Shown here in pieces: positions 1-64,000 of a stretch of DNA of 64,000 nt (the first letter of the stretch is position 1; each line of letters begins with the position of its first letter). The notes beneath the pieces were generated by a model that saw only the letters and a program-made list of their open reading frames with translations, was not told the DNA's origin and searched no databases. Position numbers and translations under genes: made by a program. Origin of the DNA: Phytoseiulus persimilis (taxonomy: Eukaryota > Arthropoda > Arachnida > Mesostigmata > Phytoseiidae); NCBI GenBank assembly GCA_037576195.1, contig CM075103.1, forward strand, positions 5,518,001-5,582,000, written 5' to 3'.

Positions 1-461
1 CAGATAGTCCTTTCGATGATCTATAACTCAGTCGGGCGGGACTCGCCGGAACTGAGTGTCAGATATCGACCTGTAACATTCTCTTGCACTGGAGCCACTT
101 GGCTGTGATCGCTAGTCTAATTGCTCAGATCACCCAGAATTCGACCCAACTCTCCCAAAGATACGGGAATTCGCATCAGAATGCACCCGCATACGAAGAA
201 GAATAACCGAGGGATCAGAGTGGAGAGAGCAACGCACTGAATCTCATGACGAGCGGCGATAAACCTCAGATGATCCTCTGAACTCTCTGAAAGGACCGGC
301 TGGACGATACCTGTGATTCTCACGCCCTAACCTACCGCTCGATTGATGTGATCTCCTGACCGAAAATGGAAGATTTCCGAGAAACATTACGAAATTGTTC
401 AATTTAACATCTTTACTAACATATCGTCGTCACCAAACGGCTCACTCAAAATTATCGTTGT
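1..461. other. Gene-free left edge
   Basis: I see no gene here. The stretch lies downstream of the minus-strand cuticle-type gene that ends at 462, so its low-coordinate part should hold that gene's 3' UTR. I did not find a clear AATAAA (TTTATT on the plus strand) in it. Confidence 0.5.
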
Positions 462-1850
462 TCAGGCGGATTTTTTCGCAGAGGACTTCTTCTTCGCATC
501 GAGGAAAACATTCGATCCACTGTTGTAGTAAGGAGAATATCCAGTCGAGTATCCGAGACCCCCGTAATGGAATCCGCCAAGACCGTAGGAGATAGCGGGA
601 GCAGAGCTGACAGTTCCGTAGGAGACAGCAGGAGCAGCGCCGACGACGCCGTAGGAGACGGCCGGGGCAGCGCTGACAGTCCCGTAAGAAATGGCAGGAG
701 CGGCGCTGACGGTTCTGTAAGAAACAGCCGGGGCAGCGGAGATGGTACTGATTGCGGGAACCGCGCTGACAGCTCCATACGAAACAGCAGGGGCAGCGGC
801 GACAGAGATGGTTCGGGCGCCGATGTTAGAAACCGCTGGGGCGGCAGAAATAACAGCTCCACCATACGACGGGGCGGCGTAGGATGTTCTCACGATGCCT
901 CCTCCGATGACTCCGCCTCCTCCAATGAGTCCTCCTCCGACAGCTCCTCCGGCGTTCACGTCATCGGCGTAGTAGACATGGTGCGAGTCCCCTCCAGCGT
1001 TCACGAACTCAATTGATGGAGCAGGCGATTGACCCTTCACTACCTGAACGATGCGAGCTCCAGGTCGTCCCGGTTTCTGAACATCTACAACCTGGGTCTG
1101 AGCACGAGATACGACACGTTCGACGTGGGCCGGGCCGGACTGGTGGTTGATGACACGAACGTGATGCTGTTCCCCAGGAACCTGGACTTGAGCCACCTGA
1201 GGACCTTCTTGGGGTCCCTCGTGGACACGGATGACCTGATCTCCGGCCTGGAAGTCTTCGATACGTATCGCTGTGTTGCCAGAGCCAGTGTGAATCTCAT
1301 GGGATCGGACAGTGGCCGCGCCGCCAGTGGCAACCACGCCAAGATTCACAGGTGCGGCCGAGGCATATGAAACAGCGGGGGCAGCGGCAGCATACCGGAG
1401 GGCGGGGGCGGCAGCGTAACTGACGGCGGGGGCGGCAGAAACGGTCGCAATTCGAGAAGTCACAGCTGGGGCGGCAACGGCGTAGGATACTGCTGGGCTG
1501 GCCGAAACTGTGGCAATACGAGAGGTCACAGCGGGGGCGGCGACCGCGTAGGACACGGGGGCGGCGGCGACTGAGGAGATGACGGGTGCCGCGGAAGAAA
1601 CGATGGAGTTAGAGTAGAAAGCCGGTGCCGAAGAAATGGTTGAATACCCACCCCCGTAGGACAATGCGGGGGATCTACTGACTGCCGAATAGCCAGTGCC
1701 GTAAGAAATCGCGGGAGCGTAGGACGATCCATAAAGTCCAGAGAGGCCGGAGCCATAGCTCAAGCCGTTGGAGCCGTACGAACTGTAGTATTGGCCGTTG
1801 ACGGCCGCAACAGCGGAGATTGCTGCCAAGGCGGTTCGGAAGGCTCGCAT
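462..1850 (-). CDS. Secreted AAPAVSY-repeat cuticle-type protein
   Basis: This is a single uninterrupted frame of 462 aa. It opens with a signal peptide (MRAFRTALAAISAVAAVNG) followed by a Tyr/Ser/Gly-rich start of the mature chain. Two blocks of Ala-Pro-Ala-Val-Ser-Tyr repeats (about residues 90-170 and 330-430) flank a different, repeat-free centre (about 175-300) with Val, Gln and His-rich text such as QVIRVHEGPQEGPQVAQVQV. A Gly-rich spacer (GGGLIGGGGVIGGG) follows the centre. The tail is basic (DAKKKSSAKKSA). AAPA/AVSY repeats are typical of structural proteins of arthropod cuticle, so an extracellular structural role is likely. I see no chitin-binding Rebers-Riddiford consensus. The start fits a TATA-like box about 55 bases upstream. 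The opposite strand also has long open frames here because of the repeats; I treat them as shadows. Confidence 0.8.
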   Translation of the reverse strand: MRAFRTALAAISAVAAVNGQYYSSYGSNGLSYGSGLSGLYGSSYAPAISYGTGYSAVSRSPALSYGGGYSTISSAPAFYSNSIVSSAAPVISSVAAAPVSYAVAAPAVTSRIATVSASPAVSYAVAAPAVTSRIATVSAAPAVSYAAAPALRYAAAAPAVSYASAAPVNLGVVATGGAATVRSHEIHTGSGNTAIRIEDFQAGDQVIRVHEGPQEGPQVAQVQVPGEQHHVRVINHQSGPAHVERVVSRAQTQVVDVQKPGRPGARIVQVVKGQSPAPSIEFVNAGGDSHHVYYADDVNAGGAVGGGLIGGGGVIGGGIVRTSYAAPSYGGAVISAAPAVSNIGARTISVAAAPAVSYGAVSAVPAISTISAAPAVSYRTVSAAPAISYGTVSAAPAVSYGVVGAAPAVSYGTVSSAPAISYGLGGFHYGGLGYSTGYSPYYNSGSNVFLDAKKKSSAKKSA

Positions 1851-1904
1851 GTTGTTTCTTGAAGAGCGGGAATCAACTGCGGATTCTCTCCGTTCCGCTT
1901 CCGA

Positions 1905-1911
1905 TTAAATA
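1905..1911 (-). promoter_or_regulatory. TATA-like box of the cuticle-type gene
   Basis: On the minus strand the sequence reads TATTTAA, about 55 bases before the ATG at 1850. That leaves a 5' UTR of roughly 25 to 30 bases, a usual arrangement for single-exon cuticle genes. Confidence 0.4.
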
Positions 1912-4900
1912 CTAGACTTTAGCGGAAGATAATGCCGGCGAGAGGAAACGATTCTTCAATCTAGTTAGCGTGTCTAACAATCGAACCACTCACAAGTAGT
2001 CAAGCGGCATCTGTTGATCGTGAGGTTTACGCTGAGGCTTTCAAAACACGAAGAATACGAGGAAACTGATTAGATGCTTACTGAAGAATCAATAAATGGA
2101 TCACACCGTGAGCTCGTTTTCGCACGTCCCGTCGCAGAAGATAAAAACACTCACATTGGCGCATTCGAAAGTGTAAGCTATATTCCACAGGAATTCTGAA
2201 CTTCCTCGCCTTGCCGCTAGCCTCGACATGGAGTATTTGATCGTGAATCATCAGAAAGCTTTGGACAGGAAGTGCTTCGAATGCCTGCGACTGACACCTT
2301 GTTCAGATTGGTTGCAACTCCCACGTGACTCTTCGATCGATATCAAGGCCAGCAAGTGCATCACACTGACGATTTCGACATGGACTAAGAAAGGAGATTA
2401 TATCAAGCGATTGCTTCGTCGGACCTGAAAATGTTCTTCTTCTGTGATCCCGCGGTTCCAGCTCGACGGTTCCATTCTGGCGACGGATCCCCTGCTTTCT
2501 ATTCCTAGTTATTGATTTTCTGGTACAACCGAGACCTGGACTCCCAAAAGCCGTCAACGCAGAAGAATGTCATCCCTGAGAGCTCCAGTTCCATCTTGAT
2601 ATTAATCTTCTTATACCGTGGTGGCGAAATTGACAATGTCGACGCGACATGAACTTCGAAGAAGCCAAGCTCCATGGCCATCAAAACAAATGAGTAAACA
2701 TTTTTATGAAACACTAATCCAGGCCGCTATTGTTCGGTGGTAGAACGACAGTCAAGCAATCAAACAAGAAGGCGATCGCACGTACAATAGCGTATTTCAT
2801 TCCAAACGCGAATCCAGTCCGGATGCTTGGCGCCCGAGTGGAATCGCATATCTTCTGCCGAAGGACCTCCGTGCCGTGAATACGAACGCCGCCTTCGGCC
2901 CTTCGTCGTACGTCGATATCTTCGTCAAGCGATTCTCTTTTAGCCACTCATCCAATAAGCCCGCCAGGCAAGCAGGCGAGCCGACAGACACACACTGACT
3001 GTATCGGATGGATCCTGAGCTGTACAGTGAATTCCGATCGCGGCTTATCTTCAAAACGTGCACACGATGCCATACGTACCCCTGTTCCCTTCGATAGTCA
3101 GGTACGCAGTGTGGAAGAGAACGATTTCTTTGAGCTTTGGACTGTCCTGAAGAACTTGAGCGGCGTCAGTTGGACACACTCGGAGACTCCAGTGGGAAGC
3201 CCAAGTTTTCAACGGAAAGGAACCTTCAGGGAAGAATCCCTATCGAACACAACAACCATTCTCGCTATGGGAAGGCTATTCAGGCTCATAGAGCGCTGTT
3301 TCCAGCCCTGCATCCCTATCGGATCCGACCAAGGGCGACATGGAGCTCAGTGTTTCCAAATCTTTTGTTGCGGTGCTTTTTCGGGAGCTGATCCTTAATC
3401 GCATTAACGCTAGAGCCTGGTGCGATGTCCAGAGCCTTTTCAGACGCACCCCGCGACGAGCGAATCGGGTCGAGCGAGGCCCCGGCTTTTAATCCGGATC
3501 GCTGTTACAGCAATCGGAGCCGCCGTCCGAAATCACCTCTTTAATGATCCAATTCTGGGAAATCGATCCCACGCTGTTTTCTGGTAGGCTCGACATTACT
3601 TTTGTCCCGAGGAACAAGAACGCTCTGAGCACTTTGCGTGCAGGAATTATAGCGTGATCAATAATTCTCCTGGGAACGATCTGTTATAAACATCAACGCC
3701 TCGACGCGATTCTGCTCTGCACAGGACCTTCAAGACGACAGGTACTCAGGAATGGAGACTGAACACAAAGCCACTAGGGAAATCAAGGATAGCATGCTCT
3801 GACCTCTTGCCCGAACTTCACCTCCTGAAGCTCTCGGAGTCAGAACGGGAAAGGATCCTCCCGATGAGACGATGCCTGGGCTGGCCAGAATGATCCACGC
3901 GCCATCGGTAGTCGAGTCAACTTTTGGGCCACAACTCGAGATCTCTTCCCCCTTGTCGTAGCTTCTATCTCTTCGCACGGAAGAGCAGTGAGCGTTCGTG
4001 CTCCTGAGAAACAACCTGCGAAAGACCCACTCTGCTCATAGCTCTGACTCTTGCATGAAATATTCGCTGTCTGCTGAGGAAATAGCTATCGATTTCGAAA
4101 AGGAACAGAATGGTGCTGTCAGTTGGAGGTTGGTCACCGTAACGGAGAACTCCGGCGACTTGCGATGTCCGGAACTTATATATTGAATCTCTGAAAAGTC
4201 CGTTACCGCGTGTTATATGGCCTGTGAAAGCTCTCTCTCTTGACAAGGGCTGGCTTTGCTGTTTTCGTCTGACCCCCGCAACAGGATCTCATGTCCCGAG
4301 ATACGACTCCAATCGAGGGATTGCCGTGAACCCATAAACACGGTCTATTATAAAGCCTAGAATAACACAGCCGATTGTGGAGGATGATCGAGCAGATAAA
4401 ACGCATCGCTTCACAGGTTCCGGTTCCACTTCAGGAAACATCATTGAGCTCGATCGCTCGTCCAATTATCGTTGCCTCAATTCGATTATCCTTGAATTTT
4501 CGCGTCTTCTCTAAAAATTGTCAGAGCAGTCGTATCTCTCGAGCAACGTGAGTAAGAGCCATATATATCATTACATAGGTCTGGTATACATATATCAACC
4601 GAGCCCCTGTGCCTCTGACAACGTGCCTCCAATGCAAGAGTCATTCTATGGACGGAGGATTGGAAAGGAATGGGAAATCAAGATGAGCATTCATTCTTGC
4701 GAGTACCACGGACTTGATATTGTCGGTGGAACCCTTCCGTTGAACCCGTTGGAAAGTGCCTCCAGGACACTGGAAGATGACTGATTGCCCTGATCAGCGT
4801 CTTCTCGACCCAGAATAGAGCCTGAGGAGTCCAGAGAAAAAAACGCCTGAGAGAAAACCGATGTTTACACGTGGTAGGTCGAGGATCGACTGTACTTCCA

Positions 4901-5045
4901 CTTGAACCCCCACGTTTTCAGATCTGTTGAATGAGCGTGCGGTAGCGGTCATACCTGAGGTTTGGTCTCGGGAGGACAAAGGATCGTGTGTTCTTGCAGC
5001 CAGTCGACATGCCAACCCATCTGGTCCACCTCGCCAATAAATTAT
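1912..5045. other. Intergenic, no gene recognised
   Basis: Only short open frames without recognisable domains or splice partners occur here. A small AT-rich stretch with TATATA steps lies near 4558-4602. I can name nothing else. Confidence 0.4.
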
Positions 5046-5395
5046 TATTAGGGACGGGAATAAGTTTTGTCCGGTTTTCTTCCAAAAATCCAAATTATCA
5101 CAATTTTCCATCACCACAACCGACTTCAATCAAAGTAATCGCCCTCGACAGCCGGACACTTCCTCCACCGATCCACCAAATCAGCGCTTTCCGGCAGCGC
5201 TCAACACTTCATTCTCTTCGAAAAGGATACAACAGCGTTTTTCGGGAGCTCTCCGGCGTTGAAAATTCAGCCACCAAGCTAATTTTGCCAATTGAGGAAG
5301 AGGTACTCATCGGACGGGGCAAGGTCCGGAGAGTAAGGTTGGTGCGGCAGAACCTCGGATTTTAATCGCGTGATGGTGTTCTGGGTGGTCTTTGC

Positions 5396-5702
5396 CGGTC
5401 TAGGACATTTTGGCTTTTGACATTTTGGCTTCGGACACTTTGGCCCCGAAGAAAGTTTGGCTTCAGACATTTTGGCCTCGGAGACATCTTGGCTTCAGAC
5501 ATTTTGGCCTCGGAGACATCTTGGCTTAGGACATTTTGGCCTCGGAAACATCTTGGCTTAGGACATTTTGGCCTCGGAGACATCTTGGCTCAGGACAATT
5601 TGGCCTCGGAGACATCCTGGCTTAGGACAATTTGGCCTCGGAGACATCTTGGCTCAGGACATTTCGGCCTCGGAGTGTTTGGCTTCGGACGTTTTGACCC
5701 GA
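5396..5702. repeat. Left arm of foldback-like copy 1
   Basis: Between about 5465 and 5690 there are six to seven direct copies of a 32-bp unit that differ by one to three bases, each a dimer of the GACATYTTGGCYT half-unit. The first 70 bases carry shorter variant units. This arm has about three more units than the opposite arm, so the arms expand and contract independently. Confidence 0.9.
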
Positions 5703-5867
5703 TTTCGATGGCAAGTCATATCCGAAACCTTGAGGGTTTGACCAATGCTTGCGTGGCTTATCCGTTGTACTAATGACCTTTACCGATCTTGAGGTAGGCC
5801 CTCGCGAATCGAGTCTGTTTTCAGAATCCATACCGCTAGCTTTGTAACCCGAATATAGGAGTACGGA

Positions 5868-5987
5868 ATGATTTCCGCGCCACGGAGAGCGGAAATCATC
5901 TGACATTAATATCTGCTAGTATTTTGTTGAGCATGATTCTATCGAACCTACGAGGCCTCTTTCCGATCAATTGAGGATAGAATCATG
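5868..5987. repeat. Nested hairpins in the foldback-like core
   Basis: The first hairpin has 11-base arms ATGATTTCCGC (5868-5878) and GCGGAAATCAT (5889-5899). The second has 12-base arms CATGATTCTATC (5932-5943) and GATAGAATCATG (5976-5987) around a 32-base loop. In copy 2 the first hairpin is 12 of 12 bases (56342-56353 and 56364-56375). Confidence 0.85.
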
Positions 5988-6129
5988 GTTGGCAACATGG
6001 GAAGATCCTCGCAGGAATCGACATCGAGTGATTCCCGCTCTCCGTGGTGCGAAATTCATTTCTGCTCTAAGATAGCGGACGAGATGCACTATAGATCCGG
6101 GTGTACCATACGACCTCGCTCTCCGAAGA

Positions 6130-6334
6130 TGAGGATGTCCGAAGCCAGGATGTCTCCGAGGCCAAAGTGTCCAAAGCGAAGATGTCTCCGAGGCCAAAAT
6201 GTCCCAAGCCAAGATGTCTCCGAGGCAAAAATGTACAAAGCCAAGATGTCTCCGAGGCCAAAATGTCTAAAGCCAAAGAGTCCGTGGCAAAACGTCCGAA
6301 GCCAAAATGTCCAAAGCCAAAATGACCGGCTCCG
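6130..6334. repeat. Right arm of foldback-like copy 1
   Basis: This is the inverted counterpart of the left arm, with units reading CCGAGGCCAAAATGTC and CCAAGATGTCT. About five 32-bp units remain, followed by a terminal block ending GACCGGCTCCG. Confidence 0.9.
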
Positions 6335-7277
6335 GGTCTTTGCAATGTGGGGCCTCGCGTTGACATGTTGAAGGATAACTCTCCGTCTTGTTATGAGGCT
6401 GGGTTGCTTCCGGGGCAACGTTTCATACACCCGCTCCAGCTGCGCAGAGTAGACTTCAACAGTCACTGTTCCGCCGGGTTCCAAGAATTAATGATGTACG
6501 ATTCCTTTGTTATCCCACCAGACACACGGGAGGAGCTTTTTTTTTGATGGTCTTCTGCTTCGCGTGCCTGTAGGTCGGTGCTCTTCGAAGAACCCACTAG
6601 TACTGGCGAGTTTCGTTGTCGTATTGGACCCACTTCTCATCACCAATAACGATCCAGTCGAGGAAACTGCACAGGGAGTGTCGTTGCACCAGGAAACTGC
6701 ACATATTCGCTCGCAAATGTTTCTGACGAGACGTTAACAGATGGGCTATCCATTGTCCGAACTTATGAACTCTTCCCATTGCATGCACATGATTCCGGAT
6801 CGCATGGTCACTGACACCGAACCTCTCGGCTATCGCAACACTCCTCAGCCCGGGACTCTCTCCCAGTGCTGTGAATAATGGCATCGTCGAATATCTCTTC
6901 AGGTCTGGCAGACCTGGGAGCATCTTTGAGGTTGATGTCCCACGCGCGAAAATTTTGGAACCATCTTTGAATTGTCTTGATTGATACGCAAGAAGCCCCG
7001 AATGCCACATACAACTCTTCAGCCGTGTGTGCAGCTGTATCCCCGAGTTGAAACTTGAAGAGTAGAATTACCCGAAAATCCTCTCGATGTGACTCCATTT
7101 TGTTGTTTCACCTAAGAAAAAAACGGCCGAGATGAATGCCGCCGACGTCAATGCGTTCGAGTCTCATCCACCAACGACACGCAATGCTGGTTTGGGACGG
7201 CTGACGATACGTGTTTCTCCCGGGATGCAACAAAGTTAGAGTTAGTGAATGCCGGACACAACTTTTTCCATCCCTAA

Positions 7278-7927
7278 TAGGTTCATGATCTCTGTGGACG
7301 ATTGTGACGAATTCCGAGCACACCTCGTACTCAGACTGAGGTGCTACCAAGTACGAATCCGGGAGTGTCTCATCTCGAGAAGGAGGTCATCCGAGTCGTC
7401 ACCCCAATTCGAGTTTGAATTTGTCATCTTCGACAATTTCCTTTGCAAGAACGCATTTTCCGATGTGCAGGCAGGGGATGTCGAGACAAGATACAAGGCT
7501 CTATCTTCATTCAACGATGTCTTGACGCTGTCGCCAATACGCAATCATTCCGCGTGGTATGTTTCGCTCGACTTCAGGGAGTGTTCGAGCAGCTCGTGTC
7601 GGCTCGGGGCTCCTGGACCAGGCCAAAGAGCGAATGGGGCCGAAATTTCCAGTACCATTCTGATCCTGTCTTGCCGTCAAGGGTGAAAAAAATCTCGGGA
7701 AAATGGGATACGTGACAAATGAGCCTATCAAGTTCTGAGCCTCACGGAGCGACGCGAGGGCCAGACATGTCGCCTCAATAATTTCGTCGCCTTTTTCCGC
7801 AGGGGGCGGCAGGCTTCCTCCGGGCACGAGGGCTGACAGAGGAAAGGTATCGTGATTTCGATTGGATTTGCTTGATCTTTCATATACATCATCTGAACCC
7901 TTCTTATTACAGGGGTGAGTTGAATTG
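7278..7927. other. Intergenic, no gene recognised
   Basis: This is the short gap between the mariner element and the LINE remnant. I see no gene in it. Confidence 0.4.
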
Positions 7928-8670
7928 TAGTCACAGATCTTGTCTCTCCCACTTAATTAGGGTAGTTTTCGTCCTCCGTAGGACTGCCTGGGTTGTTTTC
8001 GGCGGAAGTCCGATACGGTAGGGGAATTCCTCTAGGGAGATAGAGTCTTCCTCGCATCCCAGGACCACGTGTCTGTCCGTTTCGGTTCTGCCGCACCTTG
8101 GGCATTTGATGTCGATGGAAGGGTCGCACTTCCGGTGCTTTTTCAGGATGGTTAACATCCCTGCTCTCGTTAGAGCTAAAAGCTGGCTTCCGCGCGTGTT
8201 GTCGTACAGCCTTTGCTGGACACCTCTGGACCGCTTGTGTTGACGGTAACACGCCGATGTGGATTTGGAATGCATAGCCTGTTTCCATCTGAGTCCAGTT
8301 TATCTTGTACCTTTTTTCTAAGGTCTTTGCGGAATGTGTTCCATATTGGCTGTCCTGATGTGTTTCTGGCTATTCCGATGATTCTCCTCAATGAACACGT
8401 GGGCAATAACGGCACTAGAATTCATCGTGTCACGCGACGGGGAATAACGATCATATTTGTCGTCCTCTTGCATAGAGTACGACTATATTTGCGGTGGGAT
8501 CGACGCAAAACTTTCGCTCCAATAACTTGTTGGATTCCGTATCGGATGGAAAGCCAGTTAACCAGACTTGATTGTACCCAAAGGCCTTGACTGTCAGAGG
8601 TGACATGTCTCCGAGAATCTAGTCGTTCCCCTCTAATCGCCTTCGTCATCTCCCTCACGTAACTCAATCA
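7928..8670 (-). mobile_element. Decayed non-LTR (LINE) 3' end
   Basis: The longest intact stretch is 114 codons at 7931-8275. It reads QLLALTRAGML followed by CPRCGRTETDRHVVLGC, the Cys/His knuckle found after the reverse transcriptase of many non-LTR elements, and then a tail ending in KWERQDL and a stop. Upstream on the same strand other frames carry LRRIIGIARNTSGQPIWN and FRKDLRKKVQDKL, which look like the C-terminal reverse transcriptase flank. The frames do not join, so the copy is dead and 5' truncated. The same tail architecture recurs at the right edge of the window. Confidence 0.7.
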
Positions 8671-11600
8671 ATCTGGTGGAAAAATTCGTATCTTGGAGAA
8701 GGACCGCTGCGATTCGACTCGTCACCTTCCATCAAGAGCTCTATATGATTCCACAGAAAATACCCCGAGTTCTAGAAGACTTCTCTCTCTTCTTCCTCTC
8801 GCGAAAGTCATGGAAAACCCCGGACGCGGCGAGATTGGCTGTATCAGGGTTCTCGAGATAAACATGACACAGACTCTTCCCGTTGCCCTTGAGGCGTCAG
8901 ACAGGATCTAATGGCCTAGCGACTTCCCCATCAAGAACGTGGAGCTTCATGTCAAATGTATTTTCCGAGTTGTCATTCGAGAGAGATGACGCACGAAGCA
9001 AGAATCTCTCAGTTAACACTAATTTTGCAGGAACTGTCTGATGGGGTGTGAATCGAGGACTTCCGAAGAAGACTCTGGATACAGGTCAGTCGGGTGCGGG
9101 AACAAAGGTTTTGGCTCTCTCTGGGGAAAGTGACGCTCGGTGGTTCCGAAGCCGGGAGTTCGGTTGACATAAGATCTCTGACATCTCAAAACGCCGTTTC
9201 AGATAACCAAGATTTGTCAAGGCTGACCACGTTCGGTTCTCAATTCTATTTTCTCTGCACCACAAGCCGCCGAGAGCTTTTCCGCGATCGGAATCCATGT
9301 TAAAACTCAAACCGTCTGGATCCCAACCGTTAGCATTCCGTGATCTTTCTCTCGTCAAAGATTGATGCCCTCATGAAAAATTCAATAACTACACAACACT
9401 TGACTCGGGATGAAAACCGAAGTGAACGCTCGATCCGATTTCTGCCCGCTTCTGTGAGGAGCACATTTGTCAAAAGGGTCCATTCTCCGGAGTTCTGCAA
9501 GCACGAATACTACGATAAGATATCGGACTGATTGCGTCAAATACGGAGCGAGCAGTATCGTGGACTGCATTCGTGCCGACCCCAAATCTATTTTCTACAT
9601 CGCAACCTTGACAAGGCTGTACCCTAATTCAGTTTGACGCAGCGCCGGCGTACCGGATAAGGCGCTTCCTCCTGTTCCGTATGAGAAATGAACGTCTTCG
9701 GAGTCGTCTCCTCGTCGAATGCCACTTTTTTGGACCACATGGTACGGCGAGGGCATCCTGCGCAAAAAGTTTCCCGTGATCTTGGAATACTTACGAGCGC
9801 TGGCCGTCCTCTCATTTCATGGTCTTCTTCTCGTGACGAAAAATTTATATCAGAACCTGTCGTTTCCTCATGCTGCCGGGACTCTTGTAGGGCTACAAGG
9901 CCAGGCCTTCATGGACCTTATTGGAACTCGGACATCGCCGCGATCGCCAGCTTCCAATGCAGATTCATTAAAGCTTACGCTCCCAGATATCAATCTCTCA
10001 TATCAGTCGAAGAGCTGGCGGCTCCTTCCGGAGGAAAAGTGTCACTGGCACGCACAGTAGAGTAGTGATCTTCATGTCGAAGAACGGCTTGGGTGAGGGT
10101 GGGGAGTGGTGAGGGTCTACCCTATCCCGTCACACGATATTCATCACCTACGTCACCGTGATAAATTCAGGGATGAAAGGAAAACTGAAATTGAAAATAT
10201 TGGATCAACTCGAGAGTACCCGGGACGAAGGAATCATGTCGCTTCCGGCTGGTGTGTTCAGCAGCCTCCCCACATTTCGTTGGGCAGTGGCGAGGTTCCA
10301 CAAGCTCCAGAGGTTCAAAATCTCGAAATCGAGGATGAATCCATGTGCTTCGGTGGACTCGCGAGAGTTACGGCGCTTCTACCCTTCCCTGTCAGAGCCT
10401 TGAGATATGGTCAATGGCACAACATGATCGGACAGCTCGAGGGCTTTTGCCATCGCCGGGAACCGAACTCAAGACACTGCTGCCTGTGATGGTCATGGAT
10501 CAACAGCCTCGGTCCGATTCGGCGCATGATATGATCAGCGACGGGACTTCCGAGATATTCTCAGAGGAAGTCGATTAGAGCACAGCTGATCTATAGTCAT
10601 GGCTTCTGTGGTTGAGTCGATCTCGAGAATAATTGGTAGGATATCAGATCGAGGCATTAAGCGAACGTGCTGTTAACAGACTTTGATAAACGACGATTCT
10701 GCGGAGTCAGTGAGATTCATATGAAATCGACCGGTCGCCTTCCTTCACTTGTGCTACGTGTTCGAGAAGAGATGACATTTTTGGTAAATTGCCCAAACTG
10801 TCATTCACTCCATACCAAAGGAGTTTGATATCATCGCATTCCAGTCAAAGTTTCGAAACATCGGGGACTTCTGATATCATGTAGGATATGCGAGTCATGA
10901 GAAGATCCGACCCGGTCCATGTGCGCAGAAACGGGTCAATTATATCCCAGGTCCAAATGAGAGACGTTGTGGCGTAGGAGAGTTGTTATGTGTTTTCTCT
11001 GTAGGGATTATTCAAACTCCAAGCGGAATCTGATTTCGATCATACTAGACAGAGGCTAGGTATCGATGGAGTTCAAACGAAAGAGTATCAACACCCCGAA
11101 TCGGCATCCAGGTTCACTCGTTGAGGCTCTTCCTGACAGGGAGTTTGGGAGCGAAAATAGTACCGCGAAGGTCAGTCCACGGCATTTCCCAATCGGACCC
11201 ACCGAACTCTGTGATTCCGGGAACCGCCCTGGATGAGGACCAACATTCTGACCGATCGAACTAGTCCATGAAAGGGAAATTCAAGCTTGCTGAATGCTTC
11301 CGAAGTTATGGTCATGGTTTTATTTGGACCACTTTGTATACATATTTTTATTTATCGGTTGCTCTCGGCTATGAACAGGTGAGGATGCCCTCGTGTTGCT
11401 TGCGTCGTACTGCAACTCCGTCGAAGACCTCGACGGAGGCTGAAATCAGGGTGCGCTGTCCGATAGGTATCTGCCACCATTGTTGCACGCGCACCCTTCC
11501 TATTCGTGCCATGAGTTCATCGTTCCGCCGTTTGAAATGACCATGAGGTTCACGTTGGTCAAGATGAGCATCAGAGACGACCTTTCGCCAACCTTGAGAC

Positions 11601-12586
11601 AATGGAAGTACCCCGAATATATGATTGAGCGGAATATCATCGAGCGTACTACAGCGCTGCGGGGGGAGCAGCTTTCTACCGAGCGCAGCGGCGGCCAGTG
11701 GAGCGACCATCGCGGCGCTCCTGAAAAAACCCATGACTTAAATTCCCAAGATTTTCTACGAATGCTGGTCGTTGAAAGTCCGGCAGACAGGTCAGGGTGC
11801 GTTGCGTGATACAAATCGGAAACTCAAAATGTTCCGTCACCGTTCGTGTCGACTATTTGTCTTCGGGAGGAGCGGCTTTCGTTCCATGTTCGGGCAAGGC
11901 GGAAGCTTGAGGCAGCCGTGTTCAGCCGGGAAGTTTCTCACCACATTCGCCAGATGTCACTCATCTGGAGCAATGTGGCCCCAAGAGAATGTAGAATACA
12001 TATGTCAGCTGCGAAATAGCACTGAGAGAGTGTCACCAGTTTTTTTTTCCCCAGAATATAGTTTTTGGGGCTTCTCGAAGAATCTCGGCCACTGGTTGAC
12101 GAGCCCTGTTCTCGTGACCCGAATTTTTCCAGCGATTCCGAGAGAAAAAATACTCATTACGAGCTGGCGCGAAATCTTGGAGATCATGCGGGATTTCCCG
12201 GGACTCAGGGTCCTCAGATTTTCCGGGAACTTGCGAGCATTAGTCAAAGGTAACTCTACGTTCACCATCTCCATTTTTTCTGCGCCCATTCCTCGATCTT
12301 GTTCGATAATGATATGAGTTTTCCCGGTTTTTAAGGAAGCCCCTCTACGCGAATCCCTCGTCAGATTCGGGAGATCTCCTCGTACGGAAAGTAAACTGTT
12401 GGGAAGTTCGTCCCACTGCGATTGATAAGCGCTGAGAGCGGTCGACGGACTCTGCTCGTACAACGATTCCCGAAGTCGTGGGTGCGACGTTGGCTCCAAG
12501 CGGAGAAAAGCGAAACCATTGTACAGAACGCTCCTCGTGATGAAACTCCTCCAACACTCCCAGATTCGTTTCGCCATCAGTATAGT
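8671..12586. other. Intergenic, no gene recognised
   Basis: Several open frames of 90 to 190 codons occur on both strands (for example 12005-12577 minus and 11772-12317 plus). They overlap each other, have no family signature or splice partners, and are about what chance gives in 64 kb of balanced base composition. Confidence 0.35.
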
Positions 12587-12592
12587 TTTATT
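12587..12592 (-). promoter_or_regulatory. Poly(A) signal of Spt5
   Basis: The minus strand reads AATAAA, about 100 bases after the Spt5 stop codon at 12689. Confidence 0.75.
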
Positions 12593-12688
12593 GATTCCGT
12601 TACTGAATACATTCCCGGTTCGAGTTTAGTGTAATGACAATGAAAACGATGTACAGACGAATAATATGCTCAGTTATGACTCCGGGTT

Positions 12689-15600
12689 TTACGAGCTTGA
12701 GTATTGATCTTTGCTTCCAACTTTGCACAGATCGTAGATTCGATACTTCTTATGTCGGTCTCCGACCATCACAACGACATCGTTTTCGTCTTTAATGTCG
12801 ACGACGTAACCCTCTTCCTCGCCGCCTTCGGATATAATTTTGCATCTCTCGTTTTCGCGAGGTCTCACCGGCTCAAGGTAATGTGAGTCCACACTGATGA
12901 CGCGGGCCTCCTTCTCCAGGAGAACCGAGCAAACATTCCCGGAGATTCCAGTGATGATGCACTGCTGCCCAACGAGACCCTTGTCCTTGTTCTCGGCCGC
13001 TCGGATTCGGCATTCGAGATCGACGGCTTGCCATTCCATCGGCATGTGGTCCATTCCCCCGCCCGGCGTTTGGGGGTTGTTGAAAGGACTTGCGGCCACT
13101 CCCGGCGTCATCGGTGAGAAGAACTGGGAGTTCGGGTTGTTGTAGCCCATGGGCGAAGGCGTCGTTAGGGGATTGCCTGGAGACGGCAGCTGGTAACTGC
13201 TACTGGACGGAGACGGCGAGGCTTGGTAGGGCGAGAACGGAGCCTCATGCGAACTGTACATTCCTCCGGGTGTTTGAGGTGTGAACGGTCCTCCGACTTG
13301 CGGGGTATCGGGCTGGTAACCTGGCGTTGCGGGATTGTACGACGGAGAGGGTTCGTGCTCGTACTCGTCGAATTCCTCGCTGCGCGCCGGAGTGCTTGCA
13401 TGATCCCATGACGCACTGTGCGAGGGAGTGCGCGACCCATCGTGTCGCGGTGTTTCGTTGCCGTAATGGGGCGTTCTGCTTCCAGCTGTGGAGGGGGAAA
13501 TCAGAGTTAGACATCGGCGGAAAATTTTCCGGAAGTCGTCGGCATGAGGTCACACACGAGAAGAGGACGACCGCTGGGAATTTATGAACAGCTAAGTTAG
13601 GCAGCCCGATACTCACGTTCGTACATAGGTGTCTGAGAACCTTGCATGGGTGTACGAGACCCATGAATCGGAGTCTGGTTCCCGTACATCGGGGTCGCGT
13701 TGCCGTGAGCGGGCGTGCGGGTGTACGACGACGCTCCTCCAGAAGCTCTCCCCGACACTCCCGCGGCGGGCTCGAGGCGGGTGCAATCCACGCTGATTGT
13801 CTGACATTTAGCGTGCAACTCGACTCGAGCTGTCGAATGTGTCGCGTCTTTGACGATTCCGATGTGGCCCTTATAGGGACCCTTCGTGATTTTGATCGTT
13901 TTCCCGATCAGAAGGAAATCTCGCCTGTTCTGATGAGCTCCTCCTCTCCCGTGACCTGATGCGTGCATCGGCGAGCGCATGGGACTGCGACCTTCGGCCG
14001 TAGGATGCGGACTCGAAATTCGCGGCGACAGGGGGGAGAACCCGCCCATCGCCAAGCCGGAGCCCGAACCGGAATGGACTTTGTTGCCAGCCAGGGTCAG
14101 ATGTCTTGTTTTGCAGACGAACATCCCACCGTTCTCAGTCATCAGCCGTGAGTGCAGGAAGGCGTGCACTCGGAATATATGTTTGACTTCTCCCGTCCTC
14201 CCGGAATGTGGTCCATCGTTGATTTTAACCATGTCTTTGACGTGTATCTGGTTCTGCTCAGAGTCGAGAGCGACCGCTTTTTTCGAGTCACATTTACGAG
14301 TGATTTTCTGGTGTTTGACTGACAGTACTTTTCCTGATTGGGAAAGAATCTGGAAATTCTCTTTCTCTAGACGCACGATGACTCCGACGGTTTGAGCATC
14401 CAGCTGCACGAGATCCCCGTACTGGTACTGACCGAAGGAATCAACACCCGTCGCAGTGTCGGCACACAGTTGTAGGTCCTTGGTGCGGACCTTGAGCTCC
14501 TCACTGTTGAGATCGGAGAGGAGGATCGCGATCGCGTTGTCCACACGAATGATCATTCCAGTGTCGTTCTCGTGACGTCCGTTCAGGACCTTCACGTGAT
14601 CACCGGCCTTGAAGAACTTTTTGAGTTCATAGGCGTTGAACTCGATCGGATCGTTGAGTTCGTCGTGTTTCGGGAGGATCGTGACTTTGTTCCCGTCAAC
14701 GCTGATGACTCTACCCTTGAGATTCACGAGCTCGCCTTCAGGTACGATGACATAGTCACCGGGTGCGAAATGCTCTTTCATGTCGAGGCTTCCGCTCTTC
14801 TCGCCCAGATCGATTTCGAGGTTCTCAGGCTGTTCGTCGAACTTCTGCAGTTCTTCCAAGGTGGGTTTGATACCCTCGGTCAGGATGGCGTTCATGTTGA
14901 AAGCCTTGAAGAGGAATCCTTTCCGGGAATACCTCTGACCCTCGAAAATGAGGAAGTCTCCATCGGTTGAGACATCGCCGCCGATCCCGCGGATGGCTTC
15001 CACATCGAACAATCTCTGTACCGGCCTCTTGTATTTGCGCTTCTTGTCCGAATCGGCTGTGCTCTTCAACGCGCCACGCATTTTTGTGTAGTCGATCCGA
15101 GGGATCATCATGAGCTCGACTTTGTTCTGCGCCTGTTCCACATGGTAGACCTGAGCTAAATCGTCTTTGTACACCCCACGTTTCAGGCGTACCCACTGAC
15201 CGCGAGACAGGGTCGGCTGCTGTTTCGTGACTCGCAGAACTTCGGTCATTTCTTTGATCGCCACCATGGTCTGCTCATAGGTACCCATTTTCAGTGTTCC
15301 CACACCGTCGATAGCCGCCTTGATGTGAGTGTGCTTGAAAGCTTCGATGTAGATGTAGCCTTTCACACCCTCCGGCGCGATGACCGATCGTATCTGCAAA
15401 GGCTCTTTCTGCGTTTGGAACGCGATGAACTTCCTCATCAGTTGCAGAGCCGTCGCTTTCTCGTCTCCGAGGCGACACTTGACCATCCACATCATAGGGT
15501 CCCTGAAAACGAGAGAAGAAGGCTTCAGCAGGCGTTCAGGAGAATCGGGAGGGCGGAAGTTTGAACCATGATCATTGCTTCAAATAGAAAGAAATAAGCG

Positions 15601-16422
15601 ACGGTGACCCACTTGACACTGGGAAGGAGAGTTTGACGGTGTATGTCATCGTTGGCTTCGAGATCACCCTGATCACCTCGGAAACCTCGATGATCGCTCT
15701 TCGGATCAGCGTATTTGCGTCTGTAGTAATCCTCGATTTCGTCCGGCTTGCGGTCGAGCATCATTTGAAGACGTCGATGACTGTGGAGGTTTCCTTCTTG
15801 ACGACCGATATCGTCGTCGAGGAGTCCGCCTCTGCTTCGTCCTTTGTCGGCGATGAGTTCCTCGGCTCCCTCTTCCCATTCTTCCTCATCCTCAACATCG
15901 GTGTCGACCTCAGCTTCCTCAATGAGGAAACCGCGTCCTCGGGACTTCTTCTTCTTGCTGTGCCGACCTCCTTCCTCTTCATCTTCCTCATCGTACTGCG
16001 GGCATGAAAAATCTCCGTCAGTGACCGTCTCCAGTGAGATTGGACACCACGACAATGACCGAATAGGATAATGTACCCATGACTGAGACGAAAATCGATT
16101 CCCGCCTGTCAAGTTTCCGAGGGACAAGCATCAGGAAGACCTCTCTAGCTACTCACGTCATCTTCGTCATCTTCATCATCGTCATCGAAGCGAGATCTTT
16201 TCTTTGAGCGACTGGTTGAAGCTTCTTCTTCGCTAGCTTCGTTCTGAAACATAGAATCCAAGCATGAGAGCAGGACTCATCGAGGCTTCCGTCCCTCGTT
16301 GCTTCGGTTGTGTCGACCATGCATTTCGTATCGAGTAGATGCTTCAACTCGGTACCAACCTCGCTGCCCTGCGCGCTCTGAGCCTCGTTGTCCGAGAAAT
16401 CACTGCCTTCGCTGTCAGACAT
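12689..16422 (-). CDS. Spt5: Transcription elongation factor SPT5
   Basis: Spt5 pairs with Spt4 to form DSIF, which clamps RNA polymerase II in the nucleus and controls pausing and elongation. Five exons join in phase: 16360-16422, 16157-16243, 15613-15995, 13617-15502 and 12689-13485, giving about 1071 aa (human SPT5 has 1087). The N-terminus is strongly acidic (runs of D/E to about residue 110). The NGN domain begins near residue 178 ([20 protein letters not shown]). KOW-type units follow near 280 ([15 protein letters not shown]), 425, 473, 602 and 710 ([18 protein letters not shown]). A C-terminal repeat region of [15 protein letters not shown] units and a Ser/Pro-rich stretch come next, then a last KOW ([15 protein letters not shown]). 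All borders are GT..AG with standard donors. The start at [15 protein letters not shown] fits the acidic family N-terminus. It is intact. Confidence 0.97.
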
Positions 16423-19400
16423 CCTGAGCTGAAATCACAGAAGGCCAACGAAATGAAACACCGAACCGAACTGTCGGAAATCAGAGAACCAAATCAGGAC
16501 TTAAGAACCGATGCGGGCGCGAGGAACACGTTTCGATGTTATTTAGAACACCGATCCCGTCGAGGGATCCCAATGTAACATAGTGTTCTCGTTCCAAGTG
16601 AGAGCAGTGTTCCAACTCTCATCCCCCCCATCAGATACCCTCTCCCGCTAGCGACGGGCGAAGAATCAATCAAGTCGGTGTTCATCCCAGGACTCTGAAC
16701 TAGGTAACTTTGAACGATTCCGAAGAGTTATGCCAGCAAAGCGGACGGGTCTCTTCAGCCGAGCTTGTTTAATAAGAATTGTGAAGTGCGACTTCTGGTT
16801 GGCCACAAACCTTGATTCGCGGACTTCAGCCCACTCTGAACTATCCACGATTGGAGCTTCCTTTGGACTTGAACGTCTCACGAACCTCACTTCGCAGGGC
16901 AATAAGCAGTTGAAGTCAGCCTCAGCAGCGCTGTAAGAATACAACACACAAACACGGAACACACTCACAGGAGGAGAAAATACGGTGCCCGATGCTATCC
17001 GCTTCCGGTATCGACCAACCCGCTGATAGATGCTCCTCGATGCGGATCACCGCAAGAACGTGAACGAAAAGAAGGATGGCGGTAAGGATGGAGATATGAT
17101 TGACGGAAGACGGGGTTCTCCTAGAACTCCAGAGCCCACTATTAGATTTTTCTTCACGATAATGAATGTGGGGGAATTGTAGAGCAAGTGGCGACACATG
17201 GAGAAGCATTGCTGATGATATCGGCTGTGATCTCTGCTGACAATGAGTCGGCCCCTGGGCCACTTGCCCAGTCGAACGGGAAGTATCCTAGTTTGCGGGC
17301 CATAAATCTCTGTACTCTCGATTGTTTCGTCTTGGCCGTGGTACAGAAGAATAACAAGGGCTGGGAGACGGGCCGCCCCGGGCACCACCTGATCGAGAAG
17401 CCCCGGGGGCACCGTTTCTAGCTTCCCACCGGAGCTCCTGAGCTTCATTAACGAGTATAAACTCAACCTCGACGTCCCAAAGATCGCCATCACCCTCTGC
17501 CTCTCTCTGACCGCAGCCAAAGCTCGCCGAGCGGTGAGAGAAGCTTAGGAAATGATCAAGTCATCGCTACGCTCCATTTTGAGCCAATTCTGCTCCTGTC
17601 GATCCTGTCGATCGAGCATGATCTCTCGGATAACATCAATGTTGGCGTTGCGATCAATTAATTCCCGGTTATGACAGCCCAGAACGCTCATATTTCGAGC
17701 ATGGATCCGTCTGGATGACGGATTTCCCGGAGCAATCACTGCATTTCATGTTCCAATTCATGTTATTCTGGGTGATGTTTCCTGACTCGGGGGGGGGGGG
17801 GGGGGGAAATTTTCGTTGACCGCTCCGGGCACCCCTGTGACGCCACTCCCGTGGTCCACTGATTTCGTAGAACTTTTTCCCGTGGGCTCCGGTGAAACGA
17901 CTTCCTCCCGGCCCACTCCGGAGTTCGCGATCGGCAACTCGGTCAACCCACTGAGACGTGGTGTAGTACTTGACGGGGCTGCAATACCGGAGTCACTCCC
18001 TCCGGGCATGGCGCGTGGGCAGAATTTCTTCTTGGAAACGGAGGAAAAGAGCTTGTTTGCGGCCTAGGTTGTTGGATCGCCCCGCTCGCTCCAGGAGAAG
18101 CCGTTCTGCGCTTCGCCGGTCTCTGTCACTCGTGTCGTCAACAGAAGGGATCAAGACAGTAGTGATTGTTCAGAACAATGCGAATGTCTGAACGCGCGCC
18201 CCTGCCACTCGTGATAACATTTCCTCGGGGAAGCGTGCAGGACGCTTCACGCCAGGGCCATCGCTAGGGTTCCTTCGGACTTCCGGATAAACTCCAGGAA
18301 GGGGTCAAGATCCTTCGTCGCTCCTGGGGTCTGAGCGGGCTCTGGTTAACAGAGAATGTCTTCAACGATACAGCGTCCTGTTGTCGAGTACGGCTCCAAT
18401 GAACGAGAGGACGTTTGGGCCTGATCATTTGGAGCTACATGGTTAGCATCAACGGTTGTCCGAAGAGATTTATTTCCATGGGAAACGTGTGTGAAGAACT
18501 ATCGACAGGTCGGACGAAAATCGGGGAAATTTTCGGAGACCAAGGTCGGTCGGAAATACTTCATTTGCAAGAACCCTTGCATAGTGGAAAACTTATCCCG
18601 AACGGGATTCATCCCTTTCATATTGAATCTGGAAATGTTCATGGAGTGTGGCTTCAACATTTGCTCGTCGCCAAAAGCGCAGGAGAAAGAGTACATGAGA
18701 ATGTTGACGAGCGTAATGAGCTGGTGAGCCTGTGCCTGACGAACGGGTTATTGAGTTTCGGAGAACTCGTGGAAGCCTTTCGCTGCGCGTCAACTCGCCT
18801 GAAGGGAAAGAGTGAAAATGTCAGGGTGAAGAACTTTCCCTCCACAAGAGCCCGATCAGAAGATCGCAATGTCTTGAGCCACGCGAAAGGGTCGCCTCGA
18901 AGACTTCTGGGATATGAACAGAGAAGTGCTCTGGGAAGCAGATCTGATGGGTTCAGGAAAAAAAATTGTTTCGCCATCCTACAGGACGAGAAGAGAGAGA
19001 ATCGAAGATCTCAACTCACCCTGACGCGAAGGCCTGTGGACATGTGGGAGAGTGATAATGTACTCATGTGAGACAGGAACCGATGAGGATACCTGGAGAT
19101 GTCGGCCCTCATATTTGGTTGAAGGGGTCCGACCGCGAAGATTCCTGGCGAAGTCCTGCAAATCAGGAGCCTCTATCTTGAAGGAGCCCGATATGAAGTC
19201 ACCTCATCTGCTGTTTCCCTGAACTGAGCGCAATCAACAGTTCGTCGGCCTGGTTCCTGATTCGCCCCGGAAAGGATCATTTCCAATCAACTGGCCGACT
19301 TTCACTTCTACTCGCTGCTCTCGAAGGATCACCTCGGAAGGCTTCACAAAGCCGATAGAGCCTTGTGTTGAGCTTTCAGCGTGACGGGAACTAATGGCTA

Positions 19401-21000
19401 CTTGAGGAACCCATCTCAGACCACAAAATCTGATAGCTGTCATTACATTTGCCTCGCCGTTCGAGAAGAACACAGGGCTTTGAAGCGTTCTATAATCACG
19501 CGCAAGGTTTGATACAGAGGACTGTTCACAGACAGCTTTTGCTGATCTCTCCGGCTCAGCTCAATACTACGACCGAATGACAGGACCTTTGGAATCGATA
19601 CTGATCGGGACTCCACCCGAATCGTCGATTCCATTGATGACAACGTTAATCTCCACCGTCGGGGACTTCCCCGTGCTCAAAAAAGGATATGGGAGCTCGG
19701 ACATCCCAGCATCTTCCCTGGTATCGGCGCTCTCTTTGCGAACAGCACGAGAGCAACGATTTCGAGAAGCACTGATCCGCTGAGATGGAATGTCGCTGTT
19801 CCCATCCCGATAGCCTGACTCGGTGATTCTTATGGGGGATGCCTGCGGGATCTGCGAGTCTGGGAGGATCTGCGGCGATGTAGTCCCTAGCAACGAGGTT
19901 CATGAAAGAGAGTCCACGGGAACCTGTATGTTCCTGGGGAACCTGGAATGGGGAGCTAAGGGAAGGAAATGATGAGAACCGTTAGTCTAACTTCATTATT
20001 GCTTCCAGATTCGTATAGTGAGTCGCCCGTGACGTTCCGCTGTCAGCAGAAATCATCGAACTCATTCTCGCAATGTGGTTTCGCGGAAACTGGTACTCCG
20101 CCTTCGAGAAATCTAGAGTTCTGGACTGTCCGCTCTCATGCACTGCTTCCCACAAGTGGCAGATCCACGGCCTCCCCAACTCCCAAGGAACAAACCGTCG
20201 CTCTTCCTTCTTCACAACAAGTTTATCCCAGACATTCCGGAAAGAACTAATGTAGCCACTTTTGGGAGGGACAAACATACTCCTCCATTGAAAAATAGAT
20301 ATGGATGGGTCGAATTCGAAGTCGATGGACGGACGGAACGGGGCTCGACGATGACGTCATCTTACCGAACACTCTCAAGAGGAATTTCTCTGCGTACGGC
20401 AAGGAATCATTCCGGACTCGCGTTCCTTGGCAAAGATTGCTTAGTCCGAGTACCAGCGAGTCGATACCATGATGACGGTCTCGATAATCTAATCTGATTG
20501 CGCCGCAGTCGTCTCAGCTTTGATTGCATCTCTCAGTCTGGCGGCATTCCGCAAGCTCCTTGGAGTCATGTGTTCGATCTGCCCAGCTATCTCGAGCTCG
20601 CTGGAGGGCTGAGGAAGAGATGATTCGCGGACGGCTCCTAGGAACACAGTCACTCCAAGATGCTTGTCAGTGGAAGTCTAGGGTGAGATTCATTCTTGGG
20701 CTCATTGAAATTCGTTCGAACCCCGGAATGTGTGACCTCAGAATTTACGGCTCCAGAAGTTCTATGGTCATTGCAGTCGGGATTGCTCGATCAGTGTACG
20801 GACAAAGATTGAGAGGGCGTTTCAAGAAACCCCGACCGATCTTTGTGTGGAGCGAAAGCACTCCTCAAGCTCGAAGTTCCCGAACAGCCCGAAGAGCGGT
20901 TCCCAAGTTATTTTGTCAGGACAGGTTCGGAAGTCACCTGGGCTGACCAGCGCCGTCGGTTCAACCCTCGAGCTCTCGGCAGAACTACAGATCGACCGCT
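16423..21000. other. Intergenic, no gene recognised
   Basis: This stretch lies upstream of Spt5. It holds an 18-base G run and two long frames (18415-19071 plus, 218 codons; 17047-17520 minus, 157 codons) that match no family I know. I see no splice structure linking them to anything. Confidence 0.35.
17789..17806. repeat. 18-base poly(G) run
   Basis: Eighteen G residues stand uninterrupted on the plus strand after CCTGACTC. On the minus strand the run reads as a poly-Pro stretch within an 83-codon frame (17758-18009) of unknown status. Confidence 0.95.
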
Positions 21001-21479
21001 CCCGCGGATCGCTGGTGGAGCTATGGCATTCGAAGTTTACTATTTTGTCCGCTCCGTGCCGCTGTCGTCGTGGGTGAACTGCGCGCAATTGGCCGTTTGT
21101 TCAGATGTCCCAGTTCTCGAGGAGGATGAATTTAGGCTGGCTTGCGTGCGACTGGTTGCCTGCTGTAGGAAGCTGGCGTGGGTTTTCGACCGAGCGTCGG
21201 TCCGTGAGTCCCTCGATCTGGCGAGCCGGATAGGAGTGGAGAGGAGCGGGGCCCGTTGGTTGGTCGGCTGGCCGCGGCCGCAGCTACGAGTTTCACCTTC
21301 CTGCAAGCGAGAAGGGTCTGTTTCTCGCTCGTTCGCTTCCTGCCCGCCCGGCTGCCTCTCACTCGTGTGGCGCCGTTGTCGTCATCGCTGCCGCCGCCGT
21401 CGTCAGCAGCGTCTCGTCGTGGCGAAGCCGTTGTTGTTCAAAGGCAGGAAGATCTCGTTGTTGGTTGGTCGCACACACC

Positions 21480-22510
21480 AGCTCTCTGACTCGCTCGCTG
21501 GCTCGCTCGTTCGTCCGCCACCACCACCACCACCCGTAATCCACTGCTGTATGTTGCTTGTTGTATTGACGGCCGCCATCACCACCGACAGAAGCATCGC
21601 AGTTGCAAACAGACAGTCGCTCACTCGGCGCTCAATCAGCACTGAGTAGTCAGTCAGTCGATCGGTCCGACCGGCCGTCCCTCCGTCCGTCGCTCGGTTA
21701 TTCAGTCAGTCAGTCGGACGGCGGCCTCGAGACGTCCGTTGTTCATTAATGGTTAAAGGATAGGATCACATGAAGTTCGGGATTCGCGCTGGAAAACTGT
21801 CCAAATCGGTCGGTATTCAGCAAGGTTCCGCTGTGGGCAATCGCCGTAGGTGGGTCAGTTATTCAAGCGTCCTCGATTCGTGCGTCCGTCGTTTAACGGT
21901 CGCTCAGCGAGTTAGGCCAGCGTCTATCGGTCATCTATCGGACGACCACTGGTTCTTGTTTCTGCGGCTACATGTTGCTGCTCGGCTGTGCGAGCAAGGC
22001 GACTGCGAAAACGTCATCGATACCGACTACAGCGATCACGGATCCCGTGGCGGGTTTGCAGCGGACGCGATTGACCTTTAGTCATACGAATTCCTCTTGC
22101 GCTAGTTGATGTTCCCCTTTTGTTCCTCCAAACAAACACGGATTGCTTGCTACGGCTGCTCCTGCTACTCAGTTCTTTGAATCACTGGTTTTCTGTACGG
22201 TCGGTCGGTCGGTCGGATGGTCGCTGGTTGGTTGCCTGAACAAATCAGCAACAGACAACGCGAGCGGCGGCGGTAGAACGAACAACTGCTCCATTCGGTA
22301 GAGCATCATCGAGCGGCAGCGACTTCAGATTGCAGCTGTTTAAGATCAGCTGATCGATCGAGCGAGCGAACAAACCAAACTGAGTTGGAATCGGTGAAAT
22401 CTTGAATGAAATGTCATTAACGGCATCCGGAATGCCGGAGGGTGTGCACGCCCTTAGCCACCCCGAGGAACGTCAGCAAAGGTACCTATCCATCCATCTA
22501 TCCATCCATC
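21480..22510. repeat. Tetranucleotide-rich GC island before ZC3H4-like gene
   Basis: The stretch contains CTCG and CCACCA runs (21484-21535), GTCAGTCAGTC and CCGTCCGTC clusters (about 21645-21720), a CGGTCGGTCGG run (about 22198-22216) and ATCCATCCATC runs (about 22489-22510). CpG is frequent. It surrounds the proposed first coding exon of the ZC3H4-like gene, so it probably is promoter, 5' UTR and early intron. Confidence 0.7.
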
Positions 22511-25500
22511 AGTTCTTCCATGAGCAGCAGCTGCAATAACGGCTGCACTCAGCCGCACTTATAGGGGAAAACATACGCGAAGCTATTGGTGACGGTGTGC
22601 GCTCTATTCTACACGACATCGATTTGCTCAGCTGCGATAAGCTGCTGCTGCAAACGACACAGTTCTCTCGTATTTGGTATTGATCCGATGATTCCCTTCT
22701 TTTATGTGTTTCTTGATCTCTTCGGGTGATGTTGATTGGCTTGCTTCGCGCGTCAATGGACGCCGGAGTCATTTTATTCACGCTGGGAGGTTTCTCATTC
22801 AGACAAGGGCGCTTCCAGTGTTGCCAAGCACCACATTGAACAAAGCGCACCGTGACCGTGAGTTCTTTACTCAATTTCCTCGCGAGAAGAGCCCACTCAT
22901 GGATGCTCTCATCACATACACTCCGGGCGCCTTCGGAGTTCGGGGAATTTCGAAGTCCATCTAGAAGAAGACACTGCGGCGCTTGTTGTCAAAGCAGCGG
23001 CAGCGACCTCGCTTACTTTCGCCAGCCAGCCGGCTAGCAAGCTTGCTCGACGCGGCTACATGGCAGCGCAAACAAGTCGCACACAATCAAGACCGCTTAG
23101 TCAGCCGGCGGCACACAGGTCGCTTCGGAACGCGGCTGCTGCAACCTGGAAGCGTCGGAGCGACCGACAGACTTCCAAGATGGCGTCGCGGCTGTAGCGA
23201 CGGCTGCGAATATCCAGCTACTCCACCATCCCTCGCCAAGGCTCCCGTCGACTACGACTACACCACGGCGGGCGGACGGACAGACCAACGGACGAACCAC
23301 CGCCAGCCACCATCAACACCACATCTCCAAAAGGAAGGACGGAGCAAGCCGCCGGTCGCCAGCGAACGAAACCAACATTCGAAACTGTTGTTGTTGTTGT
23401 TGCTGCTGCTGCTGATGTTCGACAGTCGTTGCAGACAGATCAAACTATCGTTAATTCGACCGCCAAGTAGTTGTTCGAGTTACAGTTATTTTCGCACGAG
23501 ACTCCCATCGTCCGCAAGTCTAAAACACGCTCCCAGTTGCTTGGCTCATCGACTGTCTGCCCGAAGCCTGTTAGCCGTCTAGGCCAGCAAGTCAGGCTTT
23601 TTCAGAAAGGAGAAGGGCAGGCCAGAGGAAGCGAGCGAATGGAATTCCCGCTCAGTAGAATTCCCTCATCCAGGCAGAGCCAAACTATGAAAACTGCACC
23701 TCTCGAACATCGATAAGCGCAGCGATCCAATCCATCGGGCCGAAACCCGGGCTGTAGCTCTATTTCGTTTTTCTCCTCGTCGGCTGCTTGATCGTTCTTT
23801 CGGACTAGACCCCGTACTCGAAACATCTCGAGTACCCTCCCTAGTTGAGTTGTTGCAACGATCTCTGCTGCTGTGGCCGGCCCGCCAGTGGTCGGCTGAC
23901 GCTGCCAACGCTTGTATTGTTCGATTCAAGACTGGACGCTCCGTGAAGTTAGGCCTAACGAGGACAGCCACGCCGCCGCAAACAACAGCAACATCATCAG
24001 CTGCTACAACTCCGTCGGCAAGCAACATGATGCTGTGGGTGGTTTGGTTAAACAAAATCTATAACTCGAATATCGTCACTATGTAGTCTGCGTCATTGCC
24101 GCCGCTGCTGCTTCCGTCGCCGCCGCCGCCACCGTCATCGGAAACATCGATACAGTGCTCGAACGGACTCGAAGTAATGTGATTTGACGACGACCTGGCC
24201 GCGCGCGCCGTCCGTCGTGATAACGACTTCTTTGTCGTTGTTGGGCAGCTACATGAATGATGATTGGGGAAAAGATGCAGCCGCAGTCTTTCGCTGAGAT
24301 GACGGACGCATACGATCGTGAACGTTTGTTTCCAGAGGTTCTGATTGCAACGTGTGCAACGTCGATCAGTTTCCGCGAAATCTCCATTTATCAGCGTGTG
24401 AAGCCGAAGTGTGTGCAGTGCGACGTGGGGTTGGCCGGGTACGCAACGACGAGAATACGCAGATATATATTCACGGGAGAATATTTATATCCGACGGCAT
24501 CGATCGTGCATTCGTACTGTTCCGTGCCATAACGCCGGTCGAGGGAAGTTCCCGTGGAAACGAGTCAGTCGAATGAATTTGTATCCACGGTGACTTCGAC
24601 TCCAATTGCGATCTTCGTCGAGGACTGAGCACTTAATGGTTCCTGGCGATGGATCCGAGCATGGTCAAGGTACACCGCTGGAGAACGAGGAAACGCGCGA
24701 TAAATCACAGCTCTTCGTCGTTCTCCGGGCCATTCGCGGAGCGACGATGACTTTATCTGAACTCTAATAGCGAGCCAGGATATGCTTGAACCCGCGAATC
24801 CCATCTAGAAAATTGGTCGGCGAACTCGCCATCAACTACTCTGGAATTCCTGCGCTATCTCTGACGAAACCTTCTCGGCCGAAGGAAGTACACAATCAAA
24901 CTTGTTCGCTTTTCGATTGATTGCTGGCAAGCCGCTGCGGTTCGATCGTTGGAGGATATCTTGCACTCGGTTCCTCTTCGAGGCGTGACGGCTGACACGT
25001 TTCGGCAGCGCACATTGAATCATTACCTTGGACAACGTTCTCGCCGTCATTGCACTGACGTCATAGATACTCTAGCTGCGTTGATGAATCTCGCTTGAGC
25101 CTGGGTCGACTCCAGCAGAGCAAAGCCGCTGACCAATTGCATCACTGTTCGAGCACTGATCGAGTACCCAAGGTGGCAAGAGTGGGTCGTCCAGGGATTT
25201 CAGTGCGGGCCATTGGGAAGACTGACTGGAAGATTTTGGACGGTTTTGTCACTTCTAAGACTTTCTTGAGTCTTAGAATCGTTTCTTGTCGTGAAATCTT
25301 CACCGAGAACTCGGTAGATTTCTATGTTTGCAGCATGCTGTTATCAGAAGCTCCTATTCTCACATGCTGGGTGAATAATGGATGTATTCATCGTCGTGGC
25401 GGGGAACGTCCAGGAATTGGACGAAAGTGCTGGAGAAATGCGAGTGATGCGCACTGAACGTGCTAACAGCGCTACTTCTTAAATTCCAGTGACGAGGAAG

Positions 25501-28500
25501 AGGGGGAGATTATATCAGATGACGAGAATAATGGACCCCAAGAAAAGCCCAAGGAGGAGAAGAGGTCCCCGGAAGAGAAGAAGTCCACAGAACCTCGGCC
25601 GATGTCCATCGGCGATATTGCCGCCAGAATTCAGGAACAGAATGCTCTTCGCATGGCCTCAAGTCTGGACCGTATGCAACACGATGATGATCGGTCAAGA
25701 AAACGTCATCATAAGAAAGATAAAAGACGTCGACGCAACAGCCATTCAGAAGAAGACTCGCCCCACCGAAAGCACGTGAGTATCGCTACGGGTCTCATTT
25801 CGCGGGCATCGATTCTAGCCGGAGTTCCGATTCATACTCACAACAGGAGATTAGAGACGCCGCAACGTGGTCAATTGAAAAAAAAGAATTGTCGCTTGAA
25901 TCGAAGTCCATCAGATGCGCGCGCCTCTCATAGGTTCGGTCAGATACCGTGTCGGTCTGGATTCCTCCTGGCAATAGATAGATCTCTGACAACTGACTTT
26001 ATGGACTTCATCTCTAAAGTTGATCGATTGGCTCCACAGAGACGGCATGAACGTCAAAGGTCGAGGTCGAGATCGAAATCTCGGTCGAGGAGTCCGCCGA
26101 AGAAAGCGAAAAAGGAGGTCGACCGCGTGCCATGCAAATACTATGTCGAAGGGAAGTGTCAAAAGGTGGGTGACCATACCAAGTCGAGTGTCTCATAGTT
26201 TCGCTAGCTGGACCACGGAGGGAAGTCATCTTCTCCGAGTCAGCAGATCTCCGGAGATCGATCGGGAGAACCCCTCGTAAGCAGCGAATCATTCCCTTTC
26301 AGAGTGACGAATGCCCATTCTCTCACGCAATAGAGCAGACGAAACGCACCGATCTTTGCCGCTTCTACGTTTCGGGTCACTGTATAAAACGCAACTGTCC
26401 ATTTATGCACGAAGACTTCCCGTGCAAGTTCTTCCATACTGGTGCTCCCTGTTTCGCGGATAAAAGTTGCCGGTACTCCCACGCACCCCTGACGCCCGAA
26501 ATGCACGAGGTGCTCATGCGAGTAAGTTGTTGAGAAACCTCCCTTCATCGCGCCGAATGTTCACGTTCCTTGTGAATCAGATATCTTGGCGGCTCAAATC
26601 GATCATGCTATTTGAATATTGGAGAGTGTAACACCGGACATCCTTCCAGTACCTCGACGAGTGCAAAGGCCTGAAACGTGAAGATCTGGAAAGACTGAGT
26701 CGCAAGGCTAAGGAGAGAGACGACCGCCAGAAAGAGCCCAAAGTTCCCCGATCCCACAAAGAGCCACTTTTGGAGTTGCCGCCCACCATGAGGACTGAGG
26801 GGATCTCGTTGGGTGTTGCAGACACAGATTTCAGAATACTTCCTCCGGGAACTGGGGATGTCGATTACAGACTCCCCGTCGGCAATGATGATAATGGTCC
26901 GGTGCCGCTTTTCTACCGCGATACCATGGAATCGCCTACAGTCTCCCCCAGCAGCCGAAGGGACTCCCAGGACGTGGACAGGAGTCCCCCTGGAGGCAGA
27001 ACGAGTGGGCACTCAGATGCGAGGAGGTGAGCAATTGGCCGAATACGCAACGAAATCCCCCATCCCCCGTCCCCCCATTTGCTCAGATAATGACGCAAGC
27101 TTTTTTCCACGCAGGCTCGACGATGGGGAACGGCAAAGCCAGAGCCCGAAACGTATGGTGGAAAGGCCGACCGATCCGAGAGATCGGTCTAACAACGTGG
27201 ACAGCATGCCGGGCATCCCGAAATCTCAGCGAGATTTGTTGATGCGTCTACAGCAAAGGGTTGAAACGAACCAAGACTCGCAGGGCAGCAGCCAAGAAGA
27301 CGGCCGACGCACCCCCATGCCGGACGAGGACACGGGCGAGAATCGCCAGGATGGAGAAGAAGACAGCGATGACGATCAACCCCTCACGGACGTTCTCAAG
27401 CGGCTCCAGCAAACTCCCAGCAACGATGCCGCTCCGGCTACGACTCGACCCAGCGGCGGAATCGACCTCGTCAAAATGATTTCCTCAATCAACAGCAGCA
27501 ACAACACAGGCACACAATCCCAAAACGTGATCGGCCAGCCCAACGAGTACTGGAAGCAGTTGTTGTCTATTGCGGGAGTAGATCCCGCGACAGGAACATC
27601 TCTTCCCAATTCCAGCCAGACCACACCACCAAAAGTCGATCCTCGCAAGGCTCGAGATCCGCGGCAGCAGGCCCAGAGCGTCGCGGCGGCAGCTGCACCT
27701 CTGCCAGTGTTCCCCACTCTCGAAGTCACCGCGACGATTGAATCGCACGACGGCGACGCACCTTACGTTCTGCGAGGCATCGAAACCTCGCCGGTCAGAT
27801 ATGACGAGATGGTTCATCTGGTGAAGATGAACTTCAGATTGAAGTCCGATCCCCGACTCGAACGTCACCTGGACAAGCTCGCGAAAAGGGAGGACATTGT
27901 AGCCGAATCACCGCAGTCTCCTCCTCATCTCCCAGCGACGAACTTCCTCGCACAATTGAGTGGCCAGCCCGGTTTGCTCTCAGCGCCGGTTGCACCGGTA
28001 CCGGATCGGAGTAAAATCGACCCTCGCTTGCGGATGGGCGCCATGACTCCGGATCTCAGGGCGCCGCCACATCCCATGCCCGATCTGCAGGCGCTCGCCA
28101 TGGGGGACCTCCGACGGACTGGAATGATGCCTCCCGTTGCTCCGGTGAATATTGCTGCACCTGTCGCCAGGCAGGACCCGAGGCAAGCGTCGAGGGACCC
28201 TCGACAAGAGTCCCGAGCGCAGCAGAACTTCCCGCAGAGGAGCGAGTCGACAGCGGCTCCGGTGGACTCGCGTCCCAACGCGAGGGTCGACCCGAGGAGA
28301 AGAGCCGACCCGCGAGCCAAATCCACACCGACTGAAGATCCACCCAGCGAGGATCAAGCCAAAAAGCCTGCAACCATGATGTACAGTTCCCCTCTGTCAG
28401 CGTACGACGATCAACCCCCCAAGCAAACTTCACCGTACCCACGGAGGAACATTGGTCGCATCAAGAAGAAGAACCCGCCGGCGATAACCAACAACGGTCC

Positions 28501-28753
28501 TAAATCGGCGTCGTCTAACGAAGAGACGCACAAGTCCGAAACGCCTTCAACTTCGTTGACTGCTTCAGCTCCGTCCACGACGGCGGCAGCTGCTCCGAAC
28601 CTGGCATCCGCCGGGTCTGCAGGCTTCAATTCGTTGCCGCCCATGCCGTCTCTCCTGTCTCACCCTGTCGACTCCTATTCTGTCGATGTTGAGGACAAAA
28701 CGCTCAGCGAGATGTTCGAAAGCAAAGATCCCACAGCGTCCCCGTTCAACTAA
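22411..28753 (+). CDS. ZC3H4: ZC3H4/Su(s)-type triple CCCH zinc-finger protein
   Basis: ZC3H4, with WDR82, ends unproductive RNA polymerase II transcription; Drosophila Su(s) is the relative. Exons join in phase: 22411-22481, 25490-25775, 26040-26165, 26303-26521, 26650-27026 and 27115-28753, about 905 aa. Exon 2 is acidic then basic (EEEGEIISDDENN, RSRKRHHKKDKRRRR). Three CCCH fingers span exons 3 and 4: CKYYVEGKCQKSDECPFSH, CRFYVSGHCIKRNCPFMH and CKFFHTGAPCFADKSCRYSH. After them PLTPEMHEVL matches the family text PLTEETRELL. The long last exon carries MPGIPKSQRDLLMRLQQ and many DPR motifs, and ends MFESKDPTASPFN, matching the ZC3H4 end DPTASPF. Exon 1 is an inference: MSLTASGMPEGVHALSHPEE, ending in phase at an AG|GTACCT donor that completes Ser with exon 2. 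It implies a 3-kb first intron. Exons 2 to 6 are secure. Confidence 0.88.
23386..23414 (+). repeat. (TTG)n(CTG)n trinucleotide run in intron 1
   Basis: About six TTG units pass into four CTG units. The run lies in the proposed first intron of the ZC3H4-like gene. Confidence 0.9.
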
Positions 28754-29069
28754 TGAGCTATCCTTGCGTTGTGACACCATCATCATTCATGAAAGCACGA
28801 GACTGGGCCAGACGTACCATGCAGGGCACCGGCTGCTGCGCGGATGTCTCTGATCCCACATCTGAACACCCATGATTCAATCGATTGATCCCGCATCCTT
28901 CATTTTTATTCTGATTGAATACTTGTATCTTGTATTGTAGTGTACATTGCATTCGCAATAGAGTATTTGTCTGTAAAATAACTATACATACATCGGAAGC
29001 TGAGCCAGATTGTCAGCAGTTCTCGTGGAACGATTCTTTTTCATGCAAATAATGATGGTGGCTAAGTAA

Positions 29070-29075
29070 AATAAA
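29070..29075 (+). promoter_or_regulatory. Poly(A) signal of ZC3H4-like gene
   Basis: AATAAA lies about 320 bases after the stop codon at 28753, in an AT-rich 3' region. Confidence 0.65.
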
Positions 29076-29099
29076 TTATTCCTGCATCATGAGCCAAAA

Positions 29100-32000
29100 A
29101 ACGTTTTGCCTCGTCACCATTGAGGCTCATTCCGGCCCCTAGGGATTGAGATCGATTGGAAGATGAGTCTCCAAGCGGCTGTGGCACTCTCGCAAACTCG
29201 CACAGAGAAACCGAGGCCGTCACGTGCGGGAACTCGTGGGCTCTCCTCCCGCAACCTACCGTCGCCAGTCAAAAGCGGGGTGAATTCTCACGCTATGAAT
29301 GGTGCAGCATCACCCGCCAGGCAGTTCCGTACGAAGGAGGGCGCTCTGGGGGGCTTATTTTCATTTCTTTGCGGCCGTAGCACTGGCGGGTAGGATCAGG
29401 TGTTATTCAGAGGATAATTTTTACGGGTTCCCGACAGGTTTAAATAATAATCAGTTGTGACCAGAGCTTGGACGTTAAAACATTGTTCGTTGGGCGAATT
29501 CCTCCGATGCATGGATTCACGTGTGTTTTGGTAAACGTTTGAGCAGATGATTCTGACAGCATCGCCGACAACCGAGATCGAATGGTCGACAGAGCTTAGA
29601 AAAAACGCTGAAGTGGTCTCCGGCAGCCGATTTTCTTTCAATGTTGGTCTCTGAAATTGATGTTGGTGATTCCGGATCACCGCCTTGCAGGTCCCCGAGG
29701 AATCTGCTACTCTTCGTATGATTCCCACGAGGGGCTCTCCTTTGTCGCCGGGGATGATGCGAGCAACGTTGTAGGCAGTCTGCTCTGATCCTAGAGTCTT
29801 GAATCATCTAATCTGGGAATGTCGGAAGCGACTTTGTCATCGAATCCTGAATATTGTGGGCGATCAGCCTCACGGGTTGTTGACTGTCTCCTCCAGCGAG
29901 CACACCATCTCAGAATAACTCGCGGCGATGGGGTTCATTCGAGCACAGGCACGGTCAGAGCGGACAAAAGTTGTCAGCTGGAGCTATGTCAGTAGGCTTT
30001 CTTCCACGGAAAAGAATCAGCTGTGAACGAGATGAGTTCCGATCACGGGCGTGTTGGGGTGGCTTGCTCGTTGCCAAACGGGTTCCGCCGCTTGCGTCGA
30101 GAGCTGGGTTCGTATAGTATCAGCCGAATAGTCCATCGAAACGATTCCGGAACACTATTAAGGCGGACCAGGCTGAAGTCATGAAGAAATTTTTGCTCGA
30201 AGTAGTGACTGCGAGATGTAACGCTCCGCATCAGGCCACCGTTACAGCACGGCGCAAGACTGAGCTCGACGGGCAGAACCGGTCCGGGAAAGTTGAAATA
30301 AATCCCGTTTACAACGAGCTCAAGAGGCTTTTTCATTGAACGGTGGATCTTGTCTCTGTGCGAGTTCTTCACCACATCGAATTTCATTGCACAACAAAAT
30401 CACAGGACGTTCCCTGTCACTCAATCTGTGCCCAGAATCGACGACTCGCCCACGACGGACGGAGCCGAGATACTACTCTGTTACATGACCGGTAAGCCCC
30501 CGAGACCATCGAGATCTTTGATGCTTCGTTCTGACAGACATTTCCTGATCTTCCATTCTGTGCCTTGGCTGGTAGCATCGTGCCCGTATATAATCGAATA
30601 CACAACACGCGATGGGTTTCCGGGTCCTGAGCTGTACTTCAATTGTTGTGTTCTGGTTTGTTGCTCTAGAATCGAGGTCAATTAAGACGCGGGTACTCTC
30701 ACGGAATGAGGTGCGTGACATCTGAAGTTCCTTCGGATTCTCAGACAAAAGCGTCTTCCCGTGTCCCTCTCGGTGTCAAGGTCGACATCACCGTGAACCA
30801 ACCAAATTGTTATGCTGAGTTTTCTGCGGCTCGTCGACGTATGGGTGCGGATTGGGCTTATTCCCGATGATATGTGTTCAACTGCTGATCCGCCACACCC
30901 AGTGGACCTGGCTTAGCTTTTCATAAATCTTTCTAGCGACCGGAACGGTGGCGGCGCCGGTTGCCTGCCGACAAAACGACCTGCGCCAAAAACTCGGAGT
31001 GTCGACGCCTGCTGAGGATCGAGTGGGAGTTGCCGGGAAGGGCTACCGTTCCGCTTTCTGCGTCAATTTGCTTCAATATTTTGATTCCTCTCTCCTGGAT
31101 GAGTGCAGCCGAGTAGGAGAACAGAAAATTTTTCTTTCGCTTGCATTACGACTTCAACGCTCCGTTGCTGTTCGACGCCGCTTAATTCCCTCCAGAATAT
31201 GTTGTAGGAAGCGCCGCTCAGCGACCTCGTCAGGGTCACGGTCCGTAACACCTCGTCCGTTATCTCACGTGGTACAATATAGATACTGGCCAACTTACAG
31301 CGAGCTGACACTCGACGTGGATCCGGGGCCGAAATCTGCGCTATATTGTCGTAGAAAAATCGGGATTCAAGCCGCGTCTGAGTGATCTTCCAGCGTTGGA
31401 CTCTTCCATTCTTTCGCGAATCACAGCTTTTTCCCGCTCGTAAAGTGACGATTTCACACCGGCTGTCGTCCACAGGCTACCGCACGGGTGTTTGCGACAG
31501 ATTGTTTCTTATGAGCCGGCGCGTACGAAGCGCCAACGCCGAGAAAAAATGAAATATACGGAATGAGTTTGTGACAGCTCGCCGTGAAACAAAAATAATT
31601 GGCAACTAAGTCTTCCGAGCTGGCGACTGAATCGAGATTCAGCTCTGCTGTTTACCGAAATCTGAGTGCCTCCCGGCTGTTTTTGGGGCAGCCTAAAAAG
31701 TTGCAATGACTCAATTCCTCACGTTCCTCCGCATCGTTCCCGGAACCGTTCCAATCGATACGATACGTGCGTGGAGATAAGTGTGTTTGCCGCAAGTGAA
31801 GAAACGCTGGAATCGGTCAGCATACGCGCACGCTCCATGTTTCTTGGGCAAATCTAATGCTGATCCTGTTCAACGAGGTGGTAATTTCGTTCTCGGACGG
31901 CTTCTGTCACGGAGAACTCATTTCGTAACAAAGTTCTCTGGGAATCTCTCCATCATCTGATGGCCGATCAAGAACACTGAGATTCAACGGACTGTATCTC

Positions 32001-33260
32001 CCCGGATTGGTGGCGAAAATCGTTCACACAGTTTTTTTCCTGTCTCGCAGAAAATTTCTTCAACGAAACTCTGGAAAGCCCATGTACTTCAGTGAACGAT
32101 AGAAAAAAATGAGAGCCCCGAGGGAGGGGGTCCTCCTCGGAACATGTTCTCGGAGGGGTGCCCTGCAATCAAAGAAAATGCGGTGCTTAGATTATTAGGG
32201 ACCTCCAATTCCGTTACAAATCGGACCTTTGTGAATCTCAATACAGGCATGGAATGCGGTTCGACGTGGGCTTGATCGAAATCTCTCCACGAACCTCCGA
32301 ATCACATCGGCCCAAGTGCTCGCGGGCGTCTGTTTGAACTGAGGCATGCCCTCCAGATATGAGAGGGGCCGGGATCTCGGTCGGAGCGCAGGTGAAGTAT
32401 TTGCGCAGGTTTCCAAATACCCGCCCTTCCTCCATCTCCACAGATTCATAACCCACTCACGCTCTTTCTCAAATGCCCCCGCTTCACAATGCCAAGGAAC
32501 CAAGTGGGCGAAAGGTATCTGCCAAAGCTGATGTCGCCGGTCTGTACGACACAATGACACTGAAAATACCATCCTATCCCCTGACCAATACAGCTCGCCA
32601 GCGGATCGTGTGAATTTGCAGAGTAAAAAGTCGGGTTTGAAGAAAGTGAGCGGATTTTCATAGAATCTCTCACTCACGTCTTGCGCGTCCTCGGAGTTCC
32701 GGAGGACAAGTTTTTGACCTTGACATTCGATTTATTTCCATCGACGCGGCGGTCGACGGCAGACATTAGAAAGATCGATCTAGAAATGCGTACGGTCCCA
32801 CCTATCCAGAAACCGGAGCGTAGCGAGAATAAATAAGCGCCCCCCGAATTAGTCGCGACGATCCTATTTCATTCGGGATGGCGATACTGTCATCGTGATA
32901 AGTCATCGCTTCCACCGTCAGTAGAATGAATTAATTTATCGGCGCCCACGGGCTCATGGTACATTGAAGCTGACCGACCGTAACCATGGCCGAATTGCTT
33001 CCCGGTTTGGAACATGAGGTTTTTTTTTCTCTTTTCCGATAGCTTCGACACCGTGTCGAAGTTCCGATGCCGTTGCTCGGTTACATGGAACAGAATTGAC
33101 GGCCTAGCTTTAGAGCAGCTTAACGACCGAAATTCCGTGGAGCAACGTGTCCAAAACACAAACACCATGACCAAATCGATCATTCCGTTACGAAATTAGC
33201 CTGTCCGTACATTTCAATTCATACGGTCGCTCAATAACCGGGCGGTGATCGGGTCTTTTT
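29100..33260. other. Intergenic, no gene recognised
   Basis: Open frames up to 160 codons occur (32195-32677 minus is the longest). None has a domain, signal peptide or splice partner that I recognise. Confidence 0.35.
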
Positions 33261-33261
33261 G

Positions 33262-33785
33262 CTATTTCATATTGAGCTGACGTTCCTGTTCTGAGTTGGT
33301 TGTGACGAAGTTACGATACGTCTGCACGTGTTTTTTAATTAAACTCTCCTGGAGTTCCGTGATTCTAAATCGCGAGGTCGTGGATTCTCTGAAAGGTCGT
33401 TTCATGGCTGGTTCGCGCGGTCTACTTAGAAAGAAGGTGCTCTTGTCCGTCGATGACAATGGTCGCTTTGTGCAGATTAAAGTCCCATCAAACGTCGACA
33501 GCGATCTGCGTTTCTGAAAACGTTGCTTGAAAAACAACGGATGATTCCTATCGGTTTCCGGTGAACCTGGACATGTTTGACCTTCCCTGGCAAGTCGCCA
33601 CTGGATGGTTGACAGATGCCAGTCGTTGATTCTACTCCCTGGGAGCTGTATTGCTCGATTCCGATTAGTTTCCCGTCGATCCGTAGCAGAGTCTCATGCT
33701 CATAGTTCCTGAATTCGAGAAGCGACCCATTGCCGCTGAATCTCCGTGATCTCGGCTTCATCCAAAATTTTCGCATCCAAGCCAC
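33262..33785 (-). pseudogene. Possible BTB-like remnant
   Basis: The minus-strand text GTLICTKRPLSSTDKSTFFL and then the region with KRPFREST and RFRITELQ follows the spacing of a BTB domain (HK..L..S, then ES....RI..L). An adjoining frame upstream (33477-33785) could be a worn MATH part. No intact gene can be read. The assignment rests on pattern only and may be wrong. Confidence 0.2.
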
Positions 33786-33912
33786 GCGAGGAGTCTTCCT
33801 TCCGGTTGATCACGATCTCCAACTGTTCTGCGAGCAACCACCTCCGCTCAATGCCTTCCGCCTCACGGAATGGACGGCTCGATCTCTGGTAGCTCGACAG
33901 CGGAAACTTTAA

Positions 33913-35770
33913 TATGAAAAAAACATTCTCTCAACCTGAACGCGTGCTTGGGACTGCGCTAGCCCTTCCGACCATCTCGACGTCTACGTCGAGCACAGGA
34001 GGATTCCTCGGCCGCCTCTTGGGATGACTTTCCTCTCGTCGTTGGCTGGCGGAGTTCTCAATGATTCTGCGGTGCCGGGTATTCTCCATTCAGCTGCGCG
34101 ATTTCTCTCAATGAGCTCTCCACTCAAGGTAAATACAATAGTATTCGCTGTCGCAGAAGCGGCGGCTGTTGTTGTTCCGTAGCGACTTACGCTGTTGATG
34201 TTTGCTGTGATGCAATTCATAAAGCACAAGGCCAGAACACAACGGCAGCGACTGAAAATTTTGACCACGTCTAGCTCCCGCTGAGAAGGGGTCCTACTTC
34301 TGTGGAACGGCGTTGGTAGCAGCTTCGGTTCCCAGCAAATTTTAAATGAGAGCCCTGAGGCGTCCCATATCAGGCGCATGGAACCGCTCGTAAACACATG
34401 ACATCAGCGTGCTTTCGGGAATCATTCATTTGATGGCAGCGCTAACTGACTTCGCGTAGAGCTGACAGAAGGCCGATACGGAAGGTTTGGTGGTTTCCAT
34501 CCGATTCTTCCGTTATTGGCTCCTGATCAATCAACGGCTCCTTTGTCACCGGGATCGATCACGGGTTCACTGAAATTCTGATTCCTGACAGCTCCCTCTA
34601 TAATCGCTGAGCCATGGCTGGCACCGAGGCCGGGTCAGCCGGATAGTTTCAGCGGAATTACTGTGGTTTGACCAGCGGTCCGATTCGGAGCTAGGAGTTT
34701 CCGATAACTGCAGGGTGAATATCCGACGAAAGAACAGTTCTGCACGACTTTTTTCTCCGCTCGACTTGCTGATTACAGGACTCGCGTTGTTGACACAGGA
34801 TCCGCTTTCCAGTAAACTGTGAAGGCGTTCTTCGACCCAGCATTATGGGAGCTCTTGGGCGTATCATTCATCGTAGGCAGGACACTGTTGCATGGTTTCA
34901 GGAATTCACCGGTGGCATGACCACCGAATTGTTTCCCACGAATCAGTTTATCAATCCTCGGCCTACTTGCACGCTGCTGCAATCCGATGAAAATTATCGC
35001 CGTTCGGAGACGAACGCGGCAATAACCGTCGGAAGAACAGACTATGACTTTGCTTTGAAGCTCAGCCTAAAGCCGAGTGTGGGAGTCCCAGTCTTCTTGA
35101 TCTGAGGGAATATACGGCACTGCTCAATGAACACGAAGTCGTTTCAATCCTTGTGATGAGACGTTATTAGGGAATCTTCAGGTTACTTCGAAATGAAGAA
35201 CAGTTCCTGAATATACAATTGCCCCGATCGAAGTAGTATTTACAATGGCTGATAGATCTAGAGAGCTATCATGGATGCAAGAGACTCGATGGTTTTCAGG
35301 GAATAAGTGTTCCTCGGGGCTAGATTGGAGGAATGGACCTCGAAGTCAGACCCGGCGCTGGAACATTGAAATCTAAGACGCGACCACAGAAATCTGATGG
35401 AGTTCTGTTGACTGCAGGGGTATTTTTCTCCCCGGATGAACAACCAAGGGCACCGAGCCATGGAGATCGGACAGGAACCGTTCTTTCCCGAGAAATTTGG
35501 CTGTCACCAAATTTGAGCGGAATAGCTGTCGTGCTTGTGTGGATTGAAGATTACTGTAGGTTTCAGACAGACGCGTGGACACAGAACAACAATGACTTCG
35601 TGTCCAGCTCTGGCCTTCCTTCCTTCCTTGGGGCAAGGGTTCTTGGCGGGAGGGGCTACGTACATATATATCAAGAACCATTCCGCGCAGCGGGTGGTGC
35701 TCACAAGAGTGGTTTGAACCAGTGGTGTGTGAAGTGCATCTTTGAACAGGATCTCGAAATCAATCCAAAA
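33913..35770. other. Intergenic, no gene recognised
   Basis: I found no coding region here. The last few hundred bases should contain the promoter of the plus-strand cuticle-type gene starting at 35773, but I cannot point to a certain TATA box. Confidence 0.4.
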
Positions 35771-35772
35771 AT

Positions 35773-38700
35773 ATGAAGTCGGTGAGTGACAAGAGGTATC
35801 GTATCGAGAAGAGGAACGTCGATACTCGAAACTCAAACTAACTTCGCTGCCCTATCAGTTTGTTGTTTTGTCCGCTGTGGCTGCCGTCTCACTCGGATCA
35901 CATTCTGGATTCGGGCATGGTCAACTCTACGGACATCACAGCGGTCTCGTGCATGGGCAAGCCTTTGCTCATGCACCGTCTCACGGCCACGTTCAGCCGG
36001 CGTCTTTGGTGAGAACTGGGCCAGAAGTGGTGGGGACTTGTTCTACGACTCCGAGAAGCTTATTCGAGTCGGAAACTGCCAGAGCTCCGATTGAAATACC
36101 TAATTACAGACCGTGCATCACGGAGCGCGCATCGATCACGGAAGTGGATACGGCGCCAACGGAGATCTTCTTGGATTGCACAGTTTCGGATACGACGGGG
36201 TTTCTTTGGCTCACACTGTGGACCATGGAGGTTTCCTCCCGAGTTACGCTGGGCACAACCTCGGATACCAACTTGATTACGGTCTCCCTGAGAGGTCTAA
36301 ACTCTACGGAGGTTATGTGGGTGGTTTCGGGGGATACGCCAAGGGAGCTCTGGAGAGCATCCAGCACCTAAATCACGGTGGATTGAAGGTAAGTGCGCTA
36401 CTCGTCTGAAGCACTCGGATCGACTCCAACTCACAGACCTGCCCAGATCCGTTTCCTCGCGAATCCCGTGCTACTTTTGAGAAGTCGGGATGAGTCAAAA
36501 CGTGTGGCAACGAGCGGACTTAGCGCGCACATAGTAAGACGACCCTGTTCCTTGCTCGTTTCGGTAATATTCTTTATCCGTTACAAGAGCGCCGACTTGA
36601 TTTCCCGACGAATCGGTTACTGGCGGCCGTGCCTCAACAGTCCGCGAAAGGGATCGCCGCTGATGACTGTCAAATTAAAATGCGCAGCGCTGATGTCGCG
36701 GACGTTTCTCACCCCTTCGATTAACCGGGGTTTCTTTCCGAAGAAGCCGCTATTGAAGGGAACAAAGAGACGTTGAGGTTCGAAAGAAGAGATGTACGCG
36801 GGGAGGAAAAACGCGAAGAGCAGCGGACCGTTCTCTTGGTCGCGCGGTCGCCGAAAGTGAGACATTTCCATGGGCGGGTAGTCAACGACGGGGCGATAAT
36901 TCCGAGATTATCAGCGTGAAAGGGGTGGCGATAGTGACAGTCAGAAGCGATGTGGTCAAGGCACCACCTTTTCAAAGCTGCTTCTTAACGAATATTTCGT
37001 AACGGTATAATTCACGTCGTTTTCACTTCTTGAATGCAAACGCTTTAGCCGCGGTAAGTTCTCGGCTTATTACGAACCGACTGAAACTCAAGCACAAGAA
37101 AACGAAACAAGCTCCCTGAGGCAACACTGTGCCGCATCGGACACAGATCTGGTTGCGTGCATTTACCGCAAAAACAACAGTTATTTGGAAAGAGTTTTAA
37201 ACAAAAAATAACACGGGTACTTAATCAAGCGGCCGTTTGCCCAAGTTCTTGTGGTCAATTCCTTCATTCTTTCGAGATGCGAATGTTCCTTTCTGATAAA
37301 GACGACCCTGTGGCCGGTCACAACTTACGAAGATTGTTATGGGTCACCGACTAGAGTTATTAGAAGTTCCGCTAGTGTGAGTCATTCTTGGCCCTGAACA
37401 CCTCTGCTTACATGCCCATTGTAGCTCTGAAAGGAGTGAAAGTCTGATGGCATGCCACGCTGACCTGGTCCATGTCCAGGGGCGCGAAAGAAGGACTCCA
37501 AACCTTTCTGGTCTCAAGCTGTTCGTTGGCGTCACGGCCCGAATGCGAGAGTGGGGATCTTTGATGGGAATCTCTCCCTAAAGTCGTCGCGTCATGATCT
37601 TCCGATTCCCGCCGTTTTTGTGCTCGAGGGCCCGCTCAATATGGTTCCACGATTGTCTGTCGTTTTTCGCGTCAATGCAGCGAGACTGCATGTAGCGTTC
37701 TTGACAGACACGGCTCTGAGCGGATGATCCCAAAGCGACCTTCCCGAGAAGCACAGTCTGAGAAACAGAGGAGTCGTCGTCTAGTTTGTCAGACGTCCGA
37801 TTCCGCTCGTTGCGTCAACCAAGCTGCTGTCCTATCCCCTACCTCGGTCGGCGGCCGATGTTCAATCCACTCTCCGGAAGGCTAGCAGTCCAGGTGTTCT
37901 GAAATCTCTAGCGTTCGGCCGGATTAGTCGAAAACTGGGTCGAAGACTCTGTCAGCGGATATCGCCTTTCTTCTCTGATAAGCCCTGCCCGAAGGAATGA
38001 TTTCTCCTATCCATGCTGATTGTGATATGGAAAGAGCGTTCGCCACTGGCTCTTGCAGACGTTCTCTCAGGCTCCAATTTTTTGATTCCTGTTGATTTAT
38101 TCGCCGATCGCTATCTTCCAGACGTGAGCGCCGTTGGTTGAGGTACTAATCGCTGTTGTTTCCCAATCAATGTCTCATTCGGGGTCCGGTAAGAAGGACG
38201 TCTCACTCTCGCTTCTTTTCGATATTTTTTCACGCTTTATGTTTCCTTTCGCTGGGTCAACAAGCGTGATTTGATGTGCGTCGTTAGATCGAAAAATGAA
38301 TGAGTACTTCCATTGCCGAACGGATCAGAGCAGGTGGAGTCACCGTTTGCGGCTGAAACCCGTATAACGTAAATTCAACGTCAAACAATGAGAGCGTTGC
38401 CGCTGGCAAACGAGAGAACGGCCTGCAGCGAAGCCGACGAGCAGACTTTGCTTGTTCAGTTCGGGAACGTTTCCTCCAATTTTATTGCGTCCGTCGTGAT
38501 ATTACTTGCGCCATTGACCGAGGAGAACAGTGTCGGCGAAGGGGCTTGTCACCGACAGGGCTGTCACTGACAACAATATCGAGCGATTGACGGAACGTTG
38601 TCTCTTTTTCCCGCGGAAACCAGCATTCGCAAAAGTTTGCAGCAAACAAGAGTCCGACAATCATACGAAAAACTGCCTCACTGCTGAACATTATATGGAT

Positions 38701-39371
38701 GCTGCCAGCGGACGACCGGGCTGCGGGCGAGCACACGCGAACCCAGGGTCTGGCTAGCGATGGTCTCTGTGCGACGTTAATTCGGCTTCTTACGAAAAAT
38801 GTATTGCACGCCTCTTGCTTGGATTGCCATCGTTGAAACCAGGGAAAGATTCATGTATATCTATTGTCATCACAACGCGTTGCTGTCAACAGGCGAAGAG
38901 ACTGACCATAGTTGACAGTGTCCTTGCCTGAGTCGTGTGCTTCGTTAGCAGCCGTAATCGTTACTGTTGATGGTGGCGCTGCTTCTGCGGGCGGATTGCA
39001 AGCTCGCTGGAGGAATGCGAGGTCAAATATGAAGTCATCTCCGCGACATTCCTCATTGGCTGTCAATCTAGAATCTTTTTCGTCGTGATTCTCCATGAAT
39101 ATACTCCTTTTTCGGACAAAAGGCTAGCTTTTGCTCATTTTTCTGCTCATTCCATGCCCAATTCCATTTCGATAAAGCTCTAAACCGGAGTTTCCACATC
39201 CAGCTGCAGGCTCCTTTCCTTGGATACGGAGGCCATAAAGTTGCGGCTCCCGTCGAGTTCGGCCACGCTCAGGTCGCCCACGCACCTCTGTCTCATTATG
39301 GAGGTCATCTCGGAGTCAGCGGGATCGGAGGCACCCACTACGGCTTGGAATACAAGAAAGCTAAGGCTTAA
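35773..39371 (+). CDS. Secreted His/Gly-rich cuticle-type protein
   Basis: Four exons join in phase: 35773-35781, 35859-36008, 36110-36388 and 39204-39371, giving 201 aa. The first exon codes only MKS; the signal peptide continues in exon 2 (FVVLSAVAAVSLG). This split, with an intron after the first few codons, is the standard plan of arthropod cuticular protein genes. The mature chain is rich in His, Gly and Tyr (HSGFGHGQLYGHHSGLVHG, GFGGYAKGALESIQHLNHGG) and ends GTHYGLEYKKAKA. There is no Rebers-Riddiford motif. Two poly(A) signals follow. The last intron is 2.8 kb, unusually long for this window. It is probably an extracellular structural protein; a gut or salivary secreted role cannot be excluded. 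Confidence 0.82.
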
Positions 39372-39680
39372 GAGTTTCGCGGAGCCAAATCACGCTCCCG
39401 CTATACTTGCAAGGACTTCAACATGATGTCATCCTGTAACTATTCCATCAAACCACAGCAAGAATCCGGTGCGCAGGCCTACGCGAGTGCCAAACGAGTT
39501 CGTCAGGCGCGAACTTGAGTAATATAATCAAACTCTGTTACGGCCGTTGCTGTAAACCATGAGCATCTATTCCGTTTTCTGTTTCGTTGATCCCGTTCGT
39601 TCAAGTCGTCCCTCCTATCGGAGAGGACTTTGTACATAGACTACCAACACTACGAACGCTGTGAATGTAAAAAAGCTGGG

Positions 39681-39686
39681 AATAAA
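39681..39686 (+). promoter_or_regulatory. Poly(A) signal of His/Gly-rich gene
   Basis: AATAAA lies 310 bases after the stop codon at 39371. A second AATAAA occurs about 90 bases further on in CTCAATAAATAAC. Confidence 0.7.
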
Positions 39687-39789
39687 ACTTTTCATCTCAA
39701 AAAAGGATGCCGATGCAGCGGATTTCAAGTCACGATGTCAGGAAATAACTGACCGTCGTGCGGGTTCTCGCCTCAATAAATAACTGATG

Positions 39790-40790
39790 CTCACTAAGTG
39801 ATACGTCGGAGGATCGTAGTCAAGAGTTTCATTTCCAATTCACCTGTCACAAGATCTGCTTGATTCCCGTATATTGAAGGCTGCCGATCGGAAGAGCGTG
39901 AATCTTCGGAGTAAATGACCATCACTAGACGCGGCCAACTAGCGTTGTGATTTCCTCGAGCGTAAGTAAAAACGCGTCATCTCAGGAGTGAAAATTTCTC
40001 ACGATCGCTTCCCCGAGAGAGGCGGCCAGAGAGTTGTCGGCATTGCGATGCGACTCGTTCGATTGCATCAAGTGTTATGCGTCGGTGTGGAGTGAATTCA
40101 ACAGGTACGAATATGATGGATTCTGAAGATTCAGTTCAGCCCGCGATTGAGAGATTCGTCGAGGAACAGGAAAGCTGTTGTCGGGTTCCTTCTGCATGCG
40201 ATCACGGTATTTCGGAGGTCCCGTCCATGATATTGAACAAATCTTCCTTCTTATAAGCGAGCGATGAGTCGACATTATGAGAAACGCCCCTCTTTCGCTG
40301 AGCCAAATATCCATCGAAAACTCCTCGCTTGCGATTCTCAAGGGTGACTACACTCAACTATATATACGATTTTGACCCTAAATCTGAACCAGTGTTTCTC
40401 CGTGAAACTGACGCAATTATGCAGTGCACTGCAGGGAAGCATTTGCATCACTCTTCCAGGAGGATCTTGGTCTTGGAAAGACCGTCTGGACCACAGACCT
40501 TGAGCCATTTCCTGCCATCATGATCCCCGTATATGAAGGTGCTCGATTTTCCCGAGAGATGAGAAATTCAGACATCGAACACCCATATCTCCAACTGGAC
40601 AATTCGATGACTGGGAACGATCAAAGTAGAGTTCTTAAAATTAATTCTAGGCGGGGACCGCAGGGTGGGTAAACGCCCTTGTTAGCCTGCGGGGACGACC
40701 CGACGAATTCGTAAATTATTTTCTAGCCATCTCGAATTATTGCCAATGTCTCGGCGATTTATCGAGGGTTTCTCACGGCGTCTTGAGCGC
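39790..40790. other. Intergenic, no gene recognised
   Basis: I see no gene in this stretch. Confidence 0.4.
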
Positions 40791-40792
40791 TT

Positions 40793-41329
40793 CTACAAGA
40801 AGAATCTCCCCTTGAGCATGCCCGAATAAATATGGTCCAGAATGCGAGTATGATAGACGATCATCGTCAGCAGCATTTTGAAAACGGCGGTGAATCTCGC
40901 CACCGATTCCGACGCGAGCATGAACGTAAATATAACCTCAATGACATTCAGACATGTCGAATACACTCCATACAAAACAACGAACTTCGTGTAATACAGT
41001 ATTTCCTTGGTTCTCAGGTGCTCTACTGTGGAGTAGATTGCCAATAGGAAGCAGAATTCCATCGAGCTTATGGCGGCGGAGGGTGTCAGTGTGGTGGTGA
41101 ACATGAGCAGAATCTGTTGGGAGAGGTTTTGGTTACGAAAATCGTTCCTGGCGCAGTTGGAAGTTTGTGAGACTGCTCTCCTCACCATAATCAGCCAAAC
41201 CACCAGCCGGAGATGCTTTTGCTCAATATCTCGAAGTTCCGCATTGCTGACAAGGTTTGGAAAGGGGGCACTAATTTTCGCGGCCATTCCGCCGACGGCA
41301 AAATTTAACGACCACTCCGTCTGGACCAA
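40793..41329 (-). CDS. Putative multi-span membrane protein, possibly gustatory-receptor-like
   Basis: The 178-codon frame has three to four hydrophobic stretches (around LRLVVWLIMV, ILLMFTTTLTP to FCFLLAIYS, FVVLYGVYS to IEVIFTFML, and FKMLLTMIV). A possible 3' splice site (CTGATTGGTCCAG) lies just after the first ATG codons, so the frame may begin as an internal exon. The motif LASESVARFTAVFKMLL between the last two spans resembles the intracellular loop of invertebrate gustatory receptors, where SE is followed by Arg/Lys-rich helix. The diagnostic C-terminal TYhhhhhQF is not seen in the frame. I cannot tell a chemoreceptor piece from another membrane protein or a fragment. Confidence 0.3.
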   Translation of the reverse strand: MVQTEWSLNFAVGGMAAKISAPFPNLVSNAELRDIEQKHLRLVVWLIMVRRAVSQTSNCARNDFRNQNLSQQILLMFTTTLTPSAAISSMEFCFLLAIYSTVEHLRTKEILYYTKFVVLYGVYSTCLNVIEVIFTFMLASESVARFTAVFKMLLTMIVYHTRILDHIYSGMLKGRFFL

Positions 41330-41697
41330 TCAGAAATTTGGCTTCGTTTTCTCAAGCTTTCTTCTGATTATTCCTCATCCATTCGGGTGCGCCTCTATCA
41401 ATTGATACCTGAGACGGGGAAGGCGGAGAAAATAGACGCTGTTAGTCTTTGAGTACACGAATTTCTTCACGGTAGACTTGGACGCAGCCAACGATTGTCA
41501 AATTGTCCTGCCAACCGTCAAGGACTTCGATAATATTCCTCCATGTTCTAAAAACAAGGCAAGTGTGCCATCCAGGGTCCGAGACGAAAACCGGTCACAT
41601 CGCTTGAGAAAATAAGTTAACGCGGTTCTTCCACGCTGAGGCCGAAGACCGGGCTCCATGATGGGCCGAAGTTCTCTCGAAGTTACACAGAAGGTCC

Positions 41698-43007
41698 TCA
41701 GTGGCACGAGACGTGGATCCCTCTCTTGAGCAGATCCGCAAGATATTTCGTGAGCTCCGGAGTCATTCCGAGATCTTCACTCTGGAGTTGTTCCAAAGAT
41801 CCCTGGCCTCCAAGATATCCATTGATTCGTGCAGCTACGTGACTAGTGATAACGTCTTTCACTCCTGCTTTTGCCGCAAGCTTCATCACCTCCTTATTAC
41901 CTGGAAGGACGTGGAGCGTTCAGGTAAGCCCTTCCGCTTGATTCACCCTGAGAATGGCTAAAATCGGAGAGTGTCCGTGAATTTCAACAGCAGAAACGCC
42001 AGATGAGCGCTTTCTAGGATTAGGGAACGTTCCGTGCGACTTGAGCGCAGGATGAAACTCACATTGGAGACGGTATTTCTGGTGATATAGTTCAGCGGGG
42101 TAGAACGGTGTTTTGGCTCTGATCTCCGTCACGATCTTCTTCTGGAACTTCGCTTGAGCAGCTTCAAGTTTTCTCTCTGCCGTCGCCTTCTGCGAATCAT
42201 CTTGACAGAAAATAACTGACATATACTGAGCTTTATACTTGGCGGTGGGGTCGTGCTTCTCGAAGAAGATATCCACGATTTCTGAAATTTAGAACTGTCC
42301 AATCAATTCGTACAAAAAAATGCGTTCTCCTGTCGTGGAGTGACATGGGAGTCATCCGGCCCGGGAGTTTCCTTCTGAGTCACGGCCACAGTACGTGATA
42401 AAGAGGACTAAATTTCCGAGACTGCTTCCGGACCTTGCTACGAAACGTGACTGAAGGGTCAAATGAATTCAAATCGCAGTTGAGGCTGCAGATCATGATA
42501 ATGTACAGGGAACGTACTGGCGAACTCAATCACGGTGGGATCGTAATCGATTTTGACAACTTCGGTGTGGTTCTCCAAGTCATGATACGTCGGATTTGCC
42601 GTCTTGCCGCCGGTGTAACCCACGCAGGTCCGCAAAACGCCTTTCTGGACACCATAGAGAGATTCAACACCCCAGAAACATCCCATGCCTGTGAAGGGAA
42701 ACCAAGTCAAATACATCTGGTTGCTTCACCTATTCTACATCGCAGGTCGTATTGTCGATCACGAATCACGGATGACAGCTTCTGAGATAGGAAGTTCAGT
42801 CGCGCAGAAGCGATCATGACGGTGATAGTGATACAATCGGAGACCTTCCTGCTCCCGTGATCCTGACAGCGAAAAGTTCTGCGAAATAATTGTGTGTCCT
42901 GACAGACTGCTACGAGAGCTTCTACACTCACCAACGATGGCAACCTCGTGAGGAACGTCCGCGAATTCCTTCAATGTCATGGTTGAGAACTTCCTGAAAA
43001 AGTTCAT
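41698..43007 (-). CDS. MsrA: Peptide methionine sulfoxide reductase A
   Basis: MsrA reduces methionine-S-sulfoxide in proteins and free form, using thioredoxin. Four exons join in phase: 42932-43007, 42518-42688, 42063-42281 and 41698-41900, giving 222 aa. The catalytic motif GCFWG is at about residues 28-32 (Cys29), with the family's GYTGG and NPTYHDLENHTEVV blocks after it, and FYPAELYHQKY before the last exon. The last exon forms an extension (DVITSHVAARINGYLGGQGS) with Cys at its splice junction and another near the end (VSCH); either could be the recycling cysteine, which I infer only from position. The N-terminus MNFFRKFSTMTLKEF could be a weak mitochondrial presequence, or translation may start at the inner Met10. 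It is intact. Confidence 0.95.
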
Positions 43008-44774
43008 TCAGGAACAAAGTGTTCAGGTGAGCTCAATTTTCAGAAGCCACAAACCAAGATTTCACTTGTGGAGGGATCGACAGTGTTGTTCCGGCGACGT
43101 TGTCCCTGGTTCCGACGGCAGAAGCTTCGTCCGATACTCGACAGGCGGCGCTGCGGTTCTCGCCAGCGTCAAACGTTTCATACTTGAGGAAACTCACGAG
43201 CAGTGGATGAAAAACCGAGAAGAGTTTTCGACGGAATGCACAGCAGGGGATGGTCTCCTCCCTTCTGTTTCCCTGGGGCTCTCGCAGTGGTGGAATTCAG
43301 TCTCAGGTTGCAACTCTCAATGACTATTTAGTCCGCCGACTATCCACCATAAACAGTTGAAGAAGCACTGCTTACATTCGGGGGAGATCTCTGCTCGAAA
43401 TGTCACTAATCAGCACATCACGCAGTTCCAAGGCTAGATAGCCATCAAGCATAGACTGTTAGATTCAGGTCCGCGGGAAGAAATCGAAACAACAGATTCC
43501 TCAACAAAGTCTCTCCGGTAATTCCCGTAATCACGATACTAGGAGCATCCTGCCTCTGTCGGATTCCAGCAGAACAGTTGGCTGAACCTGAACCGGCTAA
43601 AACAACAAACACCTCCAATCGGTAGAAATTCTAATTCTGGATAGCGTTCCAATCGAGGGAGCGTTCTTATGATCGACATCGTCTCTAGCAAACCACTTCC
43701 CTGCCGCGAGGGAGAATATTACTTGCACTGACACACTTGTTTGCAAGGGTCCTTATCAGAATCCTTGTCAGAGGACTATATTTCTTTTACGAGTGAATCC
43801 ACCAGTAGGCGAACGATTACCGCGATGGTTCATCGTGGTATAAGAAGCAGTCTGTGATTTACTGCTCCGATTGGAAGTCACCAAAGAAGGTGAGTGTTAG
43901 GATGACAGATCACCATGAAGCTTCAAATCAGCTTCCCTGAGGAGTCAGCCCCGTTTCTAGTACTGCAGCGAACAGAGAAATGCCGACCGATGGAAAAAGA
44001 GCGCTTCGAAGCTCAGTAAGCCGCCCGAGTTGAGCTCAAATGTTCCCCACATTCGTCAAAGCACTCAATCGATCTCCAGGAAACGCAGGGGTTCGAGCTC
44101 TCGAGCGATGACGGTCAAACATTCACCAATATCCCTAAAGCGATGAGTGGAAGCTGTAATTCCATTGATGCCCAGCCTCGAGCCAGTACCAACGAGCATG
44201 AAGACTGTCGGAATGCGAACTCTCGAATACCATTTCCAAGCACCCTAGCGACGGATTCCGCTTCTCGGTAGAGACTCTTCCCCCATGTCGTGCGGAACCA
44301 GTCTCGCTTTTCAAGCGTCCATGGTCTTGAAGATCTTGAATCGAAGCGTAGCACACGACCCTCCGAGCCTCTTGGAGCCGATGATTATCTCTCATGACTC
44401 GGAATATCTAGTTGATTCTCAAGCTCAATTAGTTTCGGCTGGTGGAGTTTGAGCTCACTAAATGAGAAGCTGATGTTCATCTCTTCTGTATCAAGCTCGT
44501 CTGACCAGACACGGTCGAGTCAGGATTCTGGCGACACTGGCGATGCACCATAGCGATGAATATGAGTCAGATCGAAATACCCACATGCTCATTGCTCATG
44601 TCGTCGGGAGTGCTGCCATCAACAGGACGAGGAATGCGTGCACTTCCTTCTCTTCCCAAAATTGGAACGAACAGGACGTGTGTTTTGCTTCGGAAATGAA
44701 ACATTTCGAATTTCGTTCACAGATCCCTCCTTCAAATTCTGGAATCCGAAATTCCGCTTCTGAGTGATCCCGTC
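43008..44774. other. Intergenic, no gene recognised
   Basis: This gap separates MsrA and the Kazal gene, which are transcribed away from each other, so both promoters should lie here. I could not assign a TATA box to either. A minus-strand frame at 44115-44395 has no recognised domain. Confidence 0.4.
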
Positions 44775-45166
44775 ATGCACTGGAGAAAATTGATCTGCTC
44801 CGCGCTCTTGGTCATCTGTCTGGTGATCGACTTTTCGACCGCCTGGTGTGAGTTGCTCTCACAAGAATACGCAACGGGTTATCAAGAGCTCCCATGATGT
44901 CACGCCTCTAATTTGTTTGTATTTCCTTCGCAGTGATGCGCTCCGAATGCGTATGTCGTCCTTTGAACAGACCAGTCTGCGCTGTTGATTCCGCAGGAAA
45001 TCAGCGAACTTATGAGAACTCTTGTGTATCTTACTGTGCCGACGCCACAGTTCTGCACGAGGGCGCCTGCTCGAGCAGCGCCATGAGCCTAAAGAAAGGG
45101 AGGTTCGGCGGGAAAAGAAGACGTAGATCGACGCGAGCGACTCGGTCGCGTCAGCATTACAGCTGA
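44775..45166 (+). CDS. Secreted single-domain Kazal protein
   Basis: Kazal domains are secreted serine-protease inhibitors. Two exons join in phase: 44775-44847 and 44934-45166, giving 101 aa. The signal peptide is MHWRKLICSALLVICLVIDF and onward to about STAW. The domain reads CVC RPLNRPVC AVDSAGNQRTYENSC VSYC ADATVLHEGAC, with C1-x-C2, PVC, TYENSC and three residues between Cys4 and Cys5, the short-spaced arthropod type. Four extra residues lie between PVC and TY. The P1 position, two residues after Cys2, is Pro, not the usual Arg, Lys or Leu, which casts doubt on classical inhibition. The tail is very basic (KKGRFGGKRRRRSTRATRSR). It runs convergent with PRPF38B, the stop codons 230 bases apart. 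Confidence 0.85.
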
Positions 45167-45226
45167 TCATCGTAATGAAGCACAATCAGATGAAGTGTAC
45201 ACTCAGCTTTGTTGTTATTATTATGA

Positions 45227-45232
45227 TTTAAT
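45227..45232 (-). promoter_or_regulatory. Possible ATTAAA poly(A) signal of PRPF38B
   Basis: The minus strand reads ATTAAA about 170 bases after the PRPF38B stop. The convergent Kazal transcript must end in the same short gap; I see no AATAAA for it. Confidence 0.35.
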
Positions 45233-45398
45233 TTGAACAAGTCGTATTGACTCCTGTACAAAATGTTTAACACTGTGAGGTTTGGTCGAAAGAGATGTTC
45301 AACGTGGGTTTGCCTTGAAGTGATCTTCAAAGATTCCTTGTATTTTTGGAATCGTTTGAACTAATGATATCGGCAAAGGCTTGGATCGGAATAAAGTC

Positions 45399-47206
45399 TC
45401 AGTATCTTCTCCGCTCTCGAGAGTAGTCTCTCCTCTCGCTTCGGTGCTTGTCTTTCTTGTCACGAGATCGGTTCCTGCTGCGACTCCTATCTCTTTTCTC
45501 CCTCTTGTGTTTCTTCTCGCGACGGCGTTCACGTGAATCCGGCCTGCGCTCCCTGGAGTCAGCCCGGGGGCGTTCACGGCTTCGCCGTCGCTCGCGTGAT
45601 CGGCTTCGCGGGCGTTCGCGTCTCGGCTCCCGCGGCTCTCGCTGCTCCCGTCCTTCCCAGTTATTAGCCTCCTTTGGAACGCGGTTCTCTTGTCGAACAG
45701 GGGCAACCACCGGTTGGATCGGGAATCTGACGGCAAGACACAGACATCAGCATAAGCGAATCGTGTCAACTCACAATAGCGAACATGAGTTCCCCTCTGG
45801 AAGTTCTGTTTTGGAAACCGAGCTCCGCTAGGAGGACACCTACTTGTTTGCGATGACTGCGTTGATTTGTTTCTGGATGGGGACAGGGATCCGTGGGAAC
45901 AGAGTTGAATACCAGTCCAAACTTTGCAGCATGTTACGCAGCATCGTTCCGATAGTCATCGGGTTTCCACCGCCCGCTTTGGGATCGATTTCCTGGAATC
46001 CAGAACGAAATTTAGTTTTCGATTCCGAAGGGCTGGCTCGCCGGGGAGGCCCTCCCCCAAGACTGAATTATCCACAGCTGAAAGCAACATCAGAACACAA
46101 CGAGGAAACGGTCTGAGACGGAATCATGTGTGGGAGATTTTCGTCGTTGAAATCAACTGGGATGCATCAGAAGCCTCAGGGGTTACCTCAACCGGCGGCC
46201 TGAAGGCAGCTTGCGAGGAGGTCGAGCGTCCACTTGCCCTGCACTTTCTGGAAGTTCGTGTGAATCGCCTTTGGAGCTAGCACTCTTTCAGCTATCTTAG
46301 AGCCCCTTCTGAAAAGATCTGGAAAGCAACAACTAGTCATTACAATTAACGACTGAAGTGCGCTCGTCTCCGTGCTGACCGGTCGACTGACTGACTAACT
46401 GAATCGCGGACTCCTACAACGCCCTCCGTCCGCAAGCGCCTCTAGCCCCAGTCTCTTTTTAGAGGTCTTCTGAGATCTCGAGCGAGACCTTGAGCGAAAG
46501 GAAACTGAACAGAAACTTTACCTCATCATCTTCAAAGTACGGCTCAAACCAAGAGATGAGATCCTGAGGAGGCTGTGTATACCTCACGTACATGAAGCCC
46601 AGAGCTCTGATGTAGGGCGAATCAGCGTGGTCAAGAAGGCCATACACCTGCTTTCGAGTCAGTCTGAGGGTGTAAAATTTATAGAGACAACAGAATGCCG
46701 TTGAAACTATACCTCCTGCCCCCACGCCGCGTACGCCTCCGCACATCCCGACCTGGCCGGATGTCTGAAAGGTGACCTCAACTTTAGACGACGCTCAACA
46801 GTACGATGGTGGCTTCCTGAGATCAAGAGAGCCTCCGCCGATTTCGACTGGATCCCAGACGAATCGTAGCAACACTGTTGATTCTCCCAATCTAGTTCAG
46901 CACGAATCGAATCTCAATTTCGTAATAGCGCAATAATGCTATCCGTGGATCTGTTGAGGCAGCCCATTGGTCGGAAACCGAATGGCTCATTACCCTGCGC
47001 GAGCCTCGTTCCCAAGGCTCGAGATGAGCAACGTTGTAGTAGATCTCGTCGATGACCTGGTGATACGTTTTCAACTGGTATAGTTGATTCTTGAAATACG
47101 ACGAGCCTTGAATGTTTGCTAGAATCATCGTGTTCAAGTTCATCGTTTTCTCGTTCCCCCATACTGGCAACTGGTTGACCGCTTTGCCTCCACCTTCCTC
47201 TGCCAT
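45399..47206 (-). CDS. PRPF38B: Pre-mRNA-splicing factor 38B
   Basis: PRPF38-family proteins act in the nucleus in spliceosome activation. Four exons join in phase: 46994-47206, 46522-46764, 45844-45992 and 45399-45726, giving 310 aa. The PRP38 domain is complete: VWGNEKTMNLNTMILANI, YHQVIDEIYYNVAHLEPWE, GMCGGVRGVGAGGIVSTAFC, DSPYIRALGFMYVRYTQPP and MLQSLDWYSTLFPRIPVPIQ. A short Pro/Val linker leads to a C-terminal tail rich in RS, RE and RD dipeptides that ends SERRDYSRERRRY. The human protein is longer (546 aa) because of its larger RS tail. The VWGNEKTMNLN text and the linker after the domain favour PRPF38B over PRPF38A. All splice sites are GT..AG. It is intact. Confidence 0.95.
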
Positions 47207-47229
47207 CTGAAAATGAGTTGTATTTAGGC

Positions 47230-50200
47230 TACATCAAAGACAATTCAACGTGAGGAAATCACTGATACTCGGTGTAGCGGCGAGAAATGCACCTTCAGCG
47301 ACCGGTTCGATGGAAATCGAATGCACAGCGGAAAGAAGCAAACTGACAGCTGTGGGAAGAGCAGGACACTGTGAAGCGGAGTGTCGCTCTTGAAGACCGG
47401 ATAGTTCAAAAACGAAGTTTATTGCTCCTATTGAGCAATACTTCAACCTCCATCATAGATTCACAAACATAACAACGGGGGACCGAGTGTTTACCGAATG
47501 GATGCATTCTCGCAACAGCGGAAGTCTTTGGGGCGGTCTCAGGCAGTTGCGATAATCATCTCACGCTTCGAGAATCAGCCAGCGAGCTGGTCCGAAGATC
47601 AATGGTGATAGTGTCTTCATGATCACATACACAGCATTCAGATTAAAGGAATGATTCAATTCCATCAGAAGAAAGAGTTGATCATCAGTTTCCACTCGTT
47701 CGGACAAGCATCGGAGGACCTAGATGTGAAAGATCCAGACGCGCAGAGCCGCCAAAGTCCACCTTCTTTTAGAATTACAAGAATAGCTCCCGGAGATGGA
47801 AAACCATTCCAGATATTGGGCTATTTCAGAGCAATATGAGTGCAGAAGCCCGGCATGGATGCAATTTTTCGAAGTCATTCTGAGCTCACTTCGGTGTCGC
47901 AGAATGACTCCGAAACTGGGCCCGGTCTTCAGCCGTTTCCCGGACTCCTCCATCATGCTGGGTCAGACCCGAAACGATTTCGGAGAGCCCATACTATAGA
48001 GAACATTTCGAAAGCTCAGGCCTGAGCCCCGCCCCAGTCTCGTTCATCCAGTTCCCGCTTTAGGAGAGCTCAGGCCTCAGTTCTCATCTGTTGACACGTC
48101 TTCAAATAATGAGAACGGTACTATCTCTGAGGGTTGGAATGCGATACATAATATAACAGGGCCGTCGACCAATGGGTCTCGCGAGAAAGAGCCTGAGCCA
48201 TCGCGGTGAGAGGCCAACTGCTCATTCTCTCCCTCCCAGCATTGCGTTCGAGGCTCCTGTACTCCGTTACCAAATACCGTGTTGGATGGCTATCCCGCCA
48301 GAGGACGAGCAGGCATCCGAGCTGGTCTCAGACCTCCAGACCGCGGATAGCAAATGCCTCCGCGTGGAGCTTCAAGCGGATTGGAGGAAGGAAATTCCAC
48401 GGCGTCGATCAGCTTCAGCTACAATCATCCGCACCGCGAGACTTCCATCGCCATGACCACCGATTGCTCAGCGTTGCGGATCCCAATTTAACGATGCGAA
48501 AACCTTGAGTGTTCCTCCTTGTGCGTTTGGAGAGTGCAGCACCGCACCGCGGCTTCTTTCAGATACTCCTTGTCGCTGTCGTTTACCTGGATGTTGAGTC
48601 GAACGTGAGCTGTGGATCGCTGACAACTTCGTTGAACCTGTTCAACTTCGAGACTAAAGAGGAGTTGGTCGCGGTGTCTTGTTAAGCATCCACAGACTTC
48701 GTGACATCGTCATGACTGAAAACGGAACCCTTAGTCGGATACTATCGGCTCCCAGTCCGAACACAGCTTTGATGAACTTCCACTGTTTCCCGAGATCCTG
48801 CGTCTGAATTCTAATATCAATGCTCTGCCGCGAGTCTCGTACCCACAGCTTTACTCGAGCATTGCTTGACTCATTCAACCGCACCGACACAGTGAGGTCG
48901 GCGCTATTTGCATTCAGTCACTATTTAGATTCCTCTCTCTTAGTTCCCCGTACTGCAATGCTCCTCGTCTTTTCCTCTAGGTGCTGGGTGGTCACCAGGA
49001 ACTAACACCAAGGGCGAGCCCGGGCTCTCGCGACTGCAATGCTTCATGGGGAGCGTGTTTCGCATTCTCAGTTTTCCGAACGTAGCAAATCCATCCCTGA
49101 AGCTGAAATCTCAAGCCGTGTGGCCCTCAGCGTGATCAGCAGCAACCCTCGTATCACTCCCAAAACACTCGTACAATCATATTCTCCATACTCTGCGTGC
49201 GGTGGTCTCGTATCGAAAAATGTTTTGAGAGAAGTTCCTCGGATGCTCCTTCCTCCCTTCAATTCAGATTTCCGTCGTACAACGACGAGTCTATGAAGGA
49301 TTTTACGCGCTCTTATTGATCCACTTTTCCTCAGAGTGCCTCTGCTGACGAGTTTCTTCGGAGGGATTTTCGATAGGTCGGCTCCTCGAAAATGAAACTC
49401 CGCAGGAGTCCGAGTGCCAGTCTCGATGAGCTTACTTCGATCGATAGATATCTGCAGAACTGAACAGGAAAATGAATACGCGATGATCCCAGAGTCAGGG
49501 TTCCAATAGCACATGAAGAATCACAACTGGAGGGATTCTCACGCGGCCTTGCACACAGGGATGCCCAACATTCATGAAATCTGATTTCCGCGCTCAAGGA
49601 GTTCTTATCTGCCGCTTATCATGGTGCCAGATGGAACGTGGATTCCGTGCTGGGAATGATCGATGGTCTGCGATTCAAACTGGCTTCTAACGAGCCTTGG
49701 AGAAAGCAGCTCGAACTCCGTACTTACGGGGGCTCATCGGGAATTCTGAGGAGTCGCAGCTCACGCCCTCTCGGATTGGAGGCAATGAGAGATTCTTGCT
49801 TGGGCCACACTCATGCAGTGCGATTACATTCCACATCTGAGGAGCTTCAGCGTGCATTCCTGAGACCGTGGGCATTCTGCAATCGATGATACCATTCTAC
49901 TGCTAATGGGTTTGGAGGATTTTCGTAAATGTCTCACTGAGCCGCCCCTCCTTCCTGAAGCCGCGGTGTGCTCTCGACCTGCTGCCCGAGTGTGGCCGCT
50001 GTGAGCTAGAAATACAGCGTTATAGGTGAGCGTAAAATTCTTGAGTTCTCACAGTTGCCATTCAATCAAGCCAGTAGGTTTTTTGAGAGAAATGAGGTGC
50101 CCAGGCTGAAAGCGAAATAGAGGTTCAGCGATGGTCATATCCGAGCCTTGCACGCGATCAACGTTTCGGATTGGTTCGATGGAGCATCAATCTCTCATAA

Positions 50201-53200
50201 ATCTGGGTGAGTCGGGGGACGTACCATCCGGAGCCGCGGCTTCCCATGGAGAATGATGAGCGGAAAGATTCCGATTCGAGAATCAGAATCAATTCATGGA
50301 GATTCCCGTCTGGGAAAAAAACTGGTTTGAGAATCAAAATCGGTTCTGATTCAGATCCTGATTTTCCCTATATCCTTCACATCTAGCCCATATTTTTCGT
50401 ATATTCGTGACGAATCCAACACTGGAATCAATCTGAAAACTCTGAGTTTATATAAGCAAAAACGATTATCAGCTGAAGTCATGCATCGTGTGTGTGAGGC
50501 AGATTCAATTATTTTGCTTCGGTGTTTCCAAACGAGTTCTCGAAAGGATCATTCAGCTGACGATCCTCTGGGATCGAGGCACGAGTCAAATCTGCCCGTG
50601 AGGATAATTTTGTTCAGACTGATCGTGGCTTCCTATTTGAGAAGTTTCGGTGAACTTCGCATACCAGGAGTGCGGACACTTTTGGGTGCCGCACCTCGAA
50701 ATGGTCGGGGTTCCTGAAGCTGTCTCATGGGCGAGTGCTATGTAGCACTGGAATGCCAGCAGAGTCAACCTTGGCTCTCCATCTGAGGCGGATGCCGCCT
50801 TAAAGAAACTCTAGAAGCAGACAGAGAGTTTGCAAATTCATTGGCTCCACAACTCCTCGCGGTGAACTCAATCCAAGTTTCACGTCGGCGAATAATGTCC
50901 AGACTCGCTGGAGTTATTTTTGCGAATTTATCGCTGAGCGCTCCGATACCAAAACAGCGTGTGTTAAGACAGGCAGGAAACTCCCCGATCCGACAGTCAG
51001 AGCCTCAGCTTCCGCAGCCCCTGTTTCGAGTGAACGATATCGCCCCCGAGCTTGTTTCAAGAGTCACAAGAACAGCCTGGAGATTGAATGACCCTCGTTC
51101 GCGCTTCCAATACCGAACGAAGCGGGACGCTCGGGGAGGGGGAACATGCTATAGAGTTTGTTGTGGATGGGAACAGGTGCGTTTGACTTGTTGATGAGAG
51201 GTGGGGTGTAACGGGAAAGAACGAACGAGCCTCCCTCCCGGAGCGGCGCAACATCGAGTGAGGGATCGGCAAACACGATCTCGGCTCCGCAAGCCCCCCA
51301 CATCGCGAGCACTTTCACTCGATGTTTCTCCTCTTCCTCCAATTTTCTTGGTTTCTTCTTAGACCCGGTCTCTCGCGGCACTTGCAGGGGAATTTCCTTT
51401 CGGAGTACAACACGTTGGTCGATTCCCACTCCGGATTCCAGTCGTGGCACCGACAGAGTTTCCATTTGCCTAGAGCCAGGAGCGAGACACAATCAATGGC
51501 GTTGATAAGTTTCCTTCACTTCGTTCCTTTTCCCTCGGCCTTAGTTACTCTCTTTCTTCGGGCCAGCGAACGACAGGCTTGCTTGATAACTCCGCTCAAT
51601 AAACTCCCGAACAATAGATTCGCTCTTATCGTAGGCTTAATCTCTCCCTATTTATCCACCACTACCGGTAGGAAGGATTGCTGCATAAGGAAAAACACGT
51701 CCGGTTTCCTCCGCAGGATAGTTCCCGCTATATCCTGGAGGGGTCTATCTGAAGACCGAAACACTTTTCCTGCACTCCCGAAAGAGGTACCGTACTTGTC
51801 AGGAAGGAGCTCTCCTCATACACAGCGAGAAACCAGTGCATCCGTCACAATTGACTGTATCTCCTAGGATTCGACCGTCCTGTGCTCTTCGACGGAGGAG
51901 CCATGCTTCGCAGCTCCCCGTCTCCAAGTCGGGAGTTCGCTCCCGTGTTTTGAAATTCGTCTTTGCATTGGAATCGGTGGCCCGAGATCCTCGTATATTT
52001 CTCAGCCTGAATTCTTGATCAGTTCTCGGGGATCTCGGGTGAAACTCGATCTCATTGGGTGGGGCTACAAAGTATCTGATTCGGTTTGAAGCACTTGTGA
52101 CACCCGACTCGAGAGGGAGCAGGAGAGCCAGCCGGCACATATCGCAGGAAAAGCAATCGCCAATGACACGGCTCCCGTTCTTTCAGGGCGGCAGGCGGTG
52201 GGAGGAAGAAGCGCCCAAAAACTCGGATATCGATACAACGTAATTTATGAAGCTCCAAAAACGCTTGTTACTTGGAGGGAGCTCTTTGTTAAATATCGGC
52301 TCTCGAAACAATGACGGACAAGGATTTTAAGCTCTTTGCTAGCTCCATCGGGAAGTTGGTTCCTTTATGCCGCGTCAATAAATCTTTCGAGCGAATTCCG
52401 ATGTATCTCACTCGCTCTCTGTGGAAAATTCATTAGCCTCGAACACAGCGCGCCTTACGCGGTAGCTGCAAGTGTAACGACCTGCTGGTTACACGTGGAT
52501 TCCGAGGGGAACTACGCATTGCTCAGCTTTATGAATGGAAGGGGAAATACGTGAGGGTCGTTTCCGCCCCGTCACCGGAAAAGAAACAACAGGGAACCCG
52601 CGACTCGGCCCCGTGACTCGTCAGGAGCAAGTGAGAACTTACCTACTCGATGGTCCACGCGTTCGTCGGGCGGCATCACGATCGTGACCCGGTCACAGCG
52701 CGGCTCGTGGAACTTCATGAAGGAGCAAATGAGGAATGCCGTTCCTCAGAACAGAAGCGCCTCTCGAGTTTGCAAGGACGTACGAAAAGTTCGGAGAACT
52801 GATTGTGGTTCGACGATTTGGCAGTCTGGGTATTTTGGCGCTCGTGTTTCGAGAACTCTTCCCTGCATTCACCAAGTTTTCGCAATCATATAGAAGGCCC
52901 CGGGACCAGGGTCGTATCGACACAGACCCAGACGTGGCATCGACTGACATGGTGACAAACGACAGAGAAGAAGCAACTATTTCCGGCGTTATTTCCGGTC
53001 ACATATTTGCCCAGAGCGACGTCAGAGGCAAACGGGAAAATTTATTTGATTAACCCGAGCCGATTGATCTCGAGATCGGATGAAGTTGAAGGAATATATT
53101 CCAAAATAAGATGCAGGAAGATAGCTGAACGGATTGTTAAATGAGTTGGACAACAGTTGAGGCCCTCGGCGATCTTGAGTGGGGATCTACCGAACCCGAA

Positions 53201-55195
53201 TGCAGGGAATGCGGATTCAGTAGATCCCCAGTCAAGGTCGCATCGAGCGATTTTCGTGCTGATCTCTTTCCCCGTAAAACTGAGCTCGCATGATTGATGA
53301 GACGGTCGTAGAAGTTGCGGGACACGACAAGCTCTTCGTCAGCACCAGGCAAAGAGTTTGGTAAGAGCAGCGAAGCGTGGTTTGAACTTGGTTCCTCACG
53401 GGGGAATATTCGTAGAGGTCGGACACGCGTTCCTCTGCACCGCTGAGACCCGCATGCGACAAAAAACTACCGAAGCGAGCACCGAAATCAATGCTCTTTG
53501 ATCTAACGGGACGACTGCGGCTGTGTTCGCCGCGAGATAAGTCCGTTGTTTTAACGGACGGAGATTTGAAACAAAGCCCCTGTTTTGCTCCACTGTGATT
53601 CCCAGAAGGACGGTCTTTGGAATTTCTGGAGATTCGCGACATGGTACGGAGTTTCTCTGAGTCAATCTGATCTCTCTCGTGTGTTTCCTCGATCTTCGCG
53701 GCTCTGGGAGGCGCAGAAGGCCGGAGTTGGAACAATCACCGTGAACCACTTTAACAGGGACTCGGACGCCATAGAAACGACTTTGCTGGGATTCTATTCT
53801 CGGCCGCGGCTTCCGCGTGGATTCGATTCTGTCCCCGCCACAGAGGTCGGTCTCTACCTCGCCCAAGCCAAACATCGACAGCGGGTCTCAGACACGATTT
53901 CACTCGATTCCCTGGAGACGGATTTCAGGAAACGTGGGTTCTCTTTTTGTCGTCGTTCCTCTGTTGCGACTTGGCGGCGTCTAACCGAAAGCGGTGGTTA
54001 TCTGAGTGGCGCAGGCGGGGGAGCGCTTGAATGGCTGCCTGGCGAACTTTCCCAGGGTACCAGTCGGCGTTTGTTCCTCAGTAATCCCCATAGAAGCGGG
54101 ATTCTACGTAAGCGACCTCCTGAGCATCCTAGCCCCCTCCCCCACCGTGTTCGGAGCACAGCCTCATTGGTGCGGCACTTGAAGCCAACCGTCCAGCTCC
54201 CACAGAAAGCGGGCCTTCCCGAGCGAAACTTTGAAGCCTCTACAATGAGAGCCTCGGGTCGACCCTAACGTAGATTCCACCTCTGGCATGATTGCCGTAT
54301 CGTTGGAGTGAGGCCTTCAAAACACTGTTTCCAGGAGCGTTCGCTTCCGTTCGCTGCGCGACAGTGAGCAGATTCTTTCATCTGTCTGTTCTTGTGCCTG
54401 AGTGGAATTTCGCCCCAACGAGAATCAAGACTGGGCTCAGCAGGATCGACCGCGCTAGAATCGAGGTGGAGGAAGCGCGAAATGAGCGAGAGTGCTTTTT
54501 GCGGAAGTTCGCGTCCCATTAGCATAGTATTGTTCTGCTTCTGCCGAGGGTCAGAAAGTCGGCGAGCGCTCCAAGGTCGGCGGGCACTGAGCTCACGGGG
54601 CTCGATGCGATTCCGACTCGTATGGGGTTCGAGTTGTCACAGTGGTCCGAGTGTGGTGAAATCGGTCGAGCAGGGAAACGTGTCACGATTCGTATGCGAT
54701 GCCCAGACATTCCAGGAGAAGTTGCAGCGCGTAGGAGTTGAATGTCGTCTTCTTTCAGGTGGCAGACGCGAGCGGGGGCGACCGCGTTGGGCACAGCGGC
54801 GACAAACGAAAAGAGGAGTGAGAGCCTTGGGGGGAGAGGTGGGGGGCTATGGTGCAAGGTGGGAGGGCAGCTACACACCAAAATGAGAAAAATGTCTCTG
54901 CTACGTGCGCCCATCTACTGGCCAGCGAAGCCCCACGAGCGACCGGGTTGCTTGCTTGCTACGAGCCAGACGTGACAGGCATCCCGTCTCACTTCGTACC
55001 TCTGCATGGATCGCGGGGACAGGCGAGGGAACGACCGACAAGAAGGTGCTTTTCCAAAGTGGGGGTGTCAACCGAACTGACTGAGACGAGAGAACTGCTT
55101 CTGATTGAGAGCCACCGAGCCCGCTATTTCCAGGAGCACCTCGAGCTGTGGCTACCCACGCAGGTTCATATTCGGCAAACACTCGAGGGTCTGTC
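47230..55195. other. Long stretch without a recognised intact gene
   Basis: There are open frames up to 227 codons (53585-54268 plus), but they overlap frames on the other strand and lack family signatures. A minus-strand frame at 49068-49514 contains SKIPPKKLVSRGTLR, which may be the end of a worn MATH domain. A cluster of GAATC/GATTC words lies at 50265-50370. Confidence 0.35.
50265..50370. repeat. GATTC/GAATC-rich imperfect inverted repeat
   Basis: The words AGAATCAGAATCAATTC and, about 60 bases on, GAATCAAAATCGGTTCTGATT and TCAGATCCTGATTTT form imperfect direct and inverted repeats. The function is unknown. Confidence 0.5.
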
Positions 55196-55199
55196 GAAA

Positions 55200-55401
55200 T
55201 ATTCGACTCAACAGGAATACTCTACAGGAGAACATGTCGAAGTATCCCACTCAGCCCTACAAATCTTGAGCCCGTCAGCGCGGCGCAGGACCAGCAGCGA
55301 GTCGACTTGGGCCTTCAGGCCATGTCAAGTGAAACTCAAATTTCATCGAGTCGAGCTCCTCGGGCTTCCTGCGCTCGAGTCACTAGTTCGGTGGGACGTG
55401 A
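55200..55401 (-). pseudogene. MATH-like exon remnant A
   Basis: After a 3' splice site (CATTTCCAG, exon from 55401) the minus strand reads HVPPN, two stops, then EELDSMKFEFHLT. The same splice site and exon start recur at 57222 and 58489. The pattern PNGY...S(M/I).(V/F)E(L/F) fits the middle of a MATH domain. With stops inside, this copy is dead if it belongs to that family. Confidence 0.3.
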
Positions 55402-55695
55402 CTGGAAATGGTGAAACTTCCTCCCGGGACAGGTGCAAGTGTAGCTTCTCGACAGCTCCACATGTTGCAAATCTAACATGATCCGACGCCTCGTAATGAT
55501 TCGTTGCGACGGCTGGCCGCAAGCGTCCGACAGATTCCGCCACGCACTCCGACGCTGAAATGGAAATTGAGCTTTCTCTCGCAATCTCGCTTGAGTAGGA
55601 AACATCGGTTTTCATTGATTTTGGGGAACCAGATTGGTCTCGGAAGTCGGTTCTCGAGCAGACTCCTTGGCACCCCCAGACCGGCAGAGTATCTT

Positions 55696-55965
55696 TCACG
55701 AGTGGAACGCATTTTGCTTAGATGCTTCCGGTCGAGTGAGGACGCGTCGCTCCCAACTTGCGAGACGCTGAACGTTTACAGACAAGATCGGAAATCGTCT
55801 GGGATGATTACTGACAATGCGAGCGACTGATGAGAGCTGGGAATCTCCGGTATATGCGACGGAGAAGTGCCCAGAACCGATGTTATCAACCAGCCAGATG
55901 TGGCGAAACAATGGAGAGTTTCCAGAGTTTTTTTCCACAAAATATACAGCTTCCATGAAGGTCAA
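55696..55965 (-). pseudogene. Cdc7-like kinase N-lobe fragment
   Basis: The frame reads SPLFRHIWLVDNIGSGHFSVAY followed by VARIVSNHPRRF. The first part looks like a kinase glycine-rich loop (IGxGxFSxVY) preceded by the helix found in Cdc7 kinases, and the second part aligns with the Cdc7 text ALKHLIPTSHPIRI, with Arg at the place of the ATP-binding Lys. I see no HRD or DFG motif nearby on this strand. It is 90 codons long and begins just 6 bases from foldback-like copy 2. It may be a gene scrap or an exon whose neighbours I missed. Confidence 0.3.
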
Positions 55966-55971
55966 TCCTGT

Positions 55972-56764
55972 CGGAGCCGGTCATTTTGGCTTTGGACATT
56001 TTGGCTTCGGACGTTCTGGCACGGACTCTTTGGCTTTAGACATTTTGGCCTCGGAGACATCTTGGCTTTGGACATTTTGGCCTCGGAGACATCCTGGCTT
56101 TGGACATCCTCATCTTCGGAGAGCGAGGTCGTATAGTACACCCGGATCTATGGTGCATCTCGTCCGCTATCTTAGAGCAGGAATGAATTCCGCACCACGG
56201 AGAGCGGGAATCACTTGATATCGATTCCTGCGAGGATCTTCCCATGTTGCCAACCATGATTCTATCCTGAATTGATCGGAAAGAGGCCTCGTAGGTTCGA
56301 TAGAATCATGCTCAACAAGATACTAGCAGATATTAATGTCAGATGATTTCCGCTCTCCGTGGTGCGGAAATCATCCCGTTTTCCTATATTCGGGTTACAA
56401 AGCTAGCGGTATGGAATCTGAAGACAGGCTCGATTCGCGAGGGCCTACGTCAAGATCGGTAAAGGTCATCAGAACAACGGATAAGCTACGCAAGCATTGG
56501 TCAAACCCTCAAGGTATCGGATATAACTCGCCATCGAAATCGAGTCAAAACGTCCGAAGCCAAACACTCCGAGGCCGAAATGTCCTGAGCCGAGATGTCC
56601 CTGAGGCCAAAATGTCCTAAGCCACGACGTCTCCGAGACCAAAATGTCCTGAGCCAAGATGTCTCCGAGGCCAAAATGTCTGAAGCCAAACTGTCTTCGG
56701 GGCCAAAGTGTCCGTGCCGAAACGTCCGAAGCCAAAATGTCAAAAGCCAAAATGTCCTAGACCG
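55972..56764. mobile_element. Foldback-like element, copy 2
   Basis: This 793-bp copy lies in the opposite orientation to copy 1. It is flanked by a perfect 9-bp duplication, CAATCCTGT, at 55963-55971 and 56765-56773. The ends CGGAGCCGGTC and CTAGACCG match those of copy 1. The core, including both hairpins (56342-56375 and the CATGATTCTATC pair near 56255-56310), is nearly the same. The arms have fewer 32-bp units, which accounts for the 146-bp size difference. The frames running through the arms are repeat artefacts. No transposase is present. Confidence 0.93.
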
Positions 56765-56999
56765 CAATCCTGTACAATGTCGTGGAACGGTTGTACAGTG
56801 CACGCATGATTCACGGTTGGTTTTGTTTACGAAACTGATCTCGAACAGATATCGAGCTGAATCCAGAGTTCCGTGATATCACATGCCATGTTCCAGTAGA
56901 GTTCCGGTAATGGCCGACGTGGGGAACGCATGAAAATGAGAGGAGGACGAAGTTGACCGAATCGGGATGTGCCTGAACTTTCTGCTGGTGTACGCCTCC

Positions 57000-57222
57000 A
57001 AGTATTCGGAACAGTCGGATGCTCCGCAGAAGTCCTCGATCGTTCCTGTCTGCGACTGATCCAGGTAAGCTGTTGGAAACTCGTGCGAAATTTGAATTGC
57101 AAGCGCTCCACCCATCGGCTGAAAGCTCTGGGGAAGTTCCGGGAGTTCACGAGCAGAATGTCGGAGCTCCAACTCGATGTCGTGGAATTCTCTGGGCTGC
57201 CCGCTTGCGGTACCCTGATGGC
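57000..57222 (-). pseudogene. MATH-like exon remnant C
   Basis: After the splice site TTACTTTCAG (exon from 57222) the minus strand reads IRVPQAGSPEN in one frame and REFHDIELELRHS in the next, parallel to HVVPNG and NSMEVELLST of remnant B. The frame change suggests decay. The family assignment is tentative. Confidence 0.25.
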
Positions 57223-57225
57223 CTG

Positions 57226-58035
57226 AAAGTAAAAGTAAGTCCACTTCTGACCTTGAATCGTCCGCCCACAATTATTGAATCCGGAACTATCATGTCGGGT
57301 CGGAACAAATGCGGCGGGAGTCCCGTCACGTGACATAGGCCAGGCTTCTCCAGCAGACGTCTCTGATCGTTCCAATCGATAGTTCCACTCCGTATCACTC
57401 GAGGAGAAAGGCTACCGATACCTCTTGAGGACAAAGACCTGTTCCTCTGTGGGGAACAAGATTTGCAAGGCACTTTTCTACCTCAGGAATGTCAGTCAAC
57501 ACGAAGAGTGAGAACGAGAACCAAGATATGCCAGCTCCTCTTTCGTAGTTGTAGGTTCAGAATTATTCCGTATTTGCGGAACAGTCATATTTACACGCGC
57601 AATTGCTCACAAAACGAAGCCACGGACAAAAAGCAGCGATCCCGAGAAATCCTTGGAGAAGATACGAATGGAGAACTCGACGCCGAAAACACCGACAGGA
57701 TTATGGAGACAGATATGGAAACTCATTAGCGCTCCACGACAGCCTCGTCGGAGCACAAAGAAATGCCATCTTGGTCTCACACGATTTCGGGAGAGCACGA
57801 CCCGCCAAGTGGAGTTTCGGAAAATCGTCAAGCTCGAAATACTAATGCGAGCTCCTGCGTTAATTCAGCCGAATGCGGAAAGACGAATCCCTCCCAAAGA
57901 AGCCTCACCCAATTCTTTCCCTGTGATGACGTATGGTTGAATCGAAGAGCTCACAGCATATCACTGAGACAGGTCGCCGGAACGACGGAAGAAGCGCTCC
58001 GCCTCTACGAGATCGATTCGTTCTCATGAGTTCAC
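57226..58035. other. Between MATH-like remnants, nothing recognised
   Basis: No exon is identifiable with confidence, although the other parts of the remnant genes would be expected here. Confidence 0.3.
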
Positions 58036-58039
58036 TTAC

Positions 58040-58489
58040 GCCGCCCGGAAATCTCCGATGATTCTCCACTTCTGAACCCGGCAACTCGCTAGGAGCTCGT
58101 CCCAGTGACACATGGAACGGATGCTCTCATGCTCTTCTGGAAACAGCTCGAGGTGGTGCAGGACCCTCTGAGAGCAGAGGCGAATCGATTTGGGAGCTTT
58201 AACGTCGCCGTCTCGAGAATGATCGTTCATCTGGATTGCCTTTGACGATGTGAACCGTCCCTGGGAGCTACGCACCGACACTTTCGAACTCAACCCGAAC
58301 ATTCCGAGCGAGACTCAATATCGAATGCGAGTCCATTCCGTGATGTCGAACTTGGAAACTTTCAGCGCCGAATCGCACTATTCGACCAACCAAACAGGTC
58401 GGCCCGTTCCCCGTTTCTGTGTCGACAGTAGTTCAACTTCCATCGAGTTCACCCCCTCGGGTTCGAGATAACCATTCGGTACGACGTGA
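58040..58489 (-). pseudogene. MATH-like gene remnant B
   Basis: The segment starts after a 3' splice site (CGTTTTCCAG, exon from 58489) with HVVPNGYLEPEGVNSMEVELLS, typical of the PNGY centre of MATH domains. It continues to HESIRSMCHWDELLASCR, which resembles the MATH end, and stops at a good donor (GTAAGT at 58034-58039). Two in-frame stops interrupt the reading between these parts unless an intron removes them. It probably is a broken member of a local family. Confidence 0.35.
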
Positions 58490-58539
58490 CTGGAAAACGA
58501 CGAAACTTTTCCAGCAGAAAAGCTCTTGTCCGCCTACAG

Positions 58540-61395
58540 CATCGAGGGCGGTTCGTGCGAAGCAAGTTCAACTAGGACGTTGACGTCTCCGAACTGCTCT
58601 TGAATCACCTTGTTCTCTCCATGTGTATCGCTGAGTTTATTATACTCATGTTCCGACTCAGTCCATATATCGCGGCGAGCTTCGATTCGAACGAGCTTGA
58701 ACGGGCCCTTACAAGCGTAGCGAGATTGAATTGTGACAGACCCGATGCGAGGGTGGTCGTCGTTCCCGACCGCCGCTACGAGACTGCTTCTCCTCCGCTT
58801 CCGAAATCTCTTCGCGCCACGAAACGAGTTGCGTGACCAAATATCGTAGAACGTACAACGAAGTCTGAACTCTGTGCGCATACGGAGCATTCGGATCGTC
58901 CCGGGCGACCAAAGTCCCGAGCGCTTCCGCATCGGGAAGTCTGCTCGGCTTTTGTCCAAGATCGGAAAGCAAATCCAAAGTCACATTTTTATGGGCGCCA
59001 GCGGTATAATAAAGACAAATGCTCCTCGGCATCAATGACTGAGTACACATGTCAGATCGGGCGGGATCTGACCGATGTGACGCTCGAGCAATGTGCTTCT
59101 CTACGGGAGCGCAATGCCGATGGCTAGCCAAATTTCACATCGTAAGCCCCGAACGTTTTGTTCCTCTCGAGTGGGACGATTTTTGAAACGGCCGGCGGCC
59201 AACTTGGGAAACGCTATGCTGGATCCCTCTCTCACTCAAAGGAGCCCCTCAAGAGTCAATTACTTGGAAACTCGCGTCTCATTTCGTATGGACCCCGCAG
59301 CGCTGTTTCCGCACGAACAGAAAACGACGGGAGAATGATGGAAAACCGAAGATTTGTCAAGCGAGTTGCCCTGTTGGGAGCCCTACTCAGACGAAAACAT
59401 CTACAGGAGTCGCACTCCTATAGAAATTGGAGCTCCCGAGACCTGGACTCTTGCTCTTCGAAGCCGAAATAAATGGAGCGGAGCCAGAGCCAGCGCGAGT
59501 GGCGTGCAATGACAACAACGGTCCCCACGCAGGGTACAAAACAACAACAACAGCTCGGAACGGGCTGGTTAGCGATTCTCACACGCGCGTCGTTGACTTT
59601 CAATTCTCGCTGGGTGAATTATTTGATGCAGTGTAGCTAGCGAGCTACCTGGAAGCCGGACCGAGTCTCATCACGTAGTGCGGTTCTTCGCCTTACAGCT
59701 CCTTGTTCCGTCGGCGCGCGGGATATTAATTCTGTCATTTGTCAAGTGTGCCATTCCCGAGACAGTTTTTACGGAGCGAAGAAAGGGTGCACGGTCGATG
59801 CATCATCACGGTCCGTTTATTAAAGCCGAGAAAAGAGATGCGAGTCTTAGAAGCACATTAATCTTTAATGAAGTATGAATTACGGACTCCACGGACCTGC
59901 TACAGAGTCCTGCATATCAACAGCTGTCACTCATTCATTCGCTCTGTGAACTTAATATTCTGACCTAAATGAGACGGCGGCGACTCCTGCAACGCGATCC
60001 GTAGTCCATACCAAGGGAGACACTACGCCGAGCGGACGGCGGGAGAATCCGCAGCCGACTCCTAATCATTGCAAAGGAAACGGAGATTGGATCAAGATTA
60101 CGGAGACGGGAACTCATCGAGCTCCAACTATGCCATAGTCTGAGCAACTCGTTTGAAGTTGAGCCTCTGGGTGAAACAGTCGCCCCGTGAGCGTAGCCGA
60201 ATCTGAGCAGCCAGCCAGCGTCCTCTCCCATAGAAGCTCGCGAGCTGGTTTCGAGCTCTGACGGCAATCAACAGAAATAACGAGGAGTTCCCGCGACGCT
60301 CCTTGATTTGTCGCTTATCAAATTATAGAACTATCCTTATAGTGGTTGCACATGAGTTCCATGAATGTGACGTGAGTCAGCATCTTCTGCCGTTCCGCGA
60401 GTTGACCCCGAAATCGCGAAGCAACCGAATCCGCGACATCGCGGCTTGCTGACGTAGGCAGCCGGCGATGCTGCATCGGCATCGCTCAGGTTTCACCGCA
60501 AGGACGAATATGCGTTTCGCCTTTTACTAAACGCATCCGTGCGGAGGAACACTCACAATGAGCCTAATGGCAATTTTTGCAGCTCCGCGAGGAGCACCCT
60601 TAAACAATCAAAGAATAAAGGTCGCGGTGGAGGTCTGCTGGCATCTTAGTGAGTCAGACTGCCCGATCGGCATCGTTTCCTCCTCCCCTGGGATGTTTGG
60701 AAACAGTTGTGCACCCTTTCGTATCCGAGAATTGCGTCGGAAGCCCGTACGCGTTTTGCGTAGATTGTGGAGGATTACACTGACTGTGAGAGGCATTGCA
60801 TCTTGCGACTCTGACTCGGGAAGAAAGAAAACAGGATTTTTATTTTTTCAAATCTTCTGATTTTCGAGTCAGGATGGTTCCCAAGGTGGTGTTCAACGTC
60901 GAAAGGGCCTCTCCGAGGAGTACGCGGAGCGAAATGGCCGTATCATCGAACGAGTGAACAAAAGAAGCAATGAGAACGTTGTTGTGAGCCGTGCATCGCG
61001 CTGCCGCTATGTTTCAAAGCGCGCTCGGATGCAGCCAATGCTCAACGAGCGCCTTTCAAAAGGTAACGACTTCCGTCACCGAGCAACCCCCGCGGACTCT
61101 CCGCCATCGCCAGGATGAGCCTGAACCGGAGCTCTTGAATGCCACTCAACTCCCTTGGCTGCTCTGCGCCTGCCTTGCAACGAGTCGGTGCTCCGGACGC
61201 CATCAACCAGTTTCATGCTTCGAACTGCACATCACAATCGAATTGTGTACACAAATATCTCTCCGTGTTTGTTGCACTCGGGCTGGGGCGCCGGCCTGGC
61301 AACAAGTTCGTGTACAATGAGGAAGATTTCCCATACTTGAACAGCTCAGTGTCGCGTTCCGAGATTTTGGACAGTTTCCTGAGGCCGGGATTTTG
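58540..61395. other. Stretch without a recognised gene
   Basis: Overlapping minus-strand frames at 58534-59131 look protein-like in places but match nothing I know. I saw no RNA genes. Confidence 0.3.
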
Positions 61396-61399
61396 ACCG

Positions 61400-61950
61400 G
61401 AGAACTCATCGTCCATAGCGAGTCAAAGCGGGCTTAGAAGGTAGCGCTTCGCTTTCCAGCAGCATTCGATGGAAGAATCTTCCCGGATGAGACGAAGCGC
61501 TTCTCTTATTGGAGACAAAGGAGCCCGCTTTTGGATGCTCGAATCGGATAGTTTCGGGGAGATGAAGAAGCGTTCTTCGAAGAAATTTCCTGTAGAAACC
61601 TCGGGGCTCTTTTTTGGCCGCCGAGTCCGAGCGGTATCGATCGGTGACCAGCAGGAAAGCCGTCGGGGTCGCTGGAGATCGACATTGGAAGTCCATTCAC
61701 GATTTCAGATAGACCAGCAGTGATTACGACCTCGGAAATCGGTTCCGCGGTGAGCAGGATGACGATCCCGTTGACTGCTCTTCTCCAACGCGAATCCCGA
61801 ATCTCGTGTATGTCGATCGTGGGAAGAACTGAATACTATTCGCGAGTTGTCTTCTCCTTGATAATCTTGACACTGAAGGAGCTATATACTTCGGGAGGCG
61901 GTATGTGCGCCGACGTAAATAGCAGGAAAAGCTCGTAACTGCATGTGTCA
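61400..61950 (-). pseudogene. MATH-BTB remnant
   Basis: Near 61830-61940 the minus strand reads YELFLLFTSAHIPPPEVYSS followed by SVKIIKEKTTRE, like the MATH core. Near 61580-61620 it reads PRGFYRKFLRRTLL, close to the MATH end of SPOP-type proteins (GFKKFIRRDFLL). Near 61440-61560 IRFEHPKAG...NKRSASSHPGRFFHRML follows the BTB pattern (K..LS..S..F..ML). The order MATH then BTB is that of the SPOP/TDPOZ family. The pieces lie in different frames, so the gene is probably dead, though introns could explain part of this. Confidence 0.35.
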
Positions 61951-63525
61951 AGATCTTCCCGCTAGCCGGTATCCAACGGATAATTTTAGCCGTCTGACTT
62001 CTGGTTAACGCTGCAGGCCCTTGGAGTTTCGGCATTTTAGGGCATCACGAGAGCCTCATGGATCCTTTTCGCACAGGAACGGGGCATTCGCTCCACATAA
62101 CCATGTCATGTCGGTGATGAAGAGACAGCTTCATTCCTCTCCCAGCGAAGACCCTACTCGAGTCCAGGCCAGTTTCGGTACATTTCGAATTCCTTGAAAA
62201 CTCCAAACCGATAGGAAGCGGAGTGCAAGAAGCTTGAACGGCGGTCACACGGTCAGCCGGAGCGCTCTGACAGACAAAAGCACAGACCGCATTTACCTAC
62301 TTCCGCGGGTTAGAAATATGTATTCAAGGAATTATTTGTTTCATGCGATCAAGTCCGACAGTTGAGTTCATTCTCCGAGGGGTGAATGGAAGTTTCGATT
62401 CGAAAGACAAAGATTTGAAAAAAATTCTGAGCCATGTATTCACGTTAGCGTCGTTAGATCGGACGGAGGGAGCGAAAAATGACATATCCGGGCTTTTGCA
62501 ACCGCGATGATGACCGTTGCCCTAACCTTGCCCGGCTTATTTCGAGCAGCAGCTGTGGCTCTGGAGGATGGTATCGTAGAACCAAACATTACTGACTGGG
62601 GAGCCAGGCCTGTGTTTTGTAATCAGTGCAGAGTAATGTTTTTGCTGGTTGCGCCTCTCTGCCTCGTGTTTTGTTACAATGAAAGCCCCTTTTCGTCGTA
62701 CTATCTGGTCGCGTCGGGTCTCTCTGTCTTCCTTATCTTCAACAGCGCGCTATCCCTAACTCCGCGTATCCGCCCTGAACTCTCCGCGGCATTCTCGCAA
62801 GCGCCATTCCCCGAGGACCCGTCGTGGGCGTCCGTCTCAGTCCGCCCGTGCTGCGTTGGACTCGGTGGGTTTCGGGTTCACAATCAAATGCACAGGTATG
62901 CGCCGGGGTCCTTTACGTGACCAGGACTCCATGTCCGCCAGACAGTCAGTCGGAGGGATTCGCCCGCCAGGAGAGTTTCTCTCCTCTTCGTGTCCCCACC
63001 TGCTTCAGCGAACGCACCTCGGCACACCTGAACAAGGAAAGTTGCGCAGACAGTCGAAGACAGACATTTCCGTCGGCTGAATCATGTCTCTCGATTCTAC
63101 CGATCGGAAATCCCAATCGGTTCTGCCCTGAAAGGAGCCGAATCCACAGTGCCATGCCCAAAAATAGTCATGAGGATTTTCAGTTTCCGAATGAAATTTG
63201 CGTTCTCGTCTCCTTTGTTGTGAATTCTTCAGTTATCCCATCGAGGAGCTACCGTCAAGTGCAGAACAGCTCAGAATTCACCCTTCGTTGTCTGATTCGA
63301 TCCGAATCGTGGCAAAGTCGTTGATCTGGGCCTACCGGCAATTTTTCCCAACTGCTTGTTGGTGACGGCCAGGAAAACTGTCCTGGGACCGAGCTGAGTC
63401 TCTTCTATAGGTTTTGTGCGGCCAGAGAAGTAAAGTTGCTGATGTTGGACTCGGATCTCTACAATCAGGTGACATTGTGTCTTTCAAAGAATCCGTCGTT
63501 TGGTATTGGTATTTATTTATCCTCA
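61951..63525. other. Stretch without a recognised gene
   Basis: A plus-strand frame at 62507-62920 (137 codons) has two hydrophobic stretches (FLLVAPLCLVFCY and YYLVASGLSVFLIF) but no family match and no splice partner. I cannot support it as a gene. Confidence 0.35.
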
Positions 63526-63529
63526 TATA

Positions 63530-64000
63530 TATATGATACTTTCGTTTCAGTGGCGAGTTGCCTCAGCGGATATTTGTAGTTTCTTTCTCCCACTGCTGTA
63601 GGAGTCTCTTGGTGTGGCCTGTCATCTCTGAGGAGGGGTTTTCGTCGAGCCCCAGTCGATTTAGTGTTTCCTCTTCCTCGTGGTATATTTCGTTGCATTC
63701 CCAGATGACGTGGCTCAGGGTTTCCGGGTATACTCCACATCTAACGCATGTGGTATCTAATCCCGGTTCGGAGTTTTGTCTGGATTAATGTTAAGGATGC
63801 TTTCCGTTTGAACTGGATTCTCCGGACGTATTCCGTCTGCGTATTTCTCACGTTTCCCAGAGTTGATTCTTAGCGGTTATTTCCTTCTCAACCCTTACGT
63901 CGGAATATTTTGTGTACATTCATATTGGAGGCCGTTCGTATTCCCAGCGCGACGTTTCATTGCGCGGATACGACTCTTGAACTCTTGTACGAATTGAATT
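63530..64000 (-). mobile_element. LINE 3' end, cut by the window edge
   Basis: The minus strand carries CVRCGVYPETLSHVIWEC, a Cys/His knuckle of the non-LTR reverse transcriptase tail, then LNRLGLDENPSSE and KRLLQQWEKETTNIR with a stop at 63563-63565. A 3' tail of short A-rich repeats (ATAAATAAATACCAATACC) follows below 63530. Further upstream the frame is broken by a stop. The layout is the same as in the remnant at 7.93-8.67 kb, so both belong to related families. The rest lies outside the window. Confidence 0.7.

What the first reader, a model, noticed from the sequence alone, without database searches (positions are those of the whole stretch)
5387..6343. Foldback-like transposon with 9-bp target duplication and 32-bp subrepeat arms
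A 939-bp element starts and ends with matching inverted sequence, is flanked by the exact repeat GGTCTTTGC, and has arms built of tandem 32-bp units. Foldback elements of Drosophila share 9-bp duplications and subrepeated arms. The sequence here (GACATYTTGGCYT units) is not one I recognise, and no transposase is present, so it may be an undescribed non-autonomous family.
Basis: partly seen in the sequence, partly recalled or inferred. Interest (0 to 1): 0.75.

Follow-up and report, generated by a model that had tools for sequence, protein, structure and literature searches.

The report
Non-autonomous foldback Mutator-like transposon, two copies
This is a real "jumping gene" of an ordinary kind: a short DNA transposon with repeat-built ends, most likely moved by a Mutator-type enzyme encoded elsewhere, present twice in this stretch and once caught inside another transposon.

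Summary
Copy 1 is 5396-6334 (939 bp) with the exact 9-bp duplication GGTCTTTGC. A second copy lies in reverse orientation at 55972-56764 (793 bp) with a different exact 9-bp duplication, CAATCCTGT. The copies share a 438-bp core (415 of 438 identical, no gaps) and both end sequences; flanks beyond the duplications are alike only at chance level. Their arms differ mainly by numbers of 32-bp units. Copy 1 sits inside a mariner transposon (5048-7277, TA-flanked): without the element and one 9-mer it is 1282 bp, and two flanking protein pieces meet at the same Mos1 residue. No transposase was recognised in the frames scanned. The build is that of foldback-type Mutator-like elements (MULEs) Tm1 of root-knot nematodes and Muta1/Muta5 of Aedes: 8-10-bp duplications, short terminal motifs, variable tandem-repeat arms. 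The left end CGGTCTA-GGA matches Tm1's CGGTTAA-GGA at 8 of 10 bases. Best reading: a non-autonomous MULE, probably of the Phantom/Muta group, moved in trans. The family may be unnamed, but the kind is known. Missing: the host assembly and an autonomous copy.

The parts
5387..5395 (+). 9-bp target site duplication GGTCTTTGC, left copy
   Evidence: codons for AKT of the interrupted mariner transposase, duplicated
5396..5403 (+). left terminal motif CGGTCTAG; same in copy 2
5396..5696 (+). left arm, 301 bp, with seven recognised 32-bp units (15 + 17 bp)
5697..6134 (+). core, 438 bp, 415 of 438 identical to the core of copy 2, no gaps; no Rfam match
5867..6060 (.). imperfect palindrome inside the core, also present in copy 2
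6135..6334 (-). right arm, 200 bp, inverted relative to the left arm, with four recognised 32-bp units
6327..6334 (-). right terminal motif CGGAGCCG (read inward); same in copy 2
6335..6343 (+). 9-bp target site duplication GGTCTTTGC, right copy
5048..7277 (-). mariner transposon that the element entered; 1282 bp without the element and one 9-mer; TA at 5046-5047 and 7278-7279; inverted ends
55963..55971 (+). 9-bp target site duplication CAATCCTGT of copy 2, left
55972..56764 (-). copy 2 of the element, 793 bp, opposite orientation; arms 136 bp (55972-56107) and 219 bp (56546-56764), core 56108-56545
56765..56773 (+). 9-bp target site duplication CAATCCTGT of copy 2, right

Best explanation
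A non-autonomous (transposase-less) DNA transposon of foldback build, most likely a Mutator-like element, and within these most likely of the Phantom/Muta group. Shown here: it lies at two unrelated sites, each with its own 9-bp target duplication; both copies have the same two different ends (CGGTCTAG.. and CGGAGCCG..); the arms differ between copies mainly by numbers of 32-bp units; one copy entered a mariner transposon. Inferred: a MULE transposase encoded elsewhere in the genome binds the repeated GACATNTTGGC motifs of the arms, brings the ends together, cuts at the CGG ends and joins them to a target cut with a 9-base stagger. Also inferred: arm repeats are gained and lost by slippage or unequal exchange, and the ability to fold back is a consequence of the arms rather than the means of movement. 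The confidence given is for a non-autonomous element of the Mutator superfamily in the wide sense; for the Phantom/Muta group in particular about 0.6. The first rival overlaps with the wide sense, so the figures do not add up to 1.
For: Two copies, each with its own exact 9-bp duplication. Flanks unrelated. Empty site in mariner: the flanking pieces, searched apart, match Mos1 and SETMAR. In Mos1 chain 4mda the first piece ends with query residue 50 at chain residue 137 (table, E 0.007, alignment not shown) and the second begins with query residue 2 at chain residue 137 (alignment shown, E 8.5e-07); both query residues are the lysine codon of the duplicated 9-mer. In SETMAR 3k9j the first piece ends at 151 (E 3e-09) and the second starts with query residue 4 at 153, which agrees if carried back two residues. 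Mariner length 1282 bp without element and one 9-mer, TA on both sides. No transposase domain in 20 of the window's 101 listed open frames nor in 5 frames through the two copies, apart from a sub-threshold Transposase_1 match in the mariner part of one. Tm1: mostly 8-10-bp (most commonly 9-bp) duplications, unequal 7-bp end motifs (A1 CGGTTAA or CGGATAA), then GGA, then variable numbers of 13-15-bp tandem repeats, and a MULE transposase placed by its authors in the Phantom subclass (PMC3169594, section 5, section 11 part 1 and passages). Our left end CGGTCTA-GGA agrees with CGGTTAA-GGA at 8 of 10; 412 of 200,000 random pairs of window 10-mers reach 8 or more in the best of 8 comparisons. [quoted passage not shown]).
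Against: No transposase with these ends was seen, so the superfamily rests on duplication length and end architecture. Only two copies are known, both from one window. The Tm1 end resemblance was looked for after reading the paper, covers one end only (right end at best 6 of 10), and is short. The 32-bp (15 + 17) dimer unit is not described in the passages read for Tm1 or Muta. The Pfam negatives are weak: the mariner frame 6597-7067 also gave no family and another mariner piece scored below cut-off, so a decayed transposase could be missed.
Confidence: 0.8

Rival explanations
1. A foldback element driven by a NOF/FB-type or Rehavkus-type transposase (9-bp duplications, repeat-rich termini) rather than by the Phantom/Muta group. 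This overlaps with the Mutator superfamily in the wide sense.
For: Rehavkus is listed with 9-bp duplications, 26-400-bp TIRs and a minisatellite, in Arthropoda and Annelida (PMC6446971 Table 1 and passages). Rehavkus-1_TC carries a 164-bp satellite unit in its inverted termini (PMC10218199 passages), so repeats in both ends are not foreign to it. Drosophila FB with about 31-bp repeats and 9-bp duplications is recalled, from no call.
Against: PMC6446971 describes the Rehavkus minisatellite as lying before the 3' TIR, while here both arms are built of the same units. The unequal terminal motif followed by GGA has its match in Tm1.
Confidence: 0.25
2. A foldback-like element of another superfamily, such as P/Galileo or Merlin.
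For: Foldback structure is known in more than one superfamily; Galileo has a P-element transposase (PMC3169594 section 11; PMC3688188 abstract).
Against: Both copies have exact 9-bp duplications. P-type duplications are shorter (7-8 bp, recalled). Merlin elements with 8-9-bp duplications have short simple ends (recalled).
Confidence: 0.1
3. Not a transposon: a local inverted minisatellite duplication with a chance 9-bp match.
For: The arms are minisatellite-like.
Against: Second copy about 50 kb away with the same ends and its own duplication; unrelated flanks; exact interruption of a mariner gene.
Confidence: 0.01

Closest known systems
Tm1 (Meloidogyne), Mutator/Foldback, Phantom subclass (PMC3169594)
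   Same: mostly 9-bp duplications; unequal terminal motifs outside the inverted repeat; first motif CGGTTAA then GGA against CGGTCTA then GGA here; arms of variable numbers of 13-15-bp tandem repeats; non-coding members of similar size (one of 1080 bp)
   Different: repeat sequence unrelated by eye (CGATTCAGTATCCGC); repeats here are 15 + 17 dimers of 32 bp; no histone hairpin seen (no Rfam match); second end motif not alike
Muta1 and Muta5 (Aedes aegypti MULEs; PMC5225508)
   Same: 8-9-bp duplications; short terminal motif (8 bp in Muta5) then subterminal tandem repeats (15 bp in Muta5); many transposase-less derivatives, those of Muta1 with variable repeat number
   Different: repeat sequence not compared (not on hand); full-length Muta1 carries a transposase, none recognised here
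Tetris (Drosophila virilis foldback; PMC4079207)
   Same: copies without conserved open frames, with 8-10-bp duplications and tandem repeats in the arms, assigned by its authors to Mutator on duplication length
   Different: other repeats (named TIR-220) instead of 32-bp units; sequence not compared
FB/NOF of Drosophila melanogaster (recalled)
   Same: 9-bp duplications and subrepeated arms of about 31 bp
   Different: sequence not on hand and not compared
Galileo (P superfamily; PMC3688188, abstract)
   Same: foldback build; tandem repeats in the arms hold transposase binding sites
   Different: different superfamily; duplication length (recalled) does not fit

Membership tests
Class II DNA transposon, foldback type | target site duplication | tested here: met
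   2 of 2 copies, 9 bp exact, different sequence each
Class II DNA transposon, foldback type | same element at unrelated sites | tested here: met
   flank identity 24-33 of 100 in 4 comparisons between copies; 29 and 22 of 100 between the two flanks of one copy
Class II DNA transposon, foldback type | long inverted arms built of tandem subrepeats, variable in length | tested here: met
   left arms 301 and 219 bp with 7 and 4 recognised units; right arms 200 and 136 bp with 4 and 2
Mutator-like elements (MULE) | 8-11-bp target duplications | tested here: met
   9 bp, 2 of 2; range from PMC6446971
Mutator-like elements (MULE) | MULE (DDE) transposase in the family | not testable with these tools
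   host genome not held; no MULE domain in 20 of 101 listed window frames nor in 5 frames through the copies
Phantom/Muta group (Tm1-like) | unequal terminal motifs outside the inverted repeat, as in Tm1 (other Phantom elements have simpler ends) | tested here: met
   CGGTCTAG and CGGAGCCG, kept in both copies
Phantom/Muta group (Tm1-like) | sequence likeness to Tm1 end motifs | tested here: inconclusive
   left end 8 of 10, right end at best 6 of 10
Phantom/Muta group (Tm1-like) | FLYWCH plus MULE transposase | not testable with these tools
   no autonomous copy on hand
Rehavkus | PHD-finger transposase and minisatellite before the 3' TIR | not testable with these tools
   no transposase on hand; the repeat units here are in both arms
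P/Galileo | 7-8-bp duplications (recalled) | tested here: not met
   9 bp in 2 of 2

The most novel reading that the evidence does not exclude
An unnamed foldback MULE family in an arthropod-like genome, whose arms are higher-order (15 + 17) repeats and whose core holds a conserved palindrome with a role of its own, for instance as a nested mobile unit or a source of small RNAs.
Probability: 0.15. Interest if true: 0.35.

Novelty: new member of a known kind. Interest (0 to 1): 0.22.

Why it matters
It adds a probable new family to foldback-type Mutator elements, with a clean nested insertion showing the exact 9-bp duplication. Its unequal ends plus repeat arms repeat a design reported in nematode and mosquito MULEs, which would support an old, shared end architecture for the Phantom group if an autonomous copy is found. 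Otherwise it is ordinary repeat annotation.

Tried and rejected
Looked for relatives outside the window: three exact-pattern scans of viral contigs (two arm patterns, one core pattern) found 0 stretches, and one 30-base core pattern in genome contigs (bacteria and archaea) found 0. None of these collections is expected to hold the host, so the zeros say little. A paper-library search for four arm words gave 6 papers; by their listed titles none concerns this kind of element, and none was opened.

Tested whether 32-bp units are arm-specific, which would suggest local amplification in each arm. By mean distance they are not: the observed difference is slightly negative (-0.05) and 9,623 of 20,000 label shuffles reach it (17 units from the 4 arms). 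Not supported.

Tested whether the element is a known RNA or carries a histone hairpin as in Tm1-HH: no Rfam match at E up to 1, none in the element at gathering score.

Tested frames through the two copies against Pfam: 5 of the 19 frames of 60 aa or more that overlap them. No family except a sub-threshold Transposase_1 match (15.9 bits, cut-off 24) at residues 1-33 of window 6089-6487, which is the mariner flank, not the element.

Considered that foldback pairing drives movement. The whole strand folds far better than shuffles (z -29.7, 20 shuffles), but that follows from inverted arms and is no evidence of mechanism.

Full report
OBSERVATION. The sequence at 5387-6343 is as described: a 939-bp element (5396-6334) between two exact copies of GGTCTTTGC, with tandem arms in inverted orientation. 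Tandem Repeats Finder gives a 32-bp period in both arms (5419-5696 and 6135-6311). Each 32-bp unit is a 15-bp and a 17-bp half, mostly beginning GACATNTTGGC. The outermost 8 bp are not mirror images: CGGTCTAG on the left and CGGAGCCG on the right, read inward, agree at 4 of 8.

A SECOND COPY. The same window holds a second, oppositely oriented copy at 55972-56764 (793 bp), flanked by a different exact 9-bp repeat, CAATCCTGT. The 438-bp cores differ at 23 of 438 positions (17 transitions, 6 transversions) without gaps. The left ends are identical for the first 41 bp and the right ends for the first 44 bp, while left and right ends of copy 1 agree for only the first 3 bp. The left arms are 301 and 219 bp with 7 and 4 recognised 32-bp units (at least 24 of 32 matches to a consensus), the right arms 200 and 136 bp with 4 and 2. 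The left arms also differ by a 14-bp stretch near the outer end that copy 1 lacks (by eye). Of 6 ungapped flank comparisons over 100 positions, the 4 between copies give 24, 28, 30 and 33 matches and the 2 between the flanks of one copy 29 and 22, which is chance level. All 33 matches to the unit (up to 3 mismatches) in the window lie in these two elements, against 0.70 expected in shuffles.

CHANCE. Random pairs of sites share an identical 9-mer in 8 of 200,000 draws, and in 79 of 200,000 with 3 bp of slack. Two independent exact 9-mers at two copies with the same ends are not chance.

EMPTY SITE. Copy 1 interrupts a mariner transposon. Inverted ends with TA on either side lie at 5046-5079 and 7247-7279 (82% over 34 aligned positions, E 0.012, the best of the listed inverted matches between the flanks). 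The mariner is 2230 bp with the insert and 1282 bp without the element and one 9-mer, close to the usual mariner size (about 1.3 kb, recalled). The two flanking pieces of its broken gene were searched apart in the PDB. Window 6335-6487 (minus) matches SETMAR (3k9j, chain 102-151, E 3e-09) and, weakly, Mos1 (4mda, chain 88-137, E 0.007). Window 5282-5395 (minus) matches Mos1 (4mda, chain 137-170, E 8.5e-07) and SETMAR (3k9j, chain 153-185 from query residue 4, E 7.9e-05). Both pieces include the duplicated 9-mer (residues AKT), and its lysine falls on Mos1 residue 137 in both; in SETMAR it falls on 151 in one and, carried back two residues without a gap, on 151 in the other. The duplication is therefore exactly three codons. 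The order of events is mariner first, then this element.

NO CODING CAPACITY RECOGNISED. The longest stop-free frame inside copy 1 is 132 residues (core through right arm) and inside copy 2 is 97. Of the 19 frames of 60 aa or more that overlap the copies (10, 9), 5 were scanned against Pfam; the one match is a sub-threshold Transposase_1 in the mariner part of a frame. Of the 101 window frames of 120 aa or more, 20 others were scanned (10 at E up to 0.001, 10 at E up to 0.1) and none hit a transposase. This negative is weak, because one of these 20 (6597-7067) lies in the mariner and was not recognised either. No Rfam family matches the element.

HOW IT PROBABLY WORKS. Shown: two insertions with 9-bp duplications, fixed unequal ends, arms differing mainly by repeat units. 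Inferred: a transposase made elsewhere recognises the repeated arm motif and the ends, and moves the element by cut and paste with a 9-base staggered cut in the target. Precedent for arm repeats as transposase binding sites is Galileo (PMC3688188, abstract). Precedent for a transposase moving transposase-less relatives with tandem-repeat arms is Muta1 in yeast (PMC5225508, passages). The full strand can fold into a long hairpin (z -29.7 against 20 shuffles), which follows from the arms.

COMPARISON. The nearest published designs I found are Tm1 (PMC3169594; section 5, section 11 part 1 and passages read) and Muta1/Muta5 (PMC5225508; passages). Both combine 8-10-bp duplications, short terminal motifs and tandem-repeat arms; Tm1 is assigned by its authors to Phantom, and PMC6446971 places Muta elements with Phantom (passages). 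The left end CGGTCTA-GGA agrees with Tm1 CGGTTAA-GGA at 8 of 10 positions; the right end reaches at most 6 of 10. A best-of-8 score of 8 or more occurs in 412 of 200,000 random pairs of window 10-mers. This comparison was made after reading the paper and is a lead, not proof. Membership of the Phantom clade requires a transposase and could not be tested. The founding Phantom paper is not held. Rehavkus (9 bp, minisatellite) and the Drosophila FB/NOF type (recalled) remain possible.

HOST. The window holds an SPT5 gene whose best PDB matches are 5oik and 9j0n at 831 bits, against 286 bits or less for the full-length chains ranked below 9eh1 (that 5oik is human is recalled), a U5 snRNA gene and a mariner. 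The genome is not held. An arthropod is likely from mariner and a cuticle-like protein, but that is recollection, not a test.

VERDICT. A real, once mobile element of foldback build without recognised transposase, most likely a Mutator-like element: a new member of a known kind. Whether the family has a name in a repeat library could not be checked. Paper searches that bear on this: 20 of 475 listed; 15 of 34 listed; in what was listed, no title or start of abstract describes this sequence.

Noticed in passing
window 5048-7277 (-): A degenerate mariner transposon with TA target and inverted ends, its gene broken by stops and by the element.
   Followed up: yes
window 5867-6060 and, in copy 2, about 56180-56374: An imperfect palindrome inside the core whose two ends are each themselves near-palindromic by eye. 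Present in both copies; origin and role unknown. The core RNA fold scores z -3.9.
   Followed up: partly
window 12689-16130 (-): SPT5 transcription elongation factor gene, its domains spread over three open frames (Pfam and PDB matches).
   Followed up: no
window 60482-60595 (+): U5 spliceosomal RNA gene, 77.6 bits.
   Followed up: no
window 462-1904 (-): 480-aa open frame, low-complexity, cuticle-like by recollection; Pfam Mucin-like below its cut-off.
   Followed up: no
window 7931-8299 (-): Frame with CPRCGRTETDRHVVLGC, which by recollection resembles the C-terminal zinc motif of non-LTR retrotransposons; no Pfam match.
   Followed up: no
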